From positions 1 to 46,599 of the forward strand of contig JAABTD010000003.1 of the NCBI GenBank assembly GCA_011390065.1: 46,599 bases of DNA, in the 5' to 3' direction. Below, piece after piece: positions 1-46,599 of this stretch; the first letter of the stretch is position 1, and every line of letters starts with the position of its first letter. The position numbers were made by a program, and so were the translations under genes. Under the pieces are notes generated by a model. The model searched no databases. It was not told where the DNA came from and saw only the letters and a program-made list of their open reading frames with translations. The DNA is from Desulfobacteraceae bacterium. Its GTDB lineage: Bacteria; Desulfobacterota; Desulfobacteria; Desulfobacterales; JAABSP01.

Positions 1-2639
1 CAGGCCTCCCCGGAATCCCCCACCACCTCGGCGGACAGTTTGGCTTTTTCCGTGAGCATGGCGTCGATTTTCTCTTCCACCGTGCCCCGGGTCACGAATT
101 TATGGACCACCACATTCTTTTTCTGACCGATGCGGAAGGCCCGGTCCGTGGCCTGGTTTTCCACCGCCGGGTTCCACCAGCGGTCGAAATGGATCACGTG
201 GTTGGCCCGGGTCAGGTTGAGGCCCACCCCCCCGGCCTTCAGCGACAGCACCATGAAGGGGATGTAGTCCCGGTCCTGGAACCGCTCGATGATCTTTTTC
301 CGGCGGCCCACCGGCACCCCGCCGTGGAGGACCAGCCCTTCCCGGCCGAAAATGGACGTCAGGTAGTCGGACAGGGGACCGGTCATTTCCTTGAACTGGG
401 TGAAAACCAGGACCCGCTCCCGCTTGTCGTGGATGGTTTCGCAGATCTCCCGGAGCCGGTCGAATTTCCCGCTGTCTTTCCCTGCAAATTCGCCGCCCCC
501 CAGGTACTGGTCGGGGTGATTGCACAACTGTTTGAATTTCATCAGGGACGTCAGCACCAGCCCTTTGCGCTGAATCCCCTCGGAATCCTCCAGGGCCGCT
601 TCCAGTTCCGAGATCATCTTGCCGTAGAGCACCACCTGCTTCCGGGTCAGGGACGCGAAGGTCTTCATCTCCACCTTTTCCGGCAGGTCCGAAATCACCG
701 ACCGGTCCGTCTTGAGCCGCCGGAGGATGTAGGGGCCGACCACCTTCCGGAGCCGGGCGTATCCCGACGGGTCTTCCTTGAGGGATTTGGTGAACCGAAC
801 GAATTCGGTTTTGTTGCCCAGCAGGCCGGGATTGAGGAAATCGAACAGGGACCAGAGATCGCCCAGCCGGTTTTCGATGGGCGTGCCGGTAAGGGCGATG
901 CGGTGGACGGCGGACAGCCCCTTGACGGCCTTGGTCTGCTTGGTTCCCGGGTTCTTGATGGCCTGGGCCTCGTCCAGGACGACGCAGTGCCAGGGGTAGT
1001 CGGCGATCCATTGGTATTTCTGGGCCAGGGCGTAAGTGGTGATGACCAGATCGAGCCGGTCCAGGGCCTTTTCGCTTCGGGCCCGGACGGTATGGCCTTT
1101 GTCCTGGGCGGCGGGGTGGGCCGCGAAAAACCGGAGGTCGGGGTAAAACCGTTCGATCTCCCGGATCCAGTTGGAAATCAGAGACGCCGGGATGATCAGC
1201 AGGCTGGCCCGGCCCGGCTTCCGGGATTTGAGGATGCTCAAAAACGCCAGAAGCTCAACGGTCTTGCCCAGCCCCATGTCGTCGGCCAGGCAGGCGCCGA
1301 ACCCCAGGGAATGGAGAAAGGACAGCCAGTGGACCCCCTGCTCCTGGTAGGGCCGGAGGTCGGCCTGGAAGCCCGGGCCGGGCCGGGGCGGTTCGGCGCT
1401 GATTTGGGACGGGTCCCTCAGCTTCGCCATCACCGAGGCCAGCCAGTCGCCGGTGGAGACCGACAGGGCGTCCGGGTCGATGCCGTCCTTGAGGAGTCGC
1501 TCCGGCTGGAGCTGCATCCGCATGGCTTCCCGGAGGGTGAACCCCTGGTCCATCAGGTCCCGGACCTTGTCGTAGGCGTCCAGGGTCTGGCTGAGCTTGT
1601 CGGGGTCCACGGCCACCCATCGGTTTTTGATGAGCGCCAGTCCCTCGGAAGACGACAGCAGTTCCCGGGCCTCCGCTTCGGAGATGGGCTCGTTGCCGAT
1701 GTACAACTGCGGGTCGAACCGGACCAGGGCGTTCATGCCCACATGGGAGGGCGCGGCGTCCCCCAGGGTAATGTTGAGGCGGACCGACGCGGATCCGCCC
1801 CGCCACCAGTCGGGGATCCGGCACAGAATCCCGGCGTTTTCGTAAATGGGAATCTCCCTGAGAAACCGATGGGCCTCGCCCGGATCCCAGGACAGGGGAT
1901 GGAAGAGTTCGCCGCTCTCCAGCAAATCGGCCACGGGCCGGCTCTGTCCGGCGGCCCGGTAAACCGTGGACAGCAGCGCCAGCAGCTCTTCCTCGCCGTA
2001 TTCCTGAAGGGCGTGTTTTAACGGAATGTGCCGGGACTTGCCCTCGCTGTCCAGCCGGGTGGAATAGGTGGCCAGGAAAGCGAAGGGGCGGTCGCCCCGG
2101 GGGTTTTCCACGAGATGGAAATAGACCCGGCCCGCCAGGTGGAGGTCCGGGCTGAAGGCCTGGATAAAGGCTTCCACCGTCCCGTCGAACGCCTGGACGG
2201 CTTCGGCAAAGGCCCGGTGGAGGCGGTTCCAGATGTCCTGCAACAGGGCGTCGTCGATGTATTCGGCGCCGACCATGTCCGGAACCCGGTCCAGGGCCTC
2301 CCGCCGCTCCCCGGCCGGGAACGGGACGTGCAGATGGTCCCGGATCTCCTCCAGGTCCGGGGTCCGGGTCACCTTTCGGCCGAACCGGGCCGCCACTTCC
2401 CGGAAATATTCCAGGGAAGGATGGAGGCGCGGCCCGCCGTCTGAAAAGGCCAGGGGAAGGAGCCAGTCGCCGTCCTCCCCGGATTCGTACCCTTCGTAAA
2501 TCCGGTCCTGAAGCCGTTGGGCCGCTTCCGGCATCCGAGTCTCGGCATCGGCCCATTCCAGGGCCGGCGCGCCGTCGGGGAGGACCACGGCCCGGAGTTC
2601 CCGATTCGGGTTCATTGTATTGGCGTCATCGGTTTTCAT
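1..2639 (-). CDS. SNF2-family DEAD/DEAH-box helicase (3' end outside window)
   Basis: ATP-dependent nucleic-acid translocase of the bacterial SNF2/RapA-like superfamily 2 group. About 879 residues are visible and the frame is still open at base 1, so the C-terminus is missing. Seen from the N-terminus: about 450 residues containing the SNF2-associated region; Walker A DDMGLGKT near residue 451; LLIIPASLISNW; the DEAQ box near 554; LTGTPIENR near 580; then the second RecA lobe with VLVFTQF near 738 and the arginine-finger motif QATDRAFRIGQ near 830. I chose the ATG at 2639, with a weak GGAAG five bases upstream; an in-frame ATG at 2615 is possible. It is divergent from the esterase gene at 2770. 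The target (chromatin, RNA polymerase or phage DNA) cannot be told from sequence. A long open frame on the opposite strand is a GC-bias shadow. Confidence 0.93.
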   Translation of the reverse strand, partial: MKTDDANTMNPNRELRAVVLPDGAPALEWADAETRMPEAAQRLQDRIYEGYESGEDGDWLLPLAFSDGGPRLHPSLEYFREVAARFGRKVTRTPDLEEIRDHLHVPFPAGERREALDRVPDMVGAEYIDDALLQDIWNRLHRAFAEAVQAFDGTVEAFIQAFSPDLHLAGRVYFHLVENPRGDRPFAFLATYSTRLDSEGKSRHIPLKHALQEYGEEELLALLSTVYRAAGQSRPVADLLESGELFHPLSWDPGEAHRFLREIPIYENAGILCRIPDWWRGGSASVRLNITLGDAAPSHVGMNALVRFDPQLYIGNEPISEAEARELLSSSEGLALIKNRWVAVDPDKLSQTLDAYDKVRDLMDQGFTLREAMRMQLQPERLLKDGIDPDALSVSTGDWLASVMAKLRDPSQISAEPPRPGPGFQADLRPYQEQGVHWLSFLHSLGFGACLADDMGLGKTVELLAFLSILKSRKPGRASLLIIPASLISNWIREIERFYPDLRFFAAHPAAQDKGHTVRARSEKALDRLDLVITTYALAQKYQWIADYPWHCVVLDEAQAIKNPGTKQTKAVKGLSAVHRIALTGTPIENRLGDLWSLFDFLNPGLLGNKTEFVRFTKSLKEDPSGYARLRKVVGPYILRRLKTDRSVISDLPEKVEMKTFASLTRKQVVLYGKMISELEAALEDSEGIQRKGLVLTSLMKFKQLCNHPDQYLGGGEFAGKDSGKFDRLREICETIHDKRERVLVFTQFKEMTGPLSDYLTSIFGREGLVLHGGVPVGRRKKIIERFQDRDYIPFMVLSLKAGGVGLNLTRANHVIHFDRWWNPAVENQATDRAFRIGQKKNVVVHKFVTRGTVEEKIDAMLTEKAKLSAEVVGDSGEA

Positions 2640-2676
2640 GGCCGCTTCCATATCAAACTACAGGAGACGGAACAAC

Positions 2677-2705
2677 TTGATTTTCCTTTGCGGCGACGAT
2701 ATAGA
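2677..2705 (+). promoter_or_regulatory. sigma-70-like promoter for the SGNH esterase
   Basis: TTGATT and TATAGA are separated by 17 bases, ending 64 bases before the esterase ATG, in the gap between the divergent helicase and esterase genes. The match is good for a GC-rich genome; identified by eye only. Confidence 0.45.
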
Positions 2706-2769
2706 AACCGTTGCGGGAACACAGTTGCGGGCACATCGTCGTCCCCCGGTATCGAAAGGAATACACGCC

Positions 2770-3381
2770 ATGAAAAAAATCGTCCTGCTCCTGCTGGTTC
2801 TCCTGGCCATCCTGTTCGGGCGCGGCCTGCTGTTTCAGGCGCCGGACATCCGGAATCCGGAACCCGCCGGCCGGAACATCATCTGCTTCGGCGACAGCCT
2901 CACTTACGGCGCCGGGGCCTCGGAGGGGATGGACTACCCGGCCCGGCTCTCCCAAATGATCGACGCCCCCGTCATCAACGCCGGCGTGCCGGGGGACACC
3001 ACGGCCGACGCCCTGGCCCGGCTGGAACGGGATGTCCTCGCCCGAGACCCGAAAATGGTGTTGATCACCCTGGGGGGCAACGACCTGAAAAACGGCGTGG
3101 ACCGGGAGAGGGCCTTCGAGAATTTGCGCATCATCGTCGAGGCGATCCAGGGCGCCGGGGCCCTGGTGGTGATCGGCGGGGTGGATATTCCCTTTTACGG
3201 ACGGGGCTTCGCCGGCGCCTACCGGGAGCTGGCCGAAAAGACGGGGTCTGTCCTCATCCCCAATGTCTTCGACGGCATCATGGGGAAATCGGACCGAATG
3301 AGCGACGTCATACATCCCAATGATGCGGGATACGCCATCATGGCGCGGCGGTTTTACGGGGCTATTGAGCCGTATCTCTAA
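2770..3381 (+). CDS. SGNH/GDSL esterase-lipase, TesA-like, exported
   Basis: Hydrolase of the SGNH fold, related to E. coli TesA (thioesterase/arylesterase). 203 residues, the usual size. The first ~20 residues (MKKIVLLLLVLLAILFG) form a hydrophobic export signal or anchor. Block I GDSLTYGAGAS carries the nucleophile serine, the glycine of block II lies in NAGVPGDT, block III is GGND, and block V DVIHPN supplies the Asp and His of the triad. Start chosen at the ATG at 2770 because AAAGGA lies nine bases upstream and the signal sequence begins there; an in-frame ATG at 2620 would bury the signal sequence. It converges on the homocysteine methyltransferase gene with 26 bases between stops. The substrate is not predictable. 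Confidence 0.9.
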   Translation: MKKIVLLLLVLLAILFGRGLLFQAPDIRNPEPAGRNIICFGDSLTYGAGASEGMDYPARLSQMIDAPVINAGVPGDTTADALARLERDVLARDPKMVLITLGGNDLKNGVDRERAFENLRIIVEAIQGAGALVVIGGVDIPFYGRGFAGAYRELAEKTGSVLIPNVFDGIMGKSDRMSDVIHPNDAGYAIMARRFYGAIEPYL

Positions 3382-3407
3382 TCCTTTGAATGCCCTGAAA
3401 GCCCCCC

Positions 3408-4466
3408 CTATTCTCCTCCACCCTGCGTCAAAAAATGACAATGCGCCCGCCCGTACTTCTGTTCGCACAGAATACGCGGGTCCTTCTCTTTGACGTGTGT
3501 TTCGTCGCCGATGACGGCATGAAGGTCCAGGGCCGGGGAATACTTGCTGTTGGGCGCCGTCCGGCCCAGGGCTTCGGCCATGGCCCGGATGTGGTGGGGG
3601 GCCGTGCCGCAGCAGCCGCCGATGTAATTCACGCCCATGTCCCGGGCGTCCATGGCGTATTTGGCCATCTCGAACCGGGTGAGGACAAAGGGGTCCAGTT
3701 CCAGGGGGAAGGCGATTTTGCCCTCGAACTCCTGGATCTGGAAATAGGGCTTGTCCTCGGAGCAGCGGTAGGCCACGGGCTGGGTGGCCACGAAACAGGA
3801 GACGGCGTTCCGCAGCCGCTTGGCGTAGGGGAGCATCCTGCCGGGGTCGCGAAAGCAGTTGATCCCCACGATGTCGGCCCCAAGGTCGGCCAGTTCCTTG
3901 AAGGCGTCCTCCAGAACGACGCCGTCCAGGGTTTTGTCGCCGGCCTTGAATCCCAGGGTGATCATGGACGGTTTGCCGGCGGCCCGGACGGCTTCCAGGG
4001 CGATTTTGGCCTCGCCCAGGTATTCGATGGTCTCGGCAATGAAAAAATCGACCCCGTGGCCGATCTGATACCCGATTTGATCATCGAACTGGCTGCGGGT
4101 CTCTTTTTCAGACGAAGCATCCCTGGGGTCGTAGACCCAGGTGTTGCTCAGGTTGCCGGAGACGATGAGGCCGTATTCGTCCGCCACTGCCCGGGCAATG
4201 CGGACGGCGTTGGCATTGATCTCCTCAAGCGCCCCCTCCAGCCCCACGTCCTGGAGCTTGCCTTTGTGGGCGTAATAGGCCAGGGCCTGGATGACGTCCG
4301 CCCCGGCCCGGGCGAATTCGGTCTGCAGCTCCCTGACCGCTTCGGGGTGCTCGACGACCACCTGGGGCGTGAACGGGCCTGCGCTCACATATCCCCGCCG
4401 TTCCAGTTCGAAAATGGCCCCGCCGTCGCCGATGACGATGTCCTGACCCAGTTTTTCCAGTATCAT
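3408..4466 (-). CDS. homocysteine S-methyltransferase family protein (BHMT-like)
   Basis: Zinc-dependent methyltransferase of the Hcy S-methyltransferase family (PF02574), transferring a methyl group to the thiol of homocysteine. 352 residues. The zinc cysteines are visible: one in VGINCFRDP and the adjacent pair in GGCCGT. The N-terminal IGDGGAIFELERRGY is the typical opening of the barrel, closest in style to betaine-homocysteine methyltransferases. The methyl donor (betaine, dimethylsulfoniopropionate, S-methylmethionine) cannot be read from sequence. The ATG at 4466 follows a strong GGAGGGG. It has a long 5' leader from a promoter near 4707-4735. No cobalamin- or folate-binding MetH domains follow, so it is a stand-alone enzyme. 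No partner pathway gene is adjacent. Confidence 0.88.
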   Translation of the reverse strand: MILEKLGQDIVIGDGGAIFELERRGYVSAGPFTPQVVVEHPEAVRELQTEFARAGADVIQALAYYAHKGKLQDVGLEGALEEINANAVRIARAVADEYGLIVSGNLSNTWVYDPRDASSEKETRSQFDDQIGYQIGHGVDFFIAETIEYLGEAKIALEAVRAAGKPSMITLGFKAGDKTLDGVVLEDAFKELADLGADIVGINCFRDPGRMLPYAKRLRNAVSCFVATQPVAYRCSEDKPYFQIQEFEGKIAFPLELDPFVLTRFEMAKYAMDARDMGVNYIGGCCGTAPHHIRAMAEALGRTAPNSKYSPALDLHAVIGDETHVKEKDPRILCEQKYGRAHCHFLTQGGGE

Positions 4467-4492
4467 AATCCCCTCCCTTCGGATGCCATTCT

Positions 4493-4642
4493 TCAGGTTT
4501 CAGAATGCTGTTTTTGCAGCATGGCGATGGGCTTGGCCATTTGGCCGATGTGCTCGCTCACCATGCCGATATCCGCCCCGGGCATCCCCAACATCAGGTC
4601 GCAGGGGTCTTAATGACCACCACCTGGGGCGTCTCCCTCAAC
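4493..4642 (-). other. two short overlapping frames in the leader of the homocysteine methyltransferase gene
   Basis: Minus-strand leader RNA contains a 16-codon frame (MLRETPQVVVIKTPAT) whose TGA overlaps the ATG of a 33-codon frame (MLGMPGADIGMVSEHIGQMA...) as TGATG; the latter ends at 4493, just before the ribosome-binding site of the methyltransferase gene. Read through one frameshift, the two join as ...VVIKTPCDLMLGMPGADIG..., which looks like protein. It may be the eroded end of a lost gene or a regulatory leader. I do not recognise the family. Confidence 0.25.
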
Positions 4643-4706
4643 ATGGACAGCTCCTGACCGAGGCCGCATGATCGAATCGACCGTATCCGTCCCCCCTCAG
4701 CATTGA

Positions 4707-4735
4707 ACGATAACAAAGGGCGGGCGGAAGGACAA
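4707..4735 (-). promoter_or_regulatory. sigma-70-like promoter for the homocysteine methyltransferase gene
   Basis: On the minus strand TTGTCC and TATCGT are separated by 17 bases. A start near 4700 would give a leader of about 235 bases before the ATG at 4466, unusually long here and filled by the short frames at 4493-4642. Confidence 0.4.
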
Positions 4736-4871
4736 CTTTAAATTGGCCGGGCCGGCGTTTCCGCCCCCCGGCAGGCCGCACTGCCGCGCAGGACCCGCAC
4801 CGCGCCTTCAGGCGGCATTGCGAGCCTTTTTTCTGCTGGACGTGAACGGAGGGGCCTGCTACACCGGGGTC

Positions 4872-5036
4872 ATGAAAAAAATCATTCCAATTATGGCGGC
4901 GATGGCGATACTGGCGAACGGCTGCACCCATTATGGAAATCTTCGCGATGACCGCATGATCGAGGATGGGGCCGATTCAAGGACGAGGGCGGATAGGGAG
5001 AACCCGGCAGGTTGCAGATCGATAAAGCCGGCGTGA
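4872..5036 (+). CDS. putative small lipoprotein, unrecognised
   Basis: 54-residue frame beginning MKKIIPIMAAMAILANGCTH: two lysines, a hydrophobic stretch and a cysteine at position 18 preceded by LANG, resembling a lipoprotein signal peptide with an imperfect lipobox (Ala at -3). The remainder is hydrophilic (NLRDDRMIEDGADSRTRADR). No clear Shine-Dalgarno; only GGGG four bases upstream. It lies between the methyltransferase promoter and an insertion-sequence remnant, so it may be non-functional or not a gene. No homologue recognised. Confidence 0.3.
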   Translation: MKKIIPIMAAMAILANGCTHYGNLRDDRMIEDGADSRTRADRENPAGCRSIKPA

Positions 5037-5277
5037 GGGCGCAAATAACCCAAGCCGGGCGGCTTGGACCAATGGGGTCATGGGACGGCGTCCGACGGGA
5101 TCGTGAAAGAGGGTTGATAAACTCTCAGCACTTTTGCATTTTTGCCTTTTGCGTTGACAAATGCACATTGAGTGTATTATTTTTTGGCTTTCGCTCATTT
5201 TTCGTTCCGTTTGAATTATCGGGGATAATTTTTCTGGACGATCTCAAGCGGTGATGTCATCGTCATCATAAAACCCA

Positions 5278-5902
5278 TTAACCTGAAGGTTTGCCGTTTC
5301 TGATCACTTCATGGCAAATCTCGAACAAGATGTTGCCATAGCGACGTTCTCCGTCCGTGATCAAGGACAAATCCTGCGTTTGGTTCACAAGCTTTTCCAA
5401 TGTTCCAAGCGCTTTTTTGAAAAGCTTGCGATTCTTTTGACCGCAACGAAGCTCCCAAAGAAAACGGCTGGCTCTATCCATGAGAACTACGGTCCAGCCC
5501 AGAGATTCGTCGGGGGGCGCGTTCTTTCCAACTTTGGTGTAGAGTTCGTCGCCTTCAAAAACGATCTGGATATAGATGTTGAGCAGCGAATATAGAAGCA
5601 GCGTTTGCTTGACTCCGCCGAAACGCCGCTCCCAGTTTAGAATGGTGTTTTTCGCCAGATCGAAGGTTCTGCAAGCGGCGTTTAGACCTATTCCGTCGGT
5701 CATTGGCCTTGATTACTTGGACGACGAGGCTCAGGGGCATTCTAATCCCGGCCAGGAATGTGTTGCTTGTGGGGGAAAAGTAGCCGCCGCAGTTGATGCA
5801 ACAAAATATGGTTCTCTGGCCATGATTGATGGTTTCATAGACTGTGTGCTGTTTGAGTAGCTTGCACTGGCAATTGGGACATGAAATTGAGAAAATGTCC
5901 AT
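5278..5902 (-). pseudogene. IS1-like transposase, frameshifted and 3'-truncated
   Basis: The first half (5902 to ~5700) encodes an N-terminal zinc ribbon with CPNC and CCINC, followed by a helix-turn-helix. The second half continues in another frame from ~5703 (MTDGIGLNAACRTFDLAKNT) into a catalytic domain with FEGDELYTKVG, VLMDRASRFLWEL and ITDGERRYGN, the D-D part of a DDE transposase like IS1 InsB. IS1 elements can use programmed -1 frameshifting between two such frames, but no clear A-rich slippery run is visible at the join. The frame stops just after CHEVIRNG, where relatives continue with a basic C-terminal region containing the last acidic residue, so the 3' end is lost. No terminal inverted repeats identified. 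It marks the left boundary of the polysaccharide island. Confidence 0.75.
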
Positions 5903-6198
5903 AATAAGGCGTCCTCCGCACTTGGTCAGTTGTTGTTTGTCAAGAGCCTGCTCTATGACCTATTTTTCCTATATTATCAATATGTTCAGAACACCCCCAT
6001 TCAACTGAACCAGTGCCTATGATTATACAGTCTCAAAAACAGGATTGACAGCCTGAATTTTTAACATATTAAAATACATGTGTTTCAAAATCAAGCTCTA
6101 AAAACTTGAACATCGAGTGATATGACCCTTCATTTCCCGCTTAAAGAAAAGATGTTTTCCCCATGGATGAAATATCATTGAACCCCGGAAGGGAAACC
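5903..6198. other. AT-rich intergenic region at the left edge of the polysaccharide island
   Basis: About 300 bases between the transposase remnant and the first glycosyltransferase. AT-rich with no convincing gene. It holds the candidate promoter at 6045-6072. An in-frame ATG at 6163 for the next gene lies here but has a poorer ribosome-binding site than the ATG at 6199. Confidence 0.6.
6045..6072 (+). promoter_or_regulatory. candidate promoter of the polysaccharide gene cluster
   Basis: A perfect TTGACA followed after 16 bases by TATTAA in AT-rich DNA, 126 bases before the first glycosyltransferase start. The -35 element is perfect, the spacing slightly short. Confidence 0.4.
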
Positions 6199-7470
6199 AT
6201 GAAGAAACATCCAGACATCGGGTCATCTTCAATCAATGTGCTGGTGCTGGCCCCCCAACCGTTTTTCATGAACCGGGGCACTCCAATTGCCGTCCTGTTG
6301 ATATTGCGTGCTCTTTCCGAACGTGGAGATGTTCGGGTGGACGCTTTGGTCTACCCTTCGGGCGAGGATGTTAAACTGCCAAATGTCGCTTTGCATCGGA
6401 CGCCGTTTTTCCGAGAGAATATCAATGTCCGTCCCGGTTTTTCCTTTCGCAAGTTGATGCTCGACGGGATTATGTTCTTCGTCGCTTGGAAAATGGTGCG
6501 ACGAAAGCGCTACGACCTGATCCATGCGGGAGAAGAGTCGGTGTTCATGGCCATGGTTCTGAAGAGGTTTTACGGCATTCCCTATGTTTACGACATGGAC
6601 TCTTCCGTGGCCCAGCAGGTGATGGAGAAGTTCAGAGCGTTCCGCGCAATTGCACCGTTGTTTGATTTTTTCGAAAGAAAAGCGATTCGTGGCGCCATGG
6701 CCAATGCACCGGTTTGTCATGCTCTGGCGGATTTGTGTCGAAAAAACGGCTCTCGGAAGACGGTTACCCTCCACGATATTTCCCAACTGGAGAACCCGTA
6801 TCGACCCAAAACCGGCGCTATTAATCGGGAAATCGGCTCGAAAGGGCTGATTTTCCTGTATTGCGGCAACCTTGAGGCCTATCAGGGCATTGACCTGCTT
6901 TTGGAAAGTTTTTCCCATGTTTTGCCCCGGAATTCGGGGATCGAACTGGTAATCATCGGCGGGGTTCCCGAGGAAATCCGGTTTTATCGAAAGAAGTCGG
7001 AATTCCTGGGAGTTGCCGACCATGTCCATTTTCTCGGACCCCGACCGTTTGCTGACCTGGATCGGTATCTGGCAGAGGCTGATGTCCTGGTGGCGCCCCG
7101 TATCCAGGGACTGAACACGCCGATGAAAATCTTTCCCTACATGCATTCGGGCAAACCGGTCCTATTGACTCGTCTTCCTACCCATACCCAAATCGTCACT
7201 GATCGTGAAGTTTACCTGGCGCCGGCTGATGCTGAAGGCTTCGCGAAGGGGATGCTGACACTCGCGGAGACTCCGGTACTTCGCCGACGGTTGGGCGAAA
7301 GAGGGCGGGCCTTTGTCGAAAAAAGTCATATTTACGCTGCGCACCGGGACCGAGTCAACGCTTTGTACGATTGGATTCGACGACAGCTCACGGTTCCTCC
7401 GCCTCAGGGTCCTTTCAACCGTCCCATGCAGCCAATTCATTCTACAAGGGTTTCGGAGGAAAGCTATTAG
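6199..7470 (+). CDS. glycosyltransferase family 4 protein
   Basis: GT-B fold retaining glycosyltransferase, probably transferring an activated sugar to a growing surface polysaccharide or lipid-linked precursor at the inner face of the cytoplasmic membrane. 423 residues. The N-terminal acceptor domain opens with NVLVLAPQPFFMNRGTP, whose PxxxxRGTP resembles the glycine-rich acceptor loop; the C-terminal domain has LIFLYCGNLEAYQGIDLLL, HFLGPRPFADLDRYL, and EADVLVAPR...TPMKIFPYMHSGKPVL, the nucleotide-sugar site of GT4 enzymes. Start at 6199 follows GGAAGG with six bases; an ATG 36 bases upstream is in frame. Codon use is less GC-biased than in the flanking housekeeping genes. First gene of the island; the methyltransferase frame follows closely. 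Confidence 0.88.
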   Translation: MKKHPDIGSSSINVLVLAPQPFFMNRGTPIAVLLILRALSERGDVRVDALVYPSGEDVKLPNVALHRTPFFRENINVRPGFSFRKLMLDGIMFFVAWKMVRRKRYDLIHAGEESVFMAMVLKRFYGIPYVYDMDSSVAQQVMEKFRAFRAIAPLFDFFERKAIRGAMANAPVCHALADLCRKNGSRKTVTLHDISQLENPYRPKTGAINREIGSKGLIFLYCGNLEAYQGIDLLLESFSHVLPRNSGIELVIIGGVPEEIRFYRKKSEFLGVADHVHFLGPRPFADLDRYLAEADVLVAPRIQGLNTPMKIFPYMHSGKPVLLTRLPTHTQIVTDREVYLAPADAEGFAKGMLTLAETPVLRRRLGERGRAFVEKSHIYAAHRDRVNALYDWIRRQLTVPPPQGPFNRPMQPIHSTRVSEESY

Positions 7471-7471
7471 A

Positions 7472-7552
7472 ATGGAATGTGATAACATCTGCATTGAATT
7501 TAGAGAAGGCAAAATTATTGCATGCTATCAAGATGAATGGATACCACTCTGA
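7472..7552 (+). other. possible 26-codon leader peptide upstream of the methyltransferase
   Basis: The strongest ribosome-binding site here (GGAGG at 7457-7461) is placed for the ATG at 7472, which opens a frame of only 26 codons (MECDNICIEFREGKIIACYQ...). Its TGA ends one base before an ATG (7554) in the methyltransferase frame. It could couple translation of the methyltransferase or mark a frameshift. Not recognised. Confidence 0.25.
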
Positions 7553-8285
7553 TATGGATGCTTTCCCGGAAACAGCGGATATTGAATCCTCGACCGACGA
7601 GTATGCGCGGCGTTTTGAGGGCCCGACTGGACGATGGATGCTTAAAGTTCAGGAGCGGATCACCCGCAGTCTGATAGCACCGTATGAAATAGGATGTTCC
7701 GTATTGGATGTAGGCGGCGGTCATGGACAGCTTGCAATTCCTCTTAGCAAGGCTGGATACAAGGTCACAGTTGTAGGCAGTGCCATGGAATGCTCTCATC
7801 GGATACAACATGATGTGGAGGCCCGAAACATCCGGTTTCAGGTCGGAAATATGATCGACCTTCCGTTCATGGACCGCTCGTTTGATGTTGTGCTGTGCTT
7901 CCGAATGCTGACTCACTGTGAACGATGGCCCAAGCTGGTTTTCGAGCTCACGCGTGTCGCACGGCGAGTCGTGATTGTGGAGTATCCCACCAGTCAGAGC
8001 ATCAACCGGTTCGCTCCCTGGCTGTTCGAAGCCAAAAAGAAGGTTGAAAGAAACACCCGTTTATGGCGCTTGTTCACCCATGAGGAAATTCGGACAATTT
8101 TTGATCGGTACGGTTATCGAAGAGCATGCATGCAAAAACAGTTTTTTTTCCCAATGGTCGTTCATCGAATGATCGATTTCCTTCCTGTTTCCACCGGGCT
8201 GGAATCTATTGCTCACCACACAGGTCTGATCCGAGTGGCGGGTTCCCCGGTCATTGCCGCTTTCGAAGGCCGATCATTTAAATAG
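7533..8285 (+). CDS. class I SAM-dependent methyltransferase (type 11)
   Basis: Rossmann-fold methyltransferase; substrate probably a sugar or lipid intermediate of the cluster, by context only. About 250 residues. Motif I is VLDVGGGHGQL, followed by the acidic-loop strand VTVVGSA (the usual acidic residue is a serine or glycine here); NMIDLPFMDRSFDVVLCFRM covers motifs post-I and II, as in UbiE/Type 11 enzymes. Start uncertain: the frame is open upstream into the preceding gene; I give the ATG at 7533, with 7554 an alternative coupled to the preceding short frame. The next gene starts 16 bases after the stop. Confidence 0.8.
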   Translation: MNGYHSDMDAFPETADIESSTDEYARRFEGPTGRWMLKVQERITRSLIAPYEIGCSVLDVGGGHGQLAIPLSKAGYKVTVVGSAMECSHRIQHDVEARNIRFQVGNMIDLPFMDRSFDVVLCFRMLTHCERWPKLVFELTRVARRVVIVEYPTSQSINRFAPWLFEAKKKVERNTRLWRLFTHEEIRTIFDRYGYRRACMQKQFFFPMVVHRMIDFLPVSTGLESIAHHTGLIRVAGSPVIAAFEGRSFK

Positions 8286-8301
8286 AAATCAGGTGAAACG
8301 G

Positions 8302-9324
8302 ATGGAAATGTATTCAGCAGATGCGACTCAATTGAATGGCGAGTCTGTCCTGGTGACTGGAGCCACGGGATTCACCGGCCGCCATTTGGTTCGCCGTTTG
8401 GTGGCTGCCGGGGTAAAGGTCCGTGCAATTGCTCGTACGGGATCGAAAATTGATCCATTGGCTGATCTTCCCATCGAATGGTTTAGAGGAGAGGTCTTTG
8501 ATCCGGGAATCGTCCACTCGGCGATGCAAGGTGTTCGCTATGTTTTTCACATGGCCACGCTTTATCGTACCGGATCAGCCACGGAAGCCGCTCACCATGA
8601 CGTGCATGTGACCAGTACAAAACTGTTGGCGCGCGAAGCGGTTTGTCAACCGGATTTCTGCCGGTTTGTTCATGTATCTACCGTTGGTGTCCATGGGCAT
8701 GTTGAATCCCCCCCGGCGGATGAACAAGCTCCTATCCGGCCGGGAGATGAGTATCAACGGACGAAAGCCGAAGCGGAACATTGGTTGGCTGGTTTTGCCG
8801 CCGAGAAAGGACTGTCTTATACAATAATCCGCCCCGCCGCAATCTATGGTCCGGAAGATGATCGGCTATTGAAGGTCTTCCGGATGGCCATCTATCCGAT
8901 TTGTCCAGTTCTGGGGCGCCGCCCTTGTACATATCACTTGATCCATGTCGAGGATCTGGTTCAATTGCTGTTGTGTGCCGCGGTTCATCCCCAAGCGGCG
9001 GGAGAGGTATTTATCGCCGGTAATCCATTTCCAATTCGGTTAGATGAGATGATCCGGATCATTGGACGTACTCTTGGTCGCAATCCTTCCATCGTACACT
9101 TGCCGGTCGCGCCGTTCTGGTGGTTGGCGATTGTTTGCGAGACTATCTGCTCCCGCTTTGGAATCGAGCCGCCTTTATACCGACGTCGGATCAAATTTTT
9201 TCTCAACGACCGGGCATTTGATACCCGAAAAGCACGCGAGCGTTTGGATTTTAAATGTAGCAACAGTCATGAGAAAGGTCTTGCCGAAACCGCCCATTGG
9301 TATCGACGTCACGGTTTATTATAA
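8302..9324 (+). CDS. NAD(P)-dependent epimerase/dehydratase (extended SDR, 3-beta-HSD-like)
   Basis: Extended short-chain dehydrogenase/reductase acting on a nucleotide sugar or sterol-like substrate. 340 residues. The N-terminal nucleotide-binding motif is VTGATGFTGRHLVRRL; the active-site tyrosine and lysine lie in YQRTK; an upstream serine lies in VHVSTVGVHG; substrate-binding elements include IIRPAAIYGP and LIHVEDL. The whole resembles the 3-beta-hydroxysteroid dehydrogenase/NAD-dependent epimerase families, which cannot be separated by eye. ATG at 8302 preceded by AGGTGA with five bases. Within the polysaccharide island the likely role is sugar-nucleotide conversion. Confidence 0.85.
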   Translation: MEMYSADATQLNGESVLVTGATGFTGRHLVRRLVAAGVKVRAIARTGSKIDPLADLPIEWFRGEVFDPGIVHSAMQGVRYVFHMATLYRTGSATEAAHHDVHVTSTKLLAREAVCQPDFCRFVHVSTVGVHGHVESPPADEQAPIRPGDEYQRTKAEAEHWLAGFAAEKGLSYTIIRPAAIYGPEDDRLLKVFRMAIYPICPVLGRRPCTYHLIHVEDLVQLLLCAAVHPQAAGEVFIAGNPFPIRLDEMIRIIGRTLGRNPSIVHLPVAPFWWLAIVCETICSRFGIEPPLYRRRIKFFLNDRAFDTRKARERLDFKCSNSHEKGLAETAHWYRRHGLL

Positions 9325-9817
9325 ACCTTTGCCCACAGGCACTTAAAGAGTTTATGTTGGATTTCTGTCGTATAGTCGTTCGTTCTAAAAAAGTGAATTG
9401 GACTGAAAACGAAACGTCATCTTCAAAGGAAGTAAAGAGCTCGAGAGCAATATTCGCTGTATTGACACTTTTTCCGGCAGAGGACGAAAGCGTGCAGAGC
9501 ACCATCTCCCACCTGGTAGAGGGGATATCCGGTCAATTGTCGAACCTGTCAGTCAAGTCGGCCCGACCTTTCGCACCGACCAAAACTACTGCCCGTCGAC
9601 GGCGGGCGAAGTCAGGCGACGGCTGATCGACAGACAAACCTTACAGCGATGAAGAATTTCCGAAAGAACGAACGATTCGCACCAAACTTAATGAGTTGGG
9701 TTATAAGCCCAAAAAGGTAAATAATCCAAGCTTTTAGAAAAAACGAACCATACGGATGTAACTGGAATTTCGCTGTTTGAACTGCTTATTCGTTTGAAAT
9801 TTAAAATGGAGATTTCC
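9325..9817. other. intergenic region with transposase relic
   Basis: Nearly 500 bases without an intact gene between epimerase and carbamoyltransferase genes. The central part encodes the broken ISAzo13-type transposase annotated separately; the flanks are AT-rich and I see nothing else in them except a possible transcription start region close to the carbamoyltransferase. Confidence 0.6.
9461..9737 (+). pseudogene. ISAzo13-like (Rhodopirellula-type DDE) transposase relic
   Basis: The first frame reads FSGRGRKRAEHHLPPGRGDI, then IRSIVEPVSQVGPTFRTDQ and GEVRRRLIDRQT; near 9637 it shifts frame and continues YSDEEFPKERTIRTKLNELG until a TAG at 9735. The order GGGRKRAE / DIR.IVEP.SQ.DPTFR / AEVRR.LI / Y.DEE.P.ERTI..KLN.LGY is what I remember of the N-terminal half of ISAzo13-family transposases. 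The start and the whole catalytic domain are missing. No terminal repeats identified. A second independent transposon scar inside the island. Confidence 0.6.
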
Positions 9818-11548
9818 ATGAAGATATTAGGAATATCGGACAGCATCACAAGTGGTGCAGCATTGGTGGTCGATGGGGAACTTGTTGCAGCTGTAAACGA
9901 AGAAAGACTCAATCGTCAGAAAATGTCCATGGGATTTCCAAACCTCAGCATCCTGGAAGTTCTTCGAATTGCAAAACTGCACCCGTCCGAAATCGATAAG
10001 GTCGCGGTTGCCACCGAATCCTTGTTCTGGAGGCCGGATGCAGTGCCCTTTACAGATTATTTCCGTGAAAAAAAGGGAGATTTCAGGGACAATTTCCTCA
10101 GTTTGGGTTCTCTTCTTTCCCCCTTTTTTGGAAAATTTAGTTTGGCTCGAAGCACCTACCAAGAAATGAAAAAAAGGCTTACTTTCTCTCGGCATGAAAA
10201 TGTTTTTAATACGCTAAAACACCAGATTGGAATTCAAGCCCCCATTTCATTTCTCGACCATCATTTTTGCCATGCTGCATCGGCTTATTATACTTCGGGT
10301 TTTTCTAATGCACTTGTGGTTACGATGGATGGTGCGGGAGATGGAAAATGCTCTCGAGTATACAATGTCAAAAAAGGTGCTTTCGAGGAGCTGACATCGA
10401 TCGATAGTTATCACTCGGTCGGCAATTATTATGCCTATATCACTCACCTGTGTGGTTTTAAAGCGCACAAACATGAGGGGAAGATAACCGGGCTTGCAGC
10501 TATGGGAAAACCGATTTACAAGGAGATGCTAAAAGAGTTCATTTTTTATCAGGAGGGGCAGATAGAAAATGTCGGCAAATGCTTTGACCAATCTGCCATC
10601 AGTAAGCTGGAAAAAAAATTACCGAATGATTTTTCGAAAGCAGACCTCAGCGCAAGCATTCAGGAAATTTTGGAAGAATCGGTGTCAAGCTATTGTAGCA
10701 CGTTTCTAAAGCGAACCCGGCAGTCGAATATTGCATTGGCGGGCGGCGTTTTTGCCAATGTAAAACTCAACCAGAGAATTAATGAGTTGGATGAAACCAA
10801 GAATATTTTCATTCATCCTGGCATGGGGGACGAGGGTTTGGCGGTTGGTGCCGCATTATCGGCCGCTCATGCGGATCATTCATTTTACTCCGAATCCATG
10901 ATCAAGGATGTCTACTTAGGTGATGATTTCAGCGATCATGAAATTCACGCCGTCATTTCGAAGTATAATTGCCCCATTGTGGAATATTCAGGGAGCATTG
11001 AAGAAAAAGTGGCAGGTTTATTGGCAGACGGTAAAGTCATAGGCCGTTTTTCAGGGCGAATGGAATACGGTCCTAGAGCCTTGGGCAATCGGAGCATTCT
11101 TTATCAGCCTACAGACGCATCGGTAAACGACTGGTTGAACAAAAGGCTTTCCCGAACGGAGTTCATGCCATTTGCCCCTGTAACCCTTTGGAAGGAAAGG
11201 GAGCGATGCTATAGAAACATCAAAGGGGCTGGGGAAACTGCTCGGTTTATGACAATTACTTTCGATTGCACTGATTGGATGCTGAAACATTGTCCTGCTG
11301 TATGTCATGTGGACGGGACTGCAAGGCCACAATTGATAAAGGAGGAGGATAATTCAGAATATTATCGCATCGTGGAAAATTATTTTGACTTGACAGGGCT
11401 TCCCTGTATTATCAATACAAGCTTTAATATGCATGAAGAACCCATCGTAAATACTCCGGAAGATGCGATTCGTTCCTTTATTAGAGGGCACTTGGATTTT
11501 CTTGCTATCGGGTCTTTTCTTCTGTCAAATCCCCAGCCTGCCACGTAA
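9818..11548 (+). CDS. NodU/CmcH-family carbamoyltransferase
   Basis: Transfers a carbamoyl group from carbamoyl phosphate (via carbamoyl-AMP) to a hydroxyl, typically on a sugar; here probably decorating the cluster's polysaccharide. 576 residues, the family's usual length. The N-terminal Kae1-like domain begins MKILGISDSITSGAALVVDG and has the metal-binding LDHHFCHAASAYYTSGF and the ATP-site TMDGAGDG and ALAGGVFANVKLN; the C-terminal domain has GRMEYGPRALGNRSI and LPCIINTSFNMHEEPIV, both signature motifs. The ATG at 9818 follows TGGAG at seven bases. This gene is the most AT-rich in the window, unlike its neighbours, suggesting separate acquisition; it sits between a transposase relic and a flippase relic. 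Confidence 0.92.
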   Translation: MKILGISDSITSGAALVVDGELVAAVNEERLNRQKMSMGFPNLSILEVLRIAKLHPSEIDKVAVATESLFWRPDAVPFTDYFREKKGDFRDNFLSLGSLLSPFFGKFSLARSTYQEMKKRLTFSRHENVFNTLKHQIGIQAPISFLDHHFCHAASAYYTSGFSNALVVTMDGAGDGKCSRVYNVKKGAFEELTSIDSYHSVGNYYAYITHLCGFKAHKHEGKITGLAAMGKPIYKEMLKEFIFYQEGQIENVGKCFDQSAISKLEKKLPNDFSKADLSASIQEILEESVSSYCSTFLKRTRQSNIALAGGVFANVKLNQRINELDETKNIFIHPGMGDEGLAVGAALSAAHADHSFYSESMIKDVYLGDDFSDHEIHAVISKYNCPIVEYSGSIEEKVAGLLADGKVIGRFSGRMEYGPRALGNRSILYQPTDASVNDWLNKRLSRTEFMPFAPVTLWKERERCYRNIKGAGETARFMTITFDCTDWMLKHCPAVCHVDGTARPQLIKEEDNSEYYRIVENYFDLTGLPCIINTSFNMHEEPIVNTPEDAIRSFIRGHLDFLAIGSFLLSNPQPAT

Positions 11549-11728
11549 TATAGTGTTCCTGATGCTGCCGGCCTCCATCAACGGCATCGGCCTGCGGGAA
11601 CAGCTCTTCATCCTGCTGTTCGGCAACGTCGGCGCTGACGGTGTCACTGGCTCGGACTGCCTTCGGCATTTCCCTGCTCCAAACCTTTCTGGGGGGCGCG
11701 ATCTCCGTACGAAGGAGGGGTCGCTGAA
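11547..11728 (+). pseudogene. relic of a UPF0104/LPG-synthase-type flippase-like membrane protein
   Basis: Immediately after the carbamoyltransferase stop an out-of-frame stretch reads NIVFLMLPASINGIGLREQL and FILLFGNVGADGV; a one-base shift then gives SLARTAFGISLLQTFLGGA and a TGA at 11726-11728. LP.SINGIGLRE..F.LLF...G is the conserved C-terminal signature of this membrane family (PF03706); the intact paralogue at 14633 has LSIAGLGAEQGVFVLLF at the same place. Only the C-terminal ~60 residues survive, with a frameshift. Confidence 0.65.
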
Positions 11729-11781
11729 ATTCCTGAATAGGAATCGGAACGTCAATCTATACATAAGGAGGCATTTCCATA

Positions 11782-12234
11782 ATGCGAGTGCTTTGGATTG
11801 TCGATCATTTGGGTTATGGTGGGACCATTCATGGAGCCGGGAAACATTATTACAATACGATTCCAAAGCTGATCGAAATGGGAATCGATGTCTCGCTTTC
11901 CATCTTGAGGTGTCGAGATCAATTGGCGCCGCTTTTCGAAGAAACTGATATTCCTCATATCCATTTGAATCGGGAAAAGTTCGACCCTCGAACGCTTTGG
12001 GACATTATCCGGGTAATTCGAAAAGGGAAGATCGAACTCCTTTATGTCCATGGATACGGTGCCGCTAATTTCGGGCGTATTGCAGGAATGATTTGTGCCG
12101 TTCCCGTTATCGTTCATGCCCATGATCATGACCAAAACTATCCTTTTTATCAGAAAGTTGCAGATTGGTTCCTTCGCTTTCTTACCCATGGTGTGATCCC
12201 AATATCTAATTCAGTAGCATGTGCTTCAAGGGAG
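11782..12234 (+). pseudogene. glycosyltransferase family 4 N-terminal fragment (truncated)
   Basis: About 150 residues of a GT4 acceptor domain, starting MRVLWIVDHLGYGGTIHGAG after a good AAGGAGG ten bases upstream, with LLYVHGYGAANFGRIAGM and PVIVHAHDHDQNYPF as typical strands. Just after PISNSVA, where the linker to the nucleotide-sugar domain should begin, the sequence changes into the tail of a glycosidase-like protein (see next entry) in the same frame. The entire catalytic donor-binding half is absent, so it should be inactive even though the frame is open to 12381. Confidence 0.7.
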
Positions 12235-12381
12235 GCTTTGGTGAAGGCCGTGGCCTTGGTGGCCAAATCTGGCTGGTTCCATGACTTGGGCGAATTCTCC
12301 CGGGACCGGAAATTCTGGTCGGCTCCGGAAAATTCCACTTGGCCTTTGACCATCGGCGACTTTCCGACGCCCCAGGAATGA
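12235..12381 (+). pseudogene. C-terminal fragment of a second glycosidase-like protein fused to the truncated glycosyltransferase
   Basis: Encodes KAVALVAKSGWFHDLGEFSR and SAPENSTWPLTIGDFPTPQE. This aligns without gaps to the intact secreted protein at 15795-17588 (QAVALDAKSGRFYDLGSFSR, TAPEVSTWALAIGIFPK near 17230-17360). Similarity is also visible in DNA. It is thus the last ~48 residues of a paralogue, joined in frame to the glycosyltransferase fragment by a deletion. It also shows where such a protein naturally ends: a stop soon after the IGDFP-type strand. Confidence 0.75.
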
Positions 12382-12388
12382 AACAATC

Positions 12389-13519
12389 ATGGCGCTGTTC
12401 GAAAAAATCCTCAAAGCCTTCCGGGAGATTCCCATCGAGGTTCGGCGGTTCTCGGCCGGCCTGTATCCGGATTTCGTGTCCGCTCCGGACCCGGAGCCTT
12501 TGGGTCAACAGGTTCCGGTGTTCATGTTCCATACCGTGAAGTCCGCTTCGTTCGAAGCGCAGTTGGTTTTTCTCCAGCGCAATGGCTATCGAACGCTGAC
12601 CCTGGATCGGTTCATGGGGTTTCTGGCGGGAAGGCATCGGCTCGAAGGACCTTCGGTGTTGCTGACCTTCGATGATGGCCACAAAAGTTGGTATGATGTC
12701 GCGTGGCCGTTGTTGCGGAAATATGGATGTCACGGAGTGGGTTTCCTCGTCGCCAGCTCGATTCGACCGATACCGGAGGCGGGGCATTGGCTTTCCTGGC
12801 CGGAAGTGCTGGAGATGGAGCGAAGCGGGTCGATGACCTTCGAGTCCCACACGCTCCGCCACGACCATGTGTTCGTCGGGCCGGAACGCGTCGATTTCTT
12901 CCACCCGACCTACCATCGCAATCCGTTGGAACTAGAGGCGCCATGGGTGGATCGGGACGGGCGATATACCAACCGCTTGGCTTTGGGAACGCCGATTTAT
13001 CGGGTCGCATCGCGCTATGCCGGATATCCCAAGATGCTGGACGATGCGGCCCTGCGACGAGCCTGTGTGGAATGGGTCGCCCGGCGGGGCGGAGCCTCTT
13101 TTTTCTCTTCCCCGGGCTGGCGACGATCCCTGGGGGCTTTTTTTCGAATGATGTCCGCTGCTGGCCCGACGCATCATTACGAGACGCCGCTCGAGTTGCG
13201 GGAAAGAATTCGGAACGACTTGGTGCTGGGCCGGGAATTGATGAGCCGTAAACTGGGCCGGCCAATCCGGCATCTTTGCTTTCCATGGGGCGTCGGAAGC
13301 GAATTGGCGGTCCAATTGAGCCGGGAGACCGGCTACGTCGGTAATTTTTGGGTTGTGCATGCCCGTCGAAACACCAACCGTTCCGGAGACTCCGCTTTTT
13401 ACATTCCACGCATTAAGGATGATTACCTGTTCCGCCTGCCGGGCAATGGGCGCCAACCCCTGTGGTCGATTCTGTTGAATAAATTACGCAGACGCGCCAA
13501 GGCGGTTCACATCTATTGA
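12389..13519 (+). CDS. polysaccharide deacetylase family protein (CE4/NodB fold)
   Basis: Metal-dependent N- or O-deacetylase of the carbohydrate esterase 4 family, removing acetyl groups from a sugar polymer or precursor. 376 residues, longer than the ~200-residue NodB core, with an insertion between motifs 2 and 3. Motif 1 is LLTFDDGHKSW (both Asp present); motif 2 is SHTLRHD, the two metal-binding histidines; LCFPWGVGS corresponds to the motif 3 region. No signal peptide is evident, so it may act on a cytoplasmic or lipid-linked substrate. A weak AGGA lies 12 bases upstream of the ATG. The next gene starts 15 bases after the stop. Confidence 0.87.
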   Translation: MALFEKILKAFREIPIEVRRFSAGLYPDFVSAPDPEPLGQQVPVFMFHTVKSASFEAQLVFLQRNGYRTLTLDRFMGFLAGRHRLEGPSVLLTFDDGHKSWYDVAWPLLRKYGCHGVGFLVASSIRPIPEAGHWLSWPEVLEMERSGSMTFESHTLRHDHVFVGPERVDFFHPTYHRNPLELEAPWVDRDGRYTNRLALGTPIYRVASRYAGYPKMLDDAALRRACVEWVARRGGASFFSSPGWRRSLGAFFRMMSAAGPTHHYETPLELRERIRNDLVLGRELMSRKLGRPIRHLCFPWGVGSELAVQLSRETGYVGNFWVVHARRNTNRSGDSAFYIPRIKDDYLFRLPGNGRQPLWSILLNKLRRRAKAVHIY

Positions 13520-13534
13520 GATGGAGGTTCGTCT

Positions 13535-14596
13535 ATGAATTGTTTATCCCCGGATTTTTGTTCCGAAGCGGATCATGTGACCATCGGCGTCGTGAACTAC
13601 AACGGTGTCGACGTGTTGCCGGAAACGATCGCCGCCCTGCGACGGCTCAATTATCCCGCCTACGATATTCTGGTGGTGGACAACGGTTCCGCGGACGGTA
13701 GCCGGGAATGGTTGCACCGGCAAGGCGAGGGGGTTCGTTGCATTTTTCTGGAGGAGAACGTCGGCGCAGCCGCTGCACGCGGCATTGTCATGGAAAAAGC
13801 GACATCGGATTTCATTTTGTTTCTAGACAACGATATTCGAGTTGAAGCCGATGTTCTGACCATTTTGATGAACACAATGAAGAAGGTTCCACAGGCGGGC
13901 CTTTGTCATCCGGAAATAAGAGACCTCACAGACTCCCGAATATTTCATTACAATGGAGGATGTATCCATTATCTTTGCGCATTGATTGCCCGAAATCGGC
14001 CTCCCGAAGGAATGGACCGTCCCGAATTCGAGGTTTTCGACGTCATTTCCGGCGCGGCCTTACTGGCTCGGCGGGAACTTGCCCTGATGGTGGGCGGCTT
14101 TGATGGCGATTATTTTTTTAACTGGGAGGACGGCGATTTCACCGCCCGGATCACGCTGGCCGGGTTTCAATGTCTCAACGTGCCTTCGGCCGTGGTGCAT
14201 CATCGCGCCAAGGGCAGGGGGACGTCCAAGGTGTTTTACCAAGTTCGGAATCGCTGGTATTTTATTCTCAAGCTTTATCATTGGCGCACCCTGCTCCTGA
14301 TTGCTCCGATGCTGCTCGTGTTTGAAGTGATCCAAGCAACGTTTCTTCTGTTCAAGGGCGCGTTGGGTGACTATTGTCGGGGCACTATTGCTGCAGTGCG
14401 GGACTTCCCGAAAATTCTGATCAAGCGTCGAAGATTCATGAAATTAAAAAGGCTCAAGGATCGCGATTGGCTGCACGCCGGCGAACTTTTCGTTCCAATG
14501 CAGCTGGACATGCATTCCGGGATGTTCTTCAAATTGAAACGGGTTTGTTTTTCGATGTTGAACGCCTACTGGCAAATTGTTTCGCGGCTGTGCTGA
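13535..14596 (+). CDS. glycosyltransferase family 2 protein
   Basis: Inverting GT-A glycosyltransferase, rhamnosyltransferase-like in layout, acting on surface polysaccharide. 353 residues. The N-terminal strand VTIGVVNYNG, the UDP/dTDP-binding ILVVDNGSADGS, the metal-binding LFLDNDIR, and the acceptor/base region GGFDGDYFFNWEDGDF are all present. A hydrophobic stretch near residues 245-275 (TLLLIAPMLLVFEVIQATFL) may anchor it to the membrane. GGAGG seven bases before the ATG supports the start. It lies between the deacetylase and the flippase-like gene, all in one direction. Confidence 0.9.
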   Translation: MNCLSPDFCSEADHVTIGVVNYNGVDVLPETIAALRRLNYPAYDILVVDNGSADGSREWLHRQGEGVRCIFLEENVGAAAARGIVMEKATSDFILFLDNDIRVEADVLTILMNTMKKVPQAGLCHPEIRDLTDSRIFHYNGGCIHYLCALIARNRPPEGMDRPEFEVFDVISGAALLARRELALMVGGFDGDYFFNWEDGDFTARITLAGFQCLNVPSAVVHHRAKGRGTSKVFYQVRNRWYFILKLYHWRTLLLIAPMLLVFEVIQATFLLFKGALGDYCRGTIAAVRDFPKILIKRRRFMKLKRLKDRDWLHAGELFVPMQLDMHSGMFFKLKRVCFSMLNAYWQIVSRLC

Positions 14597-14632
14597 CACC
14601 TGTGGAAAGCGCATCATCTATGGTCCGCGGCT

Positions 14633-15631
14633 GTGCCGAAACCGGTCCCGCAAAGGATGTCTTCGTTGTTCAAAATCAAAAAGAACAAACTGGGTTCTTT
14701 CTTCCGGCTATCGCTGGCCGCGGGTTTGCTGGCGTTCCTTTTGCATCGGATCGGATTCTCCGAAATCCGGCAGGTTCTCCATCGGATCGAGCCAGTGTTT
14801 CTTTCGATTCTTTTCCTGTTATTGTTGCTGGATTCGACTTTGCGTGCTCGAAATTGGGGATTGCTTCTCGAGGCTCGAAAAATGGCGCCGCCCCTCCCCG
14901 AATTGTTGTTCAGCTATCTGGCCGGCGGTTTTTTCGGAACCTTTATTCCCTCCAGCTTGGGGACCGATGTCAGCCGCGCTTTTCTAGTCGCCAAGCGGAA
15001 TGGCGTCGGCTCCACCGACTCCGCCGTGGCTATGGTGGTGTTGAACCTCGTCAACTTGCTGGCCTTGTGCCTTTTGGCCTTGTTTAGTTGCATCCTGTTG
15101 TTAGGAACTTCCTTGGCAAACAATCTGGCGTGGGGGCTCGGGCCGGTTGCATTGGGCTATTGTCTTTTGTTTCCTTTGCTGTTGCGGGGTTGGCGTCCCG
15201 TGGGCGCGGGGGCCGATCATCCCCTGCTCGGTCGGATCTTCTCTACTATGAATCGTTTTTCCATCGCGTTGAAAGAATACAATGATCGGCAGGCGCTTTT
15301 AATTCGTTCCCTGTCCATTTCCTTGTTGAATCAGCTCATCGGTATTGCGGCGGTGTATTGCGTTTCGCTTTCATTGCGGCTGGATGTACCTTTTATTTTT
15401 GTGGCCGCGTTCGTGCCAGCCATTTCCCTGAGCCGACTCGTTCCGCTGTCCATCGCGGGCCTGGGGGCGGAGCAGGGTGTTTTCGTTCTTCTATTCGCGC
15501 AAGTCGGCGTCGCGCCTGCGGAGGCGTTTCTCATGTCTTTGTTGCTGTCGTTGAGCAATCTCTGCTTCGTGCTCTTCGGTGGCGGTCTTTTCTTCCTGGA
15601 CAATTGCAGGGCGTGGTGGCGGGCTCGATGA
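14633..15631 (+). CDS. lysylphosphatidylglycerol synthase TM-domain family (UPF0104) membrane protein
   Basis: Polytopic membrane protein of the PF03706 family; some relatives are flippase-like, and in polysaccharide clusters they are usually unassigned transport or lipid-handling factors. 332 residues with about eight hydrophobic segments and no soluble MprF aminoacyl-transferase domain. The family signature is seen in ELLFSYLAGGFFGTFIPSSL with GTDVSRAF and in SIAGLGAEQGVFVLLF. Start uncertain: GTG at 14633 or ATG at 14657, neither with a well-spaced ribosome-binding site. A degraded paralogue of its C-terminus lies at 11547-11728, so the island once had two copies. Followed 163 bases later by the secreted glycosidase-like gene. 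Confidence 0.85.
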   Translation: MPKPVPQRMSSLFKIKKNKLGSFFRLSLAAGLLAFLLHRIGFSEIRQVLHRIEPVFLSILFLLLLLDSTLRARNWGLLLEARKMAPPLPELLFSYLAGGFFGTFIPSSLGTDVSRAFLVAKRNGVGSTDSAVAMVVLNLVNLLALCLLALFSCILLLGTSLANNLAWGLGPVALGYCLLFPLLLRGWRPVGAGADHPLLGRIFSTMNRFSIALKEYNDRQALLIRSLSISLLNQLIGIAAVYCVSLSLRLDVPFIFVAAFVPAISLSRLVPLSIAGLGAEQGVFVLLFAQVGVAPAEAFLMSLLLSLSNLCFVLFGGGLFFLDNCRAWWRAR

Positions 15632-15794
15632 ATCGGGAATTTTCGTTTCGATTGGGGTCATGCTTCACTTATTTTTTCAGCAGGTCGGCCGATACTCTTC
15701 GGCCTAATCGGTTTCCTCTCAGGAATAACTCCGAAAAGGGGGTAACCGGAATTTCGGCACGCTTGGACAACCTGCAATGGAAAGGAGTTTTGCC

Positions 15795-17588
15795 ATGAAA
15801 AATGTTACCCGTTTTTTGTCTGTCTTGATGGTCTTGGCTCCGCTTTTTCTTTTTTTTCTCGCCTTTACTGCTCAAGCCCAAACCAGGAGCACCGACCTTT
15901 GGTACCCCTATGCCGAATGGACTTTCGAGAACATCGATTATTCCGGAAACCCGTTCGATATCGACGCCATCGCAAACTTTTCAGACGGGCGGAAACCCGG
16001 CCTTTTCTACGACGGAAGGAAAACCTGGAAACTCCGGTATATGTGTACTCGGGCCGGAACCTTTTCTTTTTCGGTTTCTTCGACCAATTCTGATCTTAAC
16101 GGCCAAAGCGGAACGGTGATTTGCAGCGATACGGTGGGCCGGCCGGGGCCTCTCGTTCCGGGCGGTCCCGACGACACGCTTTTTTTCGACCCCGCTCTGG
16201 GCCATCCGGTCATCCCGGCCTGGGCGATGTTTCCGAATCTGTTCGACGACAAGCCGACCGAAGCGCAGTTGGAGCAGTGGATGGACAATCATCTCGCCGG
16301 CGACAATGGAACGAAAGGTTCCCAGTTCAGAGGCATGCATTTTGAGGGTCCGACCAATCGCTGGTATAACCATACTTGCAATGGTACGAGGGGGGATTGT
16401 AAAAGCAGTTCCAATCCCGATCCCGAGACATTTCGAAAATATGAACAGATGTTTGCTATGTTGGCCCAACGAAATTCCTTCGCGCATATCTGGTTGTTCT
16501 GGGATTGTCAGCGAGACAAATGCGACCAGTTTCACGACGACCGAATTCCCCAACTCAGAATGAGAAAGTACATGGCACGAAGATGGGGCGCCATTTCCAA
16601 CTGGATGGTCGGCGAAGGCTTCGACAATTTCGAGGACGATACCACGGAGTACGCCAACCAATGGTTTCATGATCTAAAGGACCACATGCCGTGGCATCAT
16701 TTCATCGGCATGCGCGGGTACAAGAACCGCCTGGATCGGAGTATCTGCACGGATTGCAACTACGTCTCTTTCGAGAGCCAGGAGGAGGAGGCGCCCATGA
16801 CCTACGAACGCTGGCACGCCTCCCGCAATGCGGCTACGGATCGGCCGGTGTTCGAGGAGGATCGCTACCGGTACATTCGGAACCGTCATAAAGGGCCGCG
16901 AAACTATGATGGACAGATCATGTACATGTGGGGGCAGGCGCTCAATCTGGGCGTCGGAGCTATTTATGGTTATCTGGAGGGATCATCTGGTCATTTTTCT
17001 CGATACGAAGGCTATCCAGAGGAATGGGCCAAGGGTATCCGGGCATGGCATGATTTCTGGTACGCCACACCGACGGATCCGTATCATCGATTTTTATCCG
17101 GAATGGATTATTGCAACGACCTGAGCCGGGATTCCAGGTCCATCTGTAAAAAAGGACAAGCCTACGTTTTTTATCGAGAAAACGCTTCAAGCCTCCGATT
17201 CGACATTTCGGAAATGAATGTTGGATCGGCTCAAGCAGTGGCTCTGGATGCGAAAAGCGGTCGGTTTTACGACTTGGGCTCTTTTTCAAGAAGCCGGAAA
17301 TCTTGGACCGCTCCAGAGGTATCCACTTGGGCTTTGGCGATCGGTATTTTTCCGAAGCTTTTGGATTCGTCGATCGAACCTGGGCCCGTTTTACCGGCCC
17401 CGACGAATTTCAGTACTTCAAAAAATGGCATGCCGAGGCATTCTGACAACCTGAACAAAGCCGCGCTTCTTGCGAATAGCGTCTCTGAAAAGGTTGCAAA
17501 AGAAATCCAATGGCAGAACAGATGGGTCAATCAAACGGCCGCCTCGTCGAGGCGTGGCAAGTTTTCTCCACCGAATGGTGAGCCATGA
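15795..17588 (+). CDS. secreted DUF5060-type glycoside hydrolase-like protein with foreign C-terminal extension
   Basis: Exported protein probably acting on polysaccharide outside the cytoplasm. 597 residues. Signal peptide MKNVTRFLSVLMVLAPLFLF ending near AQAQ; a beta-sandwich resembling DUF5060 (about residues 35-115: WTFENIDYSGNPFD, GLFYDGRKTWKLRY, NGQSGTV); then a TIM-barrel-like region of the DUF4038 type; then a beta domain around 470-525 (AVALDAKSGRFYDL...STWALAIGIFP) like the collagen-binding-type domain that ends such enzymes. Many cysteines suggest disulfides. From about base 17420 the frame runs antisense through a transposase fragment, so the last ~55 residues are probably not original. 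AAAGGAG eight bases upstream supports the ATG at 15795. Catalytic residues not identified. Confidence 0.75.
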   Translation: MKNVTRFLSVLMVLAPLFLFFLAFTAQAQTRSTDLWYPYAEWTFENIDYSGNPFDIDAIANFSDGRKPGLFYDGRKTWKLRYMCTRAGTFSFSVSSTNSDLNGQSGTVICSDTVGRPGPLVPGGPDDTLFFDPALGHPVIPAWAMFPNLFDDKPTEAQLEQWMDNHLAGDNGTKGSQFRGMHFEGPTNRWYNHTCNGTRGDCKSSSNPDPETFRKYEQMFAMLAQRNSFAHIWLFWDCQRDKCDQFHDDRIPQLRMRKYMARRWGAISNWMVGEGFDNFEDDTTEYANQWFHDLKDHMPWHHFIGMRGYKNRLDRSICTDCNYVSFESQEEEAPMTYERWHASRNAATDRPVFEEDRYRYIRNRHKGPRNYDGQIMYMWGQALNLGVGAIYGYLEGSSGHFSRYEGYPEEWAKGIRAWHDFWYATPTDPYHRFLSGMDYCNDLSRDSRSICKKGQAYVFYRENASSLRFDISEMNVGSAQAVALDAKSGRFYDLGSFSRSRKSWTAPEVSTWALAIGIFPKLLDSSIEPGPVLPAPTNFSTSKNGMPRHSDNLNKAALLANSVSEKVAKEIQWQNRWVNQTAASSRRGKFSPPNGEP

Positions 17589-17663
17589 ATTGATCAGAAC
17601 AAAGGCCGCCGTTGCCAACAACAACCGATATTTAGGGTCTTGGCTGGATGTTCGTCTTTTCAT
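17418..17663 (-). pseudogene. C-terminal remnant of a DDE transposase (IS4/ISH3-like)
   Basis: Minus-strand frame RTSSQDPKYRLLLATAAFVL, INSWLTIRW, LATPRRGGRLID, followed by a hydrophobic helix. The order 'R(T)TS.(N/D)P.YRLLL...LVL.N.W....W......PRRGGR' is, as I recall it, the C-terminal end of a widespread group of IS4-superfamily transposases. The N-terminal and catalytic parts are absent; bases 17664-17800 contain only frameshifted debris. Its downstream part overlaps, on the other strand, the last ~165 bases of the glycosidase-like gene. It marks the right boundary of the polysaccharide island. Family name is from memory and approximate. Confidence 0.55.
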
Positions 17664-18112
17664 TTGACCGCTTGAGCTTTCATCTTACATGCACTGTGGC
17701 TATTACCAAATCGCTTTCACTTTGTCCCGAACTTTTTGATTAATAAATCGCTTTCTTGCGGCTCATCAATCAATTCTGCAAACCGCAACATCAGAATTCC
17801 ATCATAAACAAAACGGCAGGTATCTTATTTTGTTGTGACTCCCTAAGATGGTGGCATTCTTTTTCTATATGAGAAAATTTCAGATTGGATTTACAATGAA
17901 ACTCGATATGGAATGCGGATATGAATCTGGATTTTCAATAAAATATGTTTCTATACGTAGGCTCTATTATTATATCCAGAGACCGAGCGTCAGGTCATCC
18001 AGGAAATGGCTGAAATCCGAACAGATGCCGACGCTCGGCGCTCAAATGGAAGAGAGGCGTCAGGGGACGCGGTCGGGGGAAGACCCGGTAGATGCTGTGA
18101 GGGGTAGAGACA
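17664..18112. other. gene-poor AT-rich region right of the island
   Basis: About 450 bases with no convincing gene. AT-rich on the left, returning to high GC near 18050. It contains a perfect 9-base inverted repeat (CCGAGCGTC at 17983-17991 and GACGCTCGG at 18030-18038) separated by 38 bases. I see no tRNA or terminator with a T-run. Confidence 0.5.
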
Positions 18113-18328
18113 TTATGGTCCGGAGGCGCGGTCCATGATCGCCTTCACCCGTCCCACCGCCCCGCTCTCCAGCCGCACCTTGATGCCGTGGGGATGATTC
18201 GGCGATTTCGTCAGGATGTCCTTGACGATCCCCTCGGTCCGCTTGCCGGACCGCTGGTCCTGTTTCAGCACGATCTGGACCCTCTGGCCCGGTTTGATGG
18301 CCACCCTATCGGGGACATTCTCCGTCAT
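18113..18328 (-). CDS. ywbE: YwbE family protein (DUF2196)
   Basis: Small basic protein of 71 residues, the whole family length; function unknown. KPGQRVQIVLKQDQRSGKRT, GIVKDILTKSPNHPHGIKVR and GRVKAI are the diagnostic conserved stretches of this family, which looks like a KOW/SH3-type beta barrel that could bind RNA. Its ATG overlaps the TGA of the upstream acyl-CoA dehydrogenase gene (ATGA), so the two are translationally coupled. I chose this start because conserved sequence begins a few residues later; a longer in-frame extension would lie wholly inside the dehydrogenase gene. Confidence 0.88.
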   Translation of the reverse strand: MTENVPDRVAIKPGQRVQIVLKQDQRSGKRTEGIVKDILTKSPNHPHGIKVRLESGAVGRVKAIMDRASGP

Positions 18329-19569
18329 TCGTACACCTTCTCCTCCGCGGCGTCGGCTTCGGCCGCGTCGTTTTCCATGTCCCGGGTCCGCCGGGCCGCT
18401 TTTTCCTTGTGGTATTCCTTGTACCATTCATTGGCGATGATGGCCGACATGATTTCGTTGGCGCCGGTCCAGATGGAGGCCAGGCGGATGTCCCGGTAGA
18501 TCCGCTCGATGGGGAAGATGTCGGTGTACCCGATGCCGCCCATCACCTGCATGGCGTTGTGGACCACCTTCTGGCAGGATTCGGTGACGAATTTTTTCGA
18601 TTCCGAGACCATCCGCCGGACCCGCCGGGGATCGACGCCGGCATCCACGGCCTGGGCCGTCGCGTGGATCATGGCCCGGGAGGCGTCCAGCAACGTGGCG
18701 GCTTCGGCCACCTGGAAACCGACGCCCTGGTACTGGGCGACGGGCTGGCCGAAGGCCTTGCGCCGGGTGGTGTAGCCGGTGGCGATCTCCAGGGCCGGAC
18801 GGGCCGCGCCGATGGTCATGGCCGCCGTGCCCAGCCGTTCCGGGATCATCATGGTGTTGAAGACCGCCACGCCGCCGTTGAGTTGGCCCAGCAGGTTTTC
18901 CCTGGGGACCTCGACGTCCCGGAAGACCAGCCGGCTGGCCCCGCCGCCCCGGCACCCCATGAGGCCGTAAATGTAGTCGCTGGAGACCCCCGGCCCCCGG
19001 TCCACGAGGAAGCAGGAGATCCCCTTGTGGGGCTCGGCGTCCGGATCGGTGCGGGCGTAAACCAGGAAATAATCGGCCCCTTCACCGCCCACGATGAACC
19101 GTTTCTGGCCGTTGAGGACGAAATGGTCCCCCCGGTCTTCGGCCGCGGTGGTGGTTCCGAAGAAATCGGAGCCGCCCCGGGGCTCGGTGAGGCACTCGGC
19201 GGCGAACATCTCGCCCTTGAGCAGGGGCGCCACGTATTTCTCCTTCTGGGCGTCGGTCCCGTGGAGGACGACGGCGTCGCAGACCAGTTCCGCGCCCACG
19301 CCGAAGACGCAGGCGAAGATGTAGCCCAGGCTCCCTACCTCTTCCATGACCATGCAGGTGGTCACCCAGTCCATGTTCCGGCCGCCCCATTGTTTCGGGT
19401 AGCGGCATCCCATGAGATTGCGGCGGCCCGCCTCCTGGAGAAATTCCTTGGGGAACCGGATTTTCTCGGCATCCATATCCAGGATCATCCGGCGGGGGAT
19501 GCTTTTGACGAAGTCGCGGACCTCGTCGCGGATTTTTAACTGGTCGCCGGTCAGCAGATAGTCGAACAT
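18325..19569 (-). CDS. acyl-CoA dehydrogenase family protein with IVD-type catalytic glutamate
   Basis: FAD-dependent alpha,beta-dehydrogenation of an acyl-CoA, passing electrons to ETF. 414 residues. The three ACAD domains are visible: N-terminal helices, the beta domain with CLTEPRGGSDFFGT and FIVGGEGADYFLVYART, and the C-terminal helices with TTRRKAFGQPVAQYQ and MQVMGGIGYTDIFPIERIYRD. At the usual catalytic position (Y-E-G-T in MCAD/SCAD) this protein has SIWTGANEI, without Glu; instead a Glu in IPERLGTAAMTIG aligns with the base of isovaleryl- and long-chain acyl-CoA dehydrogenases. ATG at 19569 follows GGAGA. The C-terminus ends in an acidic Ala/Glu-rich tail. Substrate unknown. Confidence 0.92.
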   Translation of the reverse strand: MFDYLLTGDQLKIRDEVRDFVKSIPRRMILDMDAEKIRFPKEFLQEAGRRNLMGCRYPKQWGGRNMDWVTTCMVMEEVGSLGYIFACVFGVGAELVCDAVVLHGTDAQKEKYVAPLLKGEMFAAECLTEPRGGSDFFGTTTAAEDRGDHFVLNGQKRFIVGGEGADYFLVYARTDPDAEPHKGISCFLVDRGPGVSSDYIYGLMGCRGGGASRLVFRDVEVPRENLLGQLNGGVAVFNTMMIPERLGTAAMTIGAARPALEIATGYTTRRKAFGQPVAQYQGVGFQVAEAATLLDASRAMIHATAQAVDAGVDPRRVRRMVSESKKFVTESCQKVVHNAMQVMGGIGYTDIFPIERIYRDIRLASIWTGANEIMSAIIANEWYKEYHKEKAARRTRDMENDAAEADAAEEKVYE

Positions 19570-19696
19570 GATGTCTCCTTTTTCGGCGGGTCTTTTGGTC
19601 CGGTCGGCATTCCATGACGGCCGGAGGGCGTTCCGACCGCTTTTTTTGCCCATCGGACGGCGCTTGTCAAGGGTTTCCGGCCAGGGCCTTGAACTA

Positions 19697-19711
19697 TTCG
19701 GAGAATCCGAA
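19697..19711. repeat. perfect inverted repeat between divergent genes (possible operator)
   Basis: TTCGGA-GAA-TCCGAA, 6-base arms with a 3-base centre, in the 267-base gap between the divergent acyl-CoA dehydrogenase and radical SAM genes. Its symmetry and position fit a repressor site, but no regulator gene is adjacent. Confidence 0.3.
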
Positions 19712-19836
19712 GGTTTTGACTTGCCGTCCGGCCGGGTTCAGTGTAAAGGAGTGCGACCATATCGACGACAACATGAAGGCAGACCGCGCCATGGGCCCGT
19801 TGCGCTCTCGCGTCGAAGTCGCCGTGGAGGGTAAGG

Positions 19837-21234
19837 GTGAAGACCGATAAGGAAGCTTGTATCCAGGGGAACCGTCGCGAATACGGGGCCGATTATGATC
19901 GGATGGGATGGATCGCATCGGCGGACGCGGAGGTCGCGGCCCGGCAGCGGGAAGATCTTCTTGCAGACCTGCCCGCCGGGGTCCGGAAAACCTGCCAAGA
20001 GACCAAAATCCAATATGGGGATCTGTCCCCCGGCTGTCGGCGCTGCGCCGAGGGCGGCTGGTCGTGTCTGTTCATCAACGGGCGTTGCAACGGCCGGTGT
20101 TTTTTCTGCCCGACGGACCAGTCCGAGACCGGGGAGCCGACCACCCAGACCCTCCGGTTCAGCCGGCCGGCCGATTATGTCGCCTACCTGGAACGGTTCG
20201 GGTTTACCGGGGCGAGCATCAGCGGCGGAGAGCCGTTTCTCACTTTTGACAAAACCCTCCGCTTCGCCGCCGCCGTCAAGCGCCATTTCGGGGATCGGCT
20301 CCACCTCTGGCTCTACACCAACGGTCTGTCGCTGACAGCGGAGGGCCTGAAACGCCTCGCTGACGCCGGCTTGGACGAGATCCGGTTTAACATCGCCGCC
20401 GCCGGCTACGGGCTTAAAAAAGTGGCCCTGGCGACGACCGCCATCGAAACCGTCACCGTCGAAATTCCCGCGATCCCGGAAGATGAAGCGCGGTTAACCG
20501 ATCTTATCGCATCCCTCCGGGGCGTCGGGGTCCGGCATCTCAACTTGCACCAGCTCCGGTGTACGCCCCGCAACCTGCCGCAGCTTCTTAAACGTCGTTA
20601 CACCATGGTCCACGGTCCCCGGGTCACCGTGCTGGAATCGGAACTATCCGCCCTGAGGACGCTCAGGAAGGTCGCCGATTCGGGCATCGATCTCCCGGTC
20701 AACTACTGCTCCTTCGCCTATAAACAGCGGTACCAGGCCATGGCCTATCACCGGCATCTGGCTGATGTCGCGCGAAAGCCTTATGAAAGCGTAAGCCGGA
20801 CCGGCCGGATACGCCGAACCTGGATCGCCGGCGAACCCGACCGTCTGAAAACCATCGCGGGACGTCTCGGGGCCGACCCCGCTTCCGAAGGGCTCTGGAC
20901 CTTTGACGGCCCCGCGGGCCGCCTCTTTTTCCATCCGTCTGTCTGGCATATGGCGACCGCTGACGCCGCTCCTGTTGCCGTCGCATACGACGAGGCCATT
21001 CTTGCGCCGTCCGTCTCTTATCGCCGTTCCTTCACCGAAGTGACGCTGACGAAGAAAAAAACCGTCTTTATCGAACGGGAGCGGGTGTTGAAGGACCGTC
21101 CCCTATCCCCTGTTGAAACGCCCTGGTTCGCCCGGATGATCTCCGCCGAACGGGAGGGCGCAACGGCCGCCGACGGCCCGGCGGATCTCGGGGAGCAGGA
21201 ACAGCTTCGGGCCGGCCTGGAGGAGATTTTTTAA
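19837..21234 (+). CDS. radical SAM protein of unassigned function
   Basis: Radical SAM enzyme of 465 residues. The SAM-cluster cysteines are in CNGRCFFC (CxxxCxxC), followed by the glycine-rich ISGGEPFL and LWLYTNGLSL of the partial TIM barrel. Three further cysteines lie just upstream in SPGCRRCAEGGWSC, an arrangement I associate with an uncharacterised clade in which 'PGCR.C..G' precedes the core; they could be structural or bind a second cluster. After the barrel there are ~200 residues without a recognised auxiliary-cluster motif. The GTG start at 19837 sits after GGAGGGTAAG. It stands alone, divergent from the acyl-CoA dehydrogenase and convergent with the TRAP binding protein; no peptide or cofactor partner is visible. 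Confidence 0.85.
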   Translation: MKTDKEACIQGNRREYGADYDRMGWIASADAEVAARQREDLLADLPAGVRKTCQETKIQYGDLSPGCRRCAEGGWSCLFINGRCNGRCFFCPTDQSETGEPTTQTLRFSRPADYVAYLERFGFTGASISGGEPFLTFDKTLRFAAAVKRHFGDRLHLWLYTNGLSLTAEGLKRLADAGLDEIRFNIAAAGYGLKKVALATTAIETVTVEIPAIPEDEARLTDLIASLRGVGVRHLNLHQLRCTPRNLPQLLKRRYTMVHGPRVTVLESELSALRTLRKVADSGIDLPVNYCSFAYKQRYQAMAYHRHLADVARKPYESVSRTGRIRRTWIAGEPDRLKTIAGRLGADPASEGLWTFDGPAGRLFFHPSVWHMATADAAPVAVAYDEAILAPSVSYRRSFTEVTLTKKKTVFIERERVLKDRPLSPVETPWFARMISAEREGATAADGPADLGEQEQLRAGLEEIF

Positions 21235-21265
21235 CCGCGCCCTCCTGAAATTCATGAACGACGCG

Positions 21266-22297
21266 TCAGTCGCCCATCACAATGGGCCAGACCACCGCTT
21301 TCCATTTTTCGGCGCAGCCGGGCATGCTCTCTTCGCAGACCTCGGACCAGGCCGGAAACGAGATGGACATGACCGCTTCCGATACCAGCTTCAGGTCTTC
21401 CGGCTTGACGGGAACTTCTTTCAGATCATATTGGGTCACCGTCTCGCAGGGTTCTTTGCCGACATTGCAGCGGAGGGCGTCTTCGAACAGCTCTTCTGAA
21501 TACGCCCATATGTTCTCCACCAGTCCGTCAAAGGCGGTCTGAAGCTTTTCCTGCTGTTCCGGGGAGAGTTTTTTCCATGTATTCAGATTGATGGCGTATC
21601 CGTTAAAGCCCACCTGAAAGCCGATGGGCATGAAATACTCGGTCACCTCGGGCCATCCGGCGGAATTGGCCGAAGACGCCCCGGTGATGGCGCAGTCGCA
21701 GGTTCCCCGGGCCAGGGCCTGGAGCACATCGGAAAATCCGATGGGAACCGGCGTGGCCCCAAGGCTTTCGACGAATCGCGCCAGGTTCTGGTCATAGACG
21801 CGAACCCTCATCCCCTTGATGTCCTTGAGCCCCCCGATCTCGGGCTTGCAGAACAGCACCTGAGGTCCGAAGGGCCAGAGTCCCAGAAGCCGGGCGTTGT
21901 ATTTCTCCTGAAGCCGGGCGTCGAAATGGGGCCTGTAGGCATTATACACCTTGCGGGCGGTTTCGTAGTCGGGATTAAGCCCCACCAGGTCCTGGCCCAG
22001 CAGGAACGGTTCGTCCCGGGCGGCCTGGGCCGTTCGAAGGGAAACGATGTCGAAAAGGCCGTTTCTGAGCACCCGCAGGGTGTCTTCGGATTTCAGGCCC
22101 GTGACGTCGATGGGTTTGTAATCCGCGGCGATGTCCAGCCCGGTGTTCTCCTTGAAATTCTCAAAAAAGGGTCTTTCCTTGTTCTGCTGGATGAGGCCCG
22201 TGGCCAGAGGCTGGCCGAGGACGGAGAATTTCATTTCCGCATGGGGCGTTCCGGAGAGGAGGATCAGGAAACACACTGCCATTGCCAACCGTTTCAT
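21266..22297 (-). CDS. dctP: TRAP transporter substrate-binding protein, DctP family (orphan)
   Basis: Periplasmic solute-binding protein of the TRAP family, usually for organic acids. 343 residues. Signal peptide MKRLAMAVCFLILLSGTPHA. The family's specificity region is visible as DIKGMRVRVYDQNLARFVES LGATPVPIGFSDVLQALARG and DCAITG, with the arginine (MRVRV) that usually binds a carboxylate. Two C-terminal cysteine pairs are unusual. No membrane subunits (DctQ/DctM) are adjacent: the neighbours are a convergent radical SAM gene and a divergent chemoreceptor gene. AAGGAG nine bases upstream supports the ATG. It may feed a distant transporter or act as a sensory binding protein for the chemoreceptor. 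Confidence 0.9.
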   Translation of the reverse strand: MKRLAMAVCFLILLSGTPHAEMKFSVLGQPLATGLIQQNKERPFFENFKENTGLDIAADYKPIDVTGLKSEDTLRVLRNGLFDIVSLRTAQAARDEPFLLGQDLVGLNPDYETARKVYNAYRPHFDARLQEKYNARLLGLWPFGPQVLFCKPEIGGLKDIKGMRVRVYDQNLARFVESLGATPVPIGFSDVLQALARGTCDCAITGASSANSAGWPEVTEYFMPIGFQVGFNGYAINLNTWKKLSPEQQEKLQTAFDGLVENIWAYSEELFEDALRCNVGKEPCETVTQYDLKEVPVKPEDLKLVSEAVMSISFPAWSEVCEESMPGCAEKWKAVVWPIVMGD

Positions 22298-22395
22298 GGG
22301 CGTTTCTCCTTCGTTGTGATGTTATATCCATAGGATCAGGGGGAAAACCGTCGGCTGCTTCATGGACCAGACGTCTTGCCGCTGGTTGTCGGGAA

Positions 22396-22425
22396 GATAT
22401 ACATCTGCGCGGGAAGGCCTGTCAA
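22396..22425 (-). promoter_or_regulatory. sigma-70-like promoter for the TRAP binding-protein gene
   Basis: Perfect TTGACA at 22425-22420 (minus) with TATATC 18 bases downstream, about 100 bases before the start of the TRAP binding-protein gene. Confidence 0.45.
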
Positions 22426-22553
22426 ACACAACTTCGACGCCCGCCGCCGCCTTGCAAAAAATCTCTTTTGATCCATACTGAAAAAAGCTATAAACAGCAC
22501 CGGCAATATGGGTTGCAACGATGTTTGATGAGTGAATTCGAGGAGGAAGCGCC

Positions 22554-25034
22554 ATGTACCGGAACCGAAGCCTGAAATTTAAGATATTCTCCGTCGGATG
22601 CGGGCCCCTGATCTTATTTCTTGCCTTGGGCGTTGTCGCCTATCATGGGGTTCAATCCCTTCGGGAAACCGAGGAATGGGTCGGCCGCGCCGGCGGTTTT
22701 GTCCGGGAGGCGCTTGCCATCGAAAAAGAGGCCATGAGCATGGCCACGGCCCTGCGCGGCTATCTACTGTCCGGCCAGGAAGACTTTCTGGCGCCTTACA
22801 GGGACGGAACCACGCGCTTGCCTCAGCGGATCGACGCCCTGAAACAGAAACTTCAATACGATCCGGACAGCGTGGCGCAGCTCGACCGGATCGGAGGCAT
22901 ATTGACGGAATGGCGGGAAACGACCGCCGAAGCCGCCATCGCCCTCCGGGAAGAAATCGGGGACGCCGAAACCATGAACGACATGGCGCGACTGGTGGCG
23001 AAGGCGGAGGGCGAACGCTATTTCAAAATTCTGCGGGAAAAGGTCGCGGCGCTCATTCAACAACATGAACAGCTGATCGGGGAACGGATGGCGTATGCCG
23101 ATACGGCCTACCGCTCCGCCCAGCAGAATATGATGCAACTCGTCGAAACGGGGTTCCGAATGGACCAGACCACCGAGCTGCTGGCCATCGCCAATGAAGT
23201 GTTCTCTTATGCGCTGGAAATGCAGAACGGTTTGCGCGGGTTTTTGTTGTCGGGAACCGAGACGTCTTTTGAACCCTACCGCCGGGGGCGGCAGCAGTTT
23301 TTCATGATCGTGAAAGTGCTGAAGCAAAAAGCGCAGTCCGATCCGAATCAGCTCGAACGCATTGAAGCGGCGGAGACGCTGATCCGGGAATGGGACGCGT
23401 CCGTCGCCCGGCCCGTCATCGCCATTCTGACCGACGCGACCGGCGACCTCGGGACCCGTTCCCAGATGGGCGAACTCGTCGGTAAAGATTTGGAAGACTT
23501 ATATTTTGGACAGTTCCGGGACGCAATGGCCGCCTTCATCAGCACAGCCCAGGTCGACATCAAGAAACGGCGGGAGGCTTCGGACCAAATTCGTCGCCAA
23601 AGCATGGAGGACATCTACACCCTTAACGAGGCCAACGCTTTGCTCGATGAAACCCATGTGGCCATCCGGAACATCCTGACGCTCCAAAACCTGGCCGTGG
23701 ATACCGAGACCGGCATGCGGGGATATCTCCTGTCCGGAGTCGATGCGTTTCTGGCGCCGTATGAGCGGGGCCGGGAGGGGGTCATAACGAGGCTGGGGCA
23801 ACTGAAGCTGTCGGCGGGAAGCGGTCCGGAAAGAGCGGCCCTGCTGAACGAAATCGAAAAGACCTTCACCGCATGGCTGGAAAACGTGACCGTCCCCTAC
23901 ATCGCCCTGCGCAAAGAGATCGGCCACGCCAAAACCATGGACGACATGGCCGACTTCGTTCAGGAAGGCGGCAGCAAGGCCTATTTCGACCGGTTCCGGG
24001 AGGAGATGGCCGCTTTCGCGGAAACTCTGGAGGGTGGGATGGCATCCCGGCGGGCGAACAGCGCCGCCATCGCCCGGGGCGTCAAGAGTTCCGTTTTGGC
24101 CGGCGCGGCCATCGCCGCGGCGCTGGCGCTTCTTTTTTCGTCGCTGCTGTCAAGACATATCAGCCGCCCCGTCAACGGCATTGTGGGCGAACTGGGCGGG
24201 GCCGCCGAGCAGATCCGCTCTGCATCGCGGCAGGTCTCCTCGGCGAGCCAGGACCTTTCCGAAGGCGCCGCCCGACAGGCGGCCGCCATGGAGGAGAGCG
24301 CGTCGTCCCTGGAGCAGATGGCCGCCATGACCCAGCAAAACGCGGTCCACGCCGACGAAGCCGCCAAAATCGTCGGGGAAAGCCAAGGGATCTTTTCCGA
24401 CGCAGACCGGCTTATGGCCGACCTCGACCGCGCCATGACCGACATTGCATCGGCCAGCGAGGAGACCTTCCGGATCAACAAAAGCATCGACGAGATCGCG
24501 TTCCAGACGAACCTGCTGGCCCTCAACGCCGCCGTGGAGGCGGCCCGGGCCGGCGAGTCCGGGGCCGGGTTCGCCGTGGTGGCCGAGGAGGTCCGGAACT
24601 TGGCCCTGCGGGCCGCCGATGCAGCCCGGGACACCGCCGATCTTATCGAAGGGACTGTCGGCAAGGTCAGAAACGGCGGCGAAATGGCCACGCGGGCCAG
24701 CGCTGCTTTCGCCGACGTGTCGGAACAATCGAAGAAAATCGGCGATCTGGTCCGGGAAATCGCGGCGGCTTCGGGCGAACAGGCTCACGGCATCGACCAG
24801 ATCAACCGGGCCGTGGCCGACATGGACCGGATCATCCAGCAGAACGCCGCAAATGCCCAGGAGACGTCGGCATCGTCCGAGCAGCTCCTGGCCCAGGCCG
24901 AGGGCATGAGGGGCGTGGTTTCGGATTTGTCGGCCGTGGTCAACGGCCGCAAAAGACGTGCCCGGGAGTCGGAAAAATCGCGCCCGAGCTTGCCCTTTTC
25001 CCGGCGGAAAAAACTGCCGCGACTTCCCGGATGA
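22554..25034 (+). CDS. methyl-accepting chemotaxis protein with three tandem CHASE3-like repeats
   Basis: Transmembrane chemoreceptor controlling CheA. 826 residues, long for the family because the extracytoplasmic part is tripled. One membrane segment near residues 10-30 and one near 510-530. Between them a ~161-residue unit occurs three times, each with the CHASE3 hallmark: [16 protein letters not shown] (~67), [16 protein letters not shown] (~226), [16 protein letters not shown] (~388); each ends in a similar R(Y/D)F..FREEMAAF-like helix. A full HAMP is not apparent: only [13 protein letters not shown] links to the signalling coiled coil. The signalling tip [20 protein letters not shown] followed by [18 protein letters not shown] is intact. 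GAGGAGGAAG before the ATG is a strong ribosome-binding site. Divergent from an orphan TRAP binding protein. Confidence 0.93.
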
Positions 25035-25065
25035 CCAACGGACGCCTATAGGAAAGGAGGCCGGT

Positions 25066-25857
25066 TTGAACCCCAAAACGCTTCTCGATCTCATCCACGT
25101 CAGCATCCCTTTCCCGATGCTGAAGGAGCAACACCTCGATATGGTGATCGAATTCGGCGTCAATCCCGAGATCAGCTTTTACGCCGATGCCCTGGACACC
25201 TATTCATACGACGATTTCAAAGCGGTGGCGGACCGGCTCCGGGAGACGGGCCGATCTGTGACGTTCCACGCCACTTACCTGGATCTGTCGCCCGGATCGC
25301 CGGACCGGTTGATCCGGGGAGCGACCCGGCGCCGATTCGAACAGGTGCTGGCGCTCGCGCCGCTGTTCCACCCCCGGACGGTGGTCAGCCACCCGGGGTT
25401 TGAAACGCGACGGCACGGGCACATCCGGGATGAATGGCTTGGCAATGCCGTGGAAACCTACGCCTGGTTCGGCAGCCGGCTGCAGGATGAAGGAACGCGG
25501 CTGATGCTGGAAAACGTCTTTGAAGACGGGCCCGACGATATCCGGGAATTGTTGGCCCGGTTGGATGGGCTGGCCGGCTGGTGCTTCGACATCGGCCACC
25601 AGGCCGCTTTTTCAAAGACCGACATGGCGGGATGGATGAACGGTCTGGGCCGGTTCCTGGGTCAGATGCACCTGCATGACAACCGGGGCGAAGGGGACGA
25701 CCACCTGGCCCCCGGCAAAGGGAGCATTGATTTTCCGGCCCTTTTCGACCGGCTGAAAGACCGGAAGGATGATCCGCCGGTGGTGACCATCGAGCCCCAT
25801 AACGAACCCGATGTATGGGACAGCGTCGGCTACCTGGCGGGAATATGGCCGTGGTGA
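25066..25857 (+). CDS. sugar phosphate isomerase/epimerase-type TIM barrel protein (AP endonuclease family 2 fold)
   Basis: Probable metal-dependent TIM barrel enzyme (xylose-isomerase-like fold) of unknown substrate. 263 residues. Candidate metal ligands: His in VTFHATYLD, VVSHPGFE, Glu in MLENVFED, Asp/His in CFDIGHQAAF, QMHLHDNRGEGDDHLAPG and the C-terminal VTIEPHNEPD; together these are the typical ligand set. The start is a TTG at 25066, six bases after AAAGGAGG; no ATG upstream is credible because it would overlap the chemoreceptor gene. It lies 31 bases after the chemoreceptor and may be cotranscribed. Converges on a small gene with a hairpin between. Confidence 0.82.
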   Translation: MNPKTLLDLIHVSIPFPMLKEQHLDMVIEFGVNPEISFYADALDTYSYDDFKAVADRLRETGRSVTFHATYLDLSPGSPDRLIRGATRRRFEQVLALAPLFHPRTVVSHPGFETRRHGHIRDEWLGNAVETYAWFGSRLQDEGTRLMLENVFEDGPDDIRELLARLDGLAGWCFDIGHQAAFSKTDMAGWMNGLGRFLGQMHLHDNRGEGDDHLAPGKGSIDFPALFDRLKDRKDDPPVVTIEPHNEPDVWDSVGYLAGIWPW

Positions 25858-25867
25858 AAACAAAAGC

Positions 25868-25890
25868 CGGAAGTCATGGCGCGACTTCCG
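25868..25890 (-). terminator. hairpin terminator between convergent genes
   Basis: Perfect 8-base stem CGGAAGTC / GACTTCCG with a 7-base loop. On the minus strand it is followed by CTTTTGTTTTC, so it fits an intrinsic terminator of the small gene ending at 25892; it may also stop plus-strand transcripts from the TIM-barrel gene. Confidence 0.6.
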
Positions 25891-25891
25891 A

Positions 25892-26143
25892 TCAGATGAT
25901 CTCCCGGCCGCTTTCGTCGTGGGGTTCCACCCAGACGATGTGGACTTTGTTGATAATAATGGTCTTGGCGCCGCCATCCCTGGCCTTCACGTCCACCAGC
26001 ACGATAAAGGGCTTGTCGTCCCGGGTGAACAGATCGGAAACCCGATCATAAACGCCCGAAAGATTGATTTTTCCGGTTAATGTGGCGCCTTCGACGGTCC
26101 GCACGGTAATGGCCCGGTATGCGATTTTATCGTCGGAATTCAA
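25892..26143 (-). CDS. small conserved-type hypothetical protein (DUF6812-like)
   Basis: 83 residues, no signal peptide or membrane segment. Reads like a compact beta protein: RAITVRTVEGATLTGKINLS, RDDKPFIVLVDV, TIIINKVHIVWVEP. The pattern 'G.I.......SD.......FIVL.D......T..INK..I.W.EP' resembles small uncharacterised proteins I would place in DUF6812; that assignment is from memory. Start is TTG at 26143 with an ideal AAAGGAGG seven bases upstream, the second TTG start in this stretch. Function unknown; ends at a hairpin terminator. Confidence 0.65.
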   Translation of the reverse strand: MNSDDKIAYRAITVRTVEGATLTGKINLSGVYDRVSDLFTRDDKPFIVLVDVKARDGGAKTIIINKVHIVWVEPHDESGREII

Positions 26144-26224
26144 ATTGCGCCTCCTTTGATGTTGTCATCCCTGCGTCATTTTCGGGGAAAAAGAAAGACG
26201 TTAAAGGGAAGAATCGAATTTGTT

Positions 26225-26253
26225 TTGCAAGGACAAGGTTCTTTTGCTATACA
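26225..26253 (+). promoter_or_regulatory. sigma-70-like promoter of the Trm112-to-PgeF gene run
   Basis: TTGCAA, 17 bases, TATACA, ending 47 bases before the Trm112-like start, in a short AT-rich pocket. Probably drives at least the first genes of the housekeeping run that continues to 32185. Confidence 0.5.
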
Positions 26254-26299
26254 CAAAAAATATCTTTTTTGGCGACAGGAAAGCAAACAGGAGAAAAAA

Positions 26300-26509
26300 A
26301 TGGCGATTAGCAAGGACCTTCTCGACATACTGGCATGCCCCAAATGCAAAGGGGACATCTATTTGACCGAATCCGGAGACGGCCTGATCTGCGACAATTG
26401 CAAGCTGCTGTACGAGATCAAAGACGACATCCCCATCATGCTCATTGAAGAGGCGAAACCCATCGAGACGACGCCGGAGGATGGAGCAGGGGCGAAGAAT
26501 GAGGGATGA
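26300..26509 (+). CDS. Trm112 family protein
   Basis: Small zinc-ribbon protein, 69 residues. Trm112 proteins in eukaryotes and archaea activate several methyltransferases; bacterial ones are less studied and often lie near lipid A or nucleotide genes. The domain is LLDILACPKCKGDIYLTE followed by GLICDNCKLLYEIKDDIPIM, with a CPKC...CDNC zinc site and the usual final 'Y.I.DGIP.ML' strand. An acidic tail follows. ATG at 26300 follows CAGGAG at about eight bases. First gene of the run leading to gmk. Confidence 0.88.
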   Translation: MAISKDLLDILACPKCKGDIYLTESGDGLICDNCKLLYEIKDDIPIMLIEEAKPIETTPEDGAGAKNEG

Positions 26510-26557
26510 AGTCCGCCGTACTTCCCTCCGTTCCTGACCTCCCGCCGCTGATTTTTC

Positions 26558-27097
26558 ATGAGCCGCCCTCAGCCGCCCAAATTCGCAAAACTGGTGATCG
26601 GACTTTTCATGGCGGATAAGCCGCTTCTGGATGAACTGGCCCCGATTCTTGAGGAGCGGTTCGGACCCGTGGACACCGTCAGCCCCTGGATGGCCTTTGA
26701 CTACACCACGTATTATACACCGGAAATGGGAGACCGTCTATCCCGGCGGATGTTCGCTTTCAGAGATCTCGTACACCAGGCGGATTTGCCCGTTGTCAAA
26801 GGCTTCACCAACGACGTGGAGAACCGATTTTCCACAGACGGGCGCCGGACAGTGAACATCGATCCCGGATACCTGCTCTATGAGCGGTTCGTGCTGGCCA
26901 CCGGGAAAAATTTCACTCACCGCATCTATCTGAGCGACGGCATTTATGCCGATCTCACGCTCATCTACCAGAAAAATACATTCAGACCGCTGCCCTGGAC
27001 CTATCCGGACTACGCTGACGAAAAGATGATCCGCTTTTTATCGCTGGTCCGGCGGCGGTATGGACTGGATCTGAAACGATCGGGGACCCCCTTATGA
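26558..27097 (+). CDS. DUF4416 family protein
   Basis: 179-residue protein of unknown function found mostly in Desulfobacterota and relatives. Diagnostic stretches are PKFAKLVIGLFMADKPLLDE, FDYTTYYTPEMG, RTVNIDPGYLLYERFVLATG, IYLSDGIYADLTLIYQK and PWTYPDY. No catalytic motif recognised, although conserved D, Y and K residues in the last blocks look functional. The stop overlaps the ATGATG start of yicC, so translation is coupled. No good Shine-Dalgarno precedes its ATG. Confidence 0.85.
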   Translation: MSRPQPPKFAKLVIGLFMADKPLLDELAPILEERFGPVDTVSPWMAFDYTTYYTPEMGDRLSRRMFAFRDLVHQADLPVVKGFTNDVENRFSTDGRRTVNIDPGYLLYERFVLATGKNFTHRIYLSDGIYADLTLIYQKNTFRPLPWTYPDYADEKMIRFLSLVRRRYGLDLKRSGTPL

Positions 27098-27975
27098 TGA
27101 AGAGTATGACCGGCTTTTCAAGTGCGGAAAAGACAGTCGGCGATCTGACCGTTGCCGTGGAAATCCGATCCTACAACAGCCGCTATCTGGATTTGACGGT
27201 TCGCCTTCCCCAAAGGTATCTCTCCATGGAGGAGCGGATCAAGCCCCTGGCGTCGGCGGCCATTTCCAGGGGGCGGGTGGAGGCGCGCCTCCAGATCCGG
27301 GACGAATCCGAATCGGCCCATGCCTTTGAAATCGACGCGGCCCTGGCGGACAGCTGCCACGAAGCCCTCAAGACCCTTCGGGACCGGTTCGGTCTCGCAG
27401 AGCCCATCTCCCTTTCTCTGATTGCCGGGACCGGGGGCGTCATCCGTCCCAAAGAGGCCTCGCCGGATCTGGAAGCGGGATGGCCGACCGTCCGGGACTG
27501 CGTCTCCGAGGCCCTGCTCGCTTTCAACGCCATGCGGGAGCGGGAGGGCGCCTTTATCGCGGCGGATTTCGCCGACCGGCTGGCCGCCATCGAGACCGCC
27601 ATCGACGCCATCGAGACCGACTCCGAGGGGTTGGCGACCCATTACCGGCAGCGGCTGATGGAACGGATCGGCGTCCTGACCGAGGGTGCAACCGAGATCG
27701 ATCCGGCCCGGATCGCCCAGGAAGCGGCGTTTCTGGCGGATCGAAGCGACATTTCCGAGGAAATCGTCCGGGCCCGGAGCCATCTGGCGCAGTTCAGGAA
27801 AACCATGGCCGCCGAGGAGCCGGCCGGCCGGACGCTCAATTTTCTGTTGCAGGAGTTCAATCGGGAGTTCAACACCATCGGGTCCAAAACCGGCAATGCG
27901 GATGTCTCCCATCGGGTGGTGGACGTTAAATCAGAGCTGGAAAAGATCCGCGAACAAGTTCAAAATCTGGAGTGA
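27094..27975 (+). CDS. yicC: YicC family endoribonuclease
   Basis: 293 residues, the full family length. In E. coli YicC is an endoribonuclease family that affects small RNAs such as RyhB. The N-terminal YicC-like domain begins [20 protein letters not shown] and [17 protein letters not shown], the C-terminal DUF1732 ends with [20 protein letters not shown] and [20 protein letters not shown], the most conserved part of the family. Start overlaps the DUF4416 stop; ATG at 27094 or 27097. The order yicC-remA-gmk is common in Desulfobacterota. Confidence 0.95.
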
Positions 27976-27979
27976 CAAC

Positions 27980-28288
27980 ATGCAAAATACCCAGCTCGGG
28001 ACGAAACCGTTTTCGCCCCTGCTCCTCAACGTCGGCTTCGGCAGTACGGTGGCGGCGGACCGGGTCGTGGCCATCCTGCCCCCCAGTTCGGCGCCCATGA
28101 AACGGCTGAAGGACGAAGCCAAAGAGGAACGACGCCTGGTGGACGCCACCCACGGCCGCAAGACCCGGTCGGTCATCGTCATGGACAGCAACCACGTGGT
28201 GCTCTCCGCCATCCAGGCCGAGACCATCGCCCAGCGGTATGCGGGACTGCGGGAGACCCAGAAGGAATCGCAGGAAAGCCATGGCTGA
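27980..28288 (+). CDS. remA: RemA/DUF370 family protein
   Basis: 102 residues. In Bacillus RemA is a DNA-binding activator of matrix genes that forms multimeric rings. The conserved core is [58 protein letters not shown] and the final ETIAQR. The C-terminal tail after the core is hydrophilic ([11 protein letters not shown]). It lies four bases after yicC and overlaps the start of gmk. Regulatory targets in Gram-negative hosts are not established, so the role here is open. Confidence 0.9.
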
Positions 28289-28901
28289 AGCGACCACCCG
28301 TCCGTCCGGCCATCTGTTCATTGTCTCGGCGCCGTCCGGCGCCGGTAAATCGACCCTGTGCGGCGCGGCCCGGGAACGGTTTCCGAACCTGCGGTATTCC
28401 ATCTCCGCCACGGCCCGTCCGCCCCGTCCCGGCGAAGTCCACGGCAAAGATTATTTCTTCGTATCCGAGGAGGAGTTCAAAAAGGGGATCGAGGAGGGCC
28501 GGTGGGCCGAATGGGCCGTGGTCCACGGGAATTACTACGGCACCCCTGCTGAATTTATCCGGAACACGCTGTCGGATGGGCATGACATCCTCCTGGACAT
28601 CGACGTCCAGGGGGCCGAGCAGTTGATGGACCGGTTTCCGGACAGCATTTCCATCTTTATCATGCCCCCGTCCCAAGAGATTCTCAGAGACCGGCTGGAG
28701 AAACGGGGAACCGACGATCCGGCGGTGATCCGGCGCCGCATGGAAAACGCCTGGAAGGAGATGGCCCTGAAGGACCGCTACCGCCACATCATCGTCAACG
28801 ACAATCTGTCGCGGGCCGTAAATCAGTTCATCGACATCATCGATCATCACCGCCGATCCCAACATGACCCGGCCATGGGGAAAGGCGGCGGTAGTCCGTG
28901 A
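28281..28901 (+). CDS. gmk: guanylate kinase
   Basis: ATP-dependent phosphorylation of GMP to GDP, essential for nucleotide and (p)ppGpp metabolism. 206 residues, normal length. P-loop [14 protein letters not shown]-binding [20 protein letters not shown] and [13 protein letters not shown], and the [10 protein letters not shown] strand are intact; the lid region reads [20 protein letters not shown] at 28281, after CAGGAAAG, overlaps the remA stop by eight bases. Its own stop overlaps the GTG of rlmB. Confidence 0.97.
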
Positions 28902-29650
28902 AAACCGAGATTCTATACGGGATTCATCCGGTGGCCGAGGCGATTCGCGCCGGCAGGCGGAAAGTCGTCAATCTCATGGTGGCCGAAAAGACTTCCCCCC
29001 GGTTGGCATCCCTGATGGAACTGGCGCGGTCCACCGGCATCCCCGTGGAAAAACGACCCGTCGCCGATCTGAAGGCCATGGCCGGAACCGACGGCCACCA
29101 GGGGGTTGCGGCAAGGGTCGGACCGTATCCGGTCCTGGACCTGTTCGCGCCGCGGCAGGTGGCGGAATTGTCCCAGAGTCCGCCGTTTCTCCTGCTGCTG
29201 GATTCCATTCTCGACCCCCAGAACCTGGGCGCCCTGATCCGCACCGCCGTCTGCGCCGGCGTGGACGGCGTGATACTGCCCAGGGACCGGTCCGCCGGTC
29301 CGTCGCCGGCGGTTTCCAAGGCGTCGGCCGGCGCCATGGAACACGTCCGGATGATCCAGGCAACGAATCTGGTCCGGTCCATGGAGATGCTCAAGGCGAC
29401 CGGCATCTGGATCACCGGACTCGACCGGCAGGGGACCCGGTCGATTTTTAAAAGCGACCTTAAAGGACCCGTCGCCCTGGTGGTCGGCGGTGAGGAAAAG
29501 GGGATCCGTCCCCTGGTTAAAAAGCAGTGCGATTTTCTGGCGACCATTCCCCAGAAGGGGTCCATCGATTCCCTGAATGCGTCCGCCGCCGGGGCAGTAG
29601 CGCTTTATGAAGCCTTCCGGCAGCGGGGTCTGGATAGAACCGACGGTTAA
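28898..29650 (+). CDS. rlmB: 23S rRNA (guanosine-2'-O)-methyltransferase, RlmB/TrmH (SpoU) family
   Basis: SPOUT-class 2'-O-methyltransferase, most likely for G2251 of 23S rRNA. 250 residues. An N-terminal substrate-binding domain ([18 protein letters not shown]) is followed by the knotted SAM domain: motif 1 [20 protein letters not shown], motif 2 [16 protein letters not shown], motif 3 [20 protein letters not shown] with the NxS signature. GTG start overlaps the gmk TGA (GTGA), coupling the two. Confidence 0.93.
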
Positions 29651-29676
29651 ACATTCGGAACAAAGGACGGCATATC

Positions 29677-30900
29677 ATGACGCAAGAAGAGAAAATCACC
29701 GTGAACCGGGACGGCAGCCTCAACGTGCCGGACCATCCCGTGATCCCCTTTATCGAAGGCGACGGCATCGGCCCCGACATCTGGAAAGCCGCCAAAATGG
29801 TGATGGACGCGGCCGTGGAAAACGCCTACGACGGCAACCGAAAGATCGCCTGGCAACAGGCGGCGGCCGGCGAAAGCGGATTCCAGGACACCGGCGAATG
29901 GCTGCCCGAAGCCACACTCGACGCCATCAGGGAACATGTCGTGGCCATCAAGGGGCCCCTGACCACGCCGGTGGGCAAAGGCATCCGGAGCCTCAACGTC
30001 ACCATCCGCCAGCGGCTCGATCTTTACGCCTGCGTCCGGCCCGTGAAATATATCGATTCGGTGCCCAGCCCCATGAAGCGCCCCGACAAAATCGACATGG
30101 TGATCTTCCGGGAAAACACCGAAGACGTCTACGCCGGCATCGAGTGGGCGGCCAAAAGCGACGAGGCCCGGCGCGTCGCGGCGTTTCTGAAGGACGAGAT
30201 GGGGGTGACCCTGCCGCCGGGATCCGGCATCGGCATCAAGCCCATCAGCGAGCGGGGCAGCAAACGGCTGGTGGCCAGGGCCATTCAATACGCCATCGAC
30301 AAGAACCTTCCCACGGTCACCCTGATGCACAAGGGCAACATCATGAAGTTCACCGAAGGGGCCTTCAGCCAGTGGGGGTACGAGGTGGCCCGGGAACAGT
30401 TCGAAGATCGGGTCATTTCCGAAAAAAAGGTGTATGAAAAATACGGCGGCAACCCGCCGGCGGGCCGGATCGTCATCAAGGACCGGATCGCGGACATGCT
30501 CTTCCAGCAGGTGCTGCTGCGGCCCGAGGAATACGACGTCATCGCCACCCCAAATCTAAACGGCGACTACATCTCCGACGCCCTGGCGGCCCAGGTGGGC
30601 GGGCTGGGCATGGCCCCGGGCGCCAACATCGGCGACGACTGCGCCGTCTTCGAGGCCACCCACGGCACCGCCCCCAAATACGCCGGTTTGGACAAGGTCA
30701 ACCCGTCGTCCCTGATCCTGTCGGGCGCCATGATGCTGGACCACATGGGCTGGCCGGAAGCCGCCGACATGATCCGCACCGGCGTGGCCGCCGCCATAAA
30801 AGACGGCGTGGTCACCTACGACCTGGCGCGGCAGATCGAAGGGGCCAAGGAGGTCAAATGCTCGGTGTTCGGGGAGGCGATTGTGGAGCGGTTGAGATAG
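29677..30900 (+). CDS. icd: NADP-dependent isocitrate dehydrogenase
   Basis: Oxidative decarboxylation of isocitrate to 2-oxoglutarate in the TCA cycle. 407 residues, a normal homodimeric bacterial enzyme like E. coli Icd. Motifs: [13 protein letters not shown]; the isocitrate-binding and phosphorylatable serine loop [48 protein letters not shown]; metal-binding [31 protein letters not shown] with KY typical of NADP-specific enzymes. No IDH kinase/phosphatase is visible in the window. Part of the gmk gene run, 26 bases after rlmB. Confidence 0.96.
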
Positions 30901-30923
30901 ACGGGCAAGCCTTCCACCGAGCA

Positions 30924-31415
30924 ATGATGCCGCGATACATCACATTAGAAAGACTGGCGGAGGTCGGGTTCAACCATCGCAATGCGGGGAAAACGGTCGT
31001 CTTCACCAACGGCTGCTTCGACATCCTCCACGCCGGCCATGTGCGGTATCTGACGGCTGCAAAAGCCCAGGGGGACGTGCTGATCGTCGGCCTCAACTCG
31101 GACGCTTCCGTGAGGAAAATCAAAGGAGACAAACGCCCCATTGTCGGCCAGGAACAGCGGGCCGAGGTGCTGGCCGGCCTGGCCTGTGTGGATTATATCG
31201 CCATTTTTGACGAGCCTGATCCCTATCGGTTGATCCGGTCGCTGATGCCCGATGTGCTGGTCAAAGGGGCCGACTGGCCCGAAGACGCCATCATCGGCGC
31301 GGACATCGTCAAAGCCGCCGGCGGCCGGGTGGCCCGCATCGACGTGGTGGCGGAAATCTCCACATCCCGGATCATTGAAACGATTCTGGCGCGTTACGGA
31401 GAGGCGAGATCATGA
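30924..31415 (+). CDS. rfaE2: D-glycero-beta-D-manno-heptose 1-phosphate adenylyltransferase
   Basis: Makes ADP-heptose for the LPS inner core. 163 residues: only the cytidylyltransferase-fold half (HldE C-terminal domain), so the kinase half must be encoded elsewhere. Motifs: VVFTNGCFDILHAGHVRYL with the HxGH signature, GDVLIVGLNSDASVRKIKG, KRPIVGQEQRAEVLAG, and the C-terminal STSRIIETI (the S/T-x-x-I... equivalent of ISTT). Start at 30924 or 30927, no clear ribosome-binding site. Its stop overlaps the next ATG. Indicates a Gram-negative outer membrane with heptose-containing LPS. Confidence 0.93.
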   Translation: MMPRYITLERLAEVGFNHRNAGKTVVFTNGCFDILHAGHVRYLTAAKAQGDVLIVGLNSDASVRKIKGDKRPIVGQEQRAEVLAGLACVDYIAIFDEPDPYRLIRSLMPDVLVKGADWPEDAIIGADIVKAAGGRVARIDVVAEISTSRIIETILARYGEARS

Positions 31416-32185
31416 AATGGGCGCGGCAAAACGGCTTGGCCTTCTACCAGTTTCCCCATCTTTCCGGATTCCCGGAAATCCACCATGGCGTTTTTACCCG
31501 AAAAGGCGGGGATAGCGGCGGCCCCTTTGCCGAACTCAATACCGCCCTCAGCGTGGGAGACGATGCCGGGGCCGTGGCGCGGAACCGGGCGAAAGTAAAG
31601 GCGGCGTCAGGCGGGGGGCGGTTGCAGTTCGCCCGGCAGGTGCATGGCGTAGACGTGGTGGCCTTTTCAAAAGACGGCAATGGAGCCGCTCCCGGAGAGA
31701 TCCTGGCGGGGGACGCCATGATTACCGACATCCCCGGCCTCAACCTGATCATCCAGGTGGCCGACTGCCAGGCGGTGCTGCTCTATGACCCGGTCCGTCG
31801 CGCCGTGGCCAACATCCATTCCGGGTGGCGGAGCAGCGTGGCGAACATCATCGGCGAGACGGTGGGGGCCATGGCGACTTGTTTCGGCAGCGATCCGGCC
31901 GATGTGTTGGCTGGCGTAGGCCCCTCGCTGGGACCGTGCTGCGGGGAATTCGTCAACTATCGGGAGGAGATCCCCGAACCGCTCTGGGCCTACCGCATCG
32001 GGGATCATCATTTCGATTTCTGGGCCGTCAGCCGGGATCAGTTGAAGGCCTCCGGGGTGTGTGAGAGCAATATCCACATCAGCGGACTCTGCACCCGATG
32101 CCGCACCGACCGGTTTTTCTCCTATCGCGGCGAAGGGCGGACCGGCCGGTTTGCAGTGGTTATCGGTTTGAGAAAAAATCCCTGA
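31412..32185 (+). CDS. pgeF: peptidoglycan editing factor / purine nucleoside phosphorylase, YfiH (multicopper-oxidase-like) family
   Basis: 257 residues of the YfiH/DUF152 family. Members cleave nucleosides and in E. coli help exclude L-Ser from peptidoglycan precursors. The zinc site is seen as the histidine in QVHGVD, the cysteine in QVADCQAVLLYD and the histidine in IHSGWRSSVANI; other conserved blocks are HGVFTRKGGDSGGPFAELN and CGEFVNYREEIPEP near a CC pair. The ATG overlaps the rfaE2 stop (ATGA). Last gene of the run; its 3' end overlaps the convergent DnaJ-like gene by 26 bases. Confidence 0.92.
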   Translation: MKWARQNGLAFYQFPHLSGFPEIHHGVFTRKGGDSGGPFAELNTALSVGDDAGAVARNRAKVKAASGGGRLQFARQVHGVDVVAFSKDGNGAAPGEILAGDAMITDIPGLNLIIQVADCQAVLLYDPVRRAVANIHSGWRSSVANIIGETVGAMATCFGSDPADVLAGVGPSLGPCCGEFVNYREEIPEPLWAYRIGDHHFDFWAVSRDQLKASGVCESNIHISGLCTRCRTDRFFSYRGEGRTGRFAVVIGLRKNP

Positions 32186-32987
32186 TCCGTTGCAGCAAGG
32201 GTTTGCGAATTTGCACCCTGAGATAGAGGTCGCCGGGCTCACCGCCGCCTTTTCCCCGATAGCCCATCCCGCCCAGCCGGACCCGCTGACCTTCGCGGAC
32301 CCCGGGCGGGATGCGCACCACGAGCTTTTTCTCTTTTATCCGGTGAAAATAGGCAAAAGCACCCCCGGTTCGGGCCATGGCAGGGGAAAGCTTGATGACG
32401 TCGTCGATGTCTCCCCCGCGTTCGGGGAAGGTCGCGCCTGTGATTTTTTCCATGGCGTACCGCAACGCCCGGCTCATCAGGCCTGCCTTTACCTGCTGGG
32501 CGACTGATGCGCCGGAGCCGGGGCCGCGCGCGGTCCGGCTGCCGACCCCGCTTCCGAAAAAGATATGGCCCGTCCCGAAGGAAAAGGGGCCTCTGACCGT
32601 GTGACGGGCGTAGCCTCGACCCTGCCGGTGAACGTCGCGTAATATGTCGTTGACCCCCCGGAAACCGAAATTTTTTGCGATTTCCTCCAGAATCTCGTCG
32701 ATATCCGACCCTCGAAAAATGTCCTGATCCGAATAGGCCTGCCGAAACTGATTGTGGGCGGATGACGAGCCGAAGCGGCCCCGGAGGGCGTCGTATTCCC
32801 GTCGTTTGTCCGGGTCCGACAGGGCGGCGTAAGCTTCGTTCACCGCTTTCATCCGGTCCATGGCCTCGGGATTGTCTCTGTTCCGATCCGGGTGGTATTT
32901 GAGGGCCAGTTTCCGGTAGGCTTCTTTGAGGGCTTTGGCGTCTGCGTCCGCAGCAACGCCCAGCACTTGATAGTAATCCTTTTGCAT
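32160..32987 (-). CDS. DnaJ-domain co-chaperone-like protein (CbpA-like)
   Basis: 275 residues. N-terminal J domain (2-67) with DYYQVLGV, the helix II/III loop HPDRNRD intact, so it can stimulate an Hsp70; then a glycine/phenylalanine-rich region (GFRGVNDILRD, GPFSFGTGHIFFGSGVG) and a C-terminal substrate-binding beta domain reduced to one unit (RIPPGVREGQRVRLGGMGYR, GEPGDLYLRVQI). No zinc-finger cysteines, so it is type B/CbpA-like rather than DnaJ. The stop region overlaps the convergent pgeF gene by 26 bases, so there is no space for separate terminators. Confidence 0.92.
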   Translation of the reverse strand: MQKDYYQVLGVAADADAKALKEAYRKLALKYHPDRNRDNPEAMDRMKAVNEAYAALSDPDKRREYDALRGRFGSSSAHNQFRQAYSDQDIFRGSDIDEILEEIAKNFGFRGVNDILRDVHRQGRGYARHTVRGPFSFGTGHIFFGSGVGSRTARGPGSGASVAQQVKAGLMSRALRYAMEKITGATFPERGGDIDDVIKLSPAMARTGGAFAYFHRIKEKKLVVRIPPGVREGQRVRLGGMGYRGKGGGEPGDLYLRVQIRKPLLQRIRDFFSNR

Positions 32988-33133
32988 TGTCCGCTCTGAG
33001 GCGACGCCCCTTTCTGATGGGCTTTGTCCTTGAAAGATCCCGGCGATATCTCCGCTATTGCCGGCGCTGATTCACAAACATAAGCATGCAGGGCCGCATT
33101 TCAACGTCAGGCCCCCACGGCGCCGCCCAGGGT

Positions 33134-34165
33134 TCAATAATAGCCTGTTTTGGGATAAAAGCCAAAAACAATATGGGCTTTGAAAAGAATGCCCGGCGTG
33201 AAATTATAGTCCCGCTCACGCGGATAAGCGATCTGGGGCGCCACTTCAAAGGAAAGCCAATCCCGCCAGATAATCCGGCGGTAGCGCAACTGGACGATGG
33301 TTGTCGATAGGTGCTCGTGGGGCCGGGTCCTGAATTGATTGATCCATTGGAGTTCGATGGCGGTCCGGCGGTCGATGGCCCGGGAAAAGGAGAAAGCCAA
33401 ATCGTAAAACAGGCCGTTTTCCATCTCGTACCATTTGACTTCACTAGAGGTCCGGAAAAAATAATCTTTGAAAAATTCACGTTCCAGATCCAGGCGGGAG
33501 ATAGATTCCCATCCTTCGTCGGAATACCATCGAACTCGCTGGGTAAACCGGAGGGCCCAGGGACGGTAATCAAAGGTCTGCCGGTATCGCGGACCGATAT
33601 AGACCATCGGCTCGAAGCTGCGGATTCGCGCCCCGCTTTTCAGGTGAATGTTGAGCCGGTCGGTTGTCGTCAGAAGATACCGAAAACCGGCGGTGAAGCC
33701 GCCCCCCTCTTCGTCTTCGTCGGTTTTTTTCAGATTTCCGTCGCTCAGCCGGTCGGATGGGATGCCGGGGCTGGTATCACCGGAAATTTCAAAAGAGAGT
33801 CGTTCTTCCAGTTCGGGCAAGACGATTTTCAGGTGGGTTCTGGCGTCGAAATTGACCCCCTCACCATTGATGGCGCTGCTTTCAAAAGAGAGCCTCATGC
33901 GGCTTTCGTTTACTTCGGTTTCATATCGTTCATCATCGAAAAAGGCGTCGAACCATTCGGCGGAGGACAGGAGACGTCGGGAAATATGATCGTGGGCGTT
34001 ATCCATCATGGGCCACCGGGGTTTATCGGCGTCCGGCGCCGCCACTTCCGTTGATGGCGCGTTGGAGGCGTTTTCGGCCTGTACCGTCGAGGGCGGTTGC
34101 ATGAGGAGCATGACGACCAGGACGGCGAAGACCCACGTCCCCGTCAGCGCTGCGAGGTGTTGCAT
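33134..34165 (-). CDS. putative outer-membrane beta-barrel protein, unrecognised
   Basis: About 343 residues. The N-terminus (MQHLAALTGTWVFAVLVVML to STVQA) is a signal peptide; the mature part alternates hydrophobic and polar residues with many aromatic ends, e.g. SRLDLEREFFKDYFFRTSSE, SFEVAPQIAYPRERDYNFTP, and it ends FYPKTGYY with a terminal aromatic, as barrel proteins do. No family recognised. The start is a decision: a promoter at 34200-34228 places transcription near 34193, so the ATG at 34192 would be leaderless while 34165 leaves a 28-base leader and begins right at the signal peptide. It is divergent from a NifA-like activator. Confidence 0.7.
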   Translation of the reverse strand: MQHLAALTGTWVFAVLVVMLLMQPPSTVQAENASNAPSTEVAAPDADKPRWPMMDNAHDHISRRLLSSAEWFDAFFDDERYETEVNESRMRLSFESSAINGEGVNFDARTHLKIVLPELEERLSFEISGDTSPGIPSDRLSDGNLKKTDEDEEGGGFTAGFRYLLTTTDRLNIHLKSGARIRSFEPMVYIGPRYRQTFDYRPWALRFTQRVRWYSDEGWESISRLDLEREFFKDYFFRTSSEVKWYEMENGLFYDLAFSFSRAIDRRTAIELQWINQFRTRPHEHLSTTIVQLRYRRIIWRDWLSFEVAPQIAYPRERDYNFTPGILFKAHIVFGFYPKTGYY

Positions 34166-34199
34166 CCGGGTGGTTGCAGGGCGATGAAACATGTCGCGA

Positions 34200-34228
34200 A
34201 CAATAGCACAGTCGGAACGCCTTGGCAA
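34200..34228 (-). promoter_or_regulatory. sigma-70-like promoter of the outer-membrane-type protein gene
   Basis: Minus strand TTGCCA, 17 bases, TATTGT. Directly upstream of its -35 element lies the perfect inverted repeat at 34230-34251. Confidence 0.45.
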
Positions 34229-34229
34229 A

Positions 34230-34251
34230 ACGATCTATCAGCGTAGATCGT
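34230..34251. repeat. perfect inverted repeat next to a -35 element (possible operator)
   Basis: ACGATCTA-TCAGCG-TAGATCGT: 8-base perfect arms, 6-base centre, abutting the -35 element of the minus-strand barrel gene. Spacing of arm centres is about 1.3 helical turns. It could be an activator or repressor site, or, on the minus strand, a hairpin followed by TTTT. Confidence 0.4.
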
Positions 34252-34427
34252 AAAAAAGGGTCCCACGGGGCCCCGAAGAGGAGGGTTGCGGTTTGGCCGA
34301 AGCCAGCCGCTCCGTCTCATGTGCGGGGTTTTCGGCCGCGGTTTTTCCGTTCCATTAATGTCTATCAAATTTAATGCCGCTCCTCCAGGCGGGAAAATCA
34401 ATCCCCTGAAAGGATTTAAAATTGGGG

Positions 34428-34455
34428 TTGCAATATCGTTACATTTTTGTAGTAT
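34428..34455 (+). promoter_or_regulatory. sigma-70-like promoter of the NifA-like regulator
   Basis: TTGCAA, 16 bases, TAGTAT. A start near 34462 coincides with the upstream ATG of the regulator, which supports translation from the ATG at 34495 instead. Confidence 0.4.
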
Positions 34456-34494
34456 GGAGGGATGGTGGAAACTGCAACCGGAAGCGAGCCGATC

Positions 34495-36021
34495 ATGAAA
34501 ACCATCGAAGAAGTCACCCTGCTCTACGAGATCAGCAAGGCCCTGAACGAACATATGGACCTGCGGAAATCCCTTTACAAAGTCCTGGATATCCTCTCCA
34601 ATTCAATGGATATGGTGCGGGGAACCGTCACCATCCTGGATCCGTTGCGAAACGAGATCAACATCGAGGTGGCCCACGGCATCTCCCGGACCGCCATTGA
34701 AAGCGTTAAATACAAGGTGGGGGAGGGGATCACCGGTCGCGTCATCGAGACCGGGGAGGGGGTGGCCATCCCCAAGATCAGCGAAGAACCGCTGTTTTTG
34801 GACCGGACCGATTCCCGAAAATACAAACATGACGGAGAACTCTCCTTTTTTTGCGTGCCCATCAAGCGGGACAAGCAGGTCATCGGCGCCCTGTCGGTGG
34901 ATCGGCCCTATGAGCCGGAATATTCCCTTAAAGAAGGGATGAAGCTGATGTCGGTCATTGCCACCATGCTGGCCCGCCATGTGATCAACCTGGAGACCAT
35001 CCGCCTGGAGAAGGAGCGGCTGCGCGAGGAGAACCGGCGGCTCAAGGGGGAACTGGAGAACAAGTACCGGATCACCAACATCGTGGGCAACAGCAACAAA
35101 ATGCGGGAAGTGTTTCAGATGGTCTCCCAAGTCTCGGGCAGCAACGCCACCGTGCTGATTCGGGGGGAGAGCGGAACCGGAAAGGAGCTGGTGGCCAATT
35201 CCATCCATTACAACAGCCATCGGGCCAACGGCCCTTTTGTCAAGGTCAACTGCGCAGCCCTGCCCCAGAACCTCATTGAAAGCGAGCTGTTCGGCCACGA
35301 GAAGGGGTCTTTCACCGGCGCCATCAAGCAGAAACTCGGCAAATTCGAGTTGGCCAACAAGGGAACGCTCTTTCTGGACGAAATCGGCGCCATTACCCTG
35401 GATGTTCAGGTGCGGCTGCTGCGGGTGCTCCAGGAAAAGGAATTCGAGCGGGTCGGCGGTCACAAGACCATCAAGACCGACGTGCGCATTGTCGCCGCCA
35501 CCAACAAAAATCTGGAGGAAGCCGTAGAGGATGGATCGTTCCGGGGGGATCTTTACTATCGCCTCAACGTATTTCCCATCTACATGCCGCCGTTGCGGGA
35601 ACGCAAAACCGACGTGCTGCTGCTGGCCGACCACTTTCTGGAAAAATACGCCAAGGAAAACGCCAAAGAGATTAAACGGTTTTCCACCCCGGCCATCGAC
35701 ATGCTCATGCAGTACCACTGGCCGGGCAACGTCCGGGAGCTGGAAAACTGCATCGAGCGGTCGGTGCTCCTGTGCGAGGAAGGGGTGATCCACTCCTACC
35801 ACCTGCCCCCCACCCTCCAGACGGGCGCCGAATCGGACACCCTGCCTTCGCGCTCTCTGGAAGAGGCCATCGCCAATCTGGAAAAAGAAATGCTCGTCGA
35901 TGCCTTGAAAAACACCCGGGGCAATATCACCCAGGCGGCCGGGACGTTGAAGACGACGGTCCGGAAGTTCAGCTACAAGGCGAAGAAGTACGGGCTGGAA
36001 TATACCGAGTTCCGGGGGTAG
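34495..36021 (+). CDS. NifA-like sigma-54-dependent transcriptional activator (GAF-AAA+-Fis)
   Basis: Enhancer-binding protein that remodels sigma-54 RNA polymerase. 508 residues. N-terminal GAF sensor (about 10-160), a short coiled coil ([20 protein letters not shown]), AAA+ domain (about 200-420) with Walker A GESGTGKE, the sigma-54-contacting loop [18 protein letters not shown] with GAFTGA changed to GSFTGA, Walker B TLFLDEIG, and arginine finger [10 protein letters not shown]-terminal Fis-type HTH ([20 protein letters not shown]). This architecture equals NifA, but no nif genes are in the window. No Cys motif of oxygen-sensitive NifA is evident between the domains. An ATG 33 bases upstream is in frame. 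Confidence 0.93.
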
Positions 36022-36051
36022 ACCGCCGGAGCCCGGTTAATGAAAATGCGA

Positions 36052-36948
36052 TCAGTAAAACAAGCCCAGGATATAGTTTCCGGCCACGAACAGCACGCAA
36101 ACGCACAAAACGCCCTTAATGATTCCGGCCGGAACGAACCGCTGAGTCCGGGCCCCAAGGTACATGCCGACCACGCCGCCGAGCCCGAACAAAAGGCCCA
36201 ATCCCCAGTCCGGCGCCACGGACATATTGGGATAGACATAGGCCAGGGCCTGATAGAATAGGACCCCGGCTACCGAGGTGATGAACGTCCCCATGAGGGC
36301 GGCCCCGGCGACCACGTAGACCGGCAGTCCGATGATGGCCACGAAAAACGGCGCCACGATCGATCCGCCGCCGATGCCGTAAATCCCGCCGGCGATGCCC
36401 ACGAGAAAACAGACGCCGTAGACCACCGCCGGGGAAAAACCATACCGTTCATTGTCATAGGTGAACGCGACCTCCCGCCATGACGACCGGTCGAGTTTGA
36501 GATCATGGGCCGACGCGCCGCCCGTCGGTTTTTTATCCGCCCTTGTCCGGCCCCTCCGGAACAAATCGATCAAAAGCCGCCAGCCGATGTACAGCAGGAC
36601 AAAGCCGGCGAAAAATTTGAAATGGGCCGGGTCCGGCAGGTATTCGATGCGGACCCAGGCCCCGATGAACACCCCCGGCAGGGTGCCGATGATCACCGCC
36701 CAGGTCAGGGGCCAGAGCATCCGTCCCTCCCGGATGTATCGATAAACCCCGCTCGGGATGGCCACGATGTTGAACACCTGGTTGGTGGCGCTGACCGACG
36801 GCGCGGTGTATCCGAGCACGCTCACTTGAAACGGCAGCAGCAGAAACGCGCCGCTGACGCCGCCCATGGAGGTGAAAAAGGAGACGATCAGCGCCACGAA
36901 GAACGGGATCAGCGGATGGACCTCTATGCCGGAAACCGGAAAGAGCAT
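36052..36948 (-). CDS. sulfite exporter TauE/SafE (TSUP) family permease
   Basis: Polytopic inner-membrane protein, 298 residues, with about eight hydrophobic segments in two halves. The family repeat is seen twice: FFTSMGGVSGAFLLLPFQ and GIAGGIYGIGGGSIVAPFFV. Members move sulfite, sulfoacetate or other sulfur/organic anions out of or into the cell; direction unknown here. It starts 17 bases after the thioredoxin-like gene on the same strand, a pairing that suggests a sulfur-linked role. Confidence 0.9.
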   Translation of the reverse strand: MLFPVSGIEVHPLIPFFVALIVSFFTSMGGVSGAFLLLPFQVSVLGYTAPSVSATNQVFNIVAIPSGVYRYIREGRMLWPLTWAVIIGTLPGVFIGAWVRIEYLPDPAHFKFFAGFVLLYIGWRLLIDLFRRGRTRADKKPTGGASAHDLKLDRSSWREVAFTYDNERYGFSPAVVYGVCFLVGIAGGIYGIGGGSIVAPFFVAIIGLPVYVVAGAALMGTFITSVAGVLFYQALAYVYPNMSVAPDWGLGLLFGLGGVVGMYLGARTQRFVPAGIIKGVLCVCVLFVAGNYILGLFY

Positions 36949-36965
36949 GGCTGCCGCCTTTTACA

Positions 36966-37199
36966 CTATTTCCCCAGCCATTTCTTGATGTCGTCCTTGG
37001 AAGGCACTTTCCCGGAACATTTCACTTCGCCATCAACGATCACCGCCGGGGTGGTGAAGACGCCATGCTTGGCGATGTCCATAATCTCCTTGACCTTTTC
37101 GATTTGGGCGTCGACGCCCGTCTCCGCCACGACTTCCCGGACGGCTTTTTCGGTTTGTTCGCATTTGGGGCAACCCGGCCCCAGCACTTTGATTTCCAT
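36966..37199 (-). CDS. small redox-active thioredoxin-family protein (TM0996/MTH895 type)
   Basis: 77-residue thioredoxin/glutaredoxin-like protein. MEIKVLGPGCPKCEQTEKAV has the CPKC active site; GVFTTPAVIVDGEVKCSGKV holds the conserved cis-proline (TTPA) and a third cysteine. Likely cytoplasmic disulfide exchange. GGAGGA five bases upstream fixes the ATG at 37199. Directly upstream of the TauE-type permease in the same direction. Confidence 0.92.
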   Translation of the reverse strand: MEIKVLGPGCPKCEQTEKAVREVVAETGVDAQIEKVKEIMDIAKHGVFTTPAVIVDGEVKCSGKVPSKDDIKKWLGK

Positions 37200-37306
37200 A
37201 GAATCCTCCTTTTTTTCAAAACAACGCATTGCTTTTTCAAAGGATTGTGAAGACTTTTCTCCTGATCGCTTCGGAGTGCCGTAAAAGTAATAGCCGTACA
37301 TCAACA

Positions 37307-37432
37307 TCAATACAGCATCCAAGCCAGAATCGCAAGCAGGATGGCCGTGACCCCCCATTTGGCCTTGAAAATGGCCTGCCAGACCCCGGTTGCCCCGGGC
37401 GCGGGTTTGATCTTTATGCCATGGACTTTCAT
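37307..37432 (-). CDS. possible 41-residue membrane protein
   Basis: Frame MKVHGIKIKPAPGATGVWQA then FKAKWGVTAILLAILAWMLY: a basic N-terminus and one C-terminal membrane helix flanked by tryptophans, the layout of small single-pass membrane proteins. AAGATCAGA precedes the ATG but is a weak ribosome-binding site. It precedes the thioredoxin-permease pair by ~107 bases and is divergent from brnT. Not recognised; could be chance. Confidence 0.35.
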   Translation of the reverse strand: MKVHGIKIKPAPGATGVWQAIFKAKWGVTAILLAILAWMLY

Positions 37433-37533
37433 TCTGATCTTTTTTATAATACAAAAAAGCAAGGCAATGCGCATCGATTTCGATTGCGGCATTGAAAACG
37501 ATTCTTCGGCGCCGGTGCGATGCATTTGCAAAG

Positions 37534-37851
37534 ATGGTTAAGAATATGCATTTTGAGTGGGATGAAGAGAAACGCAAAACGAACATCCGCAAACACGGCC
37601 TTGATTTCAGAGACGTTCCGAAAGTGTTCAAATCGCCTTTATTGGTAGGCCGCGACGACAGATGTGATTATGGTGAAGAGCGATTAATTGGAATCGGCAT
37701 GATAGAAGGAAGGTTCGTTGTCGTGATCTTTACCGAAACCGATGATGCCATTCGCATCATTTCAATGATGAAAGCGCTGAGCCATGAAAAAAAGCGATAT
37801 CAACAATACCTCGGAAACCAACTGGGATTTGGTCGATTCCCTGACGGATGA
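37534..37851 (+). CDS. brnT: BrnT family ribonuclease toxin
   Basis: Type II toxin of the RelE-like fold; BrnT cleaves RNA and stops translation. About 105 residues. The family signature FEWDEEKRKTNIRKHGLDF is at the N-terminus, followed by RDDRCDYGEERLIGIGMIEG and VVVIFTETDDAIRIISMMKA. The usual C-terminus is 'R.A...E...Y'; here SHEKKRYQQYLGNQLGFG continues ~15 residues further, overlapping the antitoxin gene. Start ATG at 37534 or 37546. Divergent from a small membrane-protein frame. Confidence 0.9.
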   Translation: MVKNMHFEWDEEKRKTNIRKHGLDFRDVPKVFKSPLLVGRDDRCDYGEERLIGIGMIEGRFVVVIFTETDDAIRIISMMKALSHEKKRYQQYLGNQLGFGRFPDG

Positions 37852-38065
37852 AACCATCGACAGGACGGACCTCCCGCCGTTGGATGACGCTTTTTTCGCC
37901 AAAGCAAGCTGGCGGATGCCCCAGACAAAAGTGGCGGTCACGCTTCGGATGGAACCTGATTTGCTGTCCTGGTTCAGGGCTCAGGGGGAGGAATATGAAG
38001 ATCGAATGATCGCCGCGCTTCGGATTTACGCACAGGCGCACCGGGACATGAGTTCAAATGTTTGA
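37784..38065 (+). CDS. brnA: BrnA family antitoxin
   Basis: 93-residue ribbon-helix-helix antitoxin that neutralises BrnT and normally autorepresses the operon. The N-terminal toxin-binding part has LTDETIDRTDLPPLDDAFFA, the DNA-binding part TKVAVTLRMEPDLLSWFRAQ and EYEDRMIAALRIYAQAH. Its ATG lies 68 bases inside brnT, in another frame, an unusually long overlap that couples the pair. Followed by a strong hairpin. Confidence 0.92.
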   Translation: MKKSDINNTSETNWDLVDSLTDETIDRTDLPPLDDAFFAKASWRMPQTKVAVTLRMEPDLLSWFRAQGEEYEDRMIAALRIYAQAHRDMSSNV

Positions 38066-38067
38066 AC
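38052..38067. repeat. perfect inverted repeat over the end of brnA
   Basis: GTTCAAA-TG-TTTGAAC, covering the brnA stop codon. Short hairpin preceding the larger one at 38079-38124. Confidence 0.35.
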
Positions 38068-38078
38068 CCGGGCCGGAT

Positions 38079-38124
38079 CGCCCCCTCCCGCATCCGCCCC
38101 TTTGCAAGGAGGCGGGAGAGGGCG
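38079..38124. terminator. strong GC-rich hairpin between convergent brnA and acyl-CoA dehydrogenase genes
   Basis: CGCCCCCTCCCGC pairs with GCGGGAGAGGGCG (13 bases, one mismatch) around a 20-base loop. No T-run on either side, so a bidirectional transcription barrier or mRNA 3' stabiliser is more likely than a classical intrinsic terminator. Confidence 0.45.
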
Positions 38125-38133
38125 GGTAAGCGC

Positions 38134-39291
38134 CTACTTCAATTTCCCCAGCAACGCGCTGGCGATGGTGTTCTTCTGGATCTCTTTCGTGCCTTCGTAG
38201 AGTTCGCAGATCTTGGCGTCCCGGTAGAACCGCTCCACCTCGTAGTCGAGCATGTACCCGTAGCCGCCCAGGAGCTGGATGGCTTCGTCGGCCACTTCCA
38301 CGGCGGTGCGGCCGGCCACCATCTTGGCCATGGAGGTGAGTTTGGGATCGATGCGGCCCTGATCGAAATTCCATGCGGCTTTGTAGACCAGCAGACGGGC
38401 CATTTCGATCTTGGTGGCCATGTCGGCCAGCTTGTGCTGGGTCACCTGGAACTGGGCAATCTTCTTGCCGAACTGTTCGCGGGATTTGACGTAGGCCAGT
38501 GCCCGGTCATAGGCCCCCTGGGCGGTGCCCAGCCCCTGGGCCGCGATGAGGATGCGGCTTTCGTCGAAAAATTCCAGCACCTGGTAGAAGCCCCTGCCTT
38601 CTTTTCCGATAATGTTTCCCTGGGGTACGCGGACATCCTTGAAGTTGACCTCGGCGGTGGCCATCATCCGGATGCCCATCTTGGTCCCCACGCTGTTGGT
38701 GGAGACGCCGGGCCGGTCGCCCTCCACCAGGATCAGGCTCATGCCCCGGTGGCTGGGGGCGGCGTCCGGGTCGGTCTGGCACAGCACGCAGTAGAAGCCG
38801 GCCATGGGACCGCCGTTGGTGATGAAGATCTTGGAGCCGTTGATGACCCAGTCGTCGCCGTCCTTGACGGCCGTGGTTTCCATCCGGGTGATGTCGGACC
38901 CGTGGTCCGGCTCGGTGAAGGCGCCGCAGGAGAGCACTTCGCCCTCGGCCACCTTGGGCAGCCAGGTCTTTTTCTGCTCGTCGGACCCGAAATGGAGGAC
39001 GATCTCCGAGGCGAAATCGGCCAGGATCAGGCAGGCGCCCACGGAAGAATCGCCCCGACAGAGTTCTTCGGCCACCAGGATGTTCTCCATCACTCCCAGC
39101 CCCTGGCCCGAGTATTCCTCAGGGAAATGGATGCCGATAAATCCAAGGTCGGCGGCTTTCTTCCAGATGTCGATTGGGTATTCGTGCTTTTCTTCCAGCT
39201 CCAGGATGAGGTCTTTTTTAAACTCCCCTTTGACGAAATCCCGGACCGCCTTCTGAATCTCCTTCTGCTCCTTGTTCAACTCGAATTCCAT
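38134..39291 (-). CDS. acyl-CoA dehydrogenase
   Basis: FAD-dependent acyl-CoA dehydrogenase, 385 residues, typical homotetramer length. MEFELNKEQKEIQKAVRDFV; substrate/FAD strands CGAFTEPDHGSDITRMETTA and FITNGG; GFYQVLEFFDESRILIAAQG; SREQFGKKIAQFQ; LLGGYGYMLDYEVERFYRDA; and LYEGTKEIQKN with the canonical catalytic Glu. From memory it resembles dehydrogenases of Desulfobacterota linked to cyclohexanecarboxyl/glutaryl-type acyl-CoAs, but the true substrate cannot be assigned. AGGAGG nine bases upstream fixes the ATG. No ETF or acyl-CoA ligase is adjacent. Confidence 0.93.
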   Translation of the reverse strand: MEFELNKEQKEIQKAVRDFVKGEFKKDLILELEEKHEYPIDIWKKAADLGFIGIHFPEEYSGQGLGVMENILVAEELCRGDSSVGACLILADFASEIVLHFGSDEQKKTWLPKVAEGEVLSCGAFTEPDHGSDITRMETTAVKDGDDWVINGSKIFITNGGPMAGFYCVLCQTDPDAAPSHRGMSLILVEGDRPGVSTNSVGTKMGIRMMATAEVNFKDVRVPQGNIIGKEGRGFYQVLEFFDESRILIAAQGLGTAQGAYDRALAYVKSREQFGKKIAQFQVTQHKLADMATKIEMARLLVYKAAWNFDQGRIDPKLTSMAKMVAGRTAVEVADEAIQLLGGYGYMLDYEVERFYRDAKICELYEGTKEIQKNTIASALLGKLK

Positions 39292-39341
39292 TATGACAAC
39301 CTCCTGTATTTATAATCAAAAATTGTAAAAAAATCGAATCC

Positions 39342-39370
39342 ACATTAGCACAGGAAATACGGTCTTGCAA
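39342..39370 (-). promoter_or_regulatory. extended -10 promoter for the second acyl-CoA dehydrogenase gene
   Basis: Minus strand TTGCAA, 17 bases, TAATGT, with TG one base before the -10 (TGCTAATGT). About 50 bases upstream of the ATG. Confidence 0.5.
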
Positions 39371-39446
39371 GGGATTTGAAAAGGCCGTAAAGTCTCCTCG
39401 CGGGTCGCCCTTCGGGAGAAAAGGGAGCCCCATGGTGAAAAGTGTC

Positions 39447-39475
39447 TTGACTGTTGGGGTCAACTGGCCTAAATA
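39447..39475 (+). promoter_or_regulatory. promoter of the cooC-acuC-acuB-cobB-RACo operon
   Basis: TTGACT, 17 bases, TAAATA, ending 59 bases before cooC. The -35 overlaps an imperfect dyad TTGAC-N7-GTCAA that could bind a regulator. The seven genes downstream have gaps of at most 42 bases and no internal hairpin that I can see. Confidence 0.5.
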
Positions 39476-39533
39476 CTTGGTGATTATGATGAACAAATAT
39501 CAGACCTAAAAAATTGAAAGGAGTGCGCACCAC

Positions 39534-40283
39534 ATGCCGTTTTCAATAGCCCTTGCCGGCAAAGGCGGCACCGGGAAAACCACCGTTGCCGGGCTGCTTA
39601 TTAAATATTTGACCTCAAAGGGAAAAAGCCCCGTTCTGGCCGTGGATGCCGATTCCAACGCAAACCTCAATGAAGTGCTGGGATTGACGGTTTCAGACAC
39701 CTTGGGTCACGCCCGTGAAGACATGAAAAAAGGACAGGTCCCCCAAGGCATGACCAAGGATGTCTTTATTTCCATGCGGATGGAAGAGGCCATCGCCGAG
39801 GCCGACGGATACGACCTGGTGGTGATGGGTCAACCCGAAGGGTCCGGTTGCTATTGCGCCGCCAACACGCTGTTGACCAATTTTCTGGAGAAATTGACGG
39901 ACAATTACCCCTGGATCGTCATGGACAACGAGGCAGGGATGGAGCACATCAGCCGGCTGACCACCAAAAACGTTGATGTGCTGCTCATCGTCGCCGACAC
40001 CTCCCGCCGGGGGCTCCAGGCGGCCGTTCGCATAGACCAGCTGGCCAGAGAACTCAACATCGGGGTGACCAAAAGCTACCTGATCATCAACCAGGCCCGC
40101 GACGGGGTTCCGGATGCCGCCATGGCCATTATCAAAGATGCAGGGCTGGAACTGGCCGGGACGATCCCTGAAGACGACGCTGTTTACGAATATGACATGA
40201 AAGGCGAGCCTACCGTCCGCATACCCGAGGACAACCCGGCGGTACGGGCTGCATTCGATATATTCGATCGCATTATCGCCTAG
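39534..40283 (+). CDS. cooC: CooC/AcsF-type ATPase for CO dehydrogenase/acetyl-CoA synthase maturation
   Basis: Dimeric MinD-family P-loop ATPase that drives nickel insertion into CO dehydrogenase or acetyl-CoA synthase. 249 residues. Deviant Walker A GKGGTGKTT at residues 9-17, switch I VLAVDADSNANLNEVLG, the nickel-binding CxC in GSGCYCAAN, switch II IVMDNEAGMEHISR. This is the CooC/AcsF signature set rather than ParA or NifH. AAAGGAG ten bases upstream supports the ATG. First gene of the seven-gene operon; the CODH/ACS structural genes are not in the window. Confidence 0.92.
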   Translation: MPFSIALAGKGGTGKTTVAGLLIKYLTSKGKSPVLAVDADSNANLNEVLGLTVSDTLGHAREDMKKGQVPQGMTKDVFISMRMEEAIAEADGYDLVVMGQPEGSGCYCAANTLLTNFLEKLTDNYPWIVMDNEAGMEHISRLTTKNVDVLLIVADTSRRGLQAAVRIDQLARELNIGVTKSYLIINQARDGVPDAAMAIIKDAGLELAGTIPEDDAVYEYDMKGEPTVRIPEDNPAVRAAFDIFDRIIA

Positions 40284-40308
40284 TCTGAAGGCGGCGAAGG
40301 GAGAGGGT

Positions 40309-41259
40309 ATGAGAAGAACAGGCTTTCTGTATGATGAACGGTTCTTATCCCACAAAACCAGCGATTACCATCCCGAGATGCCGGATCGTCTCGTTGCCGC
40401 CTACAAGGGCATCGAAGCGGCCGGGCTGCTGCCGCATCTGACGCTCATCGAGGGCGAAATCGCTGATCAGAGATGGATCGAAGCCGTCCATCATGTCGGG
40501 TACATCCTGCGGTTCGAAGAAGCCTGCCTTTATGGCATGACCGAATTCGATTCCGCCGACAACCAGATGTGCTGTGAATCCTATGAAGTGGCCCTGCTGG
40601 CCGTGGGAGGCATTATCAAAACCGCCCGGTTGATGATGGAAGGGCGCATCGACAACGCCTTCTGCGCTGTGCGGCCGCCGGGTCACCATGCCGAAGTGGA
40701 CAAGGCCATGGGGTTTTGCTATTTCAACAACATCGCCATCGCGGCCCGATACCTCCAGGAGGCATGGGATGTCCAGCGGGTGGGCATCGTCGACTTCGAC
40801 GTTCACCACGGCAATGGCACCCAGCACATCTTTGAGAACGACCCCACCGTTTTTTATTATTCCATCCACGAACATCCCTCCTTCGCCTTTCCCGGAACCG
40901 GACGGGATTTTGAAAAAGGGACTGACGCCGGATACGGCACGACGCTCAATACGCCGGTCCTGCCGGGTCAGGGGGACAAAGAGTACAAGGCGTTCATTCA
41001 ACGGGATCTGATCCCCGCCTTTGCTGCCTTCGATCCTGAGGTGATCCTGACCTCGACAGGATTCGATGCCCACAAAGACGACGACATGTCAGGCATTAAC
41101 CTGACCACGGGCTGTTTTTCCTGGATCATGGAACAGATCATGGAAATGGGAGATCAATATGCCAAGGGACGGGTGATCTCTATTCTGGAAGGGGGATATT
41201 CGCTCAAGCGCCTTCCCGAACTCGTTAAAAATCACATGGAAATTCTGCTGGGAATCTAA
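40309..41259 (+). CDS. histone-deacetylase-superfamily lysine deacetylase (AcuC-like)
   Basis: Zinc amidohydrolase removing acetyl groups from lysines, or acetylpolyamines. 316 residues. Active-site blocks are intact: RPPGHHAEVDKAMGFCYFNN, VDFDVHHGNGTQHIF with the zinc Asp and His, SIHEHPSFAFPGTG, STGFDAHKDDDMSG with the second zinc Asp, and LEGGYSL with the transition-state-side Gly-Gly-Tyr. In Bacillus AcuC deacetylates acetyl-CoA synthetase; its gene lies with acuB, as here. Polyamine or acetoin-type functions are alternatives. GGGAGAGGG precedes the ATG. 25 bases after cooC, 42 before the CBS-ACT gene. Confidence 0.9.
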   Translation: MRRTGFLYDERFLSHKTSDYHPEMPDRLVAAYKGIEAAGLLPHLTLIEGEIADQRWIEAVHHVGYILRFEEACLYGMTEFDSADNQMCCESYEVALLAVGGIIKTARLMMEGRIDNAFCAVRPPGHHAEVDKAMGFCYFNNIAIAARYLQEAWDVQRVGIVDFDVHHGNGTQHIFENDPTVFYYSIHEHPSFAFPGTGRDFEKGTDAGYGTTLNTPVLPGQGDKEYKAFIQRDLIPAFAAFDPEVILTSTGFDAHKDDDMSGINLTTGCFSWIMEQIMEMGDQYAKGRVISILEGGYSLKRLPELVKNHMEILLGI

Positions 41260-41301
41260 AGGAGACGCTCATTAGAGATTCCGAATCGTTAGGAGGGAAT
41301 C

Positions 41302-41979
41302 ATGTTTGTCGATAAATCCATGACCCAGAAGGTCATCACCATCGGCCCCGACAACGTCATTCTGGAGGCCAGGGAGACGATGACGGAAAACGGCTTCCGG
41401 CATCTGCCGGTGGTGGATTCAGAGGATCGGCTCGTCGGCATCGTCACCGACCGGGACATCCGCAGCGCCATGCCGTCGGTCTTGCTCGACGACGCCGACA
41501 GCGTCGAGGTCCGGAAGCGGCTGGGCCGGATCACCGTCAAAGAGATCATGACCCGGGACCCGGTGACCATTTCACCGCAGTACACCATTCAGGATGCGCT
41601 GCTCCTCATCCAGAAGAGCCGGGTAGGGGCCTTTCCGGTGGTGGATGAGACCGGTCGGTTAAAAGGGATCATCTCTGTGCGGGATCTGGTGCGCTCGTTT
41701 ATCAACGTGCTCGGCATCGGCGAGCCGGGGATGCTCATCGGCATCCTGGTGGAGGACAAAATCGGGCAACTCAAAAAGATCGTTGACGCCATCACCGAGG
41801 AAAAAATCTCCTTTGGCAGCGTGCTGGTGGCCCGTCACTGGGAAGAGGGAAAACGGGCGGTTTTCCCCTATCTGTTGACCAACAACGCGATCCGCGTCAA
41901 AAAGAAACTGCAGGATATCGGCTACACCCTCATCGATCCCATGGATTGGTATATGGACCAGATTCCCAAAAATGAGTAA
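41302..41979 (+). CDS. acuB: CBS-pair plus ACT-domain protein (AcuB-like)
   Basis: 225 residues: two CBS motifs (about 1-65 and 72-135; MTQKVITIGPDNVILEARET, VVDSEDRLVGIVTDRDIRSA; MTRDPVTISPQYTIQDALLL, FPVVDETGRLKGIISVRDLV) that usually bind adenine nucleotides, followed by an ACT-like domain (GMLIGILVEDKIGQLKKIVD onward). This is the layout of Bacillus AcuB, whose gene is beside acuC there too. Probable energy-charge or metabolite sensor for the adjacent deacetylases (inference). GGAGGGAATC precedes the ATG; overlaps prmA by eight bases. Confidence 0.88.
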   Translation: MFVDKSMTQKVITIGPDNVILEARETMTENGFRHLPVVDSEDRLVGIVTDRDIRSAMPSVLLDDADSVEVRKRLGRITVKEIMTRDPVTISPQYTIQDALLLIQKSRVGAFPVVDETGRLKGIISVRDLVRSFINVLGIGEPGMLIGILVEDKIGQLKKIVDAITEEKISFGSVLVARHWEEGKRAVFPYLLTNNAIRVKKKLQDIGYTLIDPMDWYMDQIPKNE

Positions 41980-42844
41980 CCTTCCGGCCCGCGCGGTCCG
42001 GGAGGAAACGCCGGCCCCGCCGCCCGGCGCGGATCTGTTTATATACTACCTGCAGGGACGGATGGGGCATGTGGACGAGATGCTCACGGGAGCAGGCTTC
42101 ATCGGCAACTGGCAGGAGGAGGATACGGCTTTTCTCTTTTTCGACCGGCCTTCCCTGCGGAAAGTGGAAGGCGTCGTGCAGGCCCATCCGCACTTGAAGC
42201 TTCTGGATCATTTTCACATGACTTACAGGGATTGGCAGGGCGGTCCCTTAGTTCCTTTCAGGGAAGGCCGGTTCACGGTTCATCCGGCCTGGACGGCCCC
42301 GGAGGGGATCCGGGAAGATCCTTACGCCCTTTGCCTGGACCCCGGCGTGGTCTTTGGCGCGGGGACCCATCCGACCACGCGGGACTGCCTCGGCCTTCTG
42401 GACGCCCTCTTTCAGCAGGAGCGAATCGATTCGGCCCTGGATCTGGGCGCCGGAACCGGCCTGTTGGCGCTGGGCGCGGCCCGTTTGGGGGCTGAGCGGA
42501 TTCTGGCGGTGGATCTTAACCTGCTGTCGGTCCGGACGGCCCGGAAAAACATCCAGCTCAACAGAATGGAAGCGGTCGTTCTCGCGGTCCAGGGCCGGGC
42601 GGAAACGATGATCGACTGCGCGGCGGATCTGGTGATCGCCAACATTCATTACGATGTGATGAAGGATCTCATCCTTTCCCGGGGCTTTCTGGAGAAACGG
42701 TGGTTCATACTCTCGGGACTCCTGCGCAGCGAAGCCCGGGCGGTGGAAGAAGAACTGAGGCGGTATCCGGTAACGATACTTGAAAAAAGAACCCGCGACG
42801 ATATCTGGTCGACGTATCTGGGGACGACCGGGGGATGCGGATGA
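41972..42844 (+). CDS. prmA: ribosomal protein L11 methyltransferase
   Basis: SAM-dependent N-methylation of L11. 290 residues. The N-terminal substrate-binding domain is degenerate (residues 1-115), the C-terminal Rossmann domain is canonical: DPGVVFGAGTHPTTRDCLGL, ALDLGAGTGLLALGAARLGA, ILAVDLNLLSVRTARKNIQL, ADLVIANIHYDVMKDLI. The usual NILA at motif IV is NIHY here, so another protein or small-molecule substrate cannot be excluded. Start overlaps the acuB stop; 24 bases to the next gene. Confidence 0.87.
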   Translation: MSNLPARAVREETPAPPPGADLFIYYLQGRMGHVDEMLTGAGFIGNWQEEDTAFLFFDRPSLRKVEGVVQAHPHLKLLDHFHMTYRDWQGGPLVPFREGRFTVHPAWTAPEGIREDPYALCLDPGVVFGAGTHPTTRDCLGLLDALFQQERIDSALDLGAGTGLLALGAARLGAERILAVDLNLLSVRTARKNIQLNRMEAVVLAVQGRAETMIDCAADLVIANIHYDVMKDLILSRGFLEKRWFILSGLLRSEARAVEEELRRYPVTILEKRTRDDIWSTYLGTTGGCG

Positions 42845-42868
42845 AACCACCGAAGGGATGGGCCTGAA

Positions 42869-43708
42869 ATGGAAATCAAATGCTGGGGGTCGCGGGGCTC
42901 CATTCCGGTATCCGGCAGCATGTATGTGGCGCACGGCGGGGACACCACCTGCATGGAAATCCGTCCCAAAAGCGGCCATACCATCATCGTGGACGCCGGG
43001 ACCGGCATCCGCCGCCTCGGCAACAAGCTCATGGGGGAGGAAAACCGGGACGTCCATCTCATCTTCACCCATGTCCATTGGGATCACGTGGTGGGATTCC
43101 CGTTTTTCAAACCCATCTACCAGCGCGACGTCGCCCTTCATATCTACCGATGCCCTTTTTCCGATTTTCTTGAAAAGGCGCTCAACCGGGTGATGAAGCC
43201 CCCTTATTTTCCCGTCCGGTTTTCGGAAATACCCGCAAAGACCCATTACCAGCCCCTCAACTGCCCGGAGCCCTTCGAAATCGGGTCCCTGACCATCGTC
43301 CCTGTTCATCTCAGCCATCCCAACCACGCCACCGGATTCAAGTTCATTGAAGATGGCAAGACCTTTGTTTTCATGACCGACAACGAGCTGGATTTCCACC
43401 ATGCCAGGGGGCTTTCCTATGATGAGTACGTGGCCTTTGCCCAGGGAGCGGACCTGCTGATCCACGACGGGGAATACACGCCGGAGGAATATGAGCGGTA
43501 CCGGAGCTTCGGTCACACCACCTACGAACAGGCCCTTGATCTGGGCCTGGACGCCGGGGTCGGGACCCTGGGGCTGTTTCATCTCAACCAGGACCGGACG
43601 GATCGGGACATGCGGCGCATCGTCAAGGCGTGCCGCCGACGGATCCGACAACAGAAACGCCGCCTTGAATGCGTCGCCGTCAAGGCGGACATGACATTTA
43701 AACTGTAG
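42869..43708 (+). CDS. MBL-fold metallo-hydrolase
   Basis: 279 residues of the metallo-beta-lactamase fold, ribonuclease Z / phosphodiesterase branch. Metal ligands: FTHVHWDHVVGFPFF (HxHxDH), a His in HLSHPNHATG, the Asp in FVFMTDNELD, and the C-terminal FHLNQDRTD. N-terminal EIKCWGSRGSIPVSG is typical of the YycJ/class-II phosphodiesterase-like group that begins with 'WG.RGS.P'. Substrate may be a cyclic nucleotide, RNA or phosphonate-like ester; not assignable. Central position in the operon suggests a signalling or repair role. Confidence 0.86.
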   Translation: MEIKCWGSRGSIPVSGSMYVAHGGDTTCMEIRPKSGHTIIVDAGTGIRRLGNKLMGEENRDVHLIFTHVHWDHVVGFPFFKPIYQRDVALHIYRCPFSDFLEKALNRVMKPPYFPVRFSEIPAKTHYQPLNCPEPFEIGSLTIVPVHLSHPNHATGFKFIEDGKTFVFMTDNELDFHHARGLSYDEYVAFAQGADLLIHDGEYTPEEYERYRSFGHTTYEQALDLGLDAGVGTLGLFHLNQDRTDRDMRRIVKACRRRIRQQKRRLECVAVKADMTFKL

Positions 43709-43715
43709 GGAGTTT

Positions 43716-44468
43716 ATGCAGGAATCGATTCAAAGAGCGGCAAAGGATCTGGCCGGGGCAGAAAACGCCGTGGCCCTGACCGGGGCGGGCATCTCCGTGG
43801 AAAGCGGCATCCCCCCCTTTAGGGGCAAGGGCGGGATATGGGAGAAGATCGATCCCATGGAATACGCCACCATCGAGGCGTTCATGGCCGATCCGGTCAA
43901 GGTGTGGAATGTGCTGATCAAGGAGATGAAAACCATCATCGATCAGGCCGCGCCCAACGAGGGGCACAAAGGGCTGGCCCGTTTGGCGGAGATGGGGATT
44001 CTGACCACCGTGATCACCCAGAACGTTGACGGCCTCCACCAATTGGCGGGCAACGCGGATGTCATCGAATTCCACGGCAATTTCGCCTGGCACCGGTGCA
44101 TGGCCTGCGATGCGCGTCTGGAGACCGGCAAGATCGATCTGAGCCGCATTCCGCCGCAGTGTCCCTGCGGGGGCATCTACCGGCCCGAAGTCATCTTTTT
44201 CGGCGAGAGCATTCCCCCCGAGGCCCTGACCCGATCCCGGAAACTGTCGGTTCAATGCGATGTGATGTTGGTGGTGGGCACCTCGGCCACCGTCCACCCG
44301 GCGGCCTATATGCCGGTGATCGCAAAGCGCAACGGCGCCGTGGTCATCGAGATCAATCCTGAACCCTCGCCGCTGACCGGCAGCGTGAGCGATTACCTGG
44401 TCAGGGGGAATGCAGGGGAAGTGATGACCGGCATCATCGCTGAACTGGAGCGGCTCCGGCCGGCATGA
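43716..44468 (+). CDS. cobB: NAD-dependent protein deacylase (sirtuin, CobB-like)
   Basis: NAD-dependent removal of acetyl or other acyl groups from lysines. 250 residues. NAD site LTGAGISVESGIPPFRG, ITQNVDGLHQLAG, catalytic His in IEFHGNF, zinc site CMAC...CPC, EVIFFGESIP, VVGTSATVHPAAYM and VIEINPE are all intact. The Tyr/Arg pair of desuccinylases (Sirt5-type YxxR) is not obvious: the region reads AFMADPVKVWNVL, so plain deacetylase activity is likelier. GGGAG five bases before the ATG. Overlaps the next gene by four bases. A second, unrelated deacetylase lies four genes upstream. Confidence 0.93.
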   Translation: MQESIQRAAKDLAGAENAVALTGAGISVESGIPPFRGKGGIWEKIDPMEYATIEAFMADPVKVWNVLIKEMKTIIDQAAPNEGHKGLARLAEMGILTTVITQNVDGLHQLAGNADVIEFHGNFAWHRCMACDARLETGKIDLSRIPPQCPCGGIYRPEVIFFGESIPPEALTRSRKLSVQCDVMLVVGTSATVHPAAYMPVIAKRNGAVVIEINPEPSPLTGSVSDYLVRGNAGEVMTGIIAELERLRPA

Positions 44469-46048
44469 CCACCCGACCGAAGGCCCCGGACTCCGCCCCG
44501 GGAAAGGGGTGGGTGGAGCGGGTGACCCTGACGCCGCCCAGCCTGGAAGACAATTCCGGAGATGCCGACCGGTTGGCCCGGGAACTGAGACGGCGACTTT
44601 CCACCGATGCGGTGCGCATTGAGCTGCCGTTGCTGCGCCGCCTGCCCGATCTGCTGCGGTCGGCAAACTGGACCCTTCGCTGCGTGGTCTTCAAGGAGAC
44701 CGGGGGTTGGGTCGTGACCCGGGCCATGCCGGCCGGGGACGCCCCATCGGCGGCGGGGCTGGCGGTGGACCTGGGCACCACCCGGATCGCCATGCAGTTG
44801 CTGGACCTGGAAACCGGCGACATTCTGGGAGAGCGGGCTTTCGACAACCCCCAACTCTCCGTGGGGCCGGACATCCTGACCCGCATCCATTATGCGGATA
44901 GGTCCGGCGGTCTGGAGCGGCTCAATGCACTCGTCATCGACGGGTTCAACCGGGAAATCGGCGATCTCTGCACCGAAACCGGCATTTCGTCCAACGATGT
45001 CTGCCTGGTCGCCGTGGCCGGCAACACCGCCATGACCCACCTGTTTCTGGGCCTCAATCCCCACTGGATGGTCCGGGAGCCCTATATTCCGGCGGTCAAT
45101 GCGCCCGGCATCCTCTCCGCCCGCAACCTCGGCCTTAAGATCGCGCCGTCGGCCCGGATTTTCGCGTTCCCCAACATCGGGGCCTATTTCGGCGGCGACC
45201 TCATTGCCGGCATTCTCTATTCCGGACTCCACCGGTCTCCGGAAACCGCCCTTCTGGTGGATGTGGGCACCAACGCCGAGGTCGTGCTGGGCAATGAGAA
45301 CTGGCTGATCGCCTGCGCCGGCGCCGCCGGCCCGGCCCTGGAAGGGGGCGTGTCCAGGATCGGCGCCATGGCGGGGCCGGGGATCGTCGACCGGGTGGCC
45401 ATCGACCCGGAGACCCGGGCCTTCCATCTCCACGCCATTGAAGACGAACCGCCCCGGGGGATCTGCGGATCGGGATTTATCGATCTGGCCGCCCAGTTGT
45501 TCCTGCGGGGCATGATCGACATCCGCGGGAAACTGGTTCCGGATGCCTGCGGGGAGCGGTTGAAACAGATCAAGGGGGCGCCGCACCTGGTATTGGCCCC
45601 GGCTGAAGAATCGGCAACCGGCGAGGACCTGACCATCGATCAGGCCGATCTGGACAGCCTCATCCGGTCCAAGGCCGCCATGTACACCATCCTCGAAACC
45701 CTCACCGGCACGGTGGGCGTCGCCTTCTCCGATATTTCCCGCTTTTACATCGCCGGAACCTTCGGCGTCTTCATCGACCCCGACTCGGCCATCACCATCG
45801 GCATGATGCCCGATATCGACCGGGACCGGTTCACCCCCCTGGGCAACAGCTCCCTGGGCGGGGCGGCCATGCTTCTGACCTCGCGGGATGCGCTGGATGC
45901 GGTTTACGCCGTCAGAGAAGGGATCACCTACCTGGAATTGAACGTCAATCAGGACTTCATGAACCGGTTCAGCGCGGCCAAATTTCTGCCCCACACCGAT
46001 GCGTCGCGGTTTCCGTCAGTGGCGCCGCGAATATCGCAATGGACATGA
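44465..46048 (+). CDS. RACo-like ATP-dependent activator of corrinoid proteins, ASKHA domains only
   Basis: ASKHA-fold ATPase (DUF4445 family) that reduces Co(II) corrinoid proteins such as CoFeSP back to active Co(I). 527 residues, about 100 shorter than family members that start with a plant-type [2Fe-2S] domain; no cysteine cluster is present at this N-terminus, which starts in the linker (LTPPSLEDNSGDADRLAREL). ATPase motifs: GLAVDLGTTRIAMQLLDLET, VAGNTAMTHLFLG, AFPNIGAYFGGDLIAG, LLVDVGTNAEVVLGN, CAGAAGPALEGG, GICGSGFIDLAAQL, FYIAGTFGVFIDP. The electron-donor module must be separate or missing. ATGA overlap with the sirtuin gene. Last gene of the operon. Confidence 0.9.
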   Translation: MTTRPKAPDSAPGKGWVERVTLTPPSLEDNSGDADRLARELRRRLSTDAVRIELPLLRRLPDLLRSANWTLRCVVFKETGGWVVTRAMPAGDAPSAAGLAVDLGTTRIAMQLLDLETGDILGERAFDNPQLSVGPDILTRIHYADRSGGLERLNALVIDGFNREIGDLCTETGISSNDVCLVAVAGNTAMTHLFLGLNPHWMVREPYIPAVNAPGILSARNLGLKIAPSARIFAFPNIGAYFGGDLIAGILYSGLHRSPETALLVDVGTNAEVVLGNENWLIACAGAAGPALEGGVSRIGAMAGPGIVDRVAIDPETRAFHLHAIEDEPPRGICGSGFIDLAAQLFLRGMIDIRGKLVPDACGERLKQIKGAPHLVLAPAEESATGEDLTIDQADLDSLIRSKAAMYTILETLTGTVGVAFSDISRFYIAGTFGVFIDPDSAITIGMMPDIDRDRFTPLGNSSLGGAAMLLTSRDALDAVYAVREGITYLELNVNQDFMNRFSAAKFLPHTDASRFPSVAPRISQWT

Positions 46049-46067
46049 TGTAACGTCTGCCCCAAAA

Positions 46068-46599
46068 CTATCCCCGCACGGCGGTAACGATGCTGTCCAC
46101 CATCCGGGACGCCCGTTCAAGCACCACTTCGTAGGTCGTGGCGGGAATCGATTTCTGGAGCTGGGATTCCATGAACGCCGACCGGTCTCCGGGATCGTCG
46201 GGGACATGATAGAAAAAGGCCCGGATCTCGCCTTTGTTGGCCATCTCCCGAATCCGTTGAATAAACGCCTGCTGTTTCTCCTCCTTTGAGGGATGGGGCG
46301 TGGTGTAGAGGAAGATGAGCTGGCCGGTCTTGTCCGTTCCGAATGCCTTCAACGCGGCTTCGGGAAACGGGTGCTGCCGGGGGCAATCGCTGTCTTCATT
46401 GAGCAGATCCGAAAAGATGATGAACCGTCCGCCCTTGCGTTCAGGCAAAACGGTTTTCAGGAGCGCGTGGAGCGGCGTGGTCAGGGGTTTTACAGAGGTA
46501 GGGTCGATTTCCGGCGCCGATATGTCCCGGATCTTGTTTTCCACCTCGTAGGTGAAGGCGGTTTCGTCTGAAGGCGACTGGGTGGCGACCACTTTTCGC
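46068..46599 (-). CDS. hypothetical protein, VWA-like style (5' end outside window)
   Basis: At least 174 residues; the frame is open to the right edge, so the true start may lie outside. Soluble, with an alternating beta/alpha pattern: GGRFIIFSDLLNEDSDCP, GQLIFLYTTPHPS, GEIRAFFYHVPDDP. 'FSDLLNE' and the strand order slightly resemble a von Willebrand A or Rossmann-type domain, but the MIDAS motif is not visible in this part. I do not recognise the family. Convergent with the RACo-like gene, 19 bases between stops. Confidence 0.7.
   Translation of the reverse strand, partial: RKVVATQSPSDETAFTYEVENKIRDISAPEIDPTSVKPLTTPLHALLKTVLPERKGGRFIIFSDLLNEDSDCPRQHPFPEAALKAFGTDKTGQLIFLYTTPHPSKEEKQQAFIQRIREMANKGEIRAFFYHVPDDPGDRSAFMESQLQKSIPATTYEVVLERASRMVDSIVTAVRG

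Follow-up and report, generated by a model that had tools for sequence, protein, structure and literature searches.

Remnants of a flippase-like gene, a GT4 glycosyltransferase gene and a DUF5060-type glycosidase gene within a low-GC glycan island of a Desulfobacteraceae bacterium

The window analysed here is a stretch of 46,599 nucleotides of DNA from a Desulfobacteraceae bacterium. Between about 4.9 and 18 kb its GC content falls to about 42–61%, compared with 62–65% in the flanking genes, which encode a homocysteine S-methyltransferase and an acyl-CoA dehydrogenase. A domain search identified in this island genes for a GT4 glycosyltransferase, a methyltransferase and an epimerase, all upstream of the stretch of 11.54–12.38 kb with which we are chiefly concerned, as well as for a carbamoyltransferase, a deacetylase, a GT2 glycosyltransferase, a flippase-like protein and a glycosidase. 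The GT4 gene, at 6163, matched TIGR04063 at a score far below the cut-off. The features discussed below are as follows.

4900–18000, no strand assigned: low-GC glycan island, flanks about 62–65% GC (composition, domains)
9794–11548, + strand: NodU-type carbamoyltransferase, apparently intact, with its stop codon at the flippase-fragment junction; 43% GC (PF02543, PF16861)
11535–11726, + strand: C-terminal remnant of a PF03706 (UPF0104) flippase-like protein, with a frame change near 11636–11644; 61% GC (profile match)
11782–12246, + strand: GT4 glycosyltransferase N-terminal domain with its own Shine-Dalgarno-like AAGGAGG; 44% GC (PF13439)
12247–12381, + strand: tail (~45 residues) of a DUF5060-type glycosidase, continuing the reading frame of the GT4 remnant; 58% GC (similarity to the intact protein)
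12389–13519, + strand: polysaccharide deacetylase, distantly PgaB-like (PF01522, E 1e-14; TIGR03938, 89.6 bits, below the 321.9 cut-off)
13535–14596, + strand: GT2 glycosyltransferase (PF00535)
14633–15631, + strand: intact PF03706 flippase-like protein (PF03706, 127.8 bits; TIGR00374, 68.2 bits, cut-off 43.2)
15795–17588, + strand: intact DUF5060-type secreted glycosidase (PF16586, 29.6 bits, cut-off 27.2)

The carbamoyltransferase spans positions 1–168 of the 170 in its C-terminal domain, PF16861, and the intact flippase-like protein exceeds the PF03706 cut-off of 33.4 over profile positions 3–300 of 302. The N-terminus of the intact glycosidase looks by eye like a signal peptide. For this gene the initial annotation had chosen the start at 15795, and we keep it in preference to the ATG at 15777 further upstream, since the sequence separating the two starts includes a Shine-Dalgarno-like AAAGGAG. 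The island has the look of a typical variable cluster of surface-glycan genes, acquired horizontally. No DUF5060 homologue was found in genomes of the same genus and family (G001–G003), and the best counterparts of the flanking acyl-CoA dehydrogenase in the nearest genomes are 34–35% identical, so that they offer no usable empty-site comparison. At the left border of the island, two overlapping frames on the − strand (5278–5903) look by eye like pieces of a disrupted IS1-like transposase, with an N-terminal CxxC zinc motif followed by a DDE-like part; they gave no Pfam match.

Three fragments sit between the carbamoyltransferase stop codon and the deacetylase start at 12389. All lie on the + strand and follow one another as the C-terminal end of a PF03706 protein, the N-terminal part of a GT4 and the tail of a DUF5060 glycosidase. 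The initial annotation had described the same three relics in the same places and order, and profile, Pfam and alignment evidence confirmed each of them.

The flippase relic carries the conserved C-terminal motif of its family, LPxSIxGxGxRE, and the helix that follows it. We compared it with a 338-position profile built from 14 flippases, the intact flippase of the window included. Its first frame, LPRNIVFLMLPASINGIGLREQLFILLFGNVG, matched profile positions 265–296 with E 2.6e-10 in a three-sequence test; with an earlier profile, which likewise contains the intact flippase, it was found with E 1.7e-4 among the six-frame ORFs of the window and 14 loci. The second frame, TVSLARTAFGISLLQTFLGGAISVRRRGR*, falls on profile positions 302–329 with 2 bits only (E 0.014), and on its own this half had no significant match to any single flippase (z up to 2.1). 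Codon-position GC in the relic (0.60/0.30/0.87) backs the first frame only. Thus, the proposal that this is a frameshifted flippase C-terminus is secure for the C-terminus; the frameshift is co-linear and plausible rather than proven, since the second frame, though it occupies the next profile positions, adds just those 2 bits.

The relic is no closer to the intact flippase downstream than to flippases of other genomes. In comparisons with 14 PF03706 proteins the intact flippase scored 62 against the relic, and it was outscored by six of the 14: L035 (83), L054 (82), L061 (80), L038, L041 and L044; one further protein tied with it. There was no DNA similarity between the relic and the intact flippase gene. 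Judged by the six higher scorers and the missing DNA match, the intact copy is not the one to which the relic is most similar. As the relic is 39 residues long, the ranking of scores argues against a close paralogue and does not place the relic in a subfamily.

The GT4 relic matched PF13439 with E 3.7e-12 over profile positions 2–149 of 170 and lacks the C-terminal glycosyltransferase domain. It had no other match in its own genome and distant relatives only among 58 related genomes; the glycosyltransferase of the intact set downstream is a GT2, not a GT4. The glycosidase relic, in contrast to the flippase relic at the DNA level, aligned significantly with its intact counterpart, with 29 of 41 residues identical to the protein encoded from 15795 (genome-wide E 2.2e-11) and 68% DNA identity over 124 bp. 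The intact protein extends ~75 residues beyond the end of the remnant. This last part, encoded by 17365–17588, has no counterpart in the relic or in homologues; recombination at the 3′ end of the gene may have added it.

The GT4 and glycosidase relics form a single open frame of 199 codons (11782–12381) with its junction at 12246/12247. One might suppose that this fusion is a functional small protein and not debris, given its ATG start, the Shine-Dalgarno-like AAGGAGG and a frame that stays open across the junction; however, one joining in three would be in frame by chance, no relative of such a fusion turned up, and the product would join half of a cytoplasmic enzyme to the tail of a secreted one without its catalytic part. 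We therefore regard a functional fusion as very improbable. Because the GT4 piece has lost its second domain and the glycosidase piece has no catalytic domain, the fragments should be non-functional.

The initial annotation had taken the relics for a duplicate of the downstream set, one copy of which had decayed by deletion. Most of this reading is wrong. The glycosidase alone has a paralogue; the flippase piece has no particular relationship to the intact flippase, and the GT4 piece has no intact counterpart. The base composition is a mosaic rather than that of one decayed copy: GC steps from 43% in the carbamoyltransferase to 61% in the flippase fragment, down to 44% in the GT4 fragment and up again to 58% in the glycosidase fragment and deacetylase. 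A single duplication of a flippase and glycosidase module would account for the agreement in order and strand between the relic and intact sets, and for the clear paralogy of the glycosidase pieces, and a relic as short as the flippase fragment leaves room for an old, fast-diverged paralogue. Yet it is at odds with the closer resemblance of this fragment to six flippases of other genomes, with the unmatched GT4 piece and with the alternating GC, and we judge it unlikely. Because GC alternates piece by piece and the glycosidase is the sole paralogue, several recombination events are likelier than one duplication and one deletion.

The abrupt GC changes at the junctions might also be produced by an assembly artefact, a join between contigs from co-occurring strains whose polysaccharide islands differ. 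The assembly has 464 contigs and an estimated contamination of 4.8%. However, no long shared sequence that could drive a misjoin was present between the relic stretch and 12.4–18.3 kb, the two regions compared, and the fragments lie within a single-strand cluster of related function. An artefact is, in our view, quite unlikely.

Together, these data make it probable that the stretch is recombination debris within a horizontally acquired surface-polysaccharide or glycolipid island in which the intact genes do the work. Such decay is the ordinary turnover of a fast-changing cluster, and the relic on its own merely illustrates the turnover of such clusters; the earlier observation was largely right, and its reading as a duplicate set mostly was not. 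From the GC steps and the junctions we infer the following history. An older cluster would have held a flippase-like gene with a DUF5060 glycosidase gene downstream, directly followed by the deacetylase gene. Later exchanges would have brought in the low-GC carbamoyltransferase and GT4 segments, and a deletion from the middle of the GT4 gene into the glycosidase gene would then have spared no more than the end of the flippase gene, the start of the GT4 gene and the end of the glycosidase gene.

What the intact glycosidase resembles was examined further. Its N-terminal part matched a solved putative glycoside hydrolase, 4n0r, with E 8.2e-6. Two acidic residues, D283 and E361 (numbering of 15777–17588), are conserved in three homologues and are candidates for the catalytic pair expected of a GH140-like (beta/alpha)8 domain. 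An AlphaFold model from a two-sequence alignment reached a mean pLDDT of 37 and was not used for a fold search. An archaeal homologue, L003, is 51% identical to the window glycosidase and has a weak, borderline match to the PF13204 apiosidase family (26.0 bits, cut-off 26.5). It is a 993-aa surface-type protein (9980–12961 on a Nanoarchaeota-labelled MAG contig), the identity holding over its first 500 residues, and this likeness suggests transfer between domains of life. Directly 5′ of its gene lies an AbiEi/AbiEii-like type IV toxin-antitoxin pair (8144–9581). A second, more distant archaeal homologue is found in G816 (L045). The archaeal genes (L003/L046 and L045) have unrelated neighbours and no PF03706 gene among them. 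Viral contigs gave 18 pattern matches, none of them a relative; plasmids gave no match for the window glycosidase and one distant match for the DUF5060 protein of L054.

The shared order of flippase and glycosidase genes had also been read as a module that travels together, with the two products perhaps acting together. DUF5060 genes are rare, occurring in 3 of 395 genomes of a phylum sample and in 6 of 258 genomes of the order. In three of these six (the window, G935 and G898) the gene lies just downstream of a PF03706 gene, on the same strand and in a glycan cluster. The order in G935 (L054) is flippase, GT2 and DUF5060 glycosidase; its GT2 is 32% identical to that of the window over the full length (E 5e-49), and the same cluster has a GT4 and an epimerase 41% and 36% identical to those of the window. 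In G898 (L061) the flippase gene is directly followed by a shortened DUF5060 gene and then by genes for the exosortase EpsH and an EpsI-like protein. Because G935 and G898 belong to one genus, the pair amounts to two independent cases. In addition, what the window DUF5060 protein shares with those of L054 and L061 is mainly the N-terminal domain, so that their activities may differ. The DUF5060 gene of G898 (L061 13017–14075, − strand) has 353 codons, well short of its relatives (556 aa in L054), and is possibly another decaying copy.

Elsewhere the two families were apart. No flippase was present in the fetched sequence of the other three DUF5060 genomes of the order (G876, G899 and G925) or of five further loci (G133, G187, G1061 and the archaeal G446 and G816, the archaeal contigs being short); G133 has a deacetylase gene nearby. 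By locus, no PF03706 gene was found in the fetched 15–20 kb of the DUF5060 loci L033, L034, L053, L060 and L062 or of the related glycosidase locus L052, and ten PF03706 loci of the order (L035–L044) had no DUF5060 gene. The observed three of six near a flippase lies far above a crude random-placement expectation of about 0.001–0.007 per gene, a rough calculation for which copy numbers per genome were assumed (2 were measured in the own genome of the window); the enrichment would be much weaker relative to glycan-cluster genes than relative to random genes. The idea that the two families are not neighbours elsewhere is contradicted by two of the ten other loci and fits the other eight. That the same order and strand recur in two other genomes, and that the relic keeps the order, speaks for a module. 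The neighbourhood is real, though thinly sampled, and lends the module idea modest independent support. A further, tentative proposal is that the genes for the PF03706 flippase-like protein and the secreted DUF5060 glycosidase make up a recurring unit whose two products export and process surface glycans; the unit would pass from cluster to cluster and decay time and again, as in the relic here and the shortened DUF5060 gene of G898. We find this doubtful.

Proteins of the UPF0104/PF03706 family occur widely, for the most part with no cargo assigned. The label of flippase comes from their homology with the flippase domain of MprF (PMC5898192). In Pseudomonas aeruginosa the three-gene glycolipid operon gpgSDF encodes a GT4 glycosyltransferase, a COG3233 deacetylase and a UPF0104/COG0392 flippase-like protein, GpgF, whose flippase role is putative, and hexSDF of Clostridioides difficile is described as an analogous glycolipid operon (PMC12713373). 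The window too has a deacetylase, a GT2 and a PF03706 protein in a row. In contrast to gpgSDF and hexSDF, the adjoining glycosyltransferase is a GT2 and not a GT4, the deacetylase is of the PF01522/PgaB type and not COG3233, and the set is larger by a secreted DUF5060 glycosidase gene and a number of other glycan genes. The PF01522/PgaB-like deacetylase and the neighbouring GT2 rule out a gpgSDF-like three-gene operon. A secreted glycosidase gene inside a polysaccharide biosynthesis cluster, as in the window, is a feature shared with PslG, PssZ, BcsZ and PgaB; glycosidases are common in exopolysaccharide operons, and in one study Psl production is aided by the hydrolysis that PslG carries out, a point disputed in another study cited there (PMC6813494). 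However, the window glycosidase is of another family, and machinery of the Psl, Pel, PNAG or cellulose synthase type was not seen next to it. Exosortase-associated exopolysaccharide clusters offer a third likeness, as the flippase and DUF5060 genes of G898 lie directly 5′ of exosortase EpsH and EpsI-type DUF3485 genes, but there is no exosortase among the scanned genes of the window.

By analogy with these systems, the probable task of the intact pair is to move a lipid-linked glycan and to process its product outside the inner membrane. The glycan would be assembled on its lipid by GT4 and GT2 enzymes at the inner leaflet and modified by the deacetylase, which would expose amino groups; with help from the PF03706 protein it would cross the membrane, and outside the product would be cut or trimmed by the DUF5060 enzyme, much as PslG-type glycosidases do. 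The order of steps, the flippase and glycosidase activities and the substrates are all putative, and the two proteins may act together. A rare glycosidase encoded one or two genes 3′ of a PF03706 gene would point to a glycan as the cargo, to be processed once transferred, and the flippase-DUF5060 pair provides a concrete pair of genes for testing. Several genomes of the order have an HpnA-like epimerase gene within about 5 kb of their PF03706 gene, which is also the situation in the island of the window:

L037, 7061–8062: HpnA-like epimerase near PF03706
L041, 12497–13480: HpnA-like epimerase near PF03706
L043, 7411–8382: HpnA-like epimerase near PF03706
L054, 13320–14294: HpnA-like epimerase near PF03706
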